52,863 nt of DNA, taken from IMG/VR virus record IMGVR_UViG_3300006929_000021, positions 1 through 52,863 of that record. One strand, given 5' to 3'. Within the stretch, counting starts at the first letter, position 1. Each line of letters starts with the position of its first letter. This DNA is from a virus. The position numbers and the translations under genes are program-made. Below are positions 1 to 52,863 of this stretch, piece by piece. Below the pieces are notes generated by a model. It ran no database searches and was not told the origin of the DNA. It was given only the letters and a program-made list of their open reading frames with translations.

Positions 1-35
1 AAAAAGAAAAGGGGTGAGGATAAACCCCACCCCTT
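1..35 (-). terminator. Intrinsic terminator of the capsid operon
   Basis: Read leftward, an 8-bp stem (CACCCCTT at 28-35 pairs with AAGGGGTG at 9-16) is followed directly by a T-rich run (complement of 1-10). It begins 9 nt after the major capsid stop codon. This is the classical Rho-independent layout and closes the leftward head operon. Confidence 0.8.
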
Positions 36-43
36 CACTCATA

Positions 44-949
44 CTATGCTCCCGTTGTTCCCCAGATCCCTAATGGATCGGAGACACCGAAGCTGTACCG
101 CTCACGAGCCTTGTAGCGAACATTTCCAGTGTCAAAGTCACCGTCCATGCTTGTTTCCAAAGCTACACGATTAAAGTGCTTCATTCCGTTAGGAACGTCT
201 GTCAGCAAGAACCATGCGTCAGTATCGGTTAGATAATGATTTACAACGGTTCCGCCAGGTACAACACCCATTGAACGCACAGCGTTAATGTCGTTGTCAG
301 CAGTTCCAGGACGAAGATCAGACTGCATCACCCGTGCCGCAACGAATTGCAGATCAGGTGGGATTACAAGTGTCTGAGGACGAGCAGCGATCATTAGACC
401 ACGCTCATCTGTCCACTTGCCAATCTGAATTACCGCAGCCTCAAGAGAAGTCTCATTGAGGTCAGCATGGGTACTGGGCATATTAGCGTTTGTTCCACCA
501 CTAACTAGTGGGTGAGACGCACTAAACAAGTATACCCCATCGCCAGACTGATAAGTATCAAAGCCAGTGTTAAGCGGAACTACTGCTTTCACTTGCTTAG
601 TATGGGCCATGGCACGAGCCAAAGCCTTAGTGTAACGAGCCGACAGGGAGTCATAAAGATTATCTTCCATAGCTTCTTCTGTAATAGCGAAGCCCATGGC
701 GATAGTCTCATGGTTGTAGCGAGCCGTGAAGCTCTCCTGTGCAGCGTCGTAAGAAATTGCTGATCCCTCATCTTTAACGGGAGCAGCGTCGAAGCCCGAA
801 AGCTTTACTTCTTCCTCAAAGGACCTATCTGAACTTTCAGTCTCATAGAGTGCAGCATGCTCGTCATCATAACGTGCATACTCCATTCCAAAGAGGGCGT
901 TAAGTCCAGGCAATAGTTCTTTGAGCAGTTGTGCTCTTGATATAGCCAT
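44..949 (-). CDS. Major capsid protein, Mu gpT-like (HK97 fold)
   Basis: A 301-aa protein with the sequence character of the phage Mu gpT major head subunit family. This is seen in the segment with HPLVSGGT near residue 146, then ARPQTLVIPPDLQ and GGTVVNHYL, and a C-terminal run about forming native virion contacts (YKARERYSFGVSDP). The family assembles the icosahedral shell from an HK97-type fold. The ATG at 949 follows an AAGG-type ribosome site. It is the last gene of the leftward head operon, after scaffold and two small virion-type genes, and directly before a strong terminator. No cleavable delta domain is obvious, which agrees with a separate scaffold gene. The product type is well supported; the exact family assignment is by recognition, without a profile search. 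Confidence 0.88.
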   Translation of the reverse strand: MAISRAQLLKELLPGLNALFGMEYARYDDEHAALYETESSDRSFEEEVKLSGFDAAPVKDEGSAISYDAAQESFTARYNHETIAMGFAITEEAMEDNLYDSLSARYTKALARAMAHTKQVKAVVPLNTGFDTYQSGDGVYLFSASHPLVSGGTNANMPSTHADLNETSLEAAVIQIGKWTDERGLMIAARPQTLVIPPDLQFVAARVMQSDLRPGTADNDINAVRSMGVVPGGTVVNHYLTDTDAWFLLTDVPNGMKHFNRVALETSMDGDFDTGNVRYKARERYSFGVSDPLGIWGTTGA

Positions 950-959
950 TTATTTTACC

Positions 960-1583
960 TTATACCCCAGTTGCAGTCATATACTGATGAGGACACTCAT
1001 TAGTATCTTTAGCCGCATTAAATTTAACTATGACATCAGGGTAAGCATCACTGACTGTCGTTCCTACTGGAGCCTTACTATCAGGTCCATCAACAAAATC
1101 CAGGATACGAAGAGGCAACGTATCGGTTGTAGCCGTACTGCTTCGATCCAATGTGTTTTTAGATTTACCAATAGAAGTAGAACCAGCTGTTTGAACTACG
1201 GCTGCATTTAGACCACGATCTGTATTATACAAACCAGTGCCGTCGTCTCCTTGCATCTGAAATACGACCATAGGATCGTCGAGTACATAAGCCATTGCAT
1301 CTGTTGCTGCATTTGATGCAGGCCACTGTGTACTAAACGTCTTTTGCCCGCTTGTTGGGTCCGTATAGGAGCATCCCATAAAAATACCACAAGTAGTTAA
1401 GGTAGCAGTACCAGTATCTTTTGCAATCGTACCGTCTGCTGCAACCTTAACGAAATCGCCATTAAAAATAGCGGTTCCATATGTGGTAATTATTGGTAAA
1501 TGACGCACCGAACCCGTATACGATCCTGATGCACTCAATGTACCAATTGGTCTAGCTCCATACGGTGTTGCTGAAGAAGCCAT
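960..1583 (-). CDS. Probable capsid accessory/decoration protein
   Basis: A 207-aa protein rich in Gly, Ser, Thr and Ala, with no membrane segment and a beta-rich look. The N-terminus (ATPYGARPIGTLSASGSYTG) is of a kind I recognise from proteins encoded beside gpT-like capsid genes in marine phage contigs, where the role is not established. It lies 10 nt upstream of the major capsid gene in the same operon, so a head decoration, stabilising or minor shell protein is the natural inference. It could also be a head fibre or completion protein. Confidence 0.55.
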   Translation of the reverse strand: MASSATPYGARPIGTLSASGSYTGSVRHLPIITTYGTAIFNGDFVKVAADGTIAKDTGTATLTTCGIFMGCSYTDPTSGQKTFSTQWPASNAATDAMAYVLDDPMVVFQMQGDDGTGLYNTDRGLNAAVVQTAGSTSIGKSKNTLDRSSTATTDTLPLRILDFVDGPDSKAPVGTTVSDAYPDVIVKFNAAKDTNECPHQYMTATGV

Positions 1584-1621
1584 AAGTTTATTGCCTTTCT
1601 TTAATTTTCATAATTTCGACG

Positions 1622-2089
1622 TTAGCGGTTACCGCCAAACGCCACACGAGTCTTTCTATCAGGTGCGAGAACTGGCATCCGAGGATCGTTCTCACGCATA
1701 TAACTGTTGTCAACGGCTTGCATCTGTGAATCAGCGTGCTTCTTAAAATACTCACGCCTTTCCTGTACCACCTCTTCGGGTGCCTTGCAGAGTAGCAGTC
1801 CACCGACCTCAATGTTTCCCTTTTCACCCCACTCAGATTTATGATCACTCATAATCTGGAGTTCGGGATGATCTTCAGCACGAACTGGTTCCCAACCTTC
1901 CCTAAGTCTCTTGGAAACATTGGTATTGTCCGCACTTCCAACCATTGATGTTCTTATCCACCTAAATACCCAGCCATCTTGTGGGGTGGGATCTGGTAGA
2001 GTTGATGCAGGTTCCCATGATTTACTACGAGTCTCACTTTTACGAGTCTCTAGTTCTCTGGGTTTCCTGGCAGCACGCTTTTTAGCCAT
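1622..2089 (-). CDS. Head-operon protein of unknown function
   Basis: A 155-aa protein with a strongly basic N-terminus (MAKKRAARKPRELETRKSET) followed by a more mixed, tryptophan-containing body and a C-terminal RENDPRMP segment. Its ATG overlaps the stop codon of the scaffold gene (TAATG), so translation is coupled to scaffold. I recognise the general sequence from uncultured marine phages but know of no assigned function. Position between scaffold and capsid suggests a minor head protein, and the basic tail could contact DNA. Confidence 0.6.
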   Translation of the reverse strand: MAKKRAARKPRELETRKSETRSKSWEPASTLPDPTPQDGWVFRWIRTSMVGSADNTNVSKRLREGWEPVRAEDHPELQIMSDHKSEWGEKGNIEVGGLLLCKAPEEVVQERREYFKKHADSQMQAVDNSYMRENDPRMPVLAPDRKTRVAFGGNR

Positions 2090-3078
2090 TAGACCATCTC
2101 CTTCATCAGTTGTGTCGCATATTGTTGTGGTGTTAAGCCCAGGCGTTTAGCGAGTCTTACCTGTGTTTGTGTCAATTGTACTTTTCTCTGAATCGCTCCA
2201 CCACTATTTCTAGAAGCGGGAGCAACTACAGGATTTGCTCTTTTACGAGTAGATGCAGCTTCGACACTAACTTGAGTGTCTCCACCGAAATGCGACGGAA
2301 AAACTTCTCCCATACGTTTATCAATTAATTGATAGTACTCATCAGTGTCTGGGTCAATACCTTCATTTACAAGTCGCTCATGTACACCATAAGCAAAGCT
2401 TGTCATTTCTGTATCTGTGCCAAACCACTCATTAGCTCCCTGCCACTCTACTGCTTTAGGGTCAGGCTCTATAGCAGGTGCTGGATCATAAGGTTGCTCG
2501 CTTTCTTGTTGCCCCTGCTGGGCCATTACATCTTGTTTCCACTTTTCTATAATTTTTCTAGACACCGAAGGTGCATATGCTTGAGCAAGCTGTGCATTAG
2601 TCAAGTTCTTCTGTGCTTCAGCTATAGCATCCGCATCACCTGACCCATGTGCCTTCTTAAAGTTTTCTTCAGCAAGTAAAAGCTGGTTATCTGCACGATT
2701 TTTTGCCTGTTGCGTCAATGCAGACTGAGAATCCTGAACTAACTTCACTAATCTTTGGTTTTCTACCTGAAGTTGCTGTGTATAGTTGACAGCTTCGTTA
2801 GATAACCTTTCCGAAGACTCTTTTGCCCTACGTTCTTCGTGAAATTGTTTTTTTAGCTTGTTAATACGTTTTTGAACCTTTGTTCCGTAGTCAGCAAGCT
2901 CATCTTCGTCCCCTGCAGCAGGTGCAAACCTCTGATCCTCTTCTGGTCGGTCATCAACCACCTCAATATCGACTTCTGCAGCTTCAGACTCAGCCGATTC
3001 GGGTTCTGGTGGATCAATTGTCGTTCTTACACCTAAAAACCTGTCTTCATTGCTTGATCTTCCCGTTTCTTCACTCAT
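2089..3078 (-). CDS. Scaffolding protein (predicted)
   Basis: A 329-aa acidic protein. Residues 1-65 are very rich in Asp/Glu, followed by a long charged coiled-coil region (about 65-190), a proline-rich linker, and a basic C-terminus (KVQLTQTQVRLAKRLGLTPQQYATQL). An acidic, helical protein with a basic C-terminal helix is typical of phage internal scaffolds, where the C-terminus binds capsid. It lies between portal and capsid genes, as scaffolds usually do. No protease signature is visible in it or next to it. Confidence 0.72.
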   Translation of the reverse strand: MSEETGRSSNEDRFLGVRTTIDPPEPESAESEAAEVDIEVVDDRPEEDQRFAPAAGDEDELADYGTKVQKRINKLKKQFHEERRAKESSERLSNEAVNYTQQLQVENQRLVKLVQDSQSALTQQAKNRADNQLLLAEENFKKAHGSGDADAIAEAQKNLTNAQLAQAYAPSVSRKIIEKWKQDVMAQQGQQESEQPYDPAPAIEPDPKAVEWQGANEWFGTDTEMTSFAYGVHERLVNEGIDPDTDEYYQLIDKRMGEVFPSHFGGDTQVSVEAASTRKRANPVVAPASRNSGGAIQRKVQLTQTQVRLAKRLGLTPQQYATQLMKEMV

Positions 3079-3079
3079 A

Positions 3080-3478
3080 TTAAGCCCTTTCTATGCCTCT
3101 GGGGTCTTCTACGACCGCCTCTACAGTGTCATCATTGATTAAACGAAATTCTTTACCATGAATTTTAATTCTAGTGCCACTGAAAGCCCTAAATATCACC
3201 CAATCACCGTCTTTGCAGTAAGGACCAGTGGGAAATCTACTAAAATCAGAGTAAGCATCAGTTCCAACCTTCAACACAAACCCTACAACGGTAGAAATTG
3301 ACTCTTCATGCTGGGATGTGTGTGATTTTATGATGCCACCCTCTGTTGTTTCGTCTATCTCAGGAAGTGCAATCAATAATTTGTAACCTGAAGGCTCAGG
3401 TAGCTGTGATGCAGTCCGAAGAAACTCTTTCTCTTCGGCAAGTGTGGTATCTTCTACTTCTTGTGCGAGTGTAGTCAT
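3080..3478 (-). CDS. GroES-like co-chaperonin
   Basis: A 132-aa protein with the GroES-type beta-barrel pattern: GYKLLIALPEIDETTEGGII (barrel start and mobile-loop region), a VGFVLKVG strand, GPYCKDGDWVIFRAFSGTRI, and a C-terminal EFRLINDDTVEAVV. In phages such proteins are thought to work with the host GroEL, often for capsid or tail proteins, like T4 gp31. It sits in the head operon next to scaffold, which supports a role in capsid folding. No GroEL gene is present. It is longer than bacterial GroES (about 97 aa), mainly at the N-terminus. Confidence 0.8.
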   Translation of the reverse strand: MTTLAQEVEDTTLAEEKEFLRTASQLPEPSGYKLLIALPEIDETTEGGIIKSHTSQHEESISTVVGFVLKVGTDAYSDFSRFPTGPYCKDGDWVIFRAFSGTRIKIHGKEFRLINDDTVEAVVEDPRGIERA

Positions 3479-3522
3479 GTGACCTCTCGTTAAATTGTGG
3501 CATCCTTACGGAAGTTGCTCTT

Positions 3523-3702
3523 CTAATTAGAAGGTTTTCTTTTTTTACTAACTTTTTCATTTTTAGGGATTGCCCAAAGCCGTCCCTCTTCATCAAACTC
3601 AAAATGAAATGGTACTTCTTCTGGGTCAACCCACTCGTCTGCCTCTTCGTCAGAAATTATACCAAAATACTGAGCAAGTCGAATCGAAGTTTTCCACTTC
3701 AA
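3523..3702 (-). CDS. Small acidic protein, TTG start
   Basis: A 59-aa open frame that starts at a TTG at 3702, immediately after the stop of the upstream gene, with a GAGGG ribosome site inside that gene's last codons. Conceptual translation begins KWKTSIRLAQYFG and has an acidic middle (DEEADEWVDPEEVPFHFEF) and a lysine-rich tail. Composition is protein-like, and a longer frame in another register over the same bases is less plausible. No ATG is available, so the start is inferred. Function unknown. Confidence 0.55.
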   Translation of the reverse strand: MKWKTSIRLAQYFGIISDEEADEWVDPEEVPFHFEFDEEGRLWAIPKNEKVSKKRKPSN

Positions 3703-3704
3703 GG

Positions 3705-3893
3705 TTACATATCCCTCAACTTATCCTCTAAATCAATAATTTCTCGCTCTGCATACGCCAAACCCTCTATAACTCCGCACATTTTACGGTATTCCTCCAT
3801 GTCTGACGCTGAGCCTACTGCCAAATGATCAGCAATTTCGTTCATTTGGCTTCTAATTCTCTTTTTAAGTAAAGATAAAACATCATCACCCAC
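3705..3893 (-). CDS. Small helical head-operon protein, GTG start
   Basis: A 62-aa, largely helical, charged protein (LLKKRIRSQMNEIADHLAVG, then EYRKMCGVIEGLAYAEREII). It begins with a GTG at 3893 that overlaps the portal stop, with AGGAG just upstream inside the portal's last codons, so it is translationally coupled to the portal. Similar short proteins occur after portal genes in marine phages. Function unknown; a portal-associated or head-completion role is only suggested by position. Confidence 0.6.
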   Translation of the reverse strand: MGDDVLSLLKKRIRSQMNEIADHLAVGSASDMEEYRKMCGVIEGLAYAEREIIDLEDKLRDM

Positions 3894-6393
3894 CTTTAGG
3901 CTCCTTTCCTTTTTCTTTTTCTGCTAATTCAGCCATAAATTTGTCTGTATCAACACCAAATTTAAATCCTTCAGCCTCTTGTTCGGCTTCAAACTTTTCT
4001 AAATCGGCTGCAAGCTTCTGTGTTTCCAAATTAACCTTGGCGGCCAACTCTTTTTCATCCATATCTATGCCTGCCACTGCTTTTTCCCGATCAAGATCAA
4101 GCTTAGCAGTATCTAATTGTTGTTTTGCTTGGTCAACTTGCTGTTTCCTTTGAACATCCATCTCACGAATATCAAGCTCACGCTCTCTTTGTTTCACAAT
4201 TGGATCTTCTTGCTGTGCTGCCATCTGCTCAGCCTGTGCTTGCTGCTGTTTCTTGCCCATCATTTGATCAGCAGCGTCGGCAATCATAACACTAAGTTGT
4301 TTTTCTATGTTCGGAGGTAGCGGTTCTCCAACTGGTGGAAGTGGTGCTCCAAGTTCTTCTTCTATCTGCCTACGGAATACAAATGCCAAGTGTTCACGAA
4401 CATGTGCATCCAACGCACCGCTTACTGCACCACCCGAAGGACTGTTCTGAACCTCCTGTGCAAGTTGCGGATCATTCTTAAGTGCCATATGAACTCGCAT
4501 ATGTGCTTCGTGATCCTGATATTCATACGCTTTAACAGGAGCAAGTGTAAGCATGTCTTGATTTTCTGTTACAGGATCTTTAGGTGGCACTTCTTCTTGG
4601 TTCGGAACCACCTTGTCAGCATTAGGTATACCTATTAGATCCATCATTTGACGATGAAGCAATGGCATATCATAAAGATTCGGAGCCTGTGCAGCCAATT
4701 GCAGTGCAGCCTGATATTGCATAATTCTTTGAGCCATGGTTGATGCATTAGGATCAGACACTGGCACAACATCTATGCGATCATCAAAGTCCTCAAGCTT
4801 AATTGCTTCACCCTCATCTGTTTCGTAGGGATAAGCGGGATCTGTATAGTCAGCAATTATTTCTGATAGTATTTTATATTCTTGCTTTAGGCTTGCATGT
4901 ATTCTCGCCTGAATAGCAGACTGCACCTTCATAGCTCTTTCCATGATTGCAAGAGTAGTTCCCACGGGAGCCTCTTGATTCATGTCTGCTACTTTAAGGT
5001 CGGCCATTGACGCAAAGCGTCTGCCTTCTTCGACGATATTACCCAGTAACTGATAAAGGACCGAACTAGGTTCCTTATAAGGAAGGAAGGTGATGTTGTC
5101 ACGAATCGCCCCGCCTGGGACATCAACGTCTCTAAACTCTCCTGGCATGATAGGCGTGTCATCGCCTTTGATTCTAAGTCCACGAGTTTTCAAACCTCCA
5201 GGTAGATTGGATAGTGTGCCCGCATCAACCAACTGTCTAAGTAAGCTGGTCGCAGATTTGGCTAATCCTCCAATCATGTGGATTAAGCCAAGGTTGTAGA
5301 ATCCGATTCCTGGAACGTAGCCGTAATGTACAAAGTGTTGTTTTTTCACTCTGTGCGGATCTTCTTCAGACCAATTCCTATAAATAGAAAGAACGGTGTC
5401 GCTGCCTTTATCAATCGTAATTACATATGGCAACGCAACCCCGTCTTCGTCCTCATATCCAGGTAAGTCTATATCGGCATGCATTTCAAGAAGTTGGTGT
5501 CGCTCATCATTTTCGTAAGACGGACGCACGCCTCCAATTTCATTGTATTTATCTGTAATAGAATTGTCTTCTATATTGGAGGGCGTTAGTTCTACATCCC
5601 GATAAAATCCACTAACCTGTAACTTTCTAATCTGATTAGTGCTACGATTCATTACGTGTGTATATCGTTCTGCATGTTGTAACTCTCCCTCATTGTACGC
5701 AACTACAAAGTCCTCAGCAGGAACGAACATAGAAGTAGGTCTGCCCAACGAAGGGTCGAAATAAATCTTACGAAATGCAGAACCAGCAAGAGGCAAACTA
5801 AAAAGTAGTTTTTCTGTTTCTGAGCGATACTCAGTCATTACCTCAATAAGTTGGTAATTTAAATATTCCTGAACACGCTTTGCTTGCTTTTCTCTTTCAG
5901 GAGTAAACTTGCCCCAAATATGAGTTTTGACTGGACCCTGTGCTGGCATAATCTCTTGAATAGTCTGGGCTTGAAATCGCACTACTGCCTCAGAAAGCAT
6001 TGGATGAAATACGCCACATGCTCCAGCCCATGGGGTTGTACGCTCTTCAATCTCCAAGCCTAACTGATCTAGCCCTTGTTCATAGCTTTGTTCCCAGTCA
6101 CCCCTGCTGGATTTATCGGATTCAAATTTTCCAACAAGTTCTGAACCAAGGCTTTGTAGTTCGCCTTCGTCTATAAAGTCAGCAAGATTGGAATCAAACG
6201 AATCCTCTTGCATCATCATATCAGCCATTGGATCAAAGTCGACCATCATGCCGCCATCATCCATTTCGACTAACAGTGATTCACCATCAGCCTCTTCTTC
6301 AGCAAGCGTCACTTCTTGGGCAATCTCTTCAGGACTTACACCAAGTTGTTCAAGCTCACTAATAATAGGTTCAATTGCTTTGTCTATCGCCAC
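3886..6393 (-). CDS. Portal protein, P22-like
   Basis: An 835-aa protein of the large P22-type portal class (P22 gp1 is about 725 aa). The core reads through segments such as TTPWAGACGVFHPMLSEAVV, a KTHIWGKFTPEREKQAKRVQ helix, FSLPLAGSAFRKIYFDP, the wing-like region GYVPGIGFYNLGLIHMIGG, and a long helical tail. The last 170 residues are Gln/Glu/Lys-rich coiled coil (MMGKKQQQAQAEQMAAQQED onward), comparable to the P22 barrel. The portal forms the dodecameric DNA channel at the unique vertex and docks the terminase. The start is a GTG at 6393. It lies just downstream of terL in the same operon. Confidence 0.88.
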   Translation of the reverse strand: MAIDKAIEPIISELEQLGVSPEEIAQEVTLAEEEADGESLLVEMDDGGMMVDFDPMADMMMQEDSFDSNLADFIDEGELQSLGSELVGKFESDKSSRGDWEQSYEQGLDQLGLEIEERTTPWAGACGVFHPMLSEAVVRFQAQTIQEIMPAQGPVKTHIWGKFTPEREKQAKRVQEYLNYQLIEVMTEYRSETEKLLFSLPLAGSAFRKIYFDPSLGRPTSMFVPAEDFVVAYNEGELQHAERYTHVMNRSTNQIRKLQVSGFYRDVELTPSNIEDNSITDKYNEIGGVRPSYENDERHQLLEMHADIDLPGYEDEDGVALPYVITIDKGSDTVLSIYRNWSEEDPHRVKKQHFVHYGYVPGIGFYNLGLIHMIGGLAKSATSLLRQLVDAGTLSNLPGGLKTRGLRIKGDDTPIMPGEFRDVDVPGGAIRDNITFLPYKEPSSVLYQLLGNIVEEGRRFASMADLKVADMNQEAPVGTTLAIMERAMKVQSAIQARIHASLKQEYKILSEIIADYTDPAYPYETDEGEAIKLEDFDDRIDVVPVSDPNASTMAQRIMQYQAALQLAAQAPNLYDMPLLHRQMMDLIGIPNADKVVPNQEEVPPKDPVTENQDMLTLAPVKAYEYQDHEAHMRVHMALKNDPQLAQEVQNSPSGGAVSGALDAHVREHLAFVFRRQIEEELGAPLPPVGEPLPPNIEKQLSVMIADAADQMMGKKQQQAQAEQMAAQQEDPIVKQRERELDIREMDVQRKQQVDQAKQQLDTAKLDLDREKAVAGIDMDEKELAAKVNLETQKLAADLEKFEAEQEAEGFKFGVDTDKFMAELAEKEKGKEPKGG

Positions 6394-6457
6394 AGGCTAT
6401 TCCTCTGCATTATTGTATGACATACACAATGAGAAAATATAACTCCAGAGTCAACCA

Positions 6458-7948
6458 TTAATAATAATCTGCTTTTCTATTTAAAAGAAACTCTTCTTCC
6501 TCTTCATCGCTTGCTATCCTTATAAATCCTCCTTGACGAAACCTTAAAAGAGCTTGCGTAGAAGAGTCAACCAAGTCGTCGTGATCACCAGTCGGAAAGG
6601 CAGCAAACTCCTCAACTACCAATTCTGCCCATCTTGTTTTTGGTGCCCACACATGCCCAGAGGAGAATAAATCTGAAATCGCATTTACTCTAGCAATTTT
6701 ATCTTTACCCCTGCTGGGTACATACTCACCCACAGGTATACCCATGCGACGCAATTCAAATATCAATGGAGTCCCTGCAGCTTTAGCTTCTACAATAAAC
6801 GCATCAGGTTCGTACTCTTTATACATTTCATAAGCACGTGCCTTAAGATCAGGAAATTCTAATCTCTCCTGAAATGCATCTAAAAGAATAATACTTGATA
6901 TATTATCTTCATCTGTAAAAACCCCCCAGGTGGTACACGCACTATAGTCAGCAGTTTCCTTTGCAAGAAATGCAGTATCCCAAGATTGAATAATAAAATC
7001 ACAAGGGGGTGGCCGTTTCTGTGTCCACTCTTTCCACCACTCCCTTTTTATAATTGCACCTTCTTCTGACGAAGGATCTTGCTGATACTGGGCACTCCAC
7101 TTACCAATAGGTAGTTCTGCCTTCAGTGCTTCTAATTGGTCGAGTGGCCAAAAGCCAGGCCACAAAGATTTGCCACTAGGAAGTATGGCAGGAAATTCTA
7201 TAACCTCCCACTCATCACCACCCCTTTGGATAGATGACTTCATAATACTTCCCGTTAAATCTTTTTTTGACCAACGGGTCATTACCAAACATATCGCACC
7301 GCCAGGCTGTAGTCTTTGGCGAGGACCAGAGGTATACCACTCATATGTTTTGTCATATACCGAAGGATCGTTTAATGCAGCTTCCTGTTCAGAATGCGGG
7401 TCATCAACAATTAAGATATCTGCACCCTTACCTGTTACGGCACCACCTACACCAATAGCGAAATATTCTCCTTGCTTATTTGTACTCCATCTTCCCGCAG
7501 CCTTAGAGTCTGTACTAAGTGCAACATCTTTAAATATTTTTTGATAATCCTCTGAGCCAACAAGGTTACGAACCTTACGACCAAAGCCTACAGCAAGCTC
7601 CGCAGTATGTGCAGTCTGAATTACTTTTTTATCAGGAAACCTTCCAAGGTACCATGCTGGAAAAAGATGAGATGCAAACTCTGACTTTGTATGACGAGGA
7701 GGCATATTTACAATTAGCCTCTTCAGGGACCCGTCTGCAATTCTATTAAACGCATCTGCCATGACCTTGTGATGGTCACCTTCAATAAAGGCGGGCCAAA
7801 CTTCTTTTACAAAAGCAAGAAAGTCTGTGTGTGCAATGGTTCTTGTTCTGGCATCTGACAGTTCATCTAATAAAATAAGAACTTCTTTTCGGGTATCAGG
7901 TGCCAGTGTATCCAGCCGTTTGGTTATTGTGGCTAAATCTAGACTCAT
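6458..7948 (-). CDS. terL: Terminase large subunit (packaging ATPase/nuclease)
   Basis: A 496-aa protein. The ATPase half has a Walker A variant NMPPRHTKSE (residues 81-90; T87/K88/S89) and Walker B ILIVDD (D182, D183). The nuclease half has the RNase H-like SWDTAF aspartate around residue 325, followed by later acidic residues (FIVEAKAAG and HDDLVDSSTQAL). These are the motifs of TerL, which pumps DNA into the prohead through the portal and cuts concatemers. It is near the start of the leftward head operon. The matching small subunit is not adjacent: it lies about 4.5 kb away at 12463-12900 and in the same orientation but outside this operon. Confidence 0.93.
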   Translation of the reverse strand: MSLDLATITKRLDTLAPDTRKEVLILLDELSDARTRTIAHTDFLAFVKEVWPAFIEGDHHKVMADAFNRIADGSLKRLIVNMPPRHTKSEFASHLFPAWYLGRFPDKKVIQTAHTAELAVGFGRKVRNLVGSEDYQKIFKDVALSTDSKAAGRWSTNKQGEYFAIGVGGAVTGKGADILIVDDPHSEQEAALNDPSVYDKTYEWYTSGPRQRLQPGGAICLVMTRWSKKDLTGSIMKSSIQRGGDEWEVIEFPAILPSGKSLWPGFWPLDQLEALKAELPIGKWSAQYQQDPSSEEGAIIKREWWKEWTQKRPPPCDFIIQSWDTAFLAKETADYSACTTWGVFTDEDNISSIILLDAFQERLEFPDLKARAYEMYKEYEPDAFIVEAKAAGTPLIFELRRMGIPVGEYVPSRGKDKIARVNAISDLFSSGHVWAPKTRWAELVVEEFAAFPTGDHDDLVDSSTQALLRFRQGGFIRIASDEEEEEFLLNRKADYY

Positions 7949-8175
7949 TAATCTATAACAGTTTGAAAATGATAAAAAATTATTTCAGCCTCTTTTCTTA
8001 GTTTTTCGGCAAGTTCTGTTTTGTTCTTCTTTGCTGCACGCTGAGACTCCATAAGCAGTTGACCATATCTGTGTAATTTATCAGAGGGTTTAGCCACGCC
8101 TGATTTTCCTCTCATTACGTGAGCGATTGCTTCCTTGTCTTTTTGCCTTCGTTTCTCTGAGATAGCTTTCGACAT
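7948..8175 (-). CDS. Small basic helical protein upstream of terL
   Basis: A 75-aa lysine-rich helical protein (QRAAKKNKTELAEKLRKEAE). The ATG at 8175 has AAAGG directly upstream. It shares its last base with the terL start region (overlap at 7948) and overlaps the preceding gene by 86 nt in another frame, which is unusually long. A shorter product from the internal ATG at 8112 would remove most of that overlap. Function unknown. The position where many phages keep terS makes a packaging-related role conceivable, but a terS-like protein exists elsewhere. Confidence 0.55.
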   Translation of the reverse strand: MSKAISEKRRQKDKEAIAHVMRGKSGVAKPSDKLHRYGQLLMESQRAAKKNKTELAEKLRKEAEIIFYHFQTVID

Positions 8176-8491
8176 CCTTTACCTCCTCCGTTGCTAAGTC
8201 AACAACATACTGTGCAAGTTTATACCACTTATGACTATTACGATTATAACCTAATCCTTGAAGGTAGTTTTCCAAAATCTCATCAGCACTCTTTCCTATA
8301 TACTTTGCCTTGCCACTACTTTGTCTGGAAAAATATTTAGGAAAGTTTTCAATTAATGTTTCGGCTGTGTAGCCACGAGCTATGTAACCACTCCGATCAC
8401 GCATAGCAGCAATCTGGTAAGCTTCCACGGCCTCCGCAAGAACATAAAGAAGATCTTCTAACACTATTGGTTCAAAAACTTTTTCAGCCAT
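8090..8491 (-). CDS. Head-operon protein of unknown function
   Basis: A 133-aa protein starting at the ATG at 8491, inside the end of the upstream gene. Helical N-terminal half (LEDLLYVLAEAVEAYQIAAM), a middle rich in Tyr/Lys/Ser, and an Arg/Lys-rich C-terminus that accounts for the overlap with the next gene. No recognisable catalytic motif. The gene is the second of the leftward operon, between a conserved small protein and terL. Similar proteins occur upstream of terminase in marine phage contigs, with no known role. Confidence 0.55.
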   Translation of the reverse strand: MAEKVFEPIVLEDLLYVLAEAVEAYQIAAMRDRSGYIARGYTAETLIENFPKYFSRQSSGKAKYIGKSADEILENYLQGLGYNRNSHKWYKLAQYVVDLATEEVKDVESYLRETKAKRQGSNRSRNERKIRRG

Positions 8492-8711
8492 CAATTACAA
8501 GATCTTCTCGTTTACATTCAATCCATACGTGGGCACCACATGATAATGACTTTCCAGGAGAGTACACAAGTTTACTGGGTCCATTAATCTGAATTGAATC
8601 GGTGTATGTATTGTCCTTGTATGTTTTAATAGAAAACACAGGACGGGAGTCACTAGGGTTTTTTTTGTTGTATTTGATGTTGTGCTGATTTACATGTATT
8701 CGAGCCTTCAC
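8484..8711 (-). CDS. Conserved small phage protein, first gene of head operon
   Basis: A 75-aa protein beginning at a GTG at 8711 with an AGGGGAG ribosome site in the correct place. The sequence starts KARIHVNQHNIKYNKK and contains a beta-rich centre (VFSIKTYKDNTYTDSIQI) and GKSLSCGAHVWIEC. I recognise this family as very common in uncultured marine phages. Its function is not known to me. It is the promoter-proximal gene of the leftward head operon; the AT-rich region at 8712-8840 must hold or follow its promoter. Confidence 0.7.
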   Translation of the reverse strand: MKARIHVNQHNIKYNKKNPSDSRPVFSIKTYKDNTYTDSIQINGPSKLVYSPGKSLSCGAHVWIECKREDLVIDG

Positions 8712-9069
8712 AAAACACTCCCCTTAGTTAATATTATCTATTATTACCTATATAGATAATCTATACTAGGTAACTTAGACTTAAATATCTAGACTTATAA
8801 CCTAACCTAATGTTATTCTAGATAACTAAGTTAGTTATTATGGTGCCTGAGAAATGGTGTGAGAGAGAGAAGAGAGAGGTGTAAACATTAAATTTTTGCT
8901 GTAGGATGTGCAAAACAGTGTTTTATGGTATCGCCTCTCCCTACTCCTCAGCGGGGGGGACCACCCTACTGGGGTCACCAGCGAACCCAAAAAGCCCCCA
9001 AAAGCAAAAGCATGGAGCTACCCCTCCACCCCCAAAAAGCCCTCCCTCGCCCTGTTTTTTTTTCAACCC
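8712..9069. promoter_or_regulatory. Gene-free regulatory region: AT-rich block then C-rich block
   Basis: No credible gene. Bases 8725-8840 are AT-rich with many short inverted and direct elements (TAGACTTA repeated at 8776-8783 and 8790-8797; AACTAAGTTAGTT near 8825; several CTAGA/TATAGAT pieces) immediately upstream of the leftward head operon, so operator and promoter sites are expected here. A GA-rich run lies at 8859-8880. Bases 8950-9057 are C-rich on the plus strand (runs of 4-7 G or C), giving G-tracts on the minus strand. Individual promoters could not be assigned with confidence. Confidence 0.5.
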
Positions 9070-9512
9070 CCTTTCTTGCCCGATCATTCACCGACCAGTC
9101 CACTAGCACGACAACACACCTCCAACTCACCGTAGAGACAGGCGATACCATTTCTATCTATCTGTGATTTGACACCTTACTCAGCGTTAGAACACCCAAT
9201 GTTTAGCCCTTCGCCTGACTGAGCCATCCTTGATTTTAACGATGAAAAAAGATAGAAAATCTAGCCATTTTGTCTAGGCGGTGTAGCATACCTAGACAAA
9301 ATACCTAGACTGAAGCCCTAAAGGGTTTTCTATTTTGTTTCATAGTGAAAATCAAGAATAGTCAGCCGAAGGACCAAACATCGGGTGTTCTAGCGGGAGC
9401 AAGGTATAAAAATCCCAGATGGCTAGAAATAGCCTCTCCTCCTCCCCTACGACGAGTCGAAGATGTGTTGCCCCGCCAGCGGACCGTTCGGCAAATGATC
9501 GACCAAGAAAGG
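9070..9512. repeat. Very long imperfect inverted repeat (about 210-nt arms)
   Basis: The left arm 9070-9278 read on the minus strand aligns along its length with the right arm 9291-9512 read on the plus strand. The centre is perfect: ATTTTGTCTAGG (9267-9278) faces CCTAGACAAAAT (9291-9302) across a 12-nt loop. Further out, matched blocks include TTTTCTAT, AAAATCAAG, GTCAG.CGAAGG, GGGTGTTCTA, AAGGT, TAGAAAT, CTACG, TGTGTTG, AATGATCG and CAAGAAAGG. Over the outermost 66 nt I count 50 identities, 13 transitions and 3 transversions. The right arm has an extra 13-16 nt mini-hairpin (GCCCTAAAGGG). It sits between the two divergent operons. Possible roles: replication origin, paired divergent control sequences, or a folded leader RNA. 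Confidence 0.85.
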
Positions 9513-9561
9513 CAGCAGCCCCCTTTTTTTTGTATATAAGTTAATAGCTTGAATACTCCGA

Positions 9562-9590
9562 TTAAGGGATTGCAATCCTTATACTATAAT
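9562..9590 (+). promoter_or_regulatory. Candidate sigma70-type rightward promoter
   Basis: TATAAT at 9585-9590 is preceded at 17 bp by TTAAGG (9562-9567), a partial -35 match. A start near 9597 would place the structured leader 9609-9930 at the 5' end of the transcript for the 344-aa gene. The -10 is perfect but the -35 is weak, so this remains a candidate. Confidence 0.4.
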
Positions 9591-9608
9591 CCCCGTGATG
9601 GGATGATG

Positions 9609-9930
9609 ATCTCTCCTGCTAGTTCCGAGGGGTGAGGCTCACCATCTACCACGAGTGGAAAGGTCTGCCTACTAATAGAGAGGAGATCAACCCTTCAGCC
9701 TCGTGGCAGGAGCGAACGCTAGTTCACGGTTCGCCTGTAAGCACGAGCATGGCCTATCCGTGAGGACGGACGTTGGGTTGGTCTCTATTAGATCTTGGTC
9801 GACAGCAGGTTACCAATCGCCTAACAAGTTTTGTTGTACCGTGTGGTGGTCACGTTAAAACCCACCCAGGCGATCAGACCACAAGGGTCTGGCCTGTTAC
9901 CTTTGCGGGGACGAAAGGTCCCCGAAGGAG
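9609..9930 (+). ncRNA. Structured RNA leader with possible pseudoknot
   Basis: About 320 nt without an open frame but dense in complementary segments. CTCCTGC 9613-9619 pairs with GCAGGAG 9706-9712. CTAATAGAGA 9672-9681 pairs perfectly with TCTCTATTAG 9782-9791. These two stems cross, which would make a pseudoknot. Local hairpins: GGTGA/TCACC 9631-9643, CGAAC/GTTCG 9713-9733, TCCGT-GAGG-ACGGA 9757-9770, CAGACC/GGTCTG 9875-9891, and CGGGGAC-GAAAG-GTCCCCG 9906-9924. The direct repeat GCTAGTTC occurs at 9618 and 9718. It ends at the ribosome site of the 344-aa gene. It matches no RNA class I know. A cis-regulatory leader or a separate small RNA are both possible. Confidence 0.55.
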
Positions 9931-9938
9931 TAGTAACC

Positions 9939-10973
9939 ATGGCTAATACAGCCAAAGTAGGGTCCATCAGTTTCGACAATTACGTTAAAACTGTGGGAAG
10001 AAGCGTTGGACAGGCCGCTGCGGTCGAGGCTAAAACCGAGACACAGGCGGGCCACGATAAGGATAAGACTGTTCTTGCTGCCTTGAAAGGGGCGAGATCG
10101 CTTTCGGCTAAGATAGCGAAAGATCCAGATCGGAAAAACGCAGGAATCAACAGAGCACTCTGTGATTTCTACGATATCCAACGTAACACTGCTAGGGAAA
10201 CTAGGTACGCTGACTACGATGAGGAGTTGAGGCTTCACAACCTCAGCATTCCTGAAGTAGTCGAGGAGTTTGTATCTGGCAACACCAACGTTCTTAGGGG
10301 TGAGCAAGTTTTCAACTTGGCTAACACAACTAAGAAGGTTGCATCGGAAGCTAGGTCTAATGCTCAGTCAGCTGTTGATAGTGACGAGAGTCCAGTGATC
10401 CACTTCCATGAAGATGCGAAGCAGCAGACCCTTACAACCTATACTAGATACACGCCAGCACCATTGGCGAGTAAGAAGGAGTATGGGGCCTCTGGGAGAA
10501 ACCGTGTAAACACATACGTCGACCTGTATACGATGTGTGGATTCTTTCTTGATCCTAAGAGAGACACGGATGAGGTTGATTTCCTACTGGAACAGCTTAA
10601 TCCTGCTCTGACTTCTAAGAAGTCGAACAAGATGTTGCCTGTATCAGACCGTATGCAGGTTCTTATGAACCGTATGCGTGAAGTCAAGATCACGAAGAGT
10701 ACTATGCCGATAGCCACAGTCCTTGACGGTGAAGGTCATCGACACGTGCAGAATGCATACGAGAATCTTTCAGATTCTCAGCTGAAAGCATTGGGATTAT
10801 CCGCAAAGGTAGAGGAGGTTCCTTTGAACCAACTCCATTCGGACTTCTTGCAGGAGAAGAAGGAGAAGGCTCAAAGGGTGAAGCTTCTAACTCGTAATAT
10901 CAAGGTACTTGATATTGAATGCGGGTTAGAGGAACTACACATAGTCAAAGCTAACAGATACGCAAAGGATTAA
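9939..10973 (+). CDS. 344-aa protein of unknown function, first rightward gene
   Basis: Start chosen at the ATG at 9939, which has GAAGGAG 8 nt upstream; a longer in-frame extension to 9831 runs through the structured leader and is unlikely. The 344-aa product is hydrophilic and charged, with no membrane segment, Walker motif, zinc cluster or obvious nuclease signature. It has a helical N-terminal half, an Asn/Arg/Thr-rich middle (NRVNTYVDLYTMCGFFLDP) and a Lys/Glu/Leu-rich C-terminal half. It is the largest early protein of this transcription unit and the only one behind the complex leader, so it may be abundantly or conditionally made. I do not recognise the family. Confidence 0.75.
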   Translation: MANTAKVGSISFDNYVKTVGRSVGQAAAVEAKTETQAGHDKDKTVLAALKGARSLSAKIAKDPDRKNAGINRALCDFYDIQRNTARETRYADYDEELRLHNLSIPEVVEEFVSGNTNVLRGEQVFNLANTTKKVASEARSNAQSAVDSDESPVIHFHEDAKQQTLTTYTRYTPAPLASKKEYGASGRNRVNTYVDLYTMCGFFLDPKRDTDEVDFLLEQLNPALTSKKSNKMLPVSDRMQVLMNRMREVKITKSTMPIATVLDGEGHRHVQNAYENLSDSQLKALGLSAKVEEVPLNQLHSDFLQEKKEKAQRVKLLTRNIKVLDIECGLEELHIVKANRYAKD

Positions 10974-11012
10974 GTCATCCTGGGTTAGCGTAGACTAAAG
11001 TTCCCTTCAACC

Positions 11013-11044
11013 GAGGGAGTGGGGACTCACCGCCCTGCTCCCTC
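11013..11044 (+). promoter_or_regulatory. Hairpin directly upstream of a ribosome site
   Basis: GAGGGAG (11013-11019) pairs with CTCCCTC (11038-11044), with an inner GGG/CCC pair possible. The stem ends 4 nt before AAGGAG of the next gene. No T-run follows, so it is more likely to tune translation or mRNA stability than to terminate. The same layout (hairpin, then ribosome site) is seen upstream of the 344-aa gene and in the palindrome family at 13-17 kb. Confidence 0.5.
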
Positions 11045-11059
11045 ACAAAGGAGTTAGTT

Positions 11060-11266
11060 ATGGCTACTGCAAATATAGTCAAAGAGTGTCCTTGGTGTGA
11101 AACGTCACATGTTGTTTGTGGCATTCCCATGAAGGAGTTTATCGACTACAAAACTCGCCCAGAAGCACTCATACAGGATGTTCTTCCTAGTCTAAGTGCG
11201 GATGCTCGTGAGGTAGTTAAGACGGGTATATGTCCCCCGTGTTGGGAGGATCACTTCAATGCATGA
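11060..11266 (+). CDS. Small zinc-binding protein with two CxxC pairs
   Basis: A 68-aa protein with CPWC near the N-terminus (residues 10-13) and CPPC near the C-terminus (residues 58-61), which together would make a four-cysteine zinc site around a short helical region. The ATG at 11060 has AAGGAG upstream. It is followed without a gap by a short overlapping gene. Such proteins are common in phage early regions; partner and function are unknown. Confidence 0.65.
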   Translation: MATANIVKECPWCETSHVVCGIPMKEFIDYKTRPEALIQDVLPSLSADAREVVKTGICPPCWEDHFNA

Positions 11267-11429
11267 TTTGAAGCCCTCCCAAAAGGTAACCAAATTGTTT
11301 CTGGCCCATGGCCTCGTTATCAAACGCTTTGAGAGACAAGTGGTTGTCTACAGTATAAAATCTGAAAGCACTAACCTTCAGGTTTTCAAAACCGTTCAGG
11401 AAGCGAGGACTTCCTGCGGTATCCTTTAG
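11259..11429 (+). CDS. Overlapping 56-aa protein
   Basis: The ATG at 11259 lies inside the end of the preceding gene in another frame, with GGGAGGA at 11244-11250, a near-ideal ribosome site. The 56-aa translation (starting HDLKPSQKVTKLFLAHG) is basic with an amphipathic feel and ends at TAG 11427-11429. The strong ribosome site and coupling make it likely real. Function unknown. Confidence 0.5.
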   Translation: MHDLKPSQKVTKLFLAHGLVIKRFERQVVVYSIKSESTNLQVFKTVQEARTSCGIL

Positions 11430-11491
11430 TACACTTTACATGCATCACCTGCTCGTCTCTACAACGAGTAGGTGCTGCCAAGGAGATTGGT

Positions 11492-11716
11492 ATGAGACCG
11501 AGACGTAAGAAACATCTAGAAGTAAGCAGGACACTCTTCACGGTATACAAAATGATCGTGTCCCTGGAGCCGATGCCCGAAGACGATCCGAGGCATCCAA
11601 ACGGCCATGCAATGCGGAGATTTAAAGTTGCAGAAGCGTTTGTCAAGCTTGCCTTAGACGTCAGGCGAGAAGAGATCATTAACGATCATAAGGCAATTGT
11701 CAGGGAGGGAACATAA
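11492..11716 (+). CDS. Small basic protein
   Basis: A 74-aa protein, Arg/Lys/His-rich at the N-terminus (RPRRKKHLEVSRTLF), helical after residue 45 (AMRRFKVAEAFVKLALDVRR). The ATG at 11492 has AAGGAG 6-7 nt upstream. It lies in the rightward early unit and its end overlaps the ribosome site of the next gene. A nucleic-acid-binding role fits the charge but nothing specific is visible. Confidence 0.6.
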   Translation: MRPRRKKHLEVSRTLFTVYKMIVSLEPMPEDDPRHPNGHAMRRFKVAEAFVKLALDVRREEIINDHKAIVREGT

Positions 11717-11717
11717 A

Positions 11718-11999
11718 ATGAGACTATCAAAAAAGCAACAGATAGTATTCATCAAAGGTGTTACCCGTGCATTAGTAGAACAGTATACTAGCCTTGATAA
11801 TCCTGGGTTTTGTTACACCTGTGGAAAGGAAAGAGATGGCTGTGAACCAGATGCCATCAAGTATGAATGTCCAAGCTGTGGTGCATCTGCGGTATATGGA
11901 CTTATGTACGCAGCAGAACATCCAGTTATGCGTACAGAGGATGGTAAAAGACATCTCAATAAGGCGATAGACCTTTATGAGAAAGAAAGAAACAGATAG
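11718..11999 (+). CDS. Zinc-ribbon protein
   Basis: A 93-aa protein from the ATG at 11718 (GGGAGGG upstream). It has CYTC (residues 31-34), a further Cys in the intervening loop, and CPSC after about 20 residues, the layout of a zinc ribbon, flanked by helices. The last in-frame bases run up to the GGTAACCTG repeat and the tRNA-like hairpin. Small zinc ribbons in phages often bind nucleic acid or modulate host proteins. Function unknown. Confidence 0.65.
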   Translation: MRLSKKQQIVFIKGVTRALVEQYTSLDNPGFCYTCGKERDGCEPDAIKYECPSCGASAVYGLMYAAEHPVMRTEDGKRHLNKAIDLYEKERNR

Positions 12000-12058
12000 G
12001 GTAACCTGACCGAGGTGCGTGGGTTCAACTCCCACCACCTCACATACACGGTAACCTG
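12000..12058. repeat. GGTAACCTG direct repeats flanking the tRNA-like hairpin
   Basis: Identical 9-mers GGTAACCTG lie at 12000-12008 and 12050-12058, bracketing the T-arm-like hairpin. The right copy extends to GGTAACCTGCTG, whose reverse complement CAGCAGGTTACC is at 9803-9814 inside the structured leader. Confidence 0.6.
12012..12041 (+). other. tRNA T-arm/acceptor-like hairpin (possible att core or tRNA remnant)
   Basis: GTGGG (12019-12023), a 7-nt loop TTCAACT, and CCCAC (12031-12035) match a tRNA T-arm, including the conserved TTCAA of the loop. CACCTC(A) follows as an acceptor 3' strand would and pairs with GAGGTG (12012-12017). No D-arm, anticodon arm or separate 5' acceptor strand is present, so this is not a complete tRNA gene. 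A phage att site that carries the 3' end of a host tRNA looks like this, but no integrase gene is visible. Alternatives are a tRNA-mimicking RNA or a simple stable hairpin. Confidence 0.5.
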
Positions 12059-12061
12059 CTG

Positions 12062-12254
12062 AACTGTACTAACCTAGAGTTCCTTTGGCACTTTAGGCAT
12101 CCTAAGACTAAGGGCCTCACGCATTAGTGATCGGGGGGGAGGAGTCTGATACTGTTGCCCCACCCCACACCCCCCACACCCCGCCACCCACCCCGCCCAA
12201 CCACCCACCCCACCCCACCCCAAAGCCCCGCCCCCTGGTTCGGTCGCCCGACAA
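12062..12254. other. Gene-free region with a strongly C-rich tract
   Basis: No gene. After about 65 nt of ordinary sequence there is a G-run (12131-12142) and then, from 12157 to 12235, an almost purine-free plus strand consisting of repeated CCCC and CCCAC units. The minus strand therefore holds many consecutive G3-G5 tracts, sufficient for G-quadruplexes. A long open frame across it on the minus strand is a low-complexity artefact. Confidence 0.7.
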
Positions 12255-12383
12255 GGGGAAAAATTTTCCCCCACTAGTGTATCTCTGTAGCTAGTATCTA
12301 TTTAGCTAGGGTACGGGTACGATCGGGTCGAGGGGTTGACAAAATACCACCCTAGAAACTGGTTCGGTCGTCTGGTTCGGTCG
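12235..12383. repeat. Three CTGGTTCGGTCG repeats downstream of terS
   Basis: Exact 12-mers lie at 12235-12246, 12359-12370 and 12372-12383; the last two are part of a perfect 13-bp tandem repeat. They lie between the C-rich tract and the end of terS. Repeated short sites beside terS are what a small-terminase recognition (pac) site looks like, but this is inference. The interval 12273-12404 contains no gene. Confidence 0.65.
12255..12272. repeat. Palindrome family copy 1 (GGGGAAAAATTTTCCCCC)
   Basis: First of eight intergenic copies of a G4-5/A5/T4/C4-5 palindrome confined to 12.2-17.3 kb. This one lies in gene-free DNA downstream of terS, not before a start codon. Confidence 0.85.
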
Positions 12384-12404
12384 TCACCATGAGGTTCAGC
12401 TACA

Positions 12405-12424
12405 GGGGGAAAAATTTTCTCCCC
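12405..12424. repeat. Palindrome family copy 2, left of terS
   Basis: G5 A5 T4 then CTCCCC, so one base is imperfect. It lies 38 nt beyond the terS stop (leftward) and is followed by TTTAGCACTTA (12438-12448). With a T/A-rich centre and GC ends it might end terS transcription, but its partner copy stands upstream of terS, so a terminator role alone does not explain it. Confidence 0.8.
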
Positions 12425-12462
12425 TATTAAAACCCAGTTTAGCACTTAAACCTAATGGTAAG

Positions 12463-12900
12463 TTACGCCTCTGCTCCGAATAAGATACCCAGCTTCTCAA
12501 GCAACTCCTTCTCTACATCTTCGGGTGACCTATGCTCAAACGTGACATGGGTACTCTCGTCGAACAACCCACCCGTTTTACCTAGTAGCTCAAGTGCCCT
12601 CACTCTGGTCGCTGCTGGGTTCCTATCATTGATGGCCTCATCCTGCAACTTCTGCATAATCCAGTCGTTGCTTAGCTTTTGATGGGCCTTGTGTGCAGAC
12701 CTAGTCTGTACCTTCAGCGATTCAATTGCCTCTTTCACCTTCGGATTCTTTGCGAGTGCAGATGCTTCATTGTTCACGACGTTGTCGCTCATCTTCGCAG
12801 TGTTGTACGCCTTACGATAGGCCTCACTAAAGCTATCGCCTTCAGCTACAAAGCCTGCAAAAGCAGACTGTTTCGGGGTCATGGTATCGCCATTAGACAT
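12463..12900 (-). CDS. terS: Terminase small subunit
   Basis: Start taken at the ATG at 12900, giving 145 aa; the frame can be extended to a TTG at 12936. The product has the Terminase_2-type layout: TPKQSAFAGFVAEGDSFSEA (helix-turn-helix DNA-binding start), AYRKAYNTAKMSDNVVNNEA, KVKEAIESL, then a helical C-terminal half. TerS binds the packaging site and feeds DNA to TerL. It is unusual here: it stands alone, leftward, between two rightward units, 4.5 kb from terL, and is bracketed by palindromes and by TTTAGCACTTA/TTCAGCACTTA. The ribosome site is weak. Confidence 0.82.
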   Translation of the reverse strand: MSNGDTMTPKQSAFAGFVAEGDSFSEAYRKAYNTAKMSDNVVNNEASALAKNPKVKEAIESLKVQTRSAHKAHQKLSNDWIMQKLQDEAINDRNPAATRVRALELLGKTGGLFDESTHVTFEHRSPEDVEKELLEKLGILFGAEA

Positions 12901-13052
12901 AATAGATAGGGTACCATGACGAATTTCGTATGTCAAGGGAGAAAAATTTTCCCCTACGGCTGAACCTTAAGGGTAGCGTTCAGCACTTACATATAAAAGA
13001 GAAATTGGTTAAATTTATATATTGAGAAAAACACATTGGTCCCATACCAAGA
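12901..13052. promoter_or_regulatory. Divergent gap between terS and rightward early genes
   Basis: No gene. It holds palindrome copy 3, TTCAGCACTTA at 12979-12989 (partner of TTTAGCACTTA left of terS), an AT-rich stretch with TATAAA (about 12992-12998) and TTAAATTTATATAT (about 13012-13025). A rightward early promoter is expected here; the TATAAA and TATATT elements are candidate -10 sites without a clear -35. Confidence 0.4.
12937..12954. repeat. Palindrome family copy 3, right of terS
   Basis: GGGAG A5 T4 CCCC, slightly imperfect. It abuts the TTG end of the terS frame and would be in the terS 5' leader if transcription starts further right. Confidence 0.8.
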
Positions 13053-13071
13053 GGGGGAAAAATTTTCCCCC
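13053..13071. repeat. Palindrome family copy 4, before a start codon
   Basis: Perfect G5 A5 T4 C5. It ends 31 nt before the ATG at 13103, with GAGAGGAG between. In mRNA it forms an 8-bp stem (GGGGGAAA/TTTCCCCC) directly 5' of the ribosome site. Confidence 0.85.
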
Positions 13072-13102
13072 AAGAGGGAACCTAGCTGAGAGGAGATAGC
13101 CA

Positions 13103-13381
13103 ATGGCTACCGAAAGCAGGGAAAAGGTTAAGAGGTATATCAAAACTATGGGCTACTTACGGAAGGTTCACTCCGTATACTACTGGAAAGCCTATTACGA
13201 AGCCACTAGTCTAGCCCAAGCATACAATATGCTCAGACAGTTGGACCCAAGAGTAACCAAGCCATTCATACCCAACAAGGCTACTCAAGCGAAGTTTATT
13301 GAGACCACCAGTGCCTACACACTAAATCGTACTCGCCCCAACCGAATAGTTAAGGGGAAGAAGGGGTACTGGTATGCCTAA
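13103..13381 (+). CDS. Small basic early protein
   Basis: A 92-aa protein, strongly basic and Tyr-rich, with YIKTMGYLRKVHSVYYWKAY near the N-terminus and a Lys/Gly-rich end. The ATG at 13103 has GAGAGGAG upstream, behind palindrome copy 4. First gene of the 13.1-24.3 kb rightward block. No recognisable domain; DNA or RNA binding is possible from charge. Confidence 0.6.
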   Translation: MATESREKVKRYIKTMGYLRKVHSVYYWKAYYEATSLAQAYNMLRQLDPRVTKPFIPNKATQAKFIETTSAYTLNRTRPNRIVKGKKGYWYA

Positions 13382-13559
13382 ACCAACGAGCAAGCGAGGA
13401 TGGAGACAGGTGCTAACGTTGCGTTATTTCAAGGTTGATGCACGTGACTGGCAAGACATTCCCAGGAAGCCATTTGTAGATGTAGAGTTACAAGAGGTGG
13501 GTTGGGAAGCAGTGGAGTACAGAAGGAAGTTTGGTTGGAGGACAATGGAGGGACACTAG
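13374..13559 (+). CDS. Small basic early protein (overlapping)
   Basis: A 61-aa frame that starts at an ATG inside the end of the preceding gene, with AAGGGG about 10 nt upstream. The sequence is basic and Trp/Arg-rich (SKRGWRQVLTLRYFKVDARD). Overlap and spacing suggest translational coupling. No known relative recognised. Confidence 0.45.
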   Translation: MPKPTSKRGWRQVLTLRYFKVDARDWQDIPRKPFVDVELQEVGWEAVEYRRKFGWRTMEGH

Positions 13560-13562
13560 TCA

Positions 13563-13581
13563 GGGGGAAAAATTTTCCCCC
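13563..13581. repeat. Palindrome family copy 5, before a start codon
   Basis: Perfect G5 A5 T4 C5, beginning 3 nt after the previous stop and ending 25 nt before the ATG at 13607, with CGGAGG between. Confidence 0.85.
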
Positions 13582-13606
13582 AAGTTTTATTTTAACGGAG
13601 GTAGTT

Positions 13607-13822
13607 ATGAGAGTAATCAGGAAGGTAAGGGGTCGGGTTGTATCTGATCACACGTACCACAACATGATTGTAAATGCACCACGATTCGTGGATGCGAAAC
13701 CACCACCATCACACACTGAGCGTAAGCGTATAGCTGAAGCTAAGAAACAGCCCAAGCAAAAGCTAACCCAGCAAGACAAAAATAAATTGCAAGCATGGAC
13801 ACAGCAGAGGAGGTCTGTATGA
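13607..13822 (+). CDS. Small very basic protein
   Basis: A 71-aa protein from the ATG at 13607 (CGGAGG upstream, behind palindrome copy 5). Basic throughout, with a Lys/Gln-rich second half (KKQPKQKLTQQDKNKLQAWT). An earlier in-frame start would cross the palindrome and lacks a ribosome site. Its stop overlaps the next start (ATGA). Function unknown. Confidence 0.55.
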   Translation: MRVIRKVRGRVVSDHTYHNMIVNAPRFVDAKPPPSHTERKRIAEAKKQPKQKLTQQDKNKLQAWTQQRRSV

Positions 13823-14082
13823 GTTACAAACCAGCAGATGGTTACCCAGTTAACAGGCCATATATCGCAGATGGTTTGCATTATTCCACGCTAGGAAAAG
13901 AAGTCAAGTTCTATTCCAAAGACAACTATGGAACGACGCATTACTATCCAGCGAATGAGCTTGGTCACTTGATCATGTTCATAGCAAACACCAGGACCTT
14001 ATCACCCGACTTGATAAGAAGGCTGAAAGAATCGTATGCAATAGAGTTCACCGAAGTACTAAACCCCAACAGAGAGAGGTGA
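13819..14082 (+). CDS. Small early protein
   Basis: An 87-aa protein from the ATG at 13819 with AGAGGAGG upstream, overlapping the previous stop by 4 nt. Tyr/His-rich N-terminal half, then a helix and a charged C-terminus (RRLKESYAIEFTEVLNPNRE). No recognised family. Confidence 0.55.
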   Translation: MSYKPADGYPVNRPYIADGLHYSTLGKEVKFYSKDNYGTTHYYPANELGHLIMFIANTRTLSPDLIRRLKESYAIEFTEVLNPNRER

Positions 14083-14085
14083 GTG

Positions 14086-14415
14086 ATGAAACAGTTTAGG
14101 GAGAGGTTTGATCGTGAGATCAATGACAGGTTAGAAGATTACAGGCCAAGCGAAATCATTATGCACAGTGATAAAGATCCATTTATCAGAAACCTGAACG
14201 AGTTGATAGAGTTGCTTCTAGTCTTGGTTAAAGAGCATCCAGAAGCAGGGAATGTGGGGGTGCAGGTATTGGAAGAGTGGGAAGCTTGCGATGAGTGTAG
14301 TGACCAGCAGTTAGCTAACCACTGTGTGGATTTCAAAACACAGATTATATACAACCCAACTGGTAGCCATGGGCATGAGCGAAGTGGTTGCGTAATCATT
14401 AGAGGAGGTGAGTGA
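14086..14415 (+). CDS. Small acidic early protein with Cys/His residues
   Basis: A 109-aa protein from the ATG at 14086; a GTG 3 nt earlier is also possible. GAGAGG lies upstream. Helical N-terminal two thirds (NELIELLLVLVKEHPEAGNV), then CDEC and a further Cys/His cluster (NHC, SHGHERSGC), which may bind a metal. It overlaps the next gene at its stop. Function unknown. Confidence 0.55.
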   Translation: MKQFRERFDREINDRLEDYRPSEIIMHSDKDPFIRNLNELIELLLVLVKEHPEAGNVGVQVLEEWEACDECSDQQLANHCVDFKTQIIYNPTGSHGHERSGCVIIRGGE

Positions 14416-14681
14416 TGAAACTGTCAGTAGAGGTGAGCTTTAACTACAAGATTAAGGTGCCAAGTGAGTGGCGTAATGAGTGGCCTTGCTCCAGGCTTGC
14501 AGGTAAAGAGATCAACGTGACATTAAATAATCTTGGAGAGGTGGAAGACTGGTTCATTGCTGATGGACCCTTCTATCCATCCATTGGAGTCGATGTAGAG
14601 GGTGCAGAGTTGGATGCAGTGTTGGAGAAATTTTCCCCCGAAGATGTAAAGAGACAGGTGAATCTTACTACAGAAGCGTGA
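14415..14681 (+). CDS. Small early protein
   Basis: An 88-aa protein whose ATG at 14415 shares a base with the previous stop, with GAGGAGG upstream. Beta-rich start (KLSVEVSFNYKIKVPSEW) and an acidic second half. A partial palindrome-like string at 14634-14649 falls in its coding sequence and is probably chance. Its stop codon lies in the first copy of the 32-nt AT repeat. Confidence 0.55.
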   Translation: MKLSVEVSFNYKIKVPSEWRNEWPCSRLAGKEINVTLNNLGEVEDWFIADGPFYPSIGVDVEGAELDAVLEKFSPEDVKRQVNLTTEA

Positions 14682-14710
14682 ATAAGAATTTTAATTAAAT
14701 ATATTTTTAT
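14679..14710 (+). repeat. 32-nt AT-rich direct repeat, copy 1
   Basis: An exact 32-nt copy of 15039-15070, starting at the TGA stop of the previous gene and containing TTTTAATTAAATATATTTTT. It precedes the gene at 14754 and, with copy 2, frames it as a cassette. Confidence 0.85.
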
Positions 14711-14753
14711 TGCTTTTCAGGCAGGAAAAATTCTTTTACCGAGAGGAGGAAGT

Positions 14754-15041
14754 ATGAGTGTGCCAAAGCAGTATCACTACGAAATGAAATTAAGTCACAG
14801 TGTATTAATTGAAGTGAAGCCAAATGAAGAGATTGCAGAGTTGTACTTTGATGCCGTTGACTTAAAGAAAACGATTGATGGCTACGATGCCGATGACTAC
14901 CCCGATGACATGAGGCTACGTGACACACCAAAATGTGGGGAAAACTTGAAGAATGCAATGACAACAGCAGGTGATTTGATTGATAACATTTTGCACATAG
15001 TTACAAGACTAGACGACCGATGCCCAAAGGAGGGAGCATGA
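14754..15041 (+). CDS. Small acidic early protein in a repeat-flanked cassette
   Basis: A 95-aa protein from the ATG at 14754 with GAGAGGAGG upstream. Acidic and helical, with an extended middle (DADDYPDDMRLRDTPK) and a C-terminal LIDNILHIVTRLDDR helix. It sits between two exact 32-nt AT repeats, each starting at a gene's stop codon, as if the gene with its leader had been inserted or duplicated as a unit. Function unknown. Confidence 0.55.
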   Translation: MSVPKQYHYEMKLSHSVLIEVKPNEEIAELYFDAVDLKKTIDGYDADDYPDDMRLRDTPKCGENLKNAMTTAGDLIDNILHIVTRLDDRCPKEGA

Positions 15042-15070
15042 ATAAGAATTTTAATTAAATATATTTTTAT
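15039..15070 (+). repeat. 32-nt AT-rich direct repeat, copy 2
   Basis: Exact repeat of 14679-14710, again starting with the stop codon of the gene before it. A shorter relative (TTTTAATTAAATATATTTTT) is at 15634-15653. Confidence 0.85.
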
Positions 15071-15102
15071 CCTAGCAGCCAGCCGCAGGAAGTGCAAATT
15101 CT

Positions 15103-15120
15103 GGGGAAAAATTTTCCCCC
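15103..15120. repeat. Palindrome family copy 6, before a start codon
   Basis: GGGGAAAAATTTTCCCCC followed by TAAAAAAGAGAGG and, 19 nt after the palindrome, the ATG at 15140. The same palindrome-plus-leader is at 17254-17289, indicating that the ribosome site is part of the repeated unit. Confidence 0.85.
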
Positions 15121-15139
15121 TAAAAAAGAGAGGTAAATT

Positions 15140-15631
15140 ATGGGTTATGATTTATACAAAGTAAAGAATGGAGAGGTAGTCGATGTTGATTGGAGTAACA
15201 TAAAAAGAGGAGAATACTTTAGGGAAAGTGTTTGGGGTTGGAAGCCCTTGTGGCAATTCATATGTCTGTGTGTAGGGTCAGGAATACTCACAGAAGAGGA
15301 TCAACAACAGGGTTGGTATAATAGTTGCCACTATATCGACGGAGCGAAGGCTCTCAAATTAGCAGATGTTCTTAGGGAAATAATAAAGGATGGATCACAC
15401 ATTGATTACGTCAGTAAAAGAAACGAAAGGCTAGATGATTTGCCACTTGAGGACTGCGATCTGTGCAATGCGACAGGCTTTAGGTATGATGAACACGTGA
15501 ATGGTGAGTGCAATGGGTGTCATGGCGAGGGAAAGAAGAAATCATTTGAAACCTACTACAGATTAGATGTTGAATCTATAGAACAATTCGAAGATTTCTG
15601 CCGACATAGTGGGGGTTTTGAGATTCATTAA
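15140..15631 (+). CDS. Conserved phage protein with DnaJ-type zinc cluster
   Basis: A 163-aa protein. The N-terminal 80 residues (MGYDLYKVKNGEVV, YFRESVWGWKPLWQFICLC, NSCHYIDG) resemble a domain I recognise from many phages with no known role. Residues about 107-135 contain CDLC and CNGCHGEG, two CxxC units of the DnaJ zinc-finger type. The ATG at 15140 is behind palindrome copy 6. A nucleic-acid or protein-binding role is possible; no enzyme motif is seen. Confidence 0.65.
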   Translation: MGYDLYKVKNGEVVDVDWSNIKRGEYFRESVWGWKPLWQFICLCVGSGILTEEDQQQGWYNSCHYIDGAKALKLADVLREIIKDGSHIDYVSKRNERLDDLPLEDCDLCNATGFRYDEHVNGECNGCHGEGKKKSFETYYRLDVESIEQFEDFCRHSGGFEIH

Positions 15632-15633
15632 AC

Positions 15634-15655
15634 TTTTAATTAAATATATTTTTAA
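15634..15655 (+). repeat. AT-rich intergenic element, third copy
   Basis: TTTTAATTAAATATATTTTTAA immediately after the stop of the previous gene and about 45 nt before the next start. It is a shorter form of the 32-nt repeat. Further relatives lie at 15990, 20174, 22828 and 24029. Confidence 0.7.
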
Positions 15656-15697
15656 CCACGAGCAGGATAGAACTTATCACGAGGGAGTTATAAACAA

Positions 15698-15916
15698 ATG
15701 CATTGGAACGACAGAAAAAAATACGTCTCAGAAAAACTAAAGGAAACAGTCTGGCATCTTACCAACATACGACACGACCTAGATGGGTCACGTAAAAAAT
15801 GTGAGTGCTGTGACGATATGAAATGGAGGAATGAGCGAGAAGGTAGGTTGAAGATGGAGTTAGGTGGATTGATCAAGAAGGCACAAAGGTTGGAGAGTAG
15901 AATAGATAAGATGTAA
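15698..15916 (+). CDS. Small helical protein with a Cys cluster
   Basis: A 72-aa protein from the ATG at 15698 (GAGGGAG upstream, spacing a little long). It is charged and helical with CECC at residues 35-38 and a Lys/Arg/Leu-rich C-terminal helix. It might bind a metal or nucleic acid. No family recognised. Confidence 0.55.
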   Translation: MHWNDRKKYVSEKLKETVWHLTNIRHDLDGSRKKCECCDDMKWRNEREGRLKMELGGLIKKAQRLESRIDKM

Positions 15917-16082
15917 TAAGCTATAATATATAGGTCAACAATTAACAGATCCTTGGGAAAGGTGGATCAGGAGTGTACAAAAAATAAAAAATTAATTAAA
16001 TTTAAGTATAAGTTTTAGGAGGAGGAACCAAGTAGTTTTTTTTCAAGGGGAAAAATTTTCCCCCTAAAGAGAGGAGGTCAAC
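15917..16082. promoter_or_regulatory. Gap with AT-rich element, orphan ribosome site and palindrome copy 7
   Basis: No gene. From left: TATAATAT near 15922, a GATCC/GGATC hairpin (about 15949-15969), an AT-rich element at 15990-16013 (TTAATTAAATTTAAGTATAA), AGGAGGAGG at 16018-16026 with no start codon within reach, then the palindrome GGGGAAAAATTTTCCCCC at 16047-16064 and a second ribosome site (GAGAGGAGG) before the AAA+ gene. It looks as though a palindrome-plus-leader unit was placed between an older ribosome site and its gene. Confidence 0.55.
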
Positions 16083-17249
16083 ATGGCCAAAAGTAACAGG
16101 GAACACGAAGGGTTCCAGATTACAGTCAGCTTATCCGAAGCTGAACCGATGATTCAACAATGCTTTGATCTAGGTCTGCCTGTTGTACTAGCAGGGCCAC
16201 CTGCTATGGGCAAGACTGACCTAATGAGAAGGATGCTCACTAAGGTTCTGCCTGAGTCTAGGGGTATTGATCCATCAAGCATTGTACATACTAGAGGTGG
16301 TGCTAGGCCCAAGAAAGGTCAAGCGTGCTACATTGAGTTTAATGGGAACAACATGGACCCAGAAGACTGGGTGTATCCAGCTTTTATGGATGGTGGGTTG
16401 GCACACCAAGTGACAACTAGCTTACCATGTTCGGATAAGACATGGCTACCACCTAAAGATCTAGGTCTCATCCTTGTAGGTCTTGAAGAGATAGGTAAAA
16501 AGCCAGAGAACATGAAATACTACTCGCAATTAAAAAATGAGAGAGCATTAGGTTCTAATTACGAGGTGCCTACCCAAACGTATTTCATGTCTACGACCAA
16601 CAACTCTGATGATAACACAGGGTCATTTCATATGACATCTGATTTCATCAGTAGGGTAGTGATACTGCAAATAAGAAATAGTGCAGAGGATTTTCTCAAC
16701 TACCACAGAGGTGAGCTACATCCACTGATTGTGTCGTGCATAAAATTTAGTCCCGATAAATTTCTTTTTACCCAGAAAGATGCCGACATAGGTAAGCCGT
16801 TCGCAGGGCCACGTACCATTTGGAGATTAAACAATATGCTGAACAGCGGATTGGATCTAGACTTCAAGCCTAACGAGGCGTTGATCTATGGAATGGTGGG
16901 GACAGGTGCGACATCACAATTGTACACGATGTACAGATGTTTCATTAATCTCAGCAACCTAGATAAGTGGATCGAAGATCCGCAAGATCACATGGATGAG
17001 ATCAGAGAGTTGGTTGGATTCAACACAGCAGGGCTGAAAACTCAGTACGCAATGGTTGCTATGCTGATGAAGAAAGTTGAGAAAGATCCAACTGTAGTAA
17101 ACAAAGTGTTCCCATTCTTGGAACTCTTTGACAACGAGGAGTTGGAGGTAACCTTTGGCCACATGGCAAGCGTTGCAAATCCAGACACAACTAAGGAGCC
17201 AGAGTACGTGAAGCACGTGGCTAAGCACGCCAACAACTTCTATTTCTAA
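16083..17249 (+). CDS. MoxR-type AAA+ ATPase with atypical Walker B
   Basis: A 388-aa AAA+ protein. Walker A is GPPAMGKT (residues 38-45), sensor 1 is STTNN (in YFMSTTNNSDDN), and an arginine-finger-type segment DFISRVVILQI follows, the pattern of MoxR/GvpN-like ATPases. The Walker B position reads LILVGLEEI, where the usual Asp before Glu is replaced, so hydrolysis may be impaired. MoxR ATPases act as chaperones with a VWA partner, and the next gene encodes exactly such a protein 40 nt downstream. The ATG at 16083 is behind palindrome copy 7. Its substrate in the phage is unknown. Confidence 0.8.
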   Translation: MAKSNREHEGFQITVSLSEAEPMIQQCFDLGLPVVLAGPPAMGKTDLMRRMLTKVLPESRGIDPSSIVHTRGGARPKKGQACYIEFNGNNMDPEDWVYPAFMDGGLAHQVTTSLPCSDKTWLPPKDLGLILVGLEEIGKKPENMKYYSQLKNERALGSNYEVPTQTYFMSTTNNSDDNTGSFHMTSDFISRVVILQIRNSAEDFLNYHRGELHPLIVSCIKFSPDKFLFTQKDADIGKPFAGPRTIWRLNNMLNSGLDLDFKPNEALIYGMVGTGATSQLYTMYRCFINLSNLDKWIEDPQDHMDEIRELVGFNTAGLKTQYAMVAMLMKKVEKDPTVVNKVFPFLELFDNEELEVTFGHMASVANPDTTKEPEYVKHVAKHANNFYF

Positions 17250-17253
17250 CCAA

Positions 17254-17271
17254 GGGGAAAAATTTTCCCCC
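17254..17271. repeat. Palindrome family copy 8, between AAA+ and VWA genes
   Basis: GGGGAAAAATTTTCCCCC starts 5 nt after the AAA+ stop and is followed by TAAAAAAGAGAGG, 18 nt before the VWA gene start. It may allow the two genes of one operon to be expressed at different levels. Confidence 0.85.
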
Positions 17272-17289
17272 TAAAAAAGAGAGGTGAGT

Positions 17290-18534
17290 ATGACTGTAAT
17301 TGGACACCCACAAAGTGGTGACCACCAGAGTGACATTAGGGTCATTAAGAATGTGATAAAAGAAAAGTCAAAAATATTTTCTTTTGCCCCAGGTAGCTGG
17401 CAACTGCTTGGGCCACTCCCAATCAGGGGAACTAGGGAGTGCGAAACCTTTGCGACCGATGGCAGAGAAATCATAGTCAATCCAGATTATGCAATCACTC
17501 TGAATTATCTAGAGATACGTGGAACACTACTGCATGAAGAGGAACACGTTAGCAAACGACATCACCTAAGGAGAGGTGATCGACTACCTCTCGCATGGAA
17601 TTATGCTTGCGACTACCAGATTAATGGCGAGCTAGTTAGGGGTAGTGGATATGGAACACTATACACATTGCCCGAAGGCTTTCTGTACGATGATCTGTAT
17701 TCCAACTGCAATTGGTCAGTCGAAAAGATCTACAACGACATGATCCAAAAGGGTTGGAAGGAACCACCAGACAGTGAGGATGGTGGTGGAGTCGGTGAGG
17801 TGTTGGACTCACCAAATGCCGATGATCCCGATGCGAACAGACAGGAGCAAGAGGAGATCATGGAGCGTGTGCGTGATGCAGAACTGTTAGAGAAAGCAGT
17901 TAGTCGGGGAGGGCAAGGTAGACTAAGAGATAATGTGAATGATGAGTCGGACAGGGGTACTGCATCCCCAGAAATCATTCGCCAGTTTTTACGAAAGACT
18001 TTTACTCAGACTCGTAGCTTTAGGAGACCGAATAAAAGATTCTTAAGTAAAAATATATTGTTGCCGTCACGTGCAAAGGTGGTGAAGGATCTGTACGTTG
18101 CGATTGATTCGTCTGCTTCTGTTGGTATGACTGAGTTTGAGCAGTATAGAAAAAATCTGATTCGGTGGGCAAATGAGCTTAAGCTACAGAAGATTCATAT
18201 TGCATATATTGATAGCCGAATACACAAAAACCCTGACACCAATGAGCCATGGTGGACCATTGATCTGACGAGTGGCAGGGGGGCCAATGCTATGGAGCTA
18301 GATGTCCATGGCGGTGGTGGCACATCCTTTGATCCCATCTTCAAACACATAAGAGATAAGGATGAGGGCCATAAGATAGGTGCATTGGTCTATTTCACTG
18401 ATGGGTATGGATATGTAGAGGACATAACCAGTGTGCCATATCCTGTGTTGTGGATTACGTCAGCCGTTTCACCCAACTTCATCAATGAAGATGGAGATTA
18501 TTGGGAAGGTTTTGGAGCCGTAGTAGAAATATAA
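17290..18534 (+). CDS. Zincin-like plus VWA domain protein (DUF2201-type)
   Basis: A 414-aa protein from the ATG at 17290; a GTG 6 nt earlier is possible. N-terminal domain: LLHEEEHVSKRHH with an HExxH motif (H82, E83, H86) and ACDYQINGEL, the layout of the DUF2201 putative metallopeptidase domain. A charged linker (about 155-225) leads to a C-terminal von Willebrand A domain with an intact metal site: DSSAS, GGGGTSFDP and YFTDG. Family knowledge links such proteins with MoxR ATPases; the ATPase is the preceding gene. Whether the zincin cleaves anything is unknown. Cytosolic, no signal peptide. Confidence 0.82.
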   Translation: MTVIGHPQSGDHQSDIRVIKNVIKEKSKIFSFAPGSWQLLGPLPIRGTRECETFATDGREIIVNPDYAITLNYLEIRGTLLHEEEHVSKRHHLRRGDRLPLAWNYACDYQINGELVRGSGYGTLYTLPEGFLYDDLYSNCNWSVEKIYNDMIQKGWKEPPDSEDGGGVGEVLDSPNADDPDANRQEQEEIMERVRDAELLEKAVSRGGQGRLRDNVNDESDRGTASPEIIRQFLRKTFTQTRSFRRPNKRFLSKNILLPSRAKVVKDLYVAIDSSASVGMTEFEQYRKNLIRWANELKLQKIHIAYIDSRIHKNPDTNEPWWTIDLTSGRGANAMELDVHGGGGTSFDPIFKHIRDKDEGHKIGALVYFTDGYGYVEDITSVPYPVLWITSAVSPNFINEDGDYWEGFGAVVEI

Positions 18535-18556
18535 ATTTTAACTGGAGGATAATTTT

Positions 18557-19576
18557 ATGTCGCAAGACACGAAGAAGTTTTTCGAGAGTTGGGTTATCAC
18601 AGGGCTAGAAGTAGAAAAGTGGGGGACAGTGAAGCAACACAAACAACTCGCCTATGAGGGAGCGAAGGCTGTTGGAGTTGCTACCTATAGAGCGAAAGGT
18701 GCTGTTGCTATCCTTGATGAGGGGATTACACGTGCAATTGATAAGCCCATAAGGATAGCTCGTAAGGAGTTGAAGGAGATGACAGTGCCGTGGTCATCTT
18801 CTATGAACGACAGTAATGGCGGAAGGATTAGTGGTAATGAATACCTATTATCTCCAGATGATGTAGATGAATATCGTAAGATGATGGAGGCACATAAGCA
18901 CGACTGGGATGTCGTGCTTCAAGATAGGTTGTTTGGTCAATGGGACTTTCTATTGGCCGAAGCTGAAGATGTGCTAGGTAAAGACTTCTTCATGGCGTGT
19001 GATTTTCCAGATCTACCCACACTCAGAGAACAATACTCATGGCACGTGAAGTTCGACATACTCACAGACGTAGCCGACATCACGAAAGATGTCAGACTCT
19101 CTGCTCCGAAATCTGTGATTGAACACGCAGTAGGTGCCATGGAACAACAGCAAGCTAGTAAGTTTTCTAATGCTGTCTGGCATCTGGCCAATAGCGTGAG
19201 AGAAGAAGCAGATAAAATTATATATGGCAAGAAGGGTAAGGGAGGCATAGATGGCTACGTCTACAACCCAGAAAATAACAAGGTTGGTAACACCTTGCCC
19301 AGAGGTCCAGGTTGGGAAAGCTTAGCCAACACAGCCGAAAGATTAGATAAGTGGACCAGCACTTTGGACAATGAAAACCTCACTGAAGCATCTAGTATGA
19401 TTAAGGAATTGGTTGCGGATATTGAGGAGTTAGGCGATGGTGATTTGACCGAAGCTAGAAGTGCCTTGTCTGGTGAGGATAGCACCAAGCGAGATGAAGT
19501 ACGAGAGAGACTATCCAATATCAAGAATGTAGCAGGGGAGTCGATGGGCAAAAAACTAGATGACTTCCTAAGTTAA
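18557..19576 (+). CDS. DUF3150-like third component of the AAA+/VWA module
   Basis: A 339-aa hydrophilic, helical protein with GGAGG before the ATG at 18557. The middle (GNEYLLSPDDVDEYRKMMEA, then REQYSWHVKFDI and the VRLSAPKSVIEHAV segment) resembles DUF3150-type proteins, which accompany MoxR and VWA genes in phages and plasmids. The C-terminal third is acidic coiled coil. It follows the VWA gene by 22 nt. It is the likely partner or substrate adaptor of the complex, but this assignment is by resemblance and less certain than its two neighbours. Confidence 0.55.
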   Translation: MSQDTKKFFESWVITGLEVEKWGTVKQHKQLAYEGAKAVGVATYRAKGAVAILDEGITRAIDKPIRIARKELKEMTVPWSSSMNDSNGGRISGNEYLLSPDDVDEYRKMMEAHKHDWDVVLQDRLFGQWDFLLAEAEDVLGKDFFMACDFPDLPTLREQYSWHVKFDILTDVADITKDVRLSAPKSVIEHAVGAMEQQQASKFSNAVWHLANSVREEADKIIYGKKGKGGIDGYVYNPENNKVGNTLPRGPGWESLANTAERLDKWTSTLDNENLTEASSMIKELVADIEELGDGDLTEARSALSGEDSTKRDEVRERLSNIKNVAGESMGKKLDDFLS

Positions 19577-19598
19577 ATTTCAAATGGAGTAAAATATT

Positions 19599-19892
19599 AT
19601 GGATGAAGAAAGCATACTAAATCAACTGACAGACATGGACCCACAAAGCGTTAAGGCAAGATCGAAACGTTTGATTGACGAAAGAAATCTTCTGATCAAA
19701 GAATGTTTTGTCGAAGCGAAGAGACACTGTATGAGTGCTAGTACAATGCTTATTGCAATAGAAGATTCTCTATTACAGAATGGTGCGATGGATGCACGAA
19801 AGCAAATAGTTGCTAAATTAACTACACTAAGTGGTGCGTTTGATAATGCATTCAAATCTTTAGATGTAAGGAGCGAAGGGACTGATGAATAA
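19599..19892 (+). CDS. Small helical early protein
   Basis: A 97-aa protein from the ATG at 19599 (TGGAG upstream), helical throughout with a conserved-looking RSKRLIDERNLLIKECFVEA segment. It directly follows the AAA+/VWA/DUF3150-like genes and overlaps the next gene by 8 nt, so it may belong to the same operon. No recognised domain. Confidence 0.6.
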   Translation: MDEESILNQLTDMDPQSVKARSKRLIDERNLLIKECFVEAKRHCMSASTMLIAIEDSLLQNGAMDARKQIVAKLTTLSGAFDNAFKSLDVRSEGTDE

Positions 19893-20235
19893 CATACGAG
19901 AAGTTCTTAGACATATAACTCCCATTGAAAAGAGAGAGCCTTTTGAAGATGGAGTCAGAACGAGCAAAGCCAGAAGACTTATCCGTAATCACCTTAAGAA
20001 AGCAAAGAAGTTTGGCCACACGCCATCATTAATTTGCCGATCAGGTTACATGGAATTATACGGATGTCTTAATCAGGAATGTGGAGACACGCTCGACTGT
20101 TGGGACTCGCCTGAGATTTGTAATGGTGCGTTATCCAGACGGCAATGCGTGAATCCCGTAGCAGGCAGCAGGCTTAAAAATATATTTAAGTTTTATTCTT
20201 ACCTGCTACGATGGTTCCAAAGGAGGTTTCGTTAA
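19885..20235 (+). CDS. Small basic Cys-containing protein ending in a repeat element
   Basis: A 116-aa basic protein with six Cys in its middle (LICRS, YGCLNQECGDTLDCWD, EICNG, RQCV). The ATG at 19885 overlaps the previous gene. The last 25 residues are encoded partly by the GCAGGCAGCAGG-plus-AT element (20161-20197) that also occurs in non-coding DNA at 22816-22852, so the natural C-terminus may have been replaced. Function unknown. Confidence 0.5.
   Translation: MNNIREVLRHITPIEKREPFEDGVRTSKARRLIRNHLKKAKKFGHTPSLICRSGYMELYGCLNQECGDTLDCWDSPEICNGALSRRQCVNPVAGSRLKNIFKFYSYLLRWFQRRFR
20161..20197 (+). repeat. GCAGGCAGCAGG plus AT-rich element, copy A
   Basis: GCAGGCAGCAGG (20161-20172) then AAAAATATATTTAAGTTTTA. 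The same composite is at 22816-22852, and a looser version at about 24009-24056. This copy overlaps the end of a coding frame and lies about 40 nt before the next gene. It could be a phage promoter or recombination site. Confidence 0.7.
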
Positions 20236-20523
20236 ATGAAATTATCAAGAAAATCTATAGACCTGGGCATGGCCAAGCTAGATCTCTATGCTCAAATGAT
20301 GTACTTGCTTGGTGATGTTCTAAACCTATTCCGCAAGATGACACTATCATTTGAAACCGAAGGAGACTCTGCCAAGATAACAGAGGAGATGTACAACGAG
20401 GTGTCGGAAAATATACTACCTCAGATAGCGGACATCTTTGAAAAAGAAGAGGTCCTTGCAAGGAGGATGGATCAAGAAGCGATGGGGATTTTGCAGAATC
20501 AAGAAGAGGAGACATTTCATTAA
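20236..20523 (+). CDS. Small acidic helical protein
   Basis: A 95-aa protein from the ATG at 20236, which directly follows the previous stop, with AGGAGG 10 nt upstream. It is helical with a hydrophobic N-terminal patch (LYAQMMYLLGDVLNLFRKM) that is too short and charged for a sure membrane segment, and a Glu-rich second half. No family recognised. Confidence 0.55.
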   Translation: MKLSRKSIDLGMAKLDLYAQMMYLLGDVLNLFRKMTLSFETEGDSAKITEEMYNEVSENILPQIADIFEKEEVLARRMDQEAMGILQNQEEETFH

Positions 20524-20535
20524 AGAGGAGGAGTT

Positions 20536-20772
20536 ATGGTAGATAGGAGCAGGGTAGACGACTTAATAGAAAAGGCAGGGCTACCCGAAATAGTTAGGTC
20601 AGGAATCAGCTTGCATTTTAATGATGTTGACGGACCAGTTTTTATTGAAAGTGTTTGGCTAGAAGATGACACTGTGGATCTTATCTGGCGTGATGCTGAC
20701 AAAGCAATAGAACTGTTGTTGGATGGAGATGAAGCACGTAAGGGGGAGAAAGATAATGTTAATAGCAGATAA
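20536..20772 (+). CDS. Small acidic protein
   Basis: A 78-aa acidic protein from the ATG at 20536 with AGAGGAGGAG upstream. Its last 17 nt overlap the start of the next, larger gene. Contains an extended beta-like middle (GPVFIESVWLEDDTVDLIW). Function unknown. Confidence 0.55.
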   Translation: MVDRSRVDDLIEKAGLPEIVRSGISLHFNDVDGPVFIESVWLEDDTVDLIWRDADKAIELLLDGDEARKGEKDNVNSR

Positions 20773-22159
20773 ATTTTTAACGAATGGTATGGCGGTGTTT
20801 AATGGTATGCCTCCAGTGGTTGTTGACATAGAGGATTCTATGTGGTCAATCAGTCAAGACGAAAAGGATCTCCAGTTTAACACAGGTGGAGAGAGGAGTC
20901 TCAAAGATGCTGTGGCCCACAATATTGGTAACCTGATTCTCGACAAGGTGAGTACCTATGGCCCGATCAATGCCAATAATTTAATGCCTCAATACTGGTC
21001 GAATATAAAGCCCCCATTCAACACTCTTTCAACAGTCCATGCATCTCGCAAAATCTCTGACTTTCCGCCCTTACTTTCACCATTCCCATGGACATGGATT
21101 GAAGCTGAAGTTCCTATCAATGTGCTAAAAGCATGGTTTGGTGTGAATTACAACAAGCGTCAAAGGATACGATGGGCCATGCTATACCAGACAACTCCCC
21201 TAAAAGATGGTGTGCTTGAGATTAGTCGTGACGAACCATGGATGTCTGATGCACCATTTAGGCACTGGCAGAATATTGCGAGCTTGGTGGAGGGTGTCGA
21301 AACAGATGCGAGCTACTTGGCTACAGCAATCATCTTTGTTGACCTTGGTAAAGTGATGAAAAAAATAGTCGGTCCTATCTCTGCGATGCAATTTTTACTA
21401 GACAAGAATGGTTCCTACATGACCGAAGAAACAAATTGGTTTGCAACGTTGGTAGAGGAGGCAATGCAAGATCAATACAATGCGAGTGTGGATGGCAGTG
21501 TAGATGGTAATCCAATACACAACATGGACCGAAGTCTTCTTGAAGCTCGAATGGAGTGTGACCAGATGGCTTCATCTGTGATTAACTATGACTCATGGGG
21601 AAACATTACGGCTGAAGATGCTAGAATCCCGAACATTGAAGAGGCTATGATGGAAACAATGGTGTCGGCACCCTATAACAGGTTTATGCACAGTAACAAA
21701 ATTTTTGGTTTTCAATATACGGACTCGTCAGTAGACGTCATGGCTGAGCCTGAGATGACGACACACATTACGACAGACAACATCGTTATCGAAGGAATGA
21801 AGTCTTTGCTTTGGTCGATAGGTTTCTTGAATTGCAGTAACGTGGGAACTGTACGTGTTAAAAATAATCCTAAGAAAGAAAGAAAGTTTAAGAAACAAAA
21901 CAATAGGTTGCCTCTTCAGTATCGGATGATCACAGTTTCGCCTCACTTGAGTCAAGTGAATGAGCATTCAGATGAAGTAGTAAATCAACGAGATCTACCA
22001 CTTCACGTGGTCAGGGGTCACTTCAGAAAGTACACAAAAGATAAGCCATTGTTTGGCCGACTTCATGGTACCTTCTGGATACCCGCCCATGCGAAGGGGT
22101 CGAAGGATCATGGCCAAATCGTCCATGAATACGAAGTCAACAAAGAGGAGGAGTTATGA
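20756..22159 (+). CDS. Conserved phage protein of unknown function, 467 aa
   Basis: Start at the ATG at 20756, with GGGGGAG upstream inside the previous gene. The 467-aa product has no catalytic motif I can name. Its C-terminal part (LPLHVVRGHFRKYT, KPLFGRLHGTFWIPAH and a following KDHGQIVHEYEV) matches a segment I know from many unrelated phage hypothetical proteins, so a conserved C-terminal domain exists. A Lys/Arg-rich stretch around residue 370 (NNPKKERKFKKQNNR) could contact nucleic acid. It is the largest protein of this early block after the AAA+ module. Confidence 0.65.
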   Translation: MLIADKFLTNGMAVFNGMPPVVVDIEDSMWSISQDEKDLQFNTGGERSLKDAVAHNIGNLILDKVSTYGPINANNLMPQYWSNIKPPFNTLSTVHASRKISDFPPLLSPFPWTWIEAEVPINVLKAWFGVNYNKRQRIRWAMLYQTTPLKDGVLEISRDEPWMSDAPFRHWQNIASLVEGVETDASYLATAIIFVDLGKVMKKIVGPISAMQFLLDKNGSYMTEETNWFATLVEEAMQDQYNASVDGSVDGNPIHNMDRSLLEARMECDQMASSVINYDSWGNITAEDARIPNIEEAMMETMVSAPYNRFMHSNKIFGFQYTDSSVDVMAEPEMTTHITTDNIVIEGMKSLLWSIGFLNCSNVGTVRVKNNPKKERKFKKQNNRLPLQYRMITVSPHLSQVNEHSDEVVNQRDLPLHVVRGHFRKYTKDKPLFGRLHGTFWIPAHAKGSKDHGQIVHEYEVNKEEEL

Positions 22160-22326
22160 GATTGTACGAGAGAGTAGCACAAGAGATAGTTAAAGATATT
22201 AGTGGGAGATACGAGGAGTACGACAATATAGAACCACTAGAACTTTTTCTTAAAAATCTGCAAGAGATGGACAACCCAGAAGTGACAGAACAATTACAGG
22301 CAATGTTGCCAGAGGAGGAAGTATGA
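22156..22326 (+). CDS. 56-aa acidic protein, translationally coupled
   Basis: The ATG at 22156 overlaps the previous stop (ATGA) with GAGGAGGAG upstream. The 56-aa frame (starting RLYERVAQEIVKDISG) is acidic and helical and ends at TGA 22324-22326, 1 nt before the next ATG. Tight packing and a strong ribosome site support it. Confidence 0.55.
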   Translation: MRLYERVAQEIVKDISGRYEEYDNIEPLELFLKNLQEMDNPEVTEQLQAMLPEEEV

Positions 22327-22327
22327 T

Positions 22328-22516
22328 ATGTCATTTGCCGACAAAGTAGTAGAAGAATTGGTTAACCAGATTAGAGAATGGGAGGATGAGACAGGACTAA
22401 GCGAGCTAATACACAGACTAGTAGAGATAGGAGATGAAGAAGGAGTAGCCCACGACATCATAGAGGCATTGGAGGCTTGCCTTGATGATGAGGACAACCA
22501 TGAGGAGGAGTTATGA
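22328..22516 (+). CDS. 62-aa acidic protein
   Basis: A 62-aa Glu/Asp-rich helical protein (VVEELVNQIREWEDETGLSE) with GAGGAGG upstream, between two other tiny coupled genes. It could be a DNA mimic or an inhibitor by composition, but nothing specific shows that. Confidence 0.5.
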   Translation: MSFADKVVEELVNQIREWEDETGLSELIHRLVEIGDEEGVAHDIIEALEACLDDEDNHEEEL

Positions 22517-22680
22517 AGTGTGTAATATGTGGTTACGAAATACGAGGGTTTGGCAACAACGCATTGCCAGTGAAGGTTGGACAATGTTGTGGCACGTGCA
22601 ACGATACCGTTGTCATACCGAAGAGGTTGGCAAATGTGTTTGGTGCATCTAGGCCCCAAAAAAAACCCCTTGACCAGTGA
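22513..22680 (+). CDS. 55-aa zinc-ribbon protein of a common phage type
   Basis: The ATG at 22513 overlaps the previous stop (ATGA) with GAGGAGGAG upstream. The 55-aa translation begins KCVICGYEIRGFGNNALPV and continues QCCGTCN, giving two CxxC pairs. I recognise this short pattern (CxxCG, GNNA.PV, CC..CN, V.P.R) as widespread in phages, always unassigned. It ends just before a candidate terminator. Confidence 0.65.
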   Translation: MKCVICGYEIRGFGNNALPVKVGQCCGTCNDTVVIPKRLANVFGASRPQKKPLDQ

Positions 22681-22706
22681 GTACGGAGATACTCAGTGAC
22701 CAAGGG

Positions 22707-22738
22707 AGAAGGATGGAGGAGGTTCCTTCTGTTTTTTT
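22707..22738 (+). terminator. Candidate intrinsic terminator
   Basis: AGAAGGA (22707-22713) pairs with TCCTTCT (22724-22730) across a 10-nt loop, followed by G and seven T. It lies 26 nt after the 55-aa zinc-ribbon gene. The stem is short, so readthrough is likely. Confidence 0.6.
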
Positions 22739-22773
22739 ACTAACCAAAATTCTACGAGAGAGGAGTATCGTAG

Positions 22774-22833
22774 ATGGTTCAACTTATTATGAAATTTTGT
22801 GCCAGTCAACAGCACGCAGGCAGCAGGTTTTAA
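22774..22833 (+). CDS. Possible 19-aa leader peptide
   Basis: An ATG at 22774 with GAGGAG 8 nt upstream opens a 19-codon frame ending in TAA within the AT-rich element. It could be a tiny regulatory peptide or a leftover 5' end of a gene whose remainder was replaced by the repeat element at 22816-22852. Confidence 0.25.
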   Translation: MVQLIMKFCASQQHAGSRF

Positions 22834-22852
22834 AATATATTTAAGTTTTATT
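22816..22852 (+). repeat. GCAGGCAGCAGG plus AT-rich element, copy B
   Basis: Same composite as 20161-20197 (GCAGGCAGCAGG then AAAATATATTTAAGTTTTA), here non-coding and about 30 nt before the gene at 22881. Confidence 0.7.
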
Positions 22853-22880
22853 TTTTCCACATCGTTACGGGGGGTGAACA

Positions 22881-23459
22881 ATGAAAATAAAGGATGACTG
22901 GATGGATGTAGCAATAGCAGATGAGAGACAAACTTCACTGTGGAGTGACGAGTCCGCAGAACTTGAGCCTGAGGAGGCCAACGGAGTGCCTGACCTTGAC
23001 CACCTGAGAGAGTTGTCCAGGGAACCTATATCAAAATGCAAGCACTGTGGTGGACGCAGTAAGGTGTACGGATACAAGCTAGGCTCCTACACTAGAGTTC
23101 TGTGTTGGCTTTCCTATATGGAGAGACAACACGGGCCAGGAGACTACTACCATGTACCTTCTTCGGGAGCAATTAATGGTGGAGGCGACTATGCTAAGCT
23201 GAGATTTTGGAACCTGATTGAAGCTATGCCAAACTCTGATAGCAACAAAAGATCATCGGGCATGTGGAGGCTCACGCACCTTGGTCGAGAATTTGTATTT
23301 GGTAGGACAACGGTTAGTTCAATATGCTACTACCGACACCCAGAGGGTGGCGTATTAGGATTTGAGCCTGAACAAATAAGTATCGTTGAAGCACTTGGCA
23401 AACATTTTAGCTATCCATCACTAATGAATGGATACACCACAACAAAAGCCAGGAGGTAG
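22881..23459 (+). CDS. Conserved phage protein with zinc site and winged-helix look
   Basis: A 192-aa protein from the ATG at 22881 (GGGGGTG upstream). Acidic N-terminus, then CKHCGG (residues 53-58) and a later Cys, followed by a helical/beta region with GGGDYAKLRFWNLIE and WRLTHLGREFVFG, which has the rhythm of a winged helix and is familiar from other phages. A DNA-binding regulator is plausible. No experimental relative is known to me. Confidence 0.6.
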   Translation: MKIKDDWMDVAIADERQTSLWSDESAELEPEEANGVPDLDHLRELSREPISKCKHCGGRSKVYGYKLGSYTRVLCWLSYMERQHGPGDYYHVPSSGAINGGGDYAKLRFWNLIEAMPNSDSNKRSSGMWRLTHLGREFVFGRTTVSSICYYRHPEGGVLGFEPEQISIVEALGKHFSYPSLMNGYTTTKARR

Positions 23460-23460
23460 G

Positions 23461-23526
23461 ATGGAACTATTTCTTGTTTATATGTTTCTCGCATGTCTCA
23501 TATTAATTATTAGTGGAAGGGGGTAA
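23461..23526 (+). CDS. Possible 21-aa single-pass membrane peptide
   Basis: An ATG at 23461 with AGGAGG 4 nt upstream opens a 21-aa frame, ELFLVYMFLACLILIISGRG after Met, which is a complete hydrophobic helix. It ends 2 nt before the alarmone hydrolase gene, whose ribosome site lies in its last codons. Tiny membrane peptides of this kind are easily missed; it could also be a leader peptide. Confidence 0.45.
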   Translation: MELFLVYMFLACLILIISGRG

Positions 23527-23528
23527 AA

Positions 23529-24032
23529 ATGCATGATGAAAAGTATTGGCTCTTGGGTAATCCAAAAAATACAGCAACCAAAATCGCACTTAGCGTACAT
23601 GGTAGGCAAAAGGACAAGAGAGGTGAGCCGTATATGGGACACATTGAGGATGTTGAGTTTCGTGTTAGACAACTAGGCCCAACGTTCTCAGTGGTGGCGA
23701 TACTGCACGACTCAATAGAAGATGCCAAATCTAAAAGGGTTCGTAAGAAAATACGGAATGAGATTCGTGGTGTGTTTGGTGATCTTATTTATGATGCTGT
23801 CATGGCAATTAGCAAGCGTCCCGATGAGGACTACCATACAGATTACTTGGTCAGAGTGGCAAGCAATCCCATCGCCTTACAGGTCAAGCTTGCAGACATC
23901 AAAGCCAACTTACAACACCTACCCATGATGGAAGATTCTGCAACTAGAGAAAGACTTAGACAAAAATACCACATAGCCATGAGAGCTTTGGGAAATAAAA
24001 TGTTAGAGCAGCAGCTGGCCGCAGTTAGTTAA
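23529..24032 (+). CDS. HD-domain (p)ppGpp hydrolase (SpoT/MESH1-like)
   Basis: A 167-aa protein that is essentially only the HD hydrolase domain of RelA/SpoT enzymes. Visible residues: H24 in SVHGRQKDKRGEPYMGHIED, H38, the HD pair H60-D61 in AILHDSIED with E64 and D65, and D123 in VKLADIKANL. These are the metal and substrate residues of alarmone 3'-pyrophosphohydrolases. No synthetase domain is present. The enzyme would lower (p)ppGpp and keep the starved host in a growth-like state during infection. It is preceded by a tiny membrane peptide and followed by an AT-rich element. Confidence 0.82.
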   Translation: MHDEKYWLLGNPKNTATKIALSVHGRQKDKRGEPYMGHIEDVEFRVRQLGPTFSVVAILHDSIEDAKSKRVRKKIRNEIRGVFGDLIYDAVMAISKRPDEDYHTDYLVRVASNPIALQVKLADIKANLQHLPMMEDSATRERLRQKYHIAMRALGNKMLEQQLAAVS

Positions 24033-24056
24033 AAATATTTTTCAGTTTTATTTTAA
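24029..24056 (+). repeat. AT-rich intergenic element, later copy
   Basis: TTAAAAATATTTTTCAGTTT followed by TATTTTAA, starting at the stop of the alarmone hydrolase gene and lying directly before GAGGAGG of the next gene. A diverged member of the family at 14689, 15049, 15634, 20174 and 22828. Confidence 0.55.
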
Positions 24057-24069
24057 CCGAGGAGGTTCG

Positions 24070-24306
24070 ATGTACCGACTACAGTATATAGATAGTCTAG
24101 GAATGTCATGTTGCGAATGGTTTGAGAGCGAGGATGAGGCCATGGCGGTGGTGGCCAGAGACAACCCAACACACTGGAAGATCAGGTTCGTTGAATTTCC
24201 TTTCACACTCACAAGACATTCCGTGGGACCAGTGAATGAGGATTCGGAAGTTAGGCATATACTGCAATGGCTCAACAGATGGGCCGATAGCTTCCGTGGA
24301 TTCTAA
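24070..24306 (+). CDS. Small protein at a convergent junction
   Basis: A 78-aa protein from the ATG at 24070 (GAGGAGG upstream). Mixed composition with two Cys and several Trp, ending ILQWLNRWADSFRGF. It is the last rightward gene before a leftward pair and its stop overlaps the end of the primase-helicase by 4 nt. Function unknown. Confidence 0.55.
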   Translation: MYRLQYIDSLGMSCCEWFESEDEAMAVVARDNPTHWKIRFVEFPFTLTRHSVGPVNEDSEVRHILQWLNRWADSFRGF

Positions 24307-26054
24307 AAATCCCAGTCATAGTCATCGTGTGCAGGGCCAAAGTCATGCCAACGCCCACTGCCCTTGTCGTAGTGTAATGGGCATGATCCATTTTTTCCTA
24401 CCCAATTCCAACGTGCCTTCCACACGTGAGCTTCGGGTGGCTCTTCATCTTGTGGATGTCTCCATACCGTAAGACCTATATCAGCCTTACTGAACCAAGT
24501 GTGTGAGCCAGAGATGTCTAGCCCTGTCACCACTATCTTTTTGCCTGACCTACGTTCAGAGGAAAGCTTAGCAGGGTGGGCGATGAAGAACACGTGAGCG
24601 TCGTGATTTTTTGCCCACTGCTGTACCTTAGTAAGCATTTGACTAATTGCATCGGTCTCTTTGCCACCACCCATGTCGATATAGTTGTATGGATCTATCA
24701 CAAGAATCCTACTTCCATATCTCAACACGCACTCACTCGCCTTACGTAAAATGCTATCAATATCTGAAGCACCACCACTTCGATTGTCCATGAATACAAA
24801 GTTGTCTTGCATCACTTCTCTAGTAAACTCTACCTCTTCTTGGGTCATACGATTGATATCTTTTTCTAGGAAGAATGGGCGGTCAATAACCTTTTGGCTC
24901 AACTGAGCGTAGTGGTAATCAGCAGGTTTTTCAAAGCTACAAAAAACTGTTTTATAATTATTGCTTTTTGCCAGGTTGACACAAAGTTGGTCAATAAGAT
25001 CCGACTTACCCGATGCGGGAAACCCAGTGACAATTGTCATCATGCCCAAGGGAACTTGCATGTATTCGTCTAGCGATTGTAGCCCAGTGGACGCACCTTT
25101 TATTTGCCCCTGCTCATACAGATTCATTACCGAATCAAAGATGTCGTTCACTGTATGCACACCAATGATAGGCATGACAGTAGCCTGGTCTAGCTGATTC
25201 TGTAGATACCTTTTCCCTTCTTTTTCTAACGCATCAGAGGCATCCTTGTAATCTCCTAGATTTACTATCCAAGTCTTTGAGCTACCAATCCTCCTGATGA
25301 TCTCCTTCTCTAAGGCATTCCCTGGTCCGTCACTATCTGTGTTAATAAATATCTTACTGGCTGACGCAAGCTGCCGTTCTGCTCGCCAGATATATCTAAA
25401 CTTGTTGTCATCTTTCGGGTCAATCTTTCCATTCGATACAGTGGCGGGTGCCCCATTCGGAATGGATAGCACGGTGAGGTTGTCAGGTAGATCGCATGAC
25501 ATCCACGCACACGCATCTATCTCTCCCTCACAAATGAGTACGTCATTACCCTCTCTGTACTGATCAAGATTAAAAAAATCTTCGCAAGTATTTTCTTGTG
25601 AAAAGTATTTGGAATCATCCGCACTGCGAAACTTTACTGCGTTGACAACACCACCATCCCTGTACGGAAACCCTATGGCGGGCACAACCTTACCATTAAA
25701 TCTACGCTCAGTTAAAATTGTATGGCTTTCGATTATCTCTTCTGCAATCTTCCTGTTTTTTAGGTAATCAAAAGCAACCTCATTGTGTGCATTGCTATCG
25801 ACTTGTATTGGTTTTGGTCTAGCCATTTTTTTCTCCGTTGAAAAATCAATAATTCTCCTCTCATGTACCCAACCACCCTCTGTGCCACAATGGTGACAGC
25901 GATACTGCACTCCCTTGCCGTCTACCTTCATGGATAGGGGTGTGTCTCGCCTATGTTTGGTTCGACTGTCCTGACACTCAGGACATCTCCGCTTATACTG
26001 ACCTATCCCTAGATTAGAACCTAACTGTAGTATCTCAGGAGCTATACTTTTCAA
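24303..26054 (-). CDS. T7-type primase-helicase
   Basis: A 583-aa bifunctional protein. N-terminal zinc finger (C24, C27, C53, C56), TOPRIM primase core (CEGEID with E178; NTDSDGPG with D240 and D242), then a RecA/DnaB-type helicase with Walker A GFPASGKS (344-351), Walker B ILVIDPYN and FIAHPAK. It would unwind DNA and make primers at the fork. It starts at a TTG right after the RusA-like stop, with AGGAGGAG upstream. It is encoded opposite to its surroundings. No phage DNA polymerase is visible, so it must serve a host polymerase or one outside this window. Confidence 0.9.
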   Translation of the reverse strand: MKSIAPEILQLGSNLGIGQYKRRCPECQDSRTKHRRDTPLSMKVDGKGVQYRCHHCGTEGGWVHERRIIDFSTEKKMARPKPIQVDSNAHNEVAFDYLKNRKIAEEIIESHTILTERRFNGKVVPAIGFPYRDGGVVNAVKFRSADDSKYFSQENTCEDFFNLDQYREGNDVLICEGEIDACAWMSCDLPDNLTVLSIPNGAPATVSNGKIDPKDDNKFRYIWRAERQLASASKIFINTDSDGPGNALEKEIIRRIGSSKTWIVNLGDYKDASDALEKEGKRYLQNQLDQATVMPIIGVHTVNDIFDSVMNLYEQGQIKGASTGLQSLDEYMQVPLGMMTIVTGFPASGKSDLIDQLCVNLAKSNNYKTVFCSFEKPADYHYAQLSQKVIDRPFFLEKDINRMTQEEVEFTREVMQDNFVFMDNRSGGASDIDSILRKASECVLRYGSRILVIDPYNYIDMGGGKETDAISQMLTKVQQWAKNHDAHVFFIAHPAKLSSERRSGKKIVVTGLDISGSHTWFSKADIGLTVWRHPQDEEPPEAHVWKARWNWVGKNGSCPLHYDKGSGRWHDFGPAHDDYDWDF

Positions 26055-26525
26055 TTAACTATTCTCCTCCTTATCTAACTCCAAGTTACTTAATAAAGTT
26101 TTAATTACATTCTCTTTATTATCTATACTAGATATTACTATATGTGTACGTGGATTCTCCTTGTCCAACCCCCACTCCACATACTTAAACTTCACCTGTC
26201 TATCATTCTCGTAGACCGATCCCTCCATCAGGTCCAAGATTAACGACTCGTCCAAGTCAGGTCTTCGAGTCTTGTAAAATATCTTCATCGCTACAGCCAA
26301 GTCCTGTTTCTTGCCGTATAAATCCTTGCGGACTGGGCACTGCAACTGGAAGAATTTACTGTAAGACAGTGCCTTCTTTGACTTGATAAACATAGCTCTG
26401 CCACGAACCGTAACTAACCTACGAGAGTTAGCTTTTGACGCAGGTTCACCCTGTATCATAATGTAACACGGATCGTCGTCAATGCTCTTGCGTTTCATAT
26501 CTCGTAGGGTTATCATTCCTCTCAC
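26055..26525 (-). CDS. RusA-like Holliday junction resolvase
   Basis: A frame of up to 156 aa (GTG at 26525; ATGs at 26516 and 26498 are alternatives, none with an ideal ribosome site). The RusA signature is clear: IQGEPASKANSRR at the start of the domain, a Lys-rich middle, and RRPDLDESLILDLMEGSVYE then NDRQV, with the catalytic aspartates. RusA-type enzymes resolve four-way junctions made by recombination and replication. It is co-transcribed with the primase-helicase and divergent from the recombination genes. Confidence 0.82.
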   Translation of the reverse strand: MRGMITLRDMKRKSIDDDPCYIMIQGEPASKANSRRLVTVRGRAMFIKSKKALSYSKFFQLQCPVRKDLYGKKQDLAVAMKIFYKTRRPDLDESLILDLMEGSVYENDRQVKFKYVEWGLDKENPRTHIVISSIDNKENVIKTLLSNLELDKEENS

Positions 26526-26583
26526 TGCTAGGCCATACAGGATAACGGTCTAGAGAGTTTTTCGCAAGAAACAGAGGAGAATC

Positions 26584-26844
26584 ATGGATAGAGAAAAAAG
26601 ATTCAGGGTCTATGAAAATGTCGGACCTCCTCCATCAAGCGGAGGTAGGAAGACACGATGGGGAGATTTGCCACTAGATACCATTGGTGTTAATGGGCTG
26701 ATTGAAATGCCCATGGAGCCAAGTGAGGTGCAGTCGCAAATACATGCAATCAGGAGTTACGCATGGAGGATGGCAAAGAAGTTGGACAAGAAGTTTAGTG
26801 TGAGAAAGACTGACTATGGAATCGGAATCTGGAGGACGCAGTAA
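26584..26844 (+). CDS. Small protein, paralogue 1
   Basis: An 86-aa protein from the ATG at 26584 with AGAGGAG upstream. The C-terminal half (AWRMAKKLDKKFSVRKTDYG then IGIWRTQ) is clearly related to the next gene's. It resembles small phage proteins (DUF7303-type) with a GKKF..R..... VWR ending. Probably nucleic-acid-associated given the recombination neighbourhood, but unproven. Confidence 0.6.
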   Translation: MDREKRFRVYENVGPPPSSGGRKTRWGDLPLDTIGVNGLIEMPMEPSEVQSQIHAIRSYAWRMAKKLDKKFSVRKTDYGIGIWRTQ

Positions 26845-27077
26845 TGGAGATTAGAAAGGGAGTACCATTGCCAGACAAGCAGAGCAGTAGATATGCAGAT
26901 CTTCGTAGGTTGTTTACCGACATGGATGTGCTGGATTCTTTTGTTTTCCCTGATGATGGTTTAGGGAGCGAAAGGTACGTCAGGTCTGCTGCATTTCGTT
27001 ATGGCAAACAGTTAGAAAGAAAGTATTCTGTCAGAAGGATTGATGATGTGACTCTAGGGGTATGGAGGACTGAATGA
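26844..27077 (+). CDS. Small protein, paralogue 2
   Basis: A 77-aa protein whose ATG overlaps the previous stop (TAATG). The C-terminus (AFRYGKQLERKYSVRRIDDV then LGVWRTE) aligns with that of paralogue 1; the N-termini differ. Coupled to both neighbours, ahead of the nuclease. Same DUF7303-like resemblance. Confidence 0.6.
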   Translation: MEIRKGVPLPDKQSSRYADLRRLFTDMDVLDSFVFPDDGLGSERYVRSAAFRYGKQLERKYSVRRIDDVTLGVWRTE

Positions 27078-27898
27078 AACTTACCAATCAGTATGGGGCA
27101 CCCGATGCTTTTGTGAGAGCATTAGAGGATGATCAATACACCAAGGGTGAGGCTGACATCAGTGTGACAGGGCTGATACAGCCACCACAAATATCTAGGT
27201 TACGTGCTGAGCATGAGGACAAGCTATCATCAGATGTTCGTGACAGGATATGGATGCTCCTGGGAACCTCAGTTCACAACACCCTGGAAAAATATGGGGA
27301 AGGTAAGGTTGAACAAAGGTTGTTTGCTGAGTGTGATGGCACAACTATTTCGGGGGCAATCGACCTCGAAAGGGATGGCCATGTCACTGACTATAAAGTT
27401 ACGTCAGTGTTCACTGTGCAAAAAGCTCTGAAGCCTGACTGGGAGGCCCAGTTGAATATGTATGCATGGCTGTTAGAGAAAAATGGCACAGAACCTCAAA
27501 GCCTTACTATCGTGGCAATCTGTCGTGACTGGATGGCTAGTCGTGCGGGAAAGAATGGCTATCCAGATAGTATGATTGTGTCTATACCAGTACCCCTTTG
27601 GCCGATGGCTAGGAGGGAGAGGTACATCAGTAGTAGGGTAGCTGTGCATACTGCTGAAGAGGTGTCCCCCTGCACGAATGAGGAACGTTGGGCTAGGGGT
27701 GCCTACAGTGTCGTGGGTGGCAAGGGAAGGCCAAAGTCTTGCGACACATTAGAGGAAGCATCTGAGTACATCAATTCACGTAAGTCTGGAAAGTATTCTA
27801 TAGTGAATGGCGATGCACGTTATATCAGGTGTGAGAGTTGGTGTGATGTATCGGAGTTTTGTTCACAATGGCAAGCAGGGGAGAAGTCAAATGGCTAA
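27074..27898 (+). CDS. PD-(D/E)XK nuclease, RecB/Cas4-like
   Basis: A 274-aa protein. Nuclease core: H68 in GTSVHNTLE, E80, D97 in GAIDLE, D106-Y-K108 in VTDYKVTS, and Q126 in AQLNMYAW, the RecB-family order. Near the C-terminus C253, C257 and C263 suggest an iron-sulfur or zinc site as in Cas4/AddB, although a fourth Cys of such a cluster was not identified. It overlaps the annealing-protein gene, so an exonuclease feeding a single-strand annealing protein is the natural reading. Confidence 0.8.
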   Translation: MKLTNQYGAPDAFVRALEDDQYTKGEADISVTGLIQPPQISRLRAEHEDKLSSDVRDRIWMLLGTSVHNTLEKYGEGKVEQRLFAECDGTTISGAIDLERDGHVTDYKVTSVFTVQKALKPDWEAQLNMYAWLLEKNGTEPQSLTIVAICRDWMASRAGKNGYPDSMIVSIPVPLWPMARRERYISSRVAVHTAEEVSPCTNEERWARGAYSVVGGKGRPKSCDTLEEASEYINSRKSGKYSIVNGDARYIRCESWCDVSEFCSQWQAGEKSNG

Positions 27899-28574
27899 AC
27901 CAACAGCCAAGCAAATATGGGACACGCTTTCAAAGGTGGATGTCAGTAAGCACACTGAGGATCGTGGAGGGCTGACTTATTTGAGTTGGGCATGGGCATG
28001 GGGAGTAATGATGGATCACTACCCTGACCTAACCATCAAGTGGCACGGACAGTTAGATGAAAATGGCATCATGTATGACATCAACATTTATCCAGGTGGC
28101 AGTGCGATGGTCACCTGTAGTGTCACCATTGGTGATGTGAAGCGTGAGATGTGGTTGGCCGTCATGGACTATCGGCACAAAGCGATAGCCAACCCTGACG
28201 CAAGGGCTATATCAGACGCTAAGATGCGTTGCCTTACGAAATGTTTTGCTTTATTTGGATTGGGGCATTACATATATGCAGGCGAAGACACGCCTCAGGG
28301 TGGTGATGCACCCGCACCCAAGAAGTCTGCACCTAAAAAGCAACCGAAGCCGAAGACCGTCAAGACAGCAAAGAAAAGTTATATTGACGAGTTGAAGGAC
28401 ACTGCTAACGACCTAGTCAAAAGAGGTTGGGTTCCTGAGGGTGACTGGAAACAAGACATCAAGGATGTGGTTGCAAGTGGGGATGAAGAAAGAGCAGTAG
28501 CGATGATCAAGAGAGTGAAGGAAGCAGCAGAAGTAGCACTTAAACTATTCGATGCGAAAGCAGAGGAGAAATAA
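27891..28574 (+). CDS. Single-strand annealing protein, DUF1071/Sak3-type
   Basis: A 227-aa protein from the ATG at 27891 (AGGGGAG upstream). Residues 1-140 match the DUF1071 pattern: LTYLSWAWAWGVMMDHYPDL, SVTIGDVKREMWLAVMD, RAISDAKMRCLTKCFALFGLG and YIYAGED. The C-terminal part is a Lys/Pro-rich linker and helices. DUF1071 proteins are recombinases of the Rad52/RecT-type annealing group. With the nuclease before it and the acidic-tailed protein after it, this forms a complete recombination cassette. Confidence 0.82.
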   Translation: MAKPTAKQIWDTLSKVDVSKHTEDRGGLTYLSWAWAWGVMMDHYPDLTIKWHGQLDENGIMYDINIYPGGSAMVTCSVTIGDVKREMWLAVMDYRHKAIANPDARAISDAKMRCLTKCFALFGLGHYIYAGEDTPQGGDAPAPKKSAPKKQPKPKTVKTAKKSYIDELKDTANDLVKRGWVPEGDWKQDIKDVVASGDEERAVAMIKRVKEAAEVALKLFDAKAEEK

Positions 28575-28576
28575 CC

Positions 28577-28873
28577 ATGGCTGATTATGCCAACGAACCA
28601 AAGATTGATTTTGCAGTATTCAAAAACAAGTACGCAAAGACTGACAGACACCCTTCTGAAGTCGGTAAGATTGAATTTACCAGAGAGTTTCTAAAGGCCA
28701 TGACTGAGCGAGCAAAGACTGGCCAGATGCCTGTGTTGCGAGTTGCTATGTGGGAACGTACATCGAAAGCGGGCATGCCGTACAAGAACTTTAGGCTAGA
28801 GCTTGATAGATCTAAGGCTGATGCTCCAGTAGAGGCACCTGTAGAGGAGGAAGATGATGGCCTCGCCTTTTAA
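28577..28873 (+). CDS. Small DNA-binding-like protein with SSB-type acidic tail
   Basis: A 98-aa protein from the ATG at 28577. The core (IDFAVFKNKYAKTDRHP, LRVAMWERTSKAGMPYKNF) is a small beta-rich domain resembling DUF736-like phage/plasmid proteins. It ends in EEEDDGLAF: an acidic stretch with a terminal hydrophobic pair, as in bacterial SSB (DDDIPF-type tails) that dock repair enzymes. Position right after the annealing protein fits an SSB-like partner. OB fold not proven. Confidence 0.6.
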   Translation: MADYANEPKIDFAVFKNKYAKTDRHPSEVGKIEFTREFLKAMTERAKTGQMPVLRVAMWERTSKAGMPYKNFRLELDRSKADAPVEAPVEEEDDGLAF

Positions 28874-29144
28874 GGCACCCTATGCATCTTTGCCACCTAC
28901 CAAAGTGATAACCTTTAGGTTGGATGAGGAGCTTTATCGTGAGGTGAAGGCTTTGGCAGATAAGGTGGGTGTCAGCATGAACCGACTGCTAACCGATACT
29001 ATGTATGATGTAGTGATTGCGGATGCTAATAATAGAGAGTCCATAAAAACGCCTCGTAAAAGCAAGGGTGGTCCGTCTGGTAGAGACATAGCCTGGAAGA
29101 GGGGAGGACTTTCTCCTGGTGTCAGAGGATTCTGGGAAATGTAA
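28854..29144 (+). CDS. Ribbon-helix-helix regulator
   Basis: A 96-aa protein with GAGGAGG upstream of the ATG pair at 28854/28857, overlapping the previous gene by 20 nt. VITFRLDEELYREVKALADK followed by VSMNRLLTDTMYD is an Arc/MetJ-type RHH pattern (strand, helix, turn, helix), with a basic C-terminus. It probably binds an operator as a dimer; the gene-free stretch with a hairpin just downstream is one candidate target. Confidence 0.7.
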   Translation: MMASPFKAPYASLPPTKVITFRLDEELYREVKALADKVGVSMNRLLTDTMYDVVIADANNRESIKTPRKSKGGPSGRDIAWKRGGLSPGVRGFWEM

Positions 29145-29225
29145 GTCTTGATAACAAGGGAGGTGTCACTGCTTGGTAGGGGTTGGGTGCCCTTGATTAG
29201 GCATGACTTAAATAACCATAATGGG

Positions 29226-29256
29226 ACCGACTAATGGATCTACTAATCCAGTCGGT
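29226..29256 (+). promoter_or_regulatory. Two-part hairpin in the leader of a small membrane gene
   Basis: ACCGACT (29226-29232) pairs with AGTCGGT (29250-29256), and GGAT (29236-29239) with ATCC (29246-29249), leaving a 6-nt loop. A T5 run follows only at 29270-29274, too far for a standard terminator. It lies in the 143-nt gap 29145-29287, which otherwise shows no gene; an attenuator or operator is possible. Confidence 0.5.
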
Positions 29257-29287
29257 GGTGGCCTCTCGCTTTTTAAAGGAAAAAACA

Positions 29288-29473
29288 ATGGACTGGAAAG
29301 GTAAAATAAAAACTGCAATTTATTTTTTTATGTTGTTGCTGCGTTCAATTTTCTTCGGAGTGGTGACAGGTGTAAAGTACGGATGGAAAACTGCACTGTA
29401 CTACTGGAGAACAGAACGTATCAAAAGAAGCCGTACCAGACCAAGTGATATGCGAAAAACTGGTGGTATCTAA
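29288..29473 (+). CDS. Small membrane protein
   Basis: A 61-aa protein from the ATG at 29288 with AAAGGA upstream; an earlier in-frame ATG at 29234 lies inside a hairpin and is less likely. Residues about 7-30 (IKTAIYFFMLLLRSIFFGVV) form one hydrophobic segment, followed by a basic tail (TERIKRSRTRPSDMRKTGG), so N-out/C-in is expected. It overlaps the methyltransferase start (TAATG). Function unknown. Confidence 0.6.
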   Translation: MDWKGKIKTAIYFFMLLLRSIFFGVVTGVKYGWKTALYYWRTERIKRSRTRPSDMRKTGGI

Positions 29474-30387
29474 TGCGGGTTGGTAGCTTATTCACAGGAG
29501 TGGGCGGGTTGGACCTTGGCCTAGAGAAAGCAGGTCACGAAATAGCGTGGCAAGTAGAGTATGATGAGAAGTGCCAGTCTGTCTTGAGAAAACACTGGCC
29601 CAACGTAAAACTTCACAAGGATGTGTGCTATGCAGGAAAATCTATTCTCGACCCCGTCGATCTCATCTGCGGAGGATTCCCCTGTCAAGATCTCAGTGTT
29701 GCGGGCTATCGTCAAGGCCTTTCAGCACCGAGGTCAGGATTGTGGTGGGAGTTTCATAGGATCATTAGTGAGCTTACTCCCCGTTGGGTACTTATCGAAA
29801 ACGTCCCTGGCCTTCTCCTGTCCCACGAAGGGAGGGACTTGGAAACTTTGCTCCACTCAATGGAGAAATTACGCTACGGGTGGAGCTACAGGATTCTTGA
29901 CAGCAGAAATTTTGTCCCCCAAAGACGAAAGAGAGTTTTCATTGTCGGATATCTTGGAGACAGATGTCCACCCGAAGTACTACTTGAGTCCGAAGGCTTG
30001 TCAGGGAATACTGAGGCGAGCAGAGAAGCGAGAGCAAAAGTTACCCCCGACACTAGAGATAGCTTTGAAGAAAGTGATAGAATAATAACGCATCAAAGTA
30101 TCTTTCCCACGATTGGAGCGTCGTCGGCTGGGACTAGTAGGCCTGGTGGTCAGGGAGCAGAAAGACATATGTACATCGGAGATCCGCCACGCAGAATAAC
30201 TCCCCGTGAGGCTGAACGTCTTCAAGGGTTCGATGACGACTGGACTCGTTGGTCAGATAGCGGTGAAGAACTAGCTGATGGCCCAAGGTATAAGATGATG
30301 GGTAATGCAGTTACTGTTGACGTAGCCGAATGGTTGGGTAGGCAATTATCAATTGCGGATAAAAGATCCCAGTGCGACTCCCGCTAA
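29473..30387 (+). CDS. C5 cytosine DNA methyltransferase, orphan
   Basis: A 304-aa enzyme with all the main C5-methyltransferase motifs: I GSLFTGVGGLDLGLEKAG, IV GGFPCQD with catalytic C71, VI ENV (109-111), VIII QRRKR, IX RLQGFDDDW and X GNAVTVDVAE. The variable target-recognition region between VIII and IX is short. No restriction endonuclease gene is adjacent, so it is an orphan that may protect phage DNA from host restriction. Its 3' end overlaps the convergent gene by 39 nt. Confidence 0.9.
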   Translation: MRVGSLFTGVGGLDLGLEKAGHEIAWQVEYDEKCQSVLRKHWPNVKLHKDVCYAGKSILDPVDLICGGFPCQDLSVAGYRQGLSAPRSGLWWEFHRIISELTPRWVLIENVPGLLLSHEGRDLETLLHSMEKLRYGWSYRILDSRNFVPQRRKRVFIVGYLGDRCPPEVLLESEGLSGNTEASREARAKVTPDTRDSFEESDRIITHQSIFPTIGASSAGTSRPGGQGAERHMYIGDPPRRITPREAERLQGFDDDWTRWSDSGEELADGPRYKMMGNAVTVDVAEWLGRQLSIADKRSQCDSR

Positions 30388-30987
30388 TACATATGGAACT
30401 GCTCCACCTATCTTAGAAAATACTCCACGGTTGGCAGCGTCCTTCCAGGCATCTGATTCTTTATTCAAAGCTGTGATCTCTAGCCTCAGTGACTCGTTTA
30501 CTCTTTGCTCCATCGACCACAACGAGTCCAAGATCTCCACCCTTCTCCATAAAATCACCTTATCTTCCTCTAATGTGGCAATTTGTACCTGATAAGAGGA
30601 CACCTCTTTTTGGTGATTTAATTCTAAGGTGTCTAGCAAGACTTCTAAGCCATCTTGATTAGCTAGGCTTTCACGGAGTGTACTTAGGTTCTCGTTGAAG
30701 CTTACAGACGATGTGAGAGCGTCATTTTTAGCAGACTCCCTGACTTCAGCGAGCGAGTCGTGAACGTTGTCCAAGCTGTCCCTTAGTACGTCATAATACT
30801 CATAAGATTCTAAGAGTTGGTCCTCAAGTTTTAATCTTTGTGACCTCAACTCTTCAACTTCTTCTTCTGCTAGTTCGGCCCTGACTTTCGCTGCGGCATT
30901 AGAGTTAAAAATAATTCCTGAAAATGATAGCAAGCCAAGAATTATCAAAATCGCTATAAAATTATTCTGCATTAATTTTTTATTCAT
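30349..30987 (-). CDS. Membrane-anchored coiled-coil protein
   Basis: A 212-aa protein: N-terminal membrane segment (about 10-30, FIAILIILGLLSFSGIIF), a long Glu/Leu/Ser-rich coiled coil (35-180), and a second hydrophobic stretch near the C-terminus (GAVPYVLAGVALGSFI). The plan resembles spanin-like or tether proteins but with two membrane ends. Its start overlaps the stop of the upstream wHTH gene. Convergent with the methyltransferase. A lysis role is possible but unproven. Confidence 0.6.
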   Translation of the reverse strand: MNKKLMQNNFIAILIILGLLSFSGIIFNSNAAAKVRAELAEEEVEELRSQRLKLEDQLLESYEYYDVLRDSLDNVHDSLAEVRESAKNDALTSSVSFNENLSTLRESLANQDGLEVLLDTLELNHQKEVSSYQVQIATLEEDKVILWRRVEILDSLWSMEQRVNESLRLEITALNKESDAWKDAANRGVFSKIGGAVPYVLAGVALGSFIRN

Positions 30988-31294
30988 TTACGAAATCAGG
31001 ATTTCCGCTGAGAATTGAGGGAACAGTTTCGGCTACTGCTTGATCGCTCTCATCCCTCACAAGCCTGTAACAGTATCTTCTAGATACAACTCCAGTCATC
31101 GTGGTTCGTGGAACCCGACAGATTTCAACCGATCCCTGCGAGATCAATTCCTTTAGTCGGTCTCTGACCTGCTCTGCTGTTATGTCTAAAGCCTTAGATA
31201 GTTCTTTTACCGACATCGCCCCTTCAGGATCTGCTGTACCTCCTAATGCTTTTTGTACCTGTGCTAGTAATTCTTGCTCTGTAATACTACTCAT
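30980..31294 (-). CDS. Small winged-helix regulator
   Basis: A 104-aa protein; MSVKELSKALDITAEQVRDR then LKELISQGSVEICRV is a helix-turn-helix of winged-helix type. The start overlaps the phosphoesterase stop by 4 nt, so the two are co-translated. It could control late genes, or be a DNA-binding adaptor. No cI-like C-terminal domain. Confidence 0.6.
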   Translation of the reverse strand: MSSITEQELLAQVQKALGGTADPEGAMSVKELSKALDITAEQVRDRLKELISQGSVEICRVPRTTMTGVVSRRYCYRLVRDESDQAVAETVPSILSGNPDFVNE

Positions 31295-32133
31295 AATACC
31301 TCCACAATCGTTGGTCTATCTGGTGTAAAAAGTATGCTTTCCATACTATAATCATCGTCATCAATCTCGAAGTAAACAAGACCTATGTCGGCAAGAGATT
31401 CAGCAACCCTATGAACATACTCAGTAGCTAACTGCCACGCAGGTAGTGCTACCGCCCGTGTCTTGACCTTGTGAATCTTTCCACTATCAGCAAATTGATG
31501 GAAGTGAGATCTGATTGCTACATCGGGAGGGTTGTCGTTGTCCATCAGATAGTTAAAGAAGATATCTTGTGCGTACCAACGCATGTATGGTCCCTTCGTG
31601 TGTGCTCTTCTACCCATTCTGCCGTGATGTTTAATATCAAATACGGTAGATCCAATCTTCATGGTTCGTGTATAAGAAGACATTTGCCCAGTGTCAGGGT
31701 CCTCTACTATGGGCCATCCCGTTCCCTTTAGTGCCTTGGCCATCCCTTCTTCAAGCCCACCTGCACGGCCTACATGTGCTGACGTTCCCCTGATGATGTG
31801 TATACTGTCTGGCTTAAGGGCCAACGGAACCCGCAATGTTTCAAGGGCACAGCTTACATGCACACCTTCGTGCCCCGTAGCAATCTGTGTAGTTCTGTGA
31901 TGGTCCCCATCCGTGGCATCTCCGTTACATACAATATGTAACTTAGCATCCCTGTTCTTTCGCTTGATGGATTTAATCCTAGCCCATGCTTCTTCCCAAT
32001 TATTCCAAAGCCATTCTTGTCCCTTGTTGGGCATGTATAGGCCACCATCATCTAGCTCTATACCCTCAGGCGGGCATAGCCCTACCGTGGAGCCACAGTG
32101 CATGTCTCCAAAAAAAACAACCAAGTGTTTCAT
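31291..32133 (-). CDS. Calcineurin-like metallophosphoesterase
   Basis: A 280-aa protein with the metallophosphoesterase metal ligands: GDMHCGS (D10, H12), CNGDATDGDHH, a RGTSAHVG segment in the place of the usual GNH, KHHG and RSHFHQF. A two-metal phosphodiesterase or phosphatase is expected; phage members act on cyclic nucleotides, DNA ends or RNA, and the substrate here cannot be told. It lies between a zinc-ribbon gene and a small wHTH gene. Confidence 0.75.
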   Translation of the reverse strand: MKHLVVFFGDMHCGSTVGLCPPEGIELDDGGLYMPNKGQEWLWNNWEEAWARIKSIKRKNRDAKLHIVCNGDATDGDHHRTTQIATGHEGVHVSCALETLRVPLALKPDSIHIIRGTSAHVGRAGGLEEGMAKALKGTGWPIVEDPDTGQMSSYTRTMKIGSTVFDIKHHGRMGRRAHTKGPYMRWYAQDIFFNYLMDNDNPPDVAIRSHFHQFADSGKIHKVKTRAVALPAWQLATEYVHRVAESLADIGLVYFEIDDDDYSMESILFTPDRPTIVEVL

Positions 32134-32150
32134 TTTATATGACCTCTCTG

Positions 32151-32318
32151 TTACTCTATAAAAATATCACCACATTCGTCACAGTATCCATCTGCATTTT
32201 TTATAGTATTTCCACAACGCTCGCAGACTTGCCACTTCGATACGAAATCCCACCCACACCACGCACAGTACTTGTTGTTTAGCTCTCTTTCAGCACCACA
32301 ACGTGGACAATCCATCAT
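32151..32318 (-). CDS. 55-aa double zinc-ribbon protein
   Basis: The ATG at 32318 overlaps the stop of the upstream gene (ATGA). The 55-aa frame contains four CxxC pairs in order (CPRC, CAWC, CERC, CDEC), i.e. two complete zinc ribbons, and ends at TAA 32153-32151, 18 nt before the phosphoesterase start. Cysteine spacing is decisive for a real gene despite the size. It may bind nucleic acid or recruit a partner. Confidence 0.75.
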   Translation of the reverse strand: MMDCPRCGAERELNNKYCAWCGWDFVSKWQVCERCGNTIKNADGYCDECGDIFIE

Positions 32319-32605
32319 TGCGTATCACCCCCAAGCTCCAGCCTAACCTTTAGTAGTGCTAGTTCTCTTTCAAGTTGAATAACTTGATCTTGTAACTCTG
32401 AAAGTTGAAGGGTCAGGCTGCCTTGTTGGCCAATATATTTTCCTTGCCTGTCACGAACATCTTGTAGCTCGACCATAGCTTGTGCATCGGCACGTTCCAT
32501 GCCCTCAAACCTAGCTCCTGCAACCCATGTAGCTACAAGTATGCTTATAAAAAATCCTACGCTTAAAGCAGGAAGGGACGTTGCCTTCGAGATACCGTTA
32601 GCCAT
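32315..32605 (-). CDS. Small membrane plus coiled-coil protein
   Basis: A 96-aa protein with one membrane segment (about 10-30, LPALSVGFFISILVATWVAG) followed by a coiled coil (LSELQDQVIQLERELALLKV). Such proteins in phages are often spanin or holin-accessory components. It overlaps its neighbours by 1-4 nt. The lysis assignment is tentative. Confidence 0.55.
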   Translation of the reverse strand: MANGISKATSLPALSVGFFISILVATWVAGARFEGMERADAQAMVELQDVRDRQGKYIGQQGSLTLQLSELQDQVIQLERELALLKVRLELGGDTQ

Positions 32606-34131
32606 TATCTGATTCCTAAAACATCCAGCATAGGTGTTCCTGGTTCAGGCTTGTCACCAAAAAATTCTTCAAAGTCTAAGTCGGGAGACATCACACCAAG
32701 GTCTGGTGCCATTAAATCTTCGTAGTATGATGTCATAGCATTGCGTTCTGCCTGAGTCATAGGGGGTTCGGGAAGTCCCGCATCTCCCAGTTCTTCAACT
32801 GCCAGCACCTGGTCTACAAGTGGTCCACCCATTTTTCCTAGTAATGCTGCTCCCGCAGCCATCATGGCCTTTGTGTTTATAAGCTTTCCGACTGCCTTTC
32901 CTACCACATTTGGTGTTATCTTACCTCGACCCGCATTGTTTCTAAGATAGTCTAACCAGTCTTTAATCTTTTGTCCTACTGGAACTTCAGTTATGGGTAC
33001 AGTTCTACGATTAAAAATATATTCAGGAGCAGCGTGGCCAGCCGTAACCCTTCCGCCTGAAGTGGCGACTTTCTTTGCCTCTTGTTCTATGGTCCCAACA
33101 AACTGATCCTCAAGCCCTTCTGCTACTACTTTTAGCGTAGCGTCATTAGCACCCTCAAGAGGTTTTTCAATTGTTTGTTTTAAAACCTGCTCTGGAGTCC
33201 AATTTTTCGGGTCAGCCGCAACCATTTTTCCTGGAGTCTCAGTATATGTACCTGTATATGGATCAAAACTCACGGTTGTTTTTTTATTAATTTCTGACAA
33301 TTTCGCAGCATCAAACTCACCCGTTAGGGGATCAAAGGCAGGGCTTACAAACTTTTTTTGAAATTTTCTTAGCCGTGCCCCTCTGGGATTGTCCGTCAGT
33401 TGATCAAGCTCGTTTGCCCTAGCCCGTGTCATCGGTGCAGTTTTTGTTCCGTCTGACAATATATATACTTTTGGTGTTTCTTTACGAGGCATTCCTGGTC
33501 CAGCTGCCGTCCTGTTTACAGGCCCCTTGTCTGTACCAGGCATTCCTGGTCCAGCTGCCGTCCGATTTACAGGCCCCTTGGTGGATCTACCGCCACTCCG
33601 TGCGTCTGATTCATCTACCAAAAACTTGGAGCCTGACTCTGAACCTCTACCCTGTTGCCTAGCTCGTTTGGTTTTCGTTGTCTGACGAGACTGTGCCAAT
33701 CGGTTTGCTTCAATCTCACGTGCATCTGCATATGCTATATTTATATCTTCAGGAAGCAACGTACCCAAAGAACCTTTTGTATTGGTAATATCATCCGAAG
33801 TAATCCCTAATAACTCTGCAACGGTTTTATTTGTTTGGCCTTCTTTGGCTGATGGAAATCCCCGCACTTCTCTATTAAAAATATCTTCATAATCAACATC
33901 TACATTATGTATCTCATGGTCCTGTGCTACTCGTCGCACAAGGCTTTTAACTGAGTCGTGAATTAATGCGTTTCTTTTAGCTTCTTCAAGTAGCCTTGCA
34001 GTTGAGAATCTTGAAGTCAGAACCCCTGGTCGTGCCCCTCCTGTACCTGCTCTTCTTCTTCCCTGCCACTTACGCAACTTTGACTCATCAGGATCTCCAC
34101 CGTTAGCTAACCCCATTATACCTTTATGCAT
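32605..34131 (-). CDS. Virion-type protein with a tandem duplication
   Basis: A 508-aa basic, low-hydrophobicity protein, mostly Gly/Lys/Thr-rich in the first half. It begins MHKGIMGLANGGDPDESK, sharing the (A/F)xGG motif seen in the other large virion genes of this operon. Residues near 180-215 hold a tandem repeat (KGPVNRTAAGPGMP twice). It lies downstream of the lysis pair and overlaps the endolysin stop. Probably a minor or internal virion protein; no enzyme motif seen. Confidence 0.5.
   Translation of the reverse strand: MHKGIMGLANGGDPDESKLRKWQGRRRAGTGGARPGVLTSRFSTARLLEEAKRNALIHDSVKSLVRRVAQDHEIHNVDVDYEDIFNREVRGFPSAKEGQTNKTVAELLGITSDDITNTKGSLGTLLPEDINIAYADAREIEANRLAQSRQTTKTKRARQQGRGSESGSKFLVDESDARSGGRSTKGPVNRTAAGPGMPGTDKGPVNRTAAGPGMPRKETPKVYILSDGTKTAPMTRARANELDQLTDNPRGARLRKFQKKFVSPAFDPLTGEFDAAKLSEINKKTTVSFDPYTGTYTETPGKMVAADPKNWTPEQVLKQTIEKPLEGANDATLKVVAEGLEDQFVGTIEQEAKKVATSGGRVTAGHAAPEYIFNRRTVPITEVPVGQKIKDWLDYLRNNAGRGKITPNVVGKAVGKLINTKAMMAAGAALLGKMGGPLVDQVLAVEELGDAGLPEPPMTQAERNAMTSYYEDLMAPDLGVMSPDLDFEEFFGDKPEPGTPMLDVLGIR
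33488..33580 (-). repeat. 51-bp tandem duplication inside a virion gene
   Basis: Two nearly identical units, starting at 33488 and 33539, encode KGPVNRTAAGPGMP twice in the 508-aa protein. Such in-frame duplications expand and contract easily. Confidence 0.8.
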
Positions 34132-34582
34132 TTTTACCCCATCTTGCAGGTGCTGGCCTGCCTATCATGCCACGGACATCGACATGTGTGAATGTTTTAT
34201 ACCTACCTATACCTAATTGCTCCTTGTAAGGACTGTCTTCTAATAAATCAGCGACCTGTCTTGGAGTCCAATTTACTTTAACAATATCTGCTGCACCCAA
34301 AGTTAAGTGCATACTATTGGGCACCCCACCTATCGCCTCATTGTAGTCCCAACTTCTATACCAACTATTAATTAAAACAGGAGATACACCACCTGCTCTT
34401 CTTACATACTGTAACACATCAATCAATTTGATTGCATTATCAATCAACTCAACACTAGGAGGAGTAAGACTCACTCCATTAGACTCACGGCCTACATCAC
34501 AAATTTCTAATGCAGTAAAATTCTTTATGCCGTTTGCCTTAAGCTGTGCATCACACAGCGTAGCCCACTCACTTCTCGTCAT
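34124..34582 (-). CDS. M15-type peptidoglycan peptidase (endolysin)
   Basis: A 152-aa protein of the Peptidase M15 (D-Ala-D-Ala carboxypeptidase-like) group: SWYRSWDYN, then NSMHLTLGAADI with zinc ligands H92 and D99, and THVDVRG with H133. These enzymes cut peptide cross-bridges in peptidoglycan. No signal peptide, so export relies on a holin; the overlapping upstream gene encodes a candidate. A second cell-wall enzyme is fused in a virion protein at 42744-45308. Confidence 0.82.
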   Translation of the reverse strand: MTRSEWATLCDAQLKANGIKNFTALEICDVGRESNGVSLTPPSVELIDNAIKLIDVLQYVRRAGGVSPVLINSWYRSWDYNEAIGGVPNSMHLTLGAADIVKVNWTPRQVADLLEDSPYKEQLGIGRYKTFTHVDVRGMIGRPAPARWGKNA

Positions 34583-34883
34583 GTTCCCTAAACCCAGGGC
34601 TATTGTCTAGTATGTCTGGCCGTCTAGGCTCTTTGATAGACTTCGCTATCCCAGAAGCTACGGCCCCTACTTGAGGAGCCAGGTATTGGCTTACACGGGG
34701 ACCACCAGCCCATGCCACTAAACCCACAACCAAGCTACCAAGCAAGGTATAAGCTGCCCCAGGAACCTCCCATACTGTAGAGTCAAGGACTATCAAAGCT
34801 CCTGTAAACATAAGGGATGCACATAGGAACGTGCGAGCAGCACTCAAGTTTTCTTTTTCATCACTAAGCATTTCCCTCAACAT
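34569..34883 (-). CDS. Candidate holin
   Basis: A 104-aa protein with two hydrophobic segments (about 19-37, TFLCASLMFTGALIVL; and 45-65, YTLLGSLVVGLVAWAGG), a charged N-terminus and a charged C-terminal tail, the usual class II holin plan. Its stop overlaps the endolysin start by 14 nt, so the two are coupled, which is the main support. Not recognised by family. Confidence 0.6.
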   Translation of the reverse strand: MLREMLSDEKENLSAARTFLCASLMFTGALIVLDSTVWEVPGAAYTLLGSLVVGLVAWAGGPRVSQYLAPQVGAVASGIAKSIKEPRRPDILDNSPGFREHDEK

Positions 34884-37800
34884 TATCGTTTCTCCAGTAT
34901 TTTATCGTATGTTTTTTGGGTTTCCTGCATCCGTTTCATTATGAAAGGAAGATTTTTCAACATAGACCTTTCTGCTTTCATTATATTCTGTATACGTATT
35001 CTTTTTTCTGATCGACTTAAGTCTGTTCGTTTCTGCAATCTATCAACCACTTCCCTAACCATTGTCATTTGTCTACTATACGCATTAATAGTGTTTTGGA
35101 ATGTCAGTATCCCTTTATACTGTTCTGAATATTTATAACCCTTTATCCTATCTTCCTTCATAAAGGCGTTAGTTGATGCTGTAGCACTAGCAAGCTCTCT
35201 TTCTACATCAAATAAATCTTGCTTAAATTGACTACCTTTACGTGCATCTTCAAAGAGGTCTCCAAAAACAGGTAGGTTGGCTAGTCCTTCACCCTCAGTA
35301 TATGCTTTGTATAGTTTTCTGGGATTCGTAACGTCTATATCAAAATCAAGAGATGTTCCTACAACAGCTTTTTTATCTATGCCAGGAACCCAGCCCGACC
35401 TTAGCCCCCTATTCGTGAGCTTTGTAACATAACTCCACATTGTACCACCATAATTGTATTCCAGATATGCCACCTTTTGAGGTGATGTCAGTGTCTTTGA
35501 GTTTTTGAGTCCTGGAATCCTGTTAGCAACCTGAGCCATAAGTGTTGCTGTATCGCTAGTGTGTATGTCTCTTTGCAGTACTGGATCTTTCTGCATATCA
35601 AAGTATGAGACAATATCACCACCTTGATATCTATTTTTATTTTGCACCGCATCAATCAAAGGCTGAACTGTTTGAGGAAATAATTGGAAACTTAAACTGT
35701 GTCTTGCCTGTCTCCTTAACTCTGTAGCAGCATCGTCTATATTAAAGTTTTCGTCACCAAGGGTTAGCTCATACAGTAACTGAGGAATTACTTTATAAAA
35801 TAGGCCGACTTCAAACGGTGTTGGAGCCTTAAGCCATGCCTTATCTCCTAACGGAAGCATCCAATTGTCAAATTTTTTATCACGCCCCATATTTTTATAT
35901 TCATCATCATCGTCAAACATGTTCATAATCAGTTCATACAGAAAAGACATTGAAGCCAATTGAAGTCCACGAGCAAAAACCTTACTGAAAGCCGTATCAT
36001 ACCAAGACAGTTTTGCATACTCAGATTCGGTCATCGGCCTACCCTCTTCTACGTTCCACCTTGCTAGGCCAGGAGCATCAAACCCACCAAAAAGAGAATG
36101 ACTCCTCATTGTAACATCAAGACCCTGTAAGCGACCATTCAAAAACGGAATGGTAGCCATCCATGCACTCAGGGCAGGACTTGCACCTCTTCGGCCATAG
36201 TTCATTATCTCTAGTGCCATGTTTTGTGCTAGTGCCTTATCCCCTGTTGTAGCCAAGACCCTATCATATACTGCAAGCCTGGCAGCCGATTCTGTTTGAT
36301 CGCCCAGGGCACCTAACTGCCACCATAAGTACGCAGGGCTAAACATATTCCTCGCCCCTTCGTATTCATGCATACGTTCATATTTTTTAAACTCTCGGTT
36401 CATTGTCTCGCCAAACTTGCCAGGCTCAGATATAAAGTCGATACCTATTGATAGCCCTAGTTCTTGGGCACGAAGTCTGCTATCAGTATCCATAGCATTT
36501 CTTATAGATTCTAATATTATACCAGGATCTCCGCCAAATATAATAAAGGCCTGTAATGCATCTCTAAATACATTCTTCTGCATAAATGAGGGAGTCTTTG
36601 TAACGCTCTCCCTCAAAAACGACGCTGGCCCCATAAGAGCGTCTGCCCCTATATCCGAAACCCAGCCTTCTTGCTGTTCTTTTAATCCAAGAAACTTTTT
36701 TAGCTGACCCTTACGAGGTCCACTCTCATATCTTTGTTCTCTACCCATATTGCCCAAAGCGTCCTTCATATACTTTCTTGGATTATGTCCTGCCAACATT
36801 GCAGACATAGCAAGTTTCGTGTCGTCCAGTCTATAGAAAGCGACTTCGCCCTGCTCCATAACCCTAACAATATTTTTATCTGCCCTAGCACCTAGCTCGC
36901 CTACAGAAACTTTTGTTGCCTCCCCAAGTTCCATTGCTTCTTCTACAGTTCTAACTACACCAGTATTCATAAGTCCATCACGAACCAATGCTTGAATATT
37001 AATATTAATAGACTCAAAAATATCTTCTTTTATAGGCTCTAAGCTTCCATCTAAAGCCTTTTCGACCAGGTTTATTCCCCTTGTCCTTATATATTCTTCA
37101 GACCCAAACTCCAGACTATCCATGACACTTGACGTTTCTCTATAGAACGGCATATAATCTTCCGCAAGATACTCGTCACGTTGTCCAAGAGATATTAATC
37201 CTGTTTGATATGCAAAATTAATCATCTCATTATTGTAAGCTTGGTAGTAATCCCAAAACTTGCGAACATGTCCATTGTCTCCAAAGCTTATGATACGACC
37301 ATTTTTGTCGTATACAATCCCCGCTTCTACCTGCTTAACCGTATCATCCAATCTTTTTTGATCCCACTTTCTTATGTTTGCAGCCTTATAAGGATTTGCT
37401 GCATCATACTTAGCCCTTGCTCGCTCATATCTTTGTTCTAGCTCTGGGGTAAGCTGTGCACCCTCTGGCATCGCCTTAACCAAACCTTCTATTTCATCTA
37501 AAGTTTTCTTCTTGCTTATAATTCTTTTGGCTTCGCCATAAAGAAGTGCTAGTTGCTGATCATCTCCATCCTTGATGTTATACATAATTTGAGACAGCCC
37601 TGGGATGCGTCCATCACCACCATAAGCTTCTTCCAGGGCAGCAGAATAAACTGGGGTGTTAATGAACCGACCACCAAGTGCTGTTGTCCCTGTGTAACGC
37701 AATGGCCCCAACTTCATCAAGCCAGGCAAAAGATTCACGGCACTGTCCGCATTACGCATTGCAACAAGTGCTGATGTTTCAGCGTCTATCATAGCCGTCT

Positions 37801-40800
37801 CTCGCTTTGCCATCAGTCTTTGTGTTTGTTGCTTGGACCATTCTCTACGATCCAAATATTTATAACGAAGATTTTCTAGAACTCCATTGCGAACTATACT
37901 TTCCATCTCCTCAGGGTTACTACCTGCCCCTATCTCTCCACTTAATGGGCCATCCTTTTCTAATACATTTCTCATAGGATCACCCTTAAGCTCTTTTAAG
38001 TCTCCATCTTCAACAGCCTTTTTAACTAATGCTTGTCCAGACTCATTAAGATTGGTCTGTGATGCAAACATACCCCTGTATCTTGCAGGCATTGTATACG
38101 CCTCATTGCCGTCGAGTATTCTCATAAACTCATGGAGAGCCGTCTTAACAGACTCTTTGTTCTCCATGCTAGGCATACCCATTAGTGGAACACTGGAGCC
38201 ATGTGCATTCTTAATTAATTCCGCCTGTTTCTCAACATTGCCTACCAACTCTTTCAGAGTGCCCTCAAACCCTGTTGCCTCTTGTGCGTGGCCTGAGATT
38301 TCTCTTGCAGTATTAAGGATATCATCTGAAATTTTATCAACAACCTTCTGATGCTGTAGCTTTTCTTCAGAAGTTTTTGCTTTATTCAATCGCTCTATAG
38401 CTTCACGAAGATTGGCCTTGTTTTCGGGACTTGCATACTGCGTCAGCCTCATAGATCTAATAGACTCTGGAGCAGCTTTTGCTTGCTCACCTTCATAGCC
38501 CTCACCACGCCTTCCTATATTGCCACCCCGAATATTGTTAAAAATCTTTACTACATCATCAAGGCCTGAGTCTTTAGCAGCACCGATCACGCCTAAAAAA
38601 TATTTATTAACTTTATTTTTAATAGCACCGATTGCACCCGATGCTTTATTTGTTGGAATGTTACCCATAGATAAGTGTGTAAGCATATCAACAACTGCTT
38701 CAGCCTCTATGTCTGCTTGATTTAATCCAGATCCAGCAGTTTCTAAAACTTTTTTCTCAACCCAAGTTATACCTTCATTGTGCATTTCCGCATTGACTTT
38801 TTCAGGCACAATATTATTTCGTATATAATCCCAAAGAATACCCCGTTCTGATGGACTATAATTGTCACGTACATCTAAGGAGTGAAGCCCTGCCTGAAAC
38901 GCTTTTTCTTTAATAATTTCAGAAGCATCTAGTACGCCATCAGGATCAATATTAGCCAAGTTAATTAATATTCTACCGCCAACCGTATCATACATTGCCA
39001 CCCTGGTATCCATCTCAGGCACATTGTTGATACCAACCTCGTCCAACGCTTGGAACACGCCACCAAATTCATCTACAAATTCAACGTCCAATCCTCTTGT
39101 AACATTAAAATCATCTAATATAGTTCGTACTTCGTTTTTAAAAAGATCATACGTCTGTCTTACACGACCCATATAATTACTACGAAGGCCGTGAAGGCCG
39201 TCCTGTAGGCTAACTGGCAGCAATCCTTTCCTAACTAGAGCACGGGCAATAACTCGTCCTTGTTTGCCTTCTAGTAGTGACAAGAATGAATCACGGCTTG
39301 GTTGCATATCTTTTGCGATAGATGCCCCCACACTACCTAAAAGACCTAATCTTTTTAATTCACTTTTGCCTGTCATCTTGCTCAATTCACCAGCAAACTG
39401 TTTAACAAAAGCTTCTTTATTTAAAACGGGTTCATTATTTTCTCTTGCTCTTTCGTTGTATGCTTCTAATAAATCATCAACGGTATCTGTAGTATCTTCA
39501 GATAAAAGTTCACGCTCTAGTGCTATTGTATCTACAAGCCTGTTCCAATCTAAATCTTCACGCCTTTGTCTACTTAATGGAGTAGGCAACGGTTCATTTC
39601 TTGGTGGATTTATTTCGTTAACTAAAACATTACTACCATTTGCAGTTAACACCCCTGTTTCTACAAGACCAGCTATGGCTTCATCAAACGCACTATTGTT
39701 AAATGTAGCACCCCTTCGCCTTATAGCATCACCAAGAGCTTTCTCTATATCTGCTATAGAAACACCAAGGTCTGGATCAAATCCTCTAACAACATCACCT
39801 CCCTCTATATCTGCTCGCCTTATAGCATCACCAATAGCTTCCTCGGTAACAACAGTTTCCTCTATGGCACCTATACCCTGCTGGTTTTGAGCAACAAGCT
39901 TCAAAATAGGCTGATAAAGCCTTTCTACTTCTGGATTCTTATAAAAATTAGGCAAATATACAGGATCAAATGTTTCGACAAAGCCTGCCATTTGTTTATT
40001 ACGATCTACAAAGGCATAGTTAGGTGCTAACTGTACAAGCCTTGAATACATTAGGTATCGTTGGGCTTCACTAGCCTCACTCCAACTACGAGCACCAGTT
40101 AAATCCCGAAGCAATCTCCTAAAAGGAGTGCTATTTACACCTGATGCTGGTCGTCCATCCAGTAAACTTCTCATCAAAACAGGATCACGAAGTTTGATAT
40201 TTTTTATAGCTAATAGTTTTTCTATATCTGATTCAGTTGTACCCCTGCTAGGATTGTAGTTGTCATAAAATTCTTTGATAACTTCTATCTGCCCATCTTC
40301 TCTAATTGGCACCGCAGATTCTCCGACTGAAAAATATCTATCTTGAGTGCCAATCCATGTAGCCACATCAGATTGAGCCTTAAGAGCAAACATTTGATTA
40401 AGAACACCATCAGCCCTTTCTTCACTTGCAAATAACCTAGTAAGACCAATAGCATCCAAGGCAGAAAATTCTTTAGAATGTGTTGGATACTTTGCGGTCA
40501 GTCTTTTGATGGTTCCAGCATCTTCTAGTTCTGCTCTAATTTCTGCAACAGTTTTATCGGGATCAGCGTCCTGTAATCGCTTAGCAGCGTCAGCAACCTT
40601 ATCAGCTAACTCTTGTTTATTCTCGTCTGCCTTGCCTTGAAGCCTTCCAATACGATCAGCCATTCCATTAAGCCAAAAATAAAATCGCTGTGGATTTTGA
40701 AATCCAAGTTTTTCTGCACCTGCTTGAGCAACTGACGGGTCGTTCATAACGGCCTGTCTTAGTGCCTGTATGTTGTTATTAATAGTTTGTAAATAAAGAT

Positions 40801-42724
40801 CTGATCTCTGTTGGGTTAACTGAGAAACTTCAGAAAATACAGTTCTACGTACTTCATTTAATTTTTCTAGGTTTACTGGAGCAATCTTACTCCACTCTTC
40901 ATCTGATACCTTTTGCCCAGTAGACTCTTCAAAGCGTTGTCTTGTAAACGGTATACCTTTCTGGGCCTCCACTTCCTGGTTATTTAGTTCTTCTATCCTA
41001 GCTTCAATTTCTGCTAACGCATTTGCATTTTCACCCAGGTAGGGCAACTTAAAGTTGCCAAGGCTAATCCCTTCCGATGGATCAATTCCACCAAACAAGT
41101 AAGAAGATATAGTAGGTGCTTCATAGTTTGCTGTGTTTGAAGAAGAATAGTTGGCATCTGCCCCTGACGCTCCAAGGTCTGCTATCCTTGAAGGGTCTAC
41201 TCCAACACCTCCATGTACACCAAGGTTTTCAGCATTCTTATATTTACCCGCAAGACCATAATTACCGCCTTCTAGTTCACTAATAAACAACGCTACTTCT
41301 TCAGGACTAGCTGCAGCAGCTGTTGCTCGTTCTATAATATCTGGGAAGCCCATACTCTCGGCTTCTTCTATATCATTAGCCTTGTTTTGATTGTATAAGG
41401 GAACATTTTGTAGGCCACCCTGCGTAGGACTTTCTGCAATTATATCTCTAATTTCAAATAATCTTTGTAAACGAGGTTGCATGATCTGGGTAACAACGCC
41501 TTGGGCATCTACAAACTGTTGCTTGTCCTGACCTGAGGCACCATCTTCGTTGACCTTCAACTCTTCCATCAACTTCTGGGTAGAGTTTCTTGTTTGGCCA
41601 ATTAACCTATCTAAAGTAAACTGATCTACATTACCTTGACGTAGTACACTCTCCATGCCAAATGGAAGTGCAGCATCCTGGCCACCCAAGGATCGTAGAA
41701 TATCATCTGCAAGGCCCTGAGTTACAGTAGTGCCTTCACCTATAATAGATTCTAGATCTGATGTAATAGAGTTGGGATCAATAATTTTGAAGGCTTCACG
41801 TGCTGCAGATTTATTTCTGTATTGACCTTGACGCAACACCTCTTCCATCTGTTGGTCCATTCCATATGGATTAATATATTTAGCATATTTACCAAGAAGT
41901 ATTCTCTGCGTAGCATTTGCTATTCCACCAACAATACCACCAATCTTAGCCTCTTCCATGGACGCACCAATAACATTGTCCATTGCGTCATCATCATATA
42001 TCCATCTGGCAGCCGTAGACTGGGCTGCTTGTGCCATTCCTTCTTGCAACCCTTCAAGGCCTACACTTCCAAGTATCGAAGTAAAAGCCTTTTTTTGAGT
42101 ACCTGCATTTATATCTCGTATCATGTCACCGAAACGACCCCTTCCAGCTAACTGCATAGGAGTCAATTGTTCACTAAGACCTATGCTAGCCCCTATTAAA
42201 TGCATTGTACTTTCTTTCCACCAGGGTACATCTACACCAGTACGCTTTTCGTACTCAGCAATCCTTCGCATGGACTCTGACATATTTAAAGAGATACCAG
42301 TCAGCCTAGATGCAAGAGTGCCCCACGGACCTAGAAAATGTAGCCCACTCATCACTCCGACCTGGCCGAGACCCATACCTACAGCTTGTGATGTAGCGTA
42401 ATTAGGGTCTCTTTCTCGTGCCTTTTTTTCTGCCGCTTCACGAAGTCGTTGCTCTATCGGGAGATCAACTCCAGGTGTAACAACGCCAATAGCACTCTGT
42501 GCAAATGACGATGCTATCTGCGGGATAGCCTCCACGGTAGATGTAACCGCTGCACCAATGCCCCCGAAAGGATTATCCCAGAAGTTTTTTGTATCAACAT
42601 CAGGAGTAGCAGATTGGGGGGTACCATAAATTAAGTCTATGGCATCACGTTGCCTTTGTGCTTTAGCTGGATCTGATGAAAATGTTACGTATCTCCCATC
42701 AGGTAGCCTAATTTGCTGAGGCAT
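34883..42724 (-). CDS. Giant internal virion (ejection) protein, polyvalent-type
   Basis: A 2613-aa protein, about 15% of the window. It has the character of the large 'polyvalent' proteins that enter cells with phage DNA: long helical stretches, an N-terminal GRYVTFSSDPAKAQRQRDAI segment, a membrane-interacting-like helix near residues 120-180, and a C-terminal LPD38-like region (around 2080-2200, with PFLNGRLQGLD and RRGASPALSA). At residue 1272 the sequence KEKAF sits where related proteins have a zincin HExxH, apparently lost, while a later acidic EAEAVVDMLTHL segment remains. Function in DNA delivery or early takeover is inferred. Confidence 0.7.
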   Translation of the reverse strand: MPQQIRLPDGRYVTFSSDPAKAQRQRDAIDLIYGTPQSATPDVDTKNFWDNPFGGIGAAVTSTVEAIPQIASSFAQSAIGVVTPGVDLPIEQRLREAAEKKARERDPNYATSQAVGMGLGQVGVMSGLHFLGPWGTLASRLTGISLNMSESMRRIAEYEKRTGVDVPWWKESTMHLIGASIGLSEQLTPMQLAGRGRFGDMIRDINAGTQKKAFTSILGSVGLEGLQEGMAQAAQSTAARWIYDDDAMDNVIGASMEEAKIGGIVGGIANATQRILLGKYAKYINPYGMDQQMEEVLRQGQYRNKSAAREAFKIIDPNSITSDLESIIGEGTTVTQGLADDILRSLGGQDAALPFGMESVLRQGNVDQFTLDRLIGQTRNSTQKLMEELKVNEDGASGQDKQQFVDAQGVVTQIMQPRLQRLFEIRDIIAESPTQGGLQNVPLYNQNKANDIEEAESMGFPDIIERATAAAASPEEVALFISELEGGNYGLAGKYKNAENLGVHGGVGVDPSRIADLGASGADANYSSSNTANYEAPTISSYLFGGIDPSEGISLGNFKLPYLGENANALAEIEARIEELNNQEVEAQKGIPFTRQRFEESTGQKVSDEEWSKIAPVNLEKLNEVRRTVFSEVSQLTQQRSDLYLQTINNNIQALRQAVMNDPSVAQAGAEKLGFQNPQRFYFWLNGMADRIGRLQGKADENKQELADKVADAAKRLQDADPDKTVAEIRAELEDAGTIKRLTAKYPTHSKEFSALDAIGLTRLFASEERADGVLNQMFALKAQSDVATWIGTQDRYFSVGESAVPIREDGQIEVIKEFYDNYNPSRGTTESDIEKLLAIKNIKLRDPVLMRSLLDGRPASGVNSTPFRRLLRDLTGARSWSEASEAQRYLMYSRLVQLAPNYAFVDRNKQMAGFVETFDPVYLPNFYKNPEVERLYQPILKLVAQNQQGIGAIEETVVTEEAIGDAIRRADIEGGDVVRGFDPDLGVSIADIEKALGDAIRRRGATFNNSAFDEAIAGLVETGVLTANGSNVLVNEINPPRNEPLPTPLSRQRREDLDWNRLVDTIALERELLSEDTTDTVDDLLEAYNERARENNEPVLNKEAFVKQFAGELSKMTGKSELKRLGLLGSVGASIAKDMQPSRDSFLSLLEGKQGRVIARALVRKGLLPVSLQDGLHGLRSNYMGRVRQTYDLFKNEVRTILDDFNVTRGLDVEFVDEFGGVFQALDEVGINNVPEMDTRVAMYDTVGGRILINLANIDPDGVLDASEIIKEKAFQAGLHSLDVRDNYSPSERGILWDYIRNNIVPEKVNAEMHNEGITWVEKKVLETAGSGLNQADIEAEAVVDMLTHLSMGNIPTNKASGAIGAIKNKVNKYFLGVIGAAKDSGLDDVVKIFNNIRGGNIGRRGEGYEGEQAKAAPESIRSMRLTQYASPENKANLREAIERLNKAKTSEEKLQHQKVVDKISDDILNTAREISGHAQEATGFEGTLKELVGNVEKQAELIKNAHGSSVPLMGMPSMENKESVKTALHEFMRILDGNEAYTMPARYRGMFASQTNLNESGQALVKKAVEDGDLKELKGDPMRNVLEKDGPLSGEIGAGSNPEEMESIVRNGVLENLRYKYLDRREWSKQQTQRLMAKRETAMIDAETSALVAMRNADSAVNLLPGLMKLGPLRYTGTTALGGRFINTPVYSAALEEAYGGDGRIPGLSQIMYNIKDGDDQQLALLYGEAKRIISKKKTLDEIEGLVKAMPEGAQLTPELEQRYERARAKYDAANPYKAANIRKWDQKRLDDTVKQVEAGIVYDKNGRIISFGDNGHVRKFWDYYQAYNNEMINFAYQTGLISLGQRDEYLAEDYMPFYRETSSVMDSLEFGSEEYIRTRGINLVEKALDGSLEPIKEDIFESININIQALVRDGLMNTGVVRTVEEAMELGEATKVSVGELGARADKNIVRVMEQGEVAFYRLDDTKLAMSAMLAGHNPRKYMKDALGNMGREQRYESGPRKGQLKKFLGLKEQQEGWVSDIGADALMGPASFLRESVTKTPSFMQKNVFRDALQAFIIFGGDPGIILESIRNAMDTDSRLRAQELGLSIGIDFISEPGKFGETMNREFKKYERMHEYEGARNMFSPAYLWWQLGALGDQTESAARLAVYDRVLATTGDKALAQNMALEIMNYGRRGASPALSAWMATIPFLNGRLQGLDVTMRSHSLFGGFDAPGLARWNVEEGRPMTESEYAKLSWYDTAFSKVFARGLQLASMSFLYELIMNMFDDDDEYKNMGRDKKFDNWMLPLGDKAWLKAPTPFEVGLFYKVIPQLLYELTLGDENFNIDDAATELRRQARHSLSFQLFPQTVQPLIDAVQNKNRYQGGDIVSYFDMQKDPVLQRDIHTSDTATLMAQVANRIPGLKNSKTLTSPQKVAYLEYNYGGTMWSYVTKLTNRGLRSGWVPGIDKKAVVGTSLDFDIDVTNPRKLYKAYTEGEGLANLPVFGDLFEDARKGSQFKQDLFDVERELASATASTNAFMKEDRIKGYKYSEQYKGILTFQNTINAYSRQMTMVREVVDRLQKRTDLSRSEKRIRIQNIMKAERSMLKNLPFIMKRMQETQKTYDKILEKR

Positions 42725-42743
42725 ATATGCTCCCTAAAATAGT

Positions 42744-45308
42744 TTAATTTCTTTTCAGAAACCTATGTCGCAACTGGGGATCATCCAAACTAGACCGTGG
42801 TATGGATGGTAATCCTGGAACCGTACTAACGATTGGTTTGGACGACGGTAACGTATATGGCCATTCGTTGATAGAGGTTTCCCTCTCACGCTTTCCTACC
42901 CTGGCCATTGCAGCATCCCAAGCGTCAGCTTCTGCCATTCTGCGTGGATAGTTTAGGTCTGCATTATCCCCTGCTAAGTCCCTCATAGCGTCCCCCATAG
43001 CGTCCCAATCGCCTTCTCGTAGTGCAACGGCAATGGGCCTGTTTCCCCTGAAATCCTTATGGTTCACGCCATAGTTCCACACTACGGAAACCAACTGTGC
43101 TTGAGCCGAAGGAGGCAATTGATTCCAGGCTCCCGCTGGCAGTAATCTTATTAATCCTGGAAGCATCTGTTCTCTAAGCTGCCTGTCAGCAGAGGCTAAC
43201 AATTGCTCATCGGTGAAATCCATATCTTCTGTTACAGTCACGGGAGGGCCAGTCGGAGGCCAATATTGCTTCTGTCCTAATCCAATAGCTAACCCAGTAT
43301 TTACCCATTCTCCATCGCTATCCTTACTCCAATCTATGTAAGGCGTAATTTCAAATTTCTCATGCTGCCTTATGGTGTCAGCAAAAGAAGTGAAATCGCC
43401 TGACTCTGCTTGTCCTGGCCCTGACGCTCCTGGCCCTGACGCTCCTGGCAAACTTGTTATACCACCAGTGCCACCCAGACTACCCTGCTCTCCCATCATT
43501 TGCTCAAGTATTCCTCTGAACCACACATTATATTCATCGTACCTATTGTCCTGCTCTTCTGGCACATCACTTAACCCCATAGTTTCCAAGGCCAAAATAT
43601 TTGCCTCCTGCCTCATCTTTTCCAGGTCAGAAGCTGACCATTGTCCTGCAGCCCTTGCTTGTGCTTGTGCAGCTTGGACCCTGCTGAAGGCATCCAGAGC
43701 TTGCCTATAGTTTTGCCCTGATTCCGATACTTGTGCCGCCCAGACTGGAGCCATAACAGCATCACCCGCATGACTTATTGCTGAATCTCTTTCTGCCATA
43801 CCTATATTGGTACTAGCCATCATGTTTTCTAATTCAAGATTTTTTCTACTAACTGTATCTTCGTGTGCCATCATCCGCTCTAGTGTGCCTTCCAATCCCC
43901 CAGTGACACTGCCCCGTCTGTTAGCGTCACTACCAACAAGTGCTTGAGCAAGGCTATCCAATGCTATATTCAGTGTGTCGCTTTTAAGATCTTCAGGAGA
44001 AGTTACAAACCCACCCAAGGTATCAACAAAAGCTTTGGATTGTTTATCGTACTCAAGATCCCCCGCAGTCTTTGTTGTTAAATTTGTTTGTATCTCTCTC
44101 ATGCCTGATTCGTAGGCGTCTAACGCCTCCTGACTTCGTGCATCTATAGGTCCTAGTATATCATCTAATCCTTGTCCTCCGTCACGACCAGTACCAGGAG
44201 TCGCCATCCTTGCTATTTCCGCTTCCGCAGCCTTAAGCCGATGATCATGCATTATTTTATCGACCAACTCCATAGCTCTGGGATTGTTTGCATCTGTAAT
44301 CTCATCATCACCCGCAATCGTGGATAAGCCAGCTATACCCGCAGTGCCTGCTATCCAGGGGAATGCTTCCTTAAGTTTATCTCGCCAAGTCTTGTTTCTG
44401 CTAAAGTTTATCCCACCACTAGCACCACTGCCACGACCAGGCACATGTACCACACCTGTACCAGGTGTGCGTGGAACCAGGGCTGTACTAGGTTTACGTC
44501 TGACCACATCAACTGGATTTCTTACTCTAGCAGGTACACCTCTAACAATTGGAACTAGTTCCCTCCCCCTCCCAACCCCCCTCTCAACAATTTCCCTCAA
44601 TACGCCACCCCTTCCCGTTTCTCCCAGCCATGCACGGTTACCTAGGTAATCTTTAACCCGTTCAGGCGTAGCATATGGATTTTTTAAGCTTTTTGTAACC
44701 ATTTCGGGTAATCTTTTCAGTCTTCCAAGTCCACCACGTCCTATCCAGTCAGGAACTACACCTGTATCTATACCTTCCGCCCATTCATCATAATCAGCTA
44801 ACCAGTCTTCATAATCTTGGCTTTCACGACCAGGCATTCCCGACAGCATTTCATTGATTAAATAGTCTATACCACCCCTTCTAAAAATAGTGGGAGGAGG
44901 ATCTGAATATCCCTGTGCTTCTCCACCATCTTGCAAGCCAATTAGACCACCATAGGAAGCAGTTTGCACAGCACCTTGCATACCCTGGCCTTGCATACCC
45001 TGGCCTGGTACACCCTGACCTTGTTGTGACTTAGCTACAATCTGTGAAAGAATGTCTGGCTGAGGTGTAGGAGGTAATCCTAACTCTCTATTCTTTTCTT
45101 CTTGGGCTTCTATTTGATCTTGAACAGCTTTTTGTTCAGTAAACCTATTTCTTATACCCAATTCTGCACCAGCAGTTAATTGACCTATTAAGTCTGTAGC
45201 AGAGTCATATGGAGCAGGAGGAGGATTACCTTGAGCTACTGCCTGTAAAACAGAAGTCGGAGCGTTAGATGCTAGTTCTGCTCTTTGTGCAAAAGAAAGT
45301 ATAGCCAT
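42744..45308 (-). CDS. Virion protein with C-terminal GH24-like lysozyme domain
   Basis: An 854-aa protein. The C-terminal 180 residues form a T4-type lysozyme: HEKFEITPYIDW (catalytic E, with D nine positions on), TGLAIGLGQ and VVWNYGVNHKDFRGN, as in GH24 enzymes. The rest is helical and Gly/Pro-rich, with GGLIGLQDGG and tandem PGASGPGASGP and GMQGQGMQG units. A lysozyme on an ejection protein would open the peptidoglycan locally at infection, as T7 gp16 does. The preceding gene encodes the 2613-aa protein's partner set. Confidence 0.75.
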   Translation of the reverse strand: MAILSFAQRAELASNAPTSVLQAVAQGNPPPAPYDSATDLIGQLTAGAELGIRNRFTEQKAVQDQIEAQEEKNRELGLPPTPQPDILSQIVAKSQQGQGVPGQGMQGQGMQGAVQTASYGGLIGLQDGGEAQGYSDPPPTIFRRGGIDYLINEMLSGMPGRESQDYEDWLADYDEWAEGIDTGVVPDWIGRGGLGRLKRLPEMVTKSLKNPYATPERVKDYLGNRAWLGETGRGGVLREIVERGVGRGRELVPIVRGVPARVRNPVDVVRRKPSTALVPRTPGTGVVHVPGRGSGASGGINFSRNKTWRDKLKEAFPWIAGTAGIAGLSTIAGDDEITDANNPRAMELVDKIMHDHRLKAAEAEIARMATPGTGRDGGQGLDDILGPIDARSQEALDAYESGMREIQTNLTTKTAGDLEYDKQSKAFVDTLGGFVTSPEDLKSDTLNIALDSLAQALVGSDANRRGSVTGGLEGTLERMMAHEDTVSRKNLELENMMASTNIGMAERDSAISHAGDAVMAPVWAAQVSESGQNYRQALDAFSRVQAAQAQARAAGQWSASDLEKMRQEANILALETMGLSDVPEEQDNRYDEYNVWFRGILEQMMGEQGSLGGTGGITSLPGASGPGASGPGQAESGDFTSFADTIRQHEKFEITPYIDWSKDSDGEWVNTGLAIGLGQKQYWPPTGPPVTVTEDMDFTDEQLLASADRQLREQMLPGLIRLLPAGAWNQLPPSAQAQLVSVVWNYGVNHKDFRGNRPIAVALREGDWDAMGDAMRDLAGDNADLNYPRRMAEADAWDAAMARVGKRERETSINEWPYTLPSSKPIVSTVPGLPSIPRSSLDDPQLRHRFLKRN

Positions 45309-46898
45309 TAGCTTTGTCCCCCATTACCTGTTTTTCCGCCATTCTGCATCTGGTTCCATAACGTTAAGCCCTGCACACCTGCACCCGCAAGTGCATTCCA
45401 AGGGCTTGGCTGACCAGAATACTGTGTGGTCTGTTGAATGTTTTGATATGGAAGTCTACCCATCGCATCAAGTTGCCAGTTAATATTCTGGCGATTCTGA
45501 TTCTGTTGGTTCTGCCAATCTTGATAACCCATATTCATTGACTGTTGCTGTAACCCTCTTTGCTGGGCACCGACGTTCTGCATAGCATTCAGCCTTTGTA
45601 ATTGCTGTGCCTGTTGTTGCTGCCCAAGCTGTGCTTGTCTTGTTCCCAGGCCACCCATTTGAGATCCTAGTGCACCCATCTGCTGTAATGCACCCTGCTG
45701 TGCCCCTAGTGCACCCATCTGTTGACCCATCGCTGACAATTGATTCTGCTGTCCAGCCATCTTAGCAGCCCTGTCAGCTTGGAATGCCTGTTGTGCATTT
45801 GCGAATGCATCTTGTTGTGACTTCCCAATAATATCAGCAGCTTGTTGTGAAGTATCTCTAGCTATCTGTCCAGCTTGAACACCTTCCCTCATTCCACCTA
45901 AATTGCCAGAGGCTGTAGCCTGGGCACCAAGCTCTTCACCCTGCATTTTTTGGAACTCTGCTAATTGTGCTAATTGTGGGTCTGTAACACCTTTGGTGTA
46001 CTGAGACATATAATTACTCATATCAGCACCGCTTTGTTGAGCAGGATCACCCATCGACGCTCCTAGTCCACCAAACTGCCCACTCATTGCACCATAGGCT
46101 GGCATCAACGAACCTATTCCCTGTGCCGCACTACCCATCATCCGCCCCGCTTGACCCATCGTTCCCCCAGCTTGCTGAGTACCTTGTGGCCCACCAGACA
46201 TTCCGTAGTTAACTATACCCTGCTGTGCTATAGCCTCAGGCCCAGTAAATCCAGCAATTCTTTGTCCACCATACTGTTGGTAGGGTCGCTGTCCTTCTTG
46301 TACAACTCTATCAGTTAAATCTGCATACTGTTGTCCAACCGCTGGATTAACCGTAGAAGCAGTAACTGTCGTTTCATCTGCGGCCATATCACCATCTGCA
46401 TATCCAGGAATAGCACCACCCTTGAATGCTCTAGGTAGTACTTCAATAGGATTTTCTTCCCAAAACTTTCGTGCGGACCTTTCCCTAAGACGTTCTTTTA
46501 TTTTCTCACGTAACCAACCAAGACCTCGAAGACCTCGCTTCAAAGGATGTTCTGGCACCTGGATGCCTTTAATACGTTCATATAGACCATGTCCGACTGG
46601 TTCACCGATAGGCGGAAGTTCTTCATTTATTAAATCCTCTATATCGACACCAGTAAGACCTCGTGGCATAGGTACATCTTGTTTGAAATCTCTCATAGGA
46701 TCAAAATCTTTATAGATCAAATCCGACGCACGCAGATTACTTCTGCCTTGTGGGCCTCTTTGCTTTGCTCTTAAGAGTGTTGCAACATCAAGTTCATCAA
46801 AACTCCCTGGGTAAGGATGTATTGGTGATCCATCAGGGTTGTATGCACCCTCAAGATCTGTAAGACCACCTCTTTGGTATCCAGGATAATATTTTTTC

Positions 46899-46906
<8 letters not shown>
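45308..46906 (-). CDS. Gln/Gly-rich internal virion protein
   Basis: A 532-aa protein. N-terminal region with GGAIPGYADGD (about residue 165), then VNPAVGQQYADLTDR, a long helical Gln/Ala/Gly/Met-rich middle (QMGALGAQQGALQQMGALGS), and a QYSGQPSPWNALAGAGVQG end. It fits small ejection proteins such as T7 gp14 by position and composition. Overlaps both neighbours. Function inferred only. Confidence 0.6.
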
Positions 46907-49445
<2,539 letters not shown>

Positions 49446-49446
49446 A

Positions 49447-49779
49447 TTAACTGGTCTCCACACCGAATAAGGTAAATGCTATTTCATTGGCTGCCGATGA
49501 CCTAACTGTAACTACATCCGTATCACTTAGTGTCATACCAATAATCATAAACCGTGAATCATTGGCAACCATTGCCTTATCGTAGTAAATGTAATTTTCA
49601 TTTGCTACGGTTGCACCCAGTGGACGCACCGCCACCCTAAACGTAGGCGTGTTCCCTGTGAGATTGCAGACGACAAGTGAGCTTACTGTAGTCTGAGTAT
49701 CCTCAGGTACAGTATACAAATCTGCGTTACTTGTATTCGCAGGTGCTACTTGTCCCAGTACCTTTAATGTATCAGCCAT
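49447..49779 (-). CDS. Small beta-rich virion protein
   Basis: A 110-aa protein with a beta-sandwich look (VSSLVVCNLTGNTPTFRVAV, VTVRSSAANEIAFTLFGVE). Similar small beta proteins in phage tail operons form head-tail completion, baseplate or fibre-like parts. Starts with ATG at 49779, overlapping the previous gene by 8 nt. Confidence 0.55.
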   Translation of the reverse strand: MADTLKVLGQVAPANTSNADLYTVPEDTQTTVSSLVVCNLTGNTPTFRVAVRPLGATVANENYIYYDKAMVANDSRFMIIGMTLSDTDVVTVRSSAANEIAFTLFGVETS

Positions 49780-49975
49780 TACTAGCTCCTAGCAATAAGA
49801 ACTGATATTTACGCAACGACAAAGAACTGTCTTTGTCTGATTGTGTTTTAACAGATTGTATGTCACTACTCACATCTTTAAAGTTTTCTTCAACAGTTTT
49901 ACGAGACAGGCTTTCGTTAGTCTCATCGTATTCTGACGGTGCAACATTTAATGCACGGTATGTCTTTAGTGTCAT
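49772..49975 (-). CDS. Small tail-operon protein
   Basis: A 67-aa acidic, Ser/Lys-rich protein with an extended middle, its start overlapping the stop of the 796-aa tail gene (ATGA) and its end overlapping the next gene. Similar short proteins follow this type of tail gene in marine phages. Function unknown. Confidence 0.5.
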   Translation of the reverse strand: MTLKTYRALNVAPSEYDETNESLSRKTVEENFKDVSSDIQSVKTQSDKDSSLSLRKYQFLLLGASNG

Positions 49976-52362
49976 CTTCTACTGTCCTCCCTGCCATCAA
50001 GCCTAACAAATCCAACACGCCATCCATAACCAGCACCACTACTCTGTACCTTCATTGACATCTGTCTAGCCCTAGCACGTACAAAGGCTTCCGCTGTACT
50101 TGATGTAAAATCTGCTGATGCAACAGACGCCTGTGTGTCCGCAGGGAAATTATGACCATTAAGACTAATGGTAACTTGATCTGCTGAGTCAGCATCTGTA
50201 AAATAAATATCAGGTATAATTCTATGTATTGACCAAGTCTTGTCACCTTCTCCCAAGTCCATGTCACCAGTTTCTATATAGGCAGTCATAGCTGATCCGT
50301 CATCATCATATCCATTTTCATGGCTATAAAGAACATTTTCATAAGAAATTTTTACTGTACCCCCTCCACCAGTATCTGCTGTAGCGGTGTCCGCTATTGT
50401 AATTGTGTAGTTGTCTGCATCCGTTACTGAAACTACATCGTGTTGATTGTTTATAAGTGTTTCAGACAATCCGCCAACGGCTGACGCACCACTAATAATA
50501 ATAGTATCACCAACAGCTAAGCCGTGACCTGTGCTAGAAATAGATACATTGCTTGTAGAGCTTGTGTTAGTGGTTAAAGGATTACCACTAAGGCTTTGGC
50601 TTAATATAGAAGAAGCCAATGGATAGTCCTTGGTATTAGCTTGATTCCACTTGCCACGTACCAAACTGCCCGTGTACCATACGCTATCCTCATAATTATA
50701 TATAACGTATCTATCGTTTTCACCATTACCTGATTCAGATGGATAAAACCACATCACCTCAGAGAAATCAGGGTTAGATCCTGCTACAACTTTATGGCTT
50801 TGGCTTAAGTCAAAGTCTTGAAATACAGTTGTGAGTACGGTACAGTTTAATTTTTTGACACCACCTGTATACATATAAAAGTCTCCCCTATCCATAAAGA
50901 AGACTACACCATTAGCATTGACAGCGGCATTAGGGGAAATCAAAGACATTCCTTTTCCTACTTCTGTGAATGAAAAGTAGAAAGGACTTCCGATATATCT
51001 CATACTTACTAGCCCAGCATCTGTCCAAATTAATATTTCCTGCCTAGTAGCAAGCCCACCTATAATCTCAGATCCTGTAGATAACTCTTGTCCACCTGCA
51101 CTATTAGTAGAAAGTGCTTGCCAAGTACCAACGGTTTCTGAACTTGACCACCTAACATTAAGCGGATTAATAGTTGTTGAGTTGACCCCAGTACATCCCA
51201 ATGCTACTACATGGCGACCAGTTTCAGACATCAATACCTGATAGGCACCGACAGGAGGATAGTAAGTTCCTGCTTTATAAGAAGCATTGACCGACGAACC
51301 ACCTCCAGTTGTGGTACTAGAAGCTGCATCTCCAGTATCAACTGTAAATGTTCTACCAGTAGGTGTACTTGCAATAGTGAACTCTTGATTAATACTGTCA
51401 GCGGCCACACCGCCAACATCAGCCGCTCCTGACAAGGTAACCTTATCTCCAACGGCTGCTCCATGACCACCTCTATCTGTAACCGTTATAACACTAGAAG
51501 TATTAGTAACAGATATAGGATCAGATGTTAGATTTAGCGTTCTTCTAACAACCTCTTCAAGCGGTTTAGCTCTAACAGTAACACCGTCACTTTCATCCCA
51601 GTAATAGATCTTACCCTGTCGAACACATGCAAGCATATCTTCGCCAAAAGTATCCAGGGACCACAGACGTAATTGAGTAGCCTGACTGATGCTGGATGCA
51701 GTACCAAATGTACTAGATCCATACGTGCTTGATCCCCATCCAGCACCATCAACATACATATCTAAACCAGTATTAATCTGGAACGCAGCCGTAGCACTAG
51801 AACCTCCAGCATTTGCTGTTGCATTAGCTTTTGATGCACACACAACTCTAAATTTAGTTGTAGGATTAGCTGGTGCTGCACCACCAGAAGGCGGGGCACC
51901 CAATGCAACAATACGATGTTCCTTGTTTATCTCAGTGGCATCAATACCACTAGAAGTGGCTGCATTCGCAATAGTAACATAATCTCCAACTACCGCACCA
52001 TGTGCAGAAGAAGTAGTAATTGTTATAATTGATGTTCCATCAACTGTAGCTATTGGATTAGATCCTAAGTTTACACTACTACGTAACGGAGTAACATCGT
52101 AATAGCCACCACCTAATGCTACATAGAGTTTTAAATGGCTTCCAATTCCTACATATTTACTTCCGCCATCCGTAACCCAATCATGTACAGATCTAGCTGT
52201 ACCAAGAAATGAGGCAGCTATAAACTTTACCCACCCGCCAAGTTTTTCAGCAAAGCCTTTTCTAAACCTTACCTTGTCTGTGTCATACCAGGTACCCTCT
52301 GCGGAGTACCTAGTACCATCTGTAAAAACTCCTGGCTTGGGAGAAATTTTTATAAAGCTCAT
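49972..52362 (-). CDS. Tail nozzle/stabilisation-type protein with three FCCH-like repeats
   Basis: A 796-aa beta-rich protein beginning KISPKPGVFTDGTRYSAEGT and WYDTDKVRFRKGFAEKLGGW, a start I know from podovirus-like tail nozzle or DNA-stabilisation proteins. Three copies of an insert-like domain occur at about 105-165, 284-345 and 595-665, each with HG..VGD.V.I..A and a following INxEH/F..V strand; these resemble the FCCH beta-barrel domains seen in phage tail proteins. The remaining sequence looks like a beta-propeller or beta-helix scaffold. Probably closes the portal vertex or forms the tail tube end. Confidence 0.65.
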   Translation of the reverse strand: MSFIKISPKPGVFTDGTRYSAEGTWYDTDKVRFRKGFAEKLGGWVKFIAASFLGTARSVHDWVTDGGSKYVGIGSHLKLYVALGGGYYDVTPLRSSVNLGSNPIATVDGTSIITITTSSAHGAVVGDYVTIANAATSSGIDATEINKEHRIVALGAPPSGGAAPANPTTKFRVVCASKANATANAGGSSATAAFQINTGLDMYVDGAGWGSSTYGSSTFGTASSISQATQLRLWSLDTFGEDMLACVRQGKIYYWDESDGVTVRAKPLEEVVRRTLNLTSDPISVTNTSSVITVTDRGGHGAAVGDKVTLSGAADVGGVAADSINQEFTIASTPTGRTFTVDTGDAASSTTTGGGSSVNASYKAGTYYPPVGAYQVLMSETGRHVVALGCTGVNSTTINPLNVRWSSSETVGTWQALSTNSAGGQELSTGSEIIGGLATRQEILIWTDAGLVSMRYIGSPFYFSFTEVGKGMSLISPNAAVNANGVVFFMDRGDFYMYTGGVKKLNCTVLTTVFQDFDLSQSHKVVAGSNPDFSEVMWFYPSESGNGENDRYVIYNYEDSVWYTGSLVRGKWNQANTKDYPLASSILSQSLSGNPLTTNTSSTSNVSISSTGHGLAVGDTIIISGASAVGGLSETLINNQHDVVSVTDADNYTITIADTATADTGGGGTVKISYENVLYSHENGYDDDGSAMTAYIETGDMDLGEGDKTWSIHRIIPDIYFTDADSADQVTISLNGHNFPADTQASVASADFTSSTAEAFVRARARQMSMKVQSSGAGYGWRVGFVRLDGREDSRR

Positions 52363-52376
52363 ACTATTCTTTTTGT

Positions 52377-52667
52377 TTAGCTTTTTTTCTGGGCATTTAT
52401 ATTCCTAACAGTAAAATGTGGTTTATCGCCATCTAAGTGACCTCCCACAATATTTTCCCCATTAATATTAGCCGCAAGCAATGCAAAGTTTAAATTACTT
52501 TGAGCTTCGTTAGTTGCAGTCAATAAGACTTTAAATAAATCTGCCTGCTCAACAGAAAGGTATACATTTGTAGTCCCCTCTACTGTCTTGCCATTAGTCT
52601 TTTTTGCTTGAGAGCCTTTCTTTGAGATTGGCTGTTTCTGCTTCGACTGATGCGAGACGTTCTCCAT
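52377..52667 (-). CDS. Small protein of the tail operon
   Basis: A 96-aa protein with a Lys/Gln/Ser-rich N-terminus and a helical Ala/Asn/Leu middle (EQADLFKVLLTATNEAQSNL). It overlaps the preceding frame by 74 nt; a shorter version from a later non-ATG start is possible. Lies between the first gene of the operon and the large tail gene. Function unknown. Confidence 0.5.
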   Translation of the reverse strand: MENVSHQSKQKQPISKKGSQAKKTNGKTVEGTTNVYLSVEQADLFKVLLTATNEAQSNLNFALLAANINGENIVGGHLDGDKPHFTVRNINAQKKS

Positions 52668-52824
52668 GTGTATCCACCTTTATTCCGATGCGATTTACAG
52701 TACGCTCTATCTGAGCGAGGGACTGTCTAGTCCCATTTAGTCCAGCTTTAACTCCGCCATAAGCGGCCCCTGCTGCTGCTGGTATAGCGAGCAGAGATAC
52801 TAAATTCATCATTTCACTTTCCAT
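52594..52824 (-). CDS. Small membrane/coiled-coil protein, first gene of tail operon
   Basis: A 76-aa protein; start at ATG 52824 or, with a better GGAAAG ribosome site, ATG 52812. Hydrophobic N-terminal half (about 5-28, MNLVSLLAIPAAAGAAYGG) followed by a coiled coil (ERTVNRIGIKVDTHGERLAS). The plan recalls hemolysin XhlA-like or holin-accessory proteins, but its place at the head of the tail operon could equally mean a structural role. Confidence 0.55.
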   Translation of the reverse strand: MESEMMNLVSLLAIPAAAGAAYGGVKAGLNGTRQSLAQIERTVNRIGIKVDTHGERLASVEAETANLKERLSSKKD

Positions 52825-52863
52825 TTTTAACTAGTTCGCTTTAGTGGTTCAAGGATTGGACGG

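Follow-up and report, generated by a model that had tools for sequence, protein, structure and literature searches.

An inverted duplication of 443 bases (9070-9512) sits between the early and the packaging genes of an uncultured phage, which raises the question of what kind of element it is; an earlier note had considered an origin, a doubled divergent control region and a giant hairpin leader RNA. The analyzed DNA, hereafter the window, is the whole 52.9-kb virus record (IMG/VR IMGVR_UViG_3300006929_000021, 52,863 nt), in which the head operon, encoding the major head protein, a GroES-like protein, the portal and the terminase large subunit (TerL), is read leftward, and the early genes are read rightward.

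Genomic setting of the palindrome

The palindrome lies ~359 nt from the start of the leftward ORF at 8711 and ~426 nt from the rightward gene at ~9939, so that it does stand between the two divergent blocks, as had been noted before. The features of the region are as follows:

6458-7948, minus strand: TerL, the anchor for finding relatives
8887-8924, minus strand: box AAAACACTGTTTTGCACATCC (8904-8924) with TTTAAT (8887-8892), a conserved sequence
8925-9069, minus strand: tail of the island beyond the hairpin, containing a C-rich motif shared by the clade, CCCCAGTA...CCCCCC (~8953-8976), from alignments
9070-9278, minus strand: hairpin 3' arm in the minus-strand reading (formerly the left arm), from repeat finder, fold and arm alignments
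9279-9290, minus strand: apical loop of 12 nt, TATGCTACACCG on the minus strand
9291-9512, minus strand: hairpin 5' arm in the minus-strand reading (formerly the right arm), from repeat finder, fold and arm alignments
9312-9329, minus strand: CCCTTTAGGG, a small side stem of the 5' arm close to the hairpin apex, from fold and alignment
9524-9540, minus strand: candidate -10 element and start, CTTATATACAAAAAAAAG, at the hairpin 5' base, predicted from the alignment with contig L004
9585-9590, plus strand: TATAAT, seen in the sequence, a candidate -10 element of the rightward early operon
9939-10973, plus strand: divergent gene encoding 344 aa (MANTAKVGS...), without a convincing family match
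12463-12936, minus strand: TerS

The closest TerL proteins (55-59% identical) belong to the Pelagibacter phages HTVC027P and HTVC023P and to the phages 023Pt_psg01 and DSL-LC04, and no named phage sharing the DNA of the window was found. Where the window has the divergent gene, relatives carry fast-evolving genes of 264-367 aa, which lie beyond the noncoding island described below. No protein partner for the hairpin was recognized, the divergent gene being without a convincing family match. The box at 8887-8924 is probably the promoter or operator of the leftward head operon.

Geometry, folding and authenticity

The arms match over their whole length with exactly the coordinates given earlier, and the perfect 12-bp core (ATTTTGTCTAGG/CCTAGACAAAAT) and the loop can be read directly in the sequence. 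The repeat finder returned arm pieces of 76% (9070-9135/9447-9512), 86% (9185-9220/9360-9395), 85% (9226-9259/9326-9359) and 89% identity (9260-9278/9291-9309), while the element as a whole matches its own inverse at 69-71% (E 2e-52 to 3e-53). The comparison of the arms that the earlier note had called for thus gives E ~1e-52, which excludes a chance match, and no other inverted self-match with E<1e-6 spans less than 1.5 kb in the window.

As RNA, the minus strand of 9060-9520 folds at -269.7 kcal/mol vs. -136 for shuffles (z -21.2), and the plus strand at -192.0 vs. -102 kcal/mol (z -16.8); when both strands were folded, as had likewise been proposed, 0 shuffles reached the energy of the palindrome on either of them. 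The longest unbroken helices are 29 and 36 pairs. Helices of this length are long enough to be bound by duplex-RNA proteins such as RNase III.

An assembly artefact is ruled out by independent contigs. L088, from another metagenome, carries the same hairpin and is 99.86% identical to the window over 12.1 kb, and a diverged hairpin of 498 nt, ~67% identical to that of the window, is present in L004 and L005, which come from two additional metagenomes. L004 and L005 are nearly identical to each other and hence count as one independent orthologue of this very hairpin. The loop and its flanking CTAGG/CCTAG are identical in L004, and the side stem of L004 stands in the same place but is longer and different. 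Searches for further close orthologues with the loop pattern and the divergent gene returned only L004, L005, L088 and the same contigs, and a scan of genome contigs gave two distant TerL fragments.

Several known kinds of element were considered and rejected. An antisense RNA to the phage's own genes is not indicated, as the arms match nothing else within the window. No Rfam covariance model matches the window at its curated score and none matches at E<=1 in 8600-11100; across 16 relatives, Rfam matches were limited to one tRNA, and no tRNA genes were found in the window. A protelomerase-type hairpin site appears unlikely, no protelomerase having been seen among the scanned ORFs.

The two arms evolve together

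Arms, loop and side stem are shared by the window and L004, hence the duplication predates their split; if it were a passive relic, the similarity of the two arms in one genome should not exceed that of one and the same arm compared across genomes. A four-arm joint alignment of the window and L004 (200 shared columns) gives identities of 75.5% and 77.5% for the two arms of one genome, of 74.0% and 62.0% for the same arm across genomes, and of 62.5-63.5% for opposite arms across genomes. With G-U pairs allowed, 174 and 179 columns pair within the hairpins vs. 155 and 149 in arm-swapped chimeras, and the arm-swapped hairpins fold at -183 and -182 kcal/mol vs. -264 and -315 kcal/mol for the native ones, a loss of 80-130 kcal/mol. 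Double changes that retain pairing occupy 28 columns, and a separate sequence-only alignment contains 17 double compensations vs. 8.0 +/- 2.4 in shuffles. The search for homologues and covariation suggested in the earlier note has thus revealed compensatory changes between the window and its one independent orthologue.

Two indels are matched on both arms, one of ~11-13 nt and one of 4 nt. Their lengths are not divisible by three, an argument against coding, and they point to copying at the DNA level, which is able to keep arms alike without selection; matched indels together with multi-base compensations are the described signature of template switching (PMC8794818). Part of the paired evolution can therefore come from arm-to-arm copying, and taken alone it is no proof of function.

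Mismatches are biased toward one strand

Copying from arm to arm restores Watson-Crick pairs and is blind to strand, therefore G-U and A-C oppositions are expected in equal numbers if nothing else acts. In strand-neutral arm alignments, G-U and A-C were counted on the minus strand at opposed arm positions, and the ratio is 25:5 in the window and 27:12 in L004 (52:17 summed). Over 17 clade islands it is 137:54, and 84:40 when the window, L004 and L172 are left out. The control counts are 225:215 in the rest of the window (172:148 in the minus-coding parts alone) and 20:24 in the long palindromes of unrelated phages (L108 and L118). In a more distant terminase group, which also has a long hairpin, the bias is present in some members (28:7 in L071, 20:6 in L075 and 18:12 in L070), and the consensus of this group contains 8 doubly varying pairs. 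The five very close pairs provide counter-evidence from few changes, with single changes being G-U and A-C at 10:10.

By these counts, it is the folding of the minus strand that is of consequence. Since this strand is rich in G+T, the excess of G-U is in part confounded with its composition. DNA energy parameters also favor the minus strand (z -21.8 vs. -13.0), hence a single-stranded-DNA structure would give the same bias.

A folded island throughout the clade

Downstream of the hairpin, the clade shares a minus-strand box, AAAACAsTGTTTTGCACATCC, followed in several members by a TATAAT-like word ~18 nt further on. A search with the box recruited further contigs, a few low-GC matches being unrelated. 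At 15 of 17 loci, the window included, the noncoding island upstream of the box (500 nt, or 398 nt in L012) folds with z -4 to -15 on the minus-equivalent strand, vs. a mean z of -1.1 for control stretches ~1 kb downstream of the box; the exceptions are L006 and L184, which fold weakly just upstream of it. The island sequence is hypervariable and its turnover almost complete: L179, L174 and L177 are near-identical after the box, yet the island region of L179 is only ~47% identical to that of L174 and L177. Its shape varies as well, from the one long hairpin of the window to branched domains elsewhere. Of the relatives that have names, HTVC027P (z -5) and 023Pt_psg01 (z -8, one gap) have somewhat folded gaps with no clear strand preference and the gaps of DSL-LC04 and HTVC023P show little folding, hence the strongly folded islands belong to the nearer, uncultured clade. 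With paired change, strand-biased mismatches and a clade-wide folded island, the element differs from a fossil duplication.

Other structured elements

Further elements were seen in the window. The AT-rich stretch 8712-8850, before the first head gene, contains repeated TCTAG/TATAGAT words, is partly conserved in the clade and could be an operator array or origin iterons. The word GGCGATACCAT occurs three times (0.48 expected, up to one mismatch), namely in the island tail (8925-8935), in inverse orientation in the hairpin 3' arm (9141-9151) and near the TerS start (12881-12891); the former two sites are both kept in L004 and could form a pairing alternative to the hairpin. A second, branched RNA-like module at 9672-9798, with the stems CAACCC/GGGTTG and CTCGTG/CACGAG, is found again at 4260-4360 of L013 (91% identical over 58 nt, with the double compensatory change CAACTC/GAGTTG) but is absent from the nearer relative L004, which suggests that phages exchange such modules. 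Ahead of the rightward gene, the leader (9793-9960) is 90% identical to L004, far more conserved than the hairpin, and contains possible stems, so that the early operon may have a structured 5' leader.

In other contigs, L013 has two related hairpins of ~130 nt (4050-4175 and 5116-5252), of which one adjoins the divergent gene and the other the box, an apparent duplication of an island hairpin. L171 carries a tRNA gene (2414-2486) just past the conserved box, which recalls the tRNA neighborhood of the GOLLD and ROOL RNAs. The palindromes of L108 (~669-1132) and L118 (~18-497), related contigs of 114 and 94 kb, are 464-480 bp long with GGACACTTGGACACTT at their ends and, having no strand preference, are apparently palindromes at the DNA level. 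In L153 and L136/L138, ~1-2.3 kb upstream of the phrog_8676 homologue, stretches of 312-368 bp could fold into long hairpins that share arms and exclude one another. Spans of 291-292 nt in L029, L032, L044 and L051 proved to be short stem-loop pairs ~290 nt apart and were rejected as homologues.

A proposed leftward RNA gene and its alternatives

Hairpin RNA is the best supported of the three earlier readings. We hold, with somewhat more belief than doubt, that the palindrome is a leftward noncoding RNA gene flanked by two divergent promoters, with selection acting on its fold and DNA copying between its arms possibly renewing it. Minus-strand transcription would start at the hairpin base (~9520-9530), where the candidate -10 element at 9524-9540 has the counterpart TCTATAAACAAACAAAAG in L004 and where a TATAnACAAAnAAAAG block is conserved in both; a sigma-70 scan at the hairpin base gave nothing above chance. 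The transcript would fold into one hairpin of ~190 pairs with a conserved apical loop and would end soon after 9070, ahead of the separate putative head-operon promoter at 8887-8924. A terminator-like stem with a T tract, recognized by its sequence, starts 12 nt past the hairpin 3' base in L004; no clear terminator was found in the window, which has just a weak terminator-like site. Selection on the minus-strand fold, by which G-U is tolerated and A-C is not, would maintain the stem, perhaps together with template switching that copies changes from arm to arm.

One alternative shares the hairpin and the strand: the hairpin might lie within a long 5' leader of the head operon, be read through, and protect or delay the message. 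It is on the same strand as the head operon, 359 nt upstream of its first ORF, and the fold is selected on that strand. However, a conserved promoter-like box lies between hairpin and operon, a terminator-like stem follows the hairpin in L004 (both as read from sequence), and the island varies freely while the downstream genes are conserved; we consider such a leader improbable. The earlier idea of a giant hairpin leader RNA is therefore supported as to the hairpin RNA, the G-U excess and the kept pairing agreeing with it, and less likely as to the leader, since the downstream box and the L004 stem make it look like a separate noncoding RNA. That the stem is a functionless by-product, an inverted duplication produced by template switching and kept alike by repeated copying between the arms, would account for the matched indels and multi-base compensations, but the equality of G-U and A-C that it predicts holds in the unrelated phage palindromes and not in the clade, and most clade members fold strongly at the corresponding position, which makes this reading quite improbable.

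The remaining alternatives place the function in the DNA. As single-stranded DNA, the minus strand might fold during replication or packaging and act as an origin, primase-loading site or packaging start, which is unlikely in our view. The preference of the DNA parameters for this strand fits such a structure, as do the position of the palindrome between TerS and TerL and at the GC-skew strand switch, and the adjoining AT-rich repeats. However, the minimum that the cumulative skew reaches in the first half extends broadly over 8-14 kb and the switch also tracks gene direction, the repeats fall outside the palindrome, and G-T, which is costlier in DNA than G-U is in RNA, nevertheless makes up ~13% of opposed pairs; given the many G-U pairs, an RNA structure appears favored over one of DNA. 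A doubled control region, with two mirror-image promoter/operator blocks serving the two operons, would suit the location between divergent operons, but the putative promoters of both operons (8887-8924 and 9585-9590) are outside the arms, the arms lack any other match in the window and a strand bias is not expected of duplex operators, so that this earlier suggestion is not supported and is very improbable.

For the favored noncoding RNA gene, the structured RNA might, as a guess, act on a protein through its duplex, and RNase III-type processing or decoy action may be put forward purely as hypotheses. That the island and the divergent gene next to it both change so quickly is consistent with an arms race; one specific role of this kind, a decoy of double-stranded RNA aimed at a host nuclease or defense sensor, seems unlikely, if worth naming. 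More generally, and still tentatively, for we doubt it more than we believe it, the RNA of the clade may work by being long and double-stranded and not by its sequence: each phage would have its own stem island at the terminase-side locus, rebuilt quickly by template switching under strand-specific selection, and possibly serving as a decoy or inhibitor of host RNA-binding defense or RNase III.

Comparison with known phage RNAs

Our searches of Rfam and of the literature agree with the earlier statement that no phage element of this form has been described, although phages are known to encode large structured RNAs, namely GOLLD, ROOL and the RNA of phage ICP1. GOLLD and ROOL are large, heavily folded noncoding RNAs of phages and prophages with unknown function (PMC12286853). 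The window element is likewise large, heavily folded and phage-encoded; in contrast to its single giant hairpin and sequence turnover, they have conserved sequences, multi-branched folds with pseudoknots and Rfam models. The ~800-nt noncoding transcript of the lytic phage ICP1, the most abundant phage transcript there (PMC7567579), comes from a long ORF-less stretch between gene blocks, as would be the case here; the passages on it describe no long inverted repeat, and the two are set side by side by description only. The inter-inverted-repeat (IIR) transcript of the PLE phage satellites is abundant, noncoding and bounded by inverted repeats, but it has antisense homology to the leaders of its own genes, whereas the window hairpin matches nothing else in the window (PMC7567579). 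RNA hairpins maintained by template switching (PMC8794818) resemble the element in their matched arms, multi-base compensatory changes and paired indels, yet the strand-specific G-U excess of the window also needs selection on one strand. Neither intergenic nor noncoding transcripts are mentioned in the text of the paper on the HTVC027P infection transcriptome (PMC12753301). The element would thus belong broadly to the large structured phage RNAs while falling outside all Rfam families, as a single giant hairpin at a locus that appears to keep foldedness and not sequence, pointing to a kind of noncoding phage RNA not yet described.

Implications

The known large phage RNAs are recognized by conserved sequence, and an RNA that is conserved merely as much stem in a given place escapes Rfam-style searches. 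If the proposed reading is true, others could be found by the combination of a promoter-like box that stays fixed, an island that is folded but hypervariable, and an excess of G-U over A-C on one strand. The locus would also be a natural case in which template switching and selection at the RNA level jointly maintain a hairpin of nearly 200 bp, and would give reason to look for a host factor.
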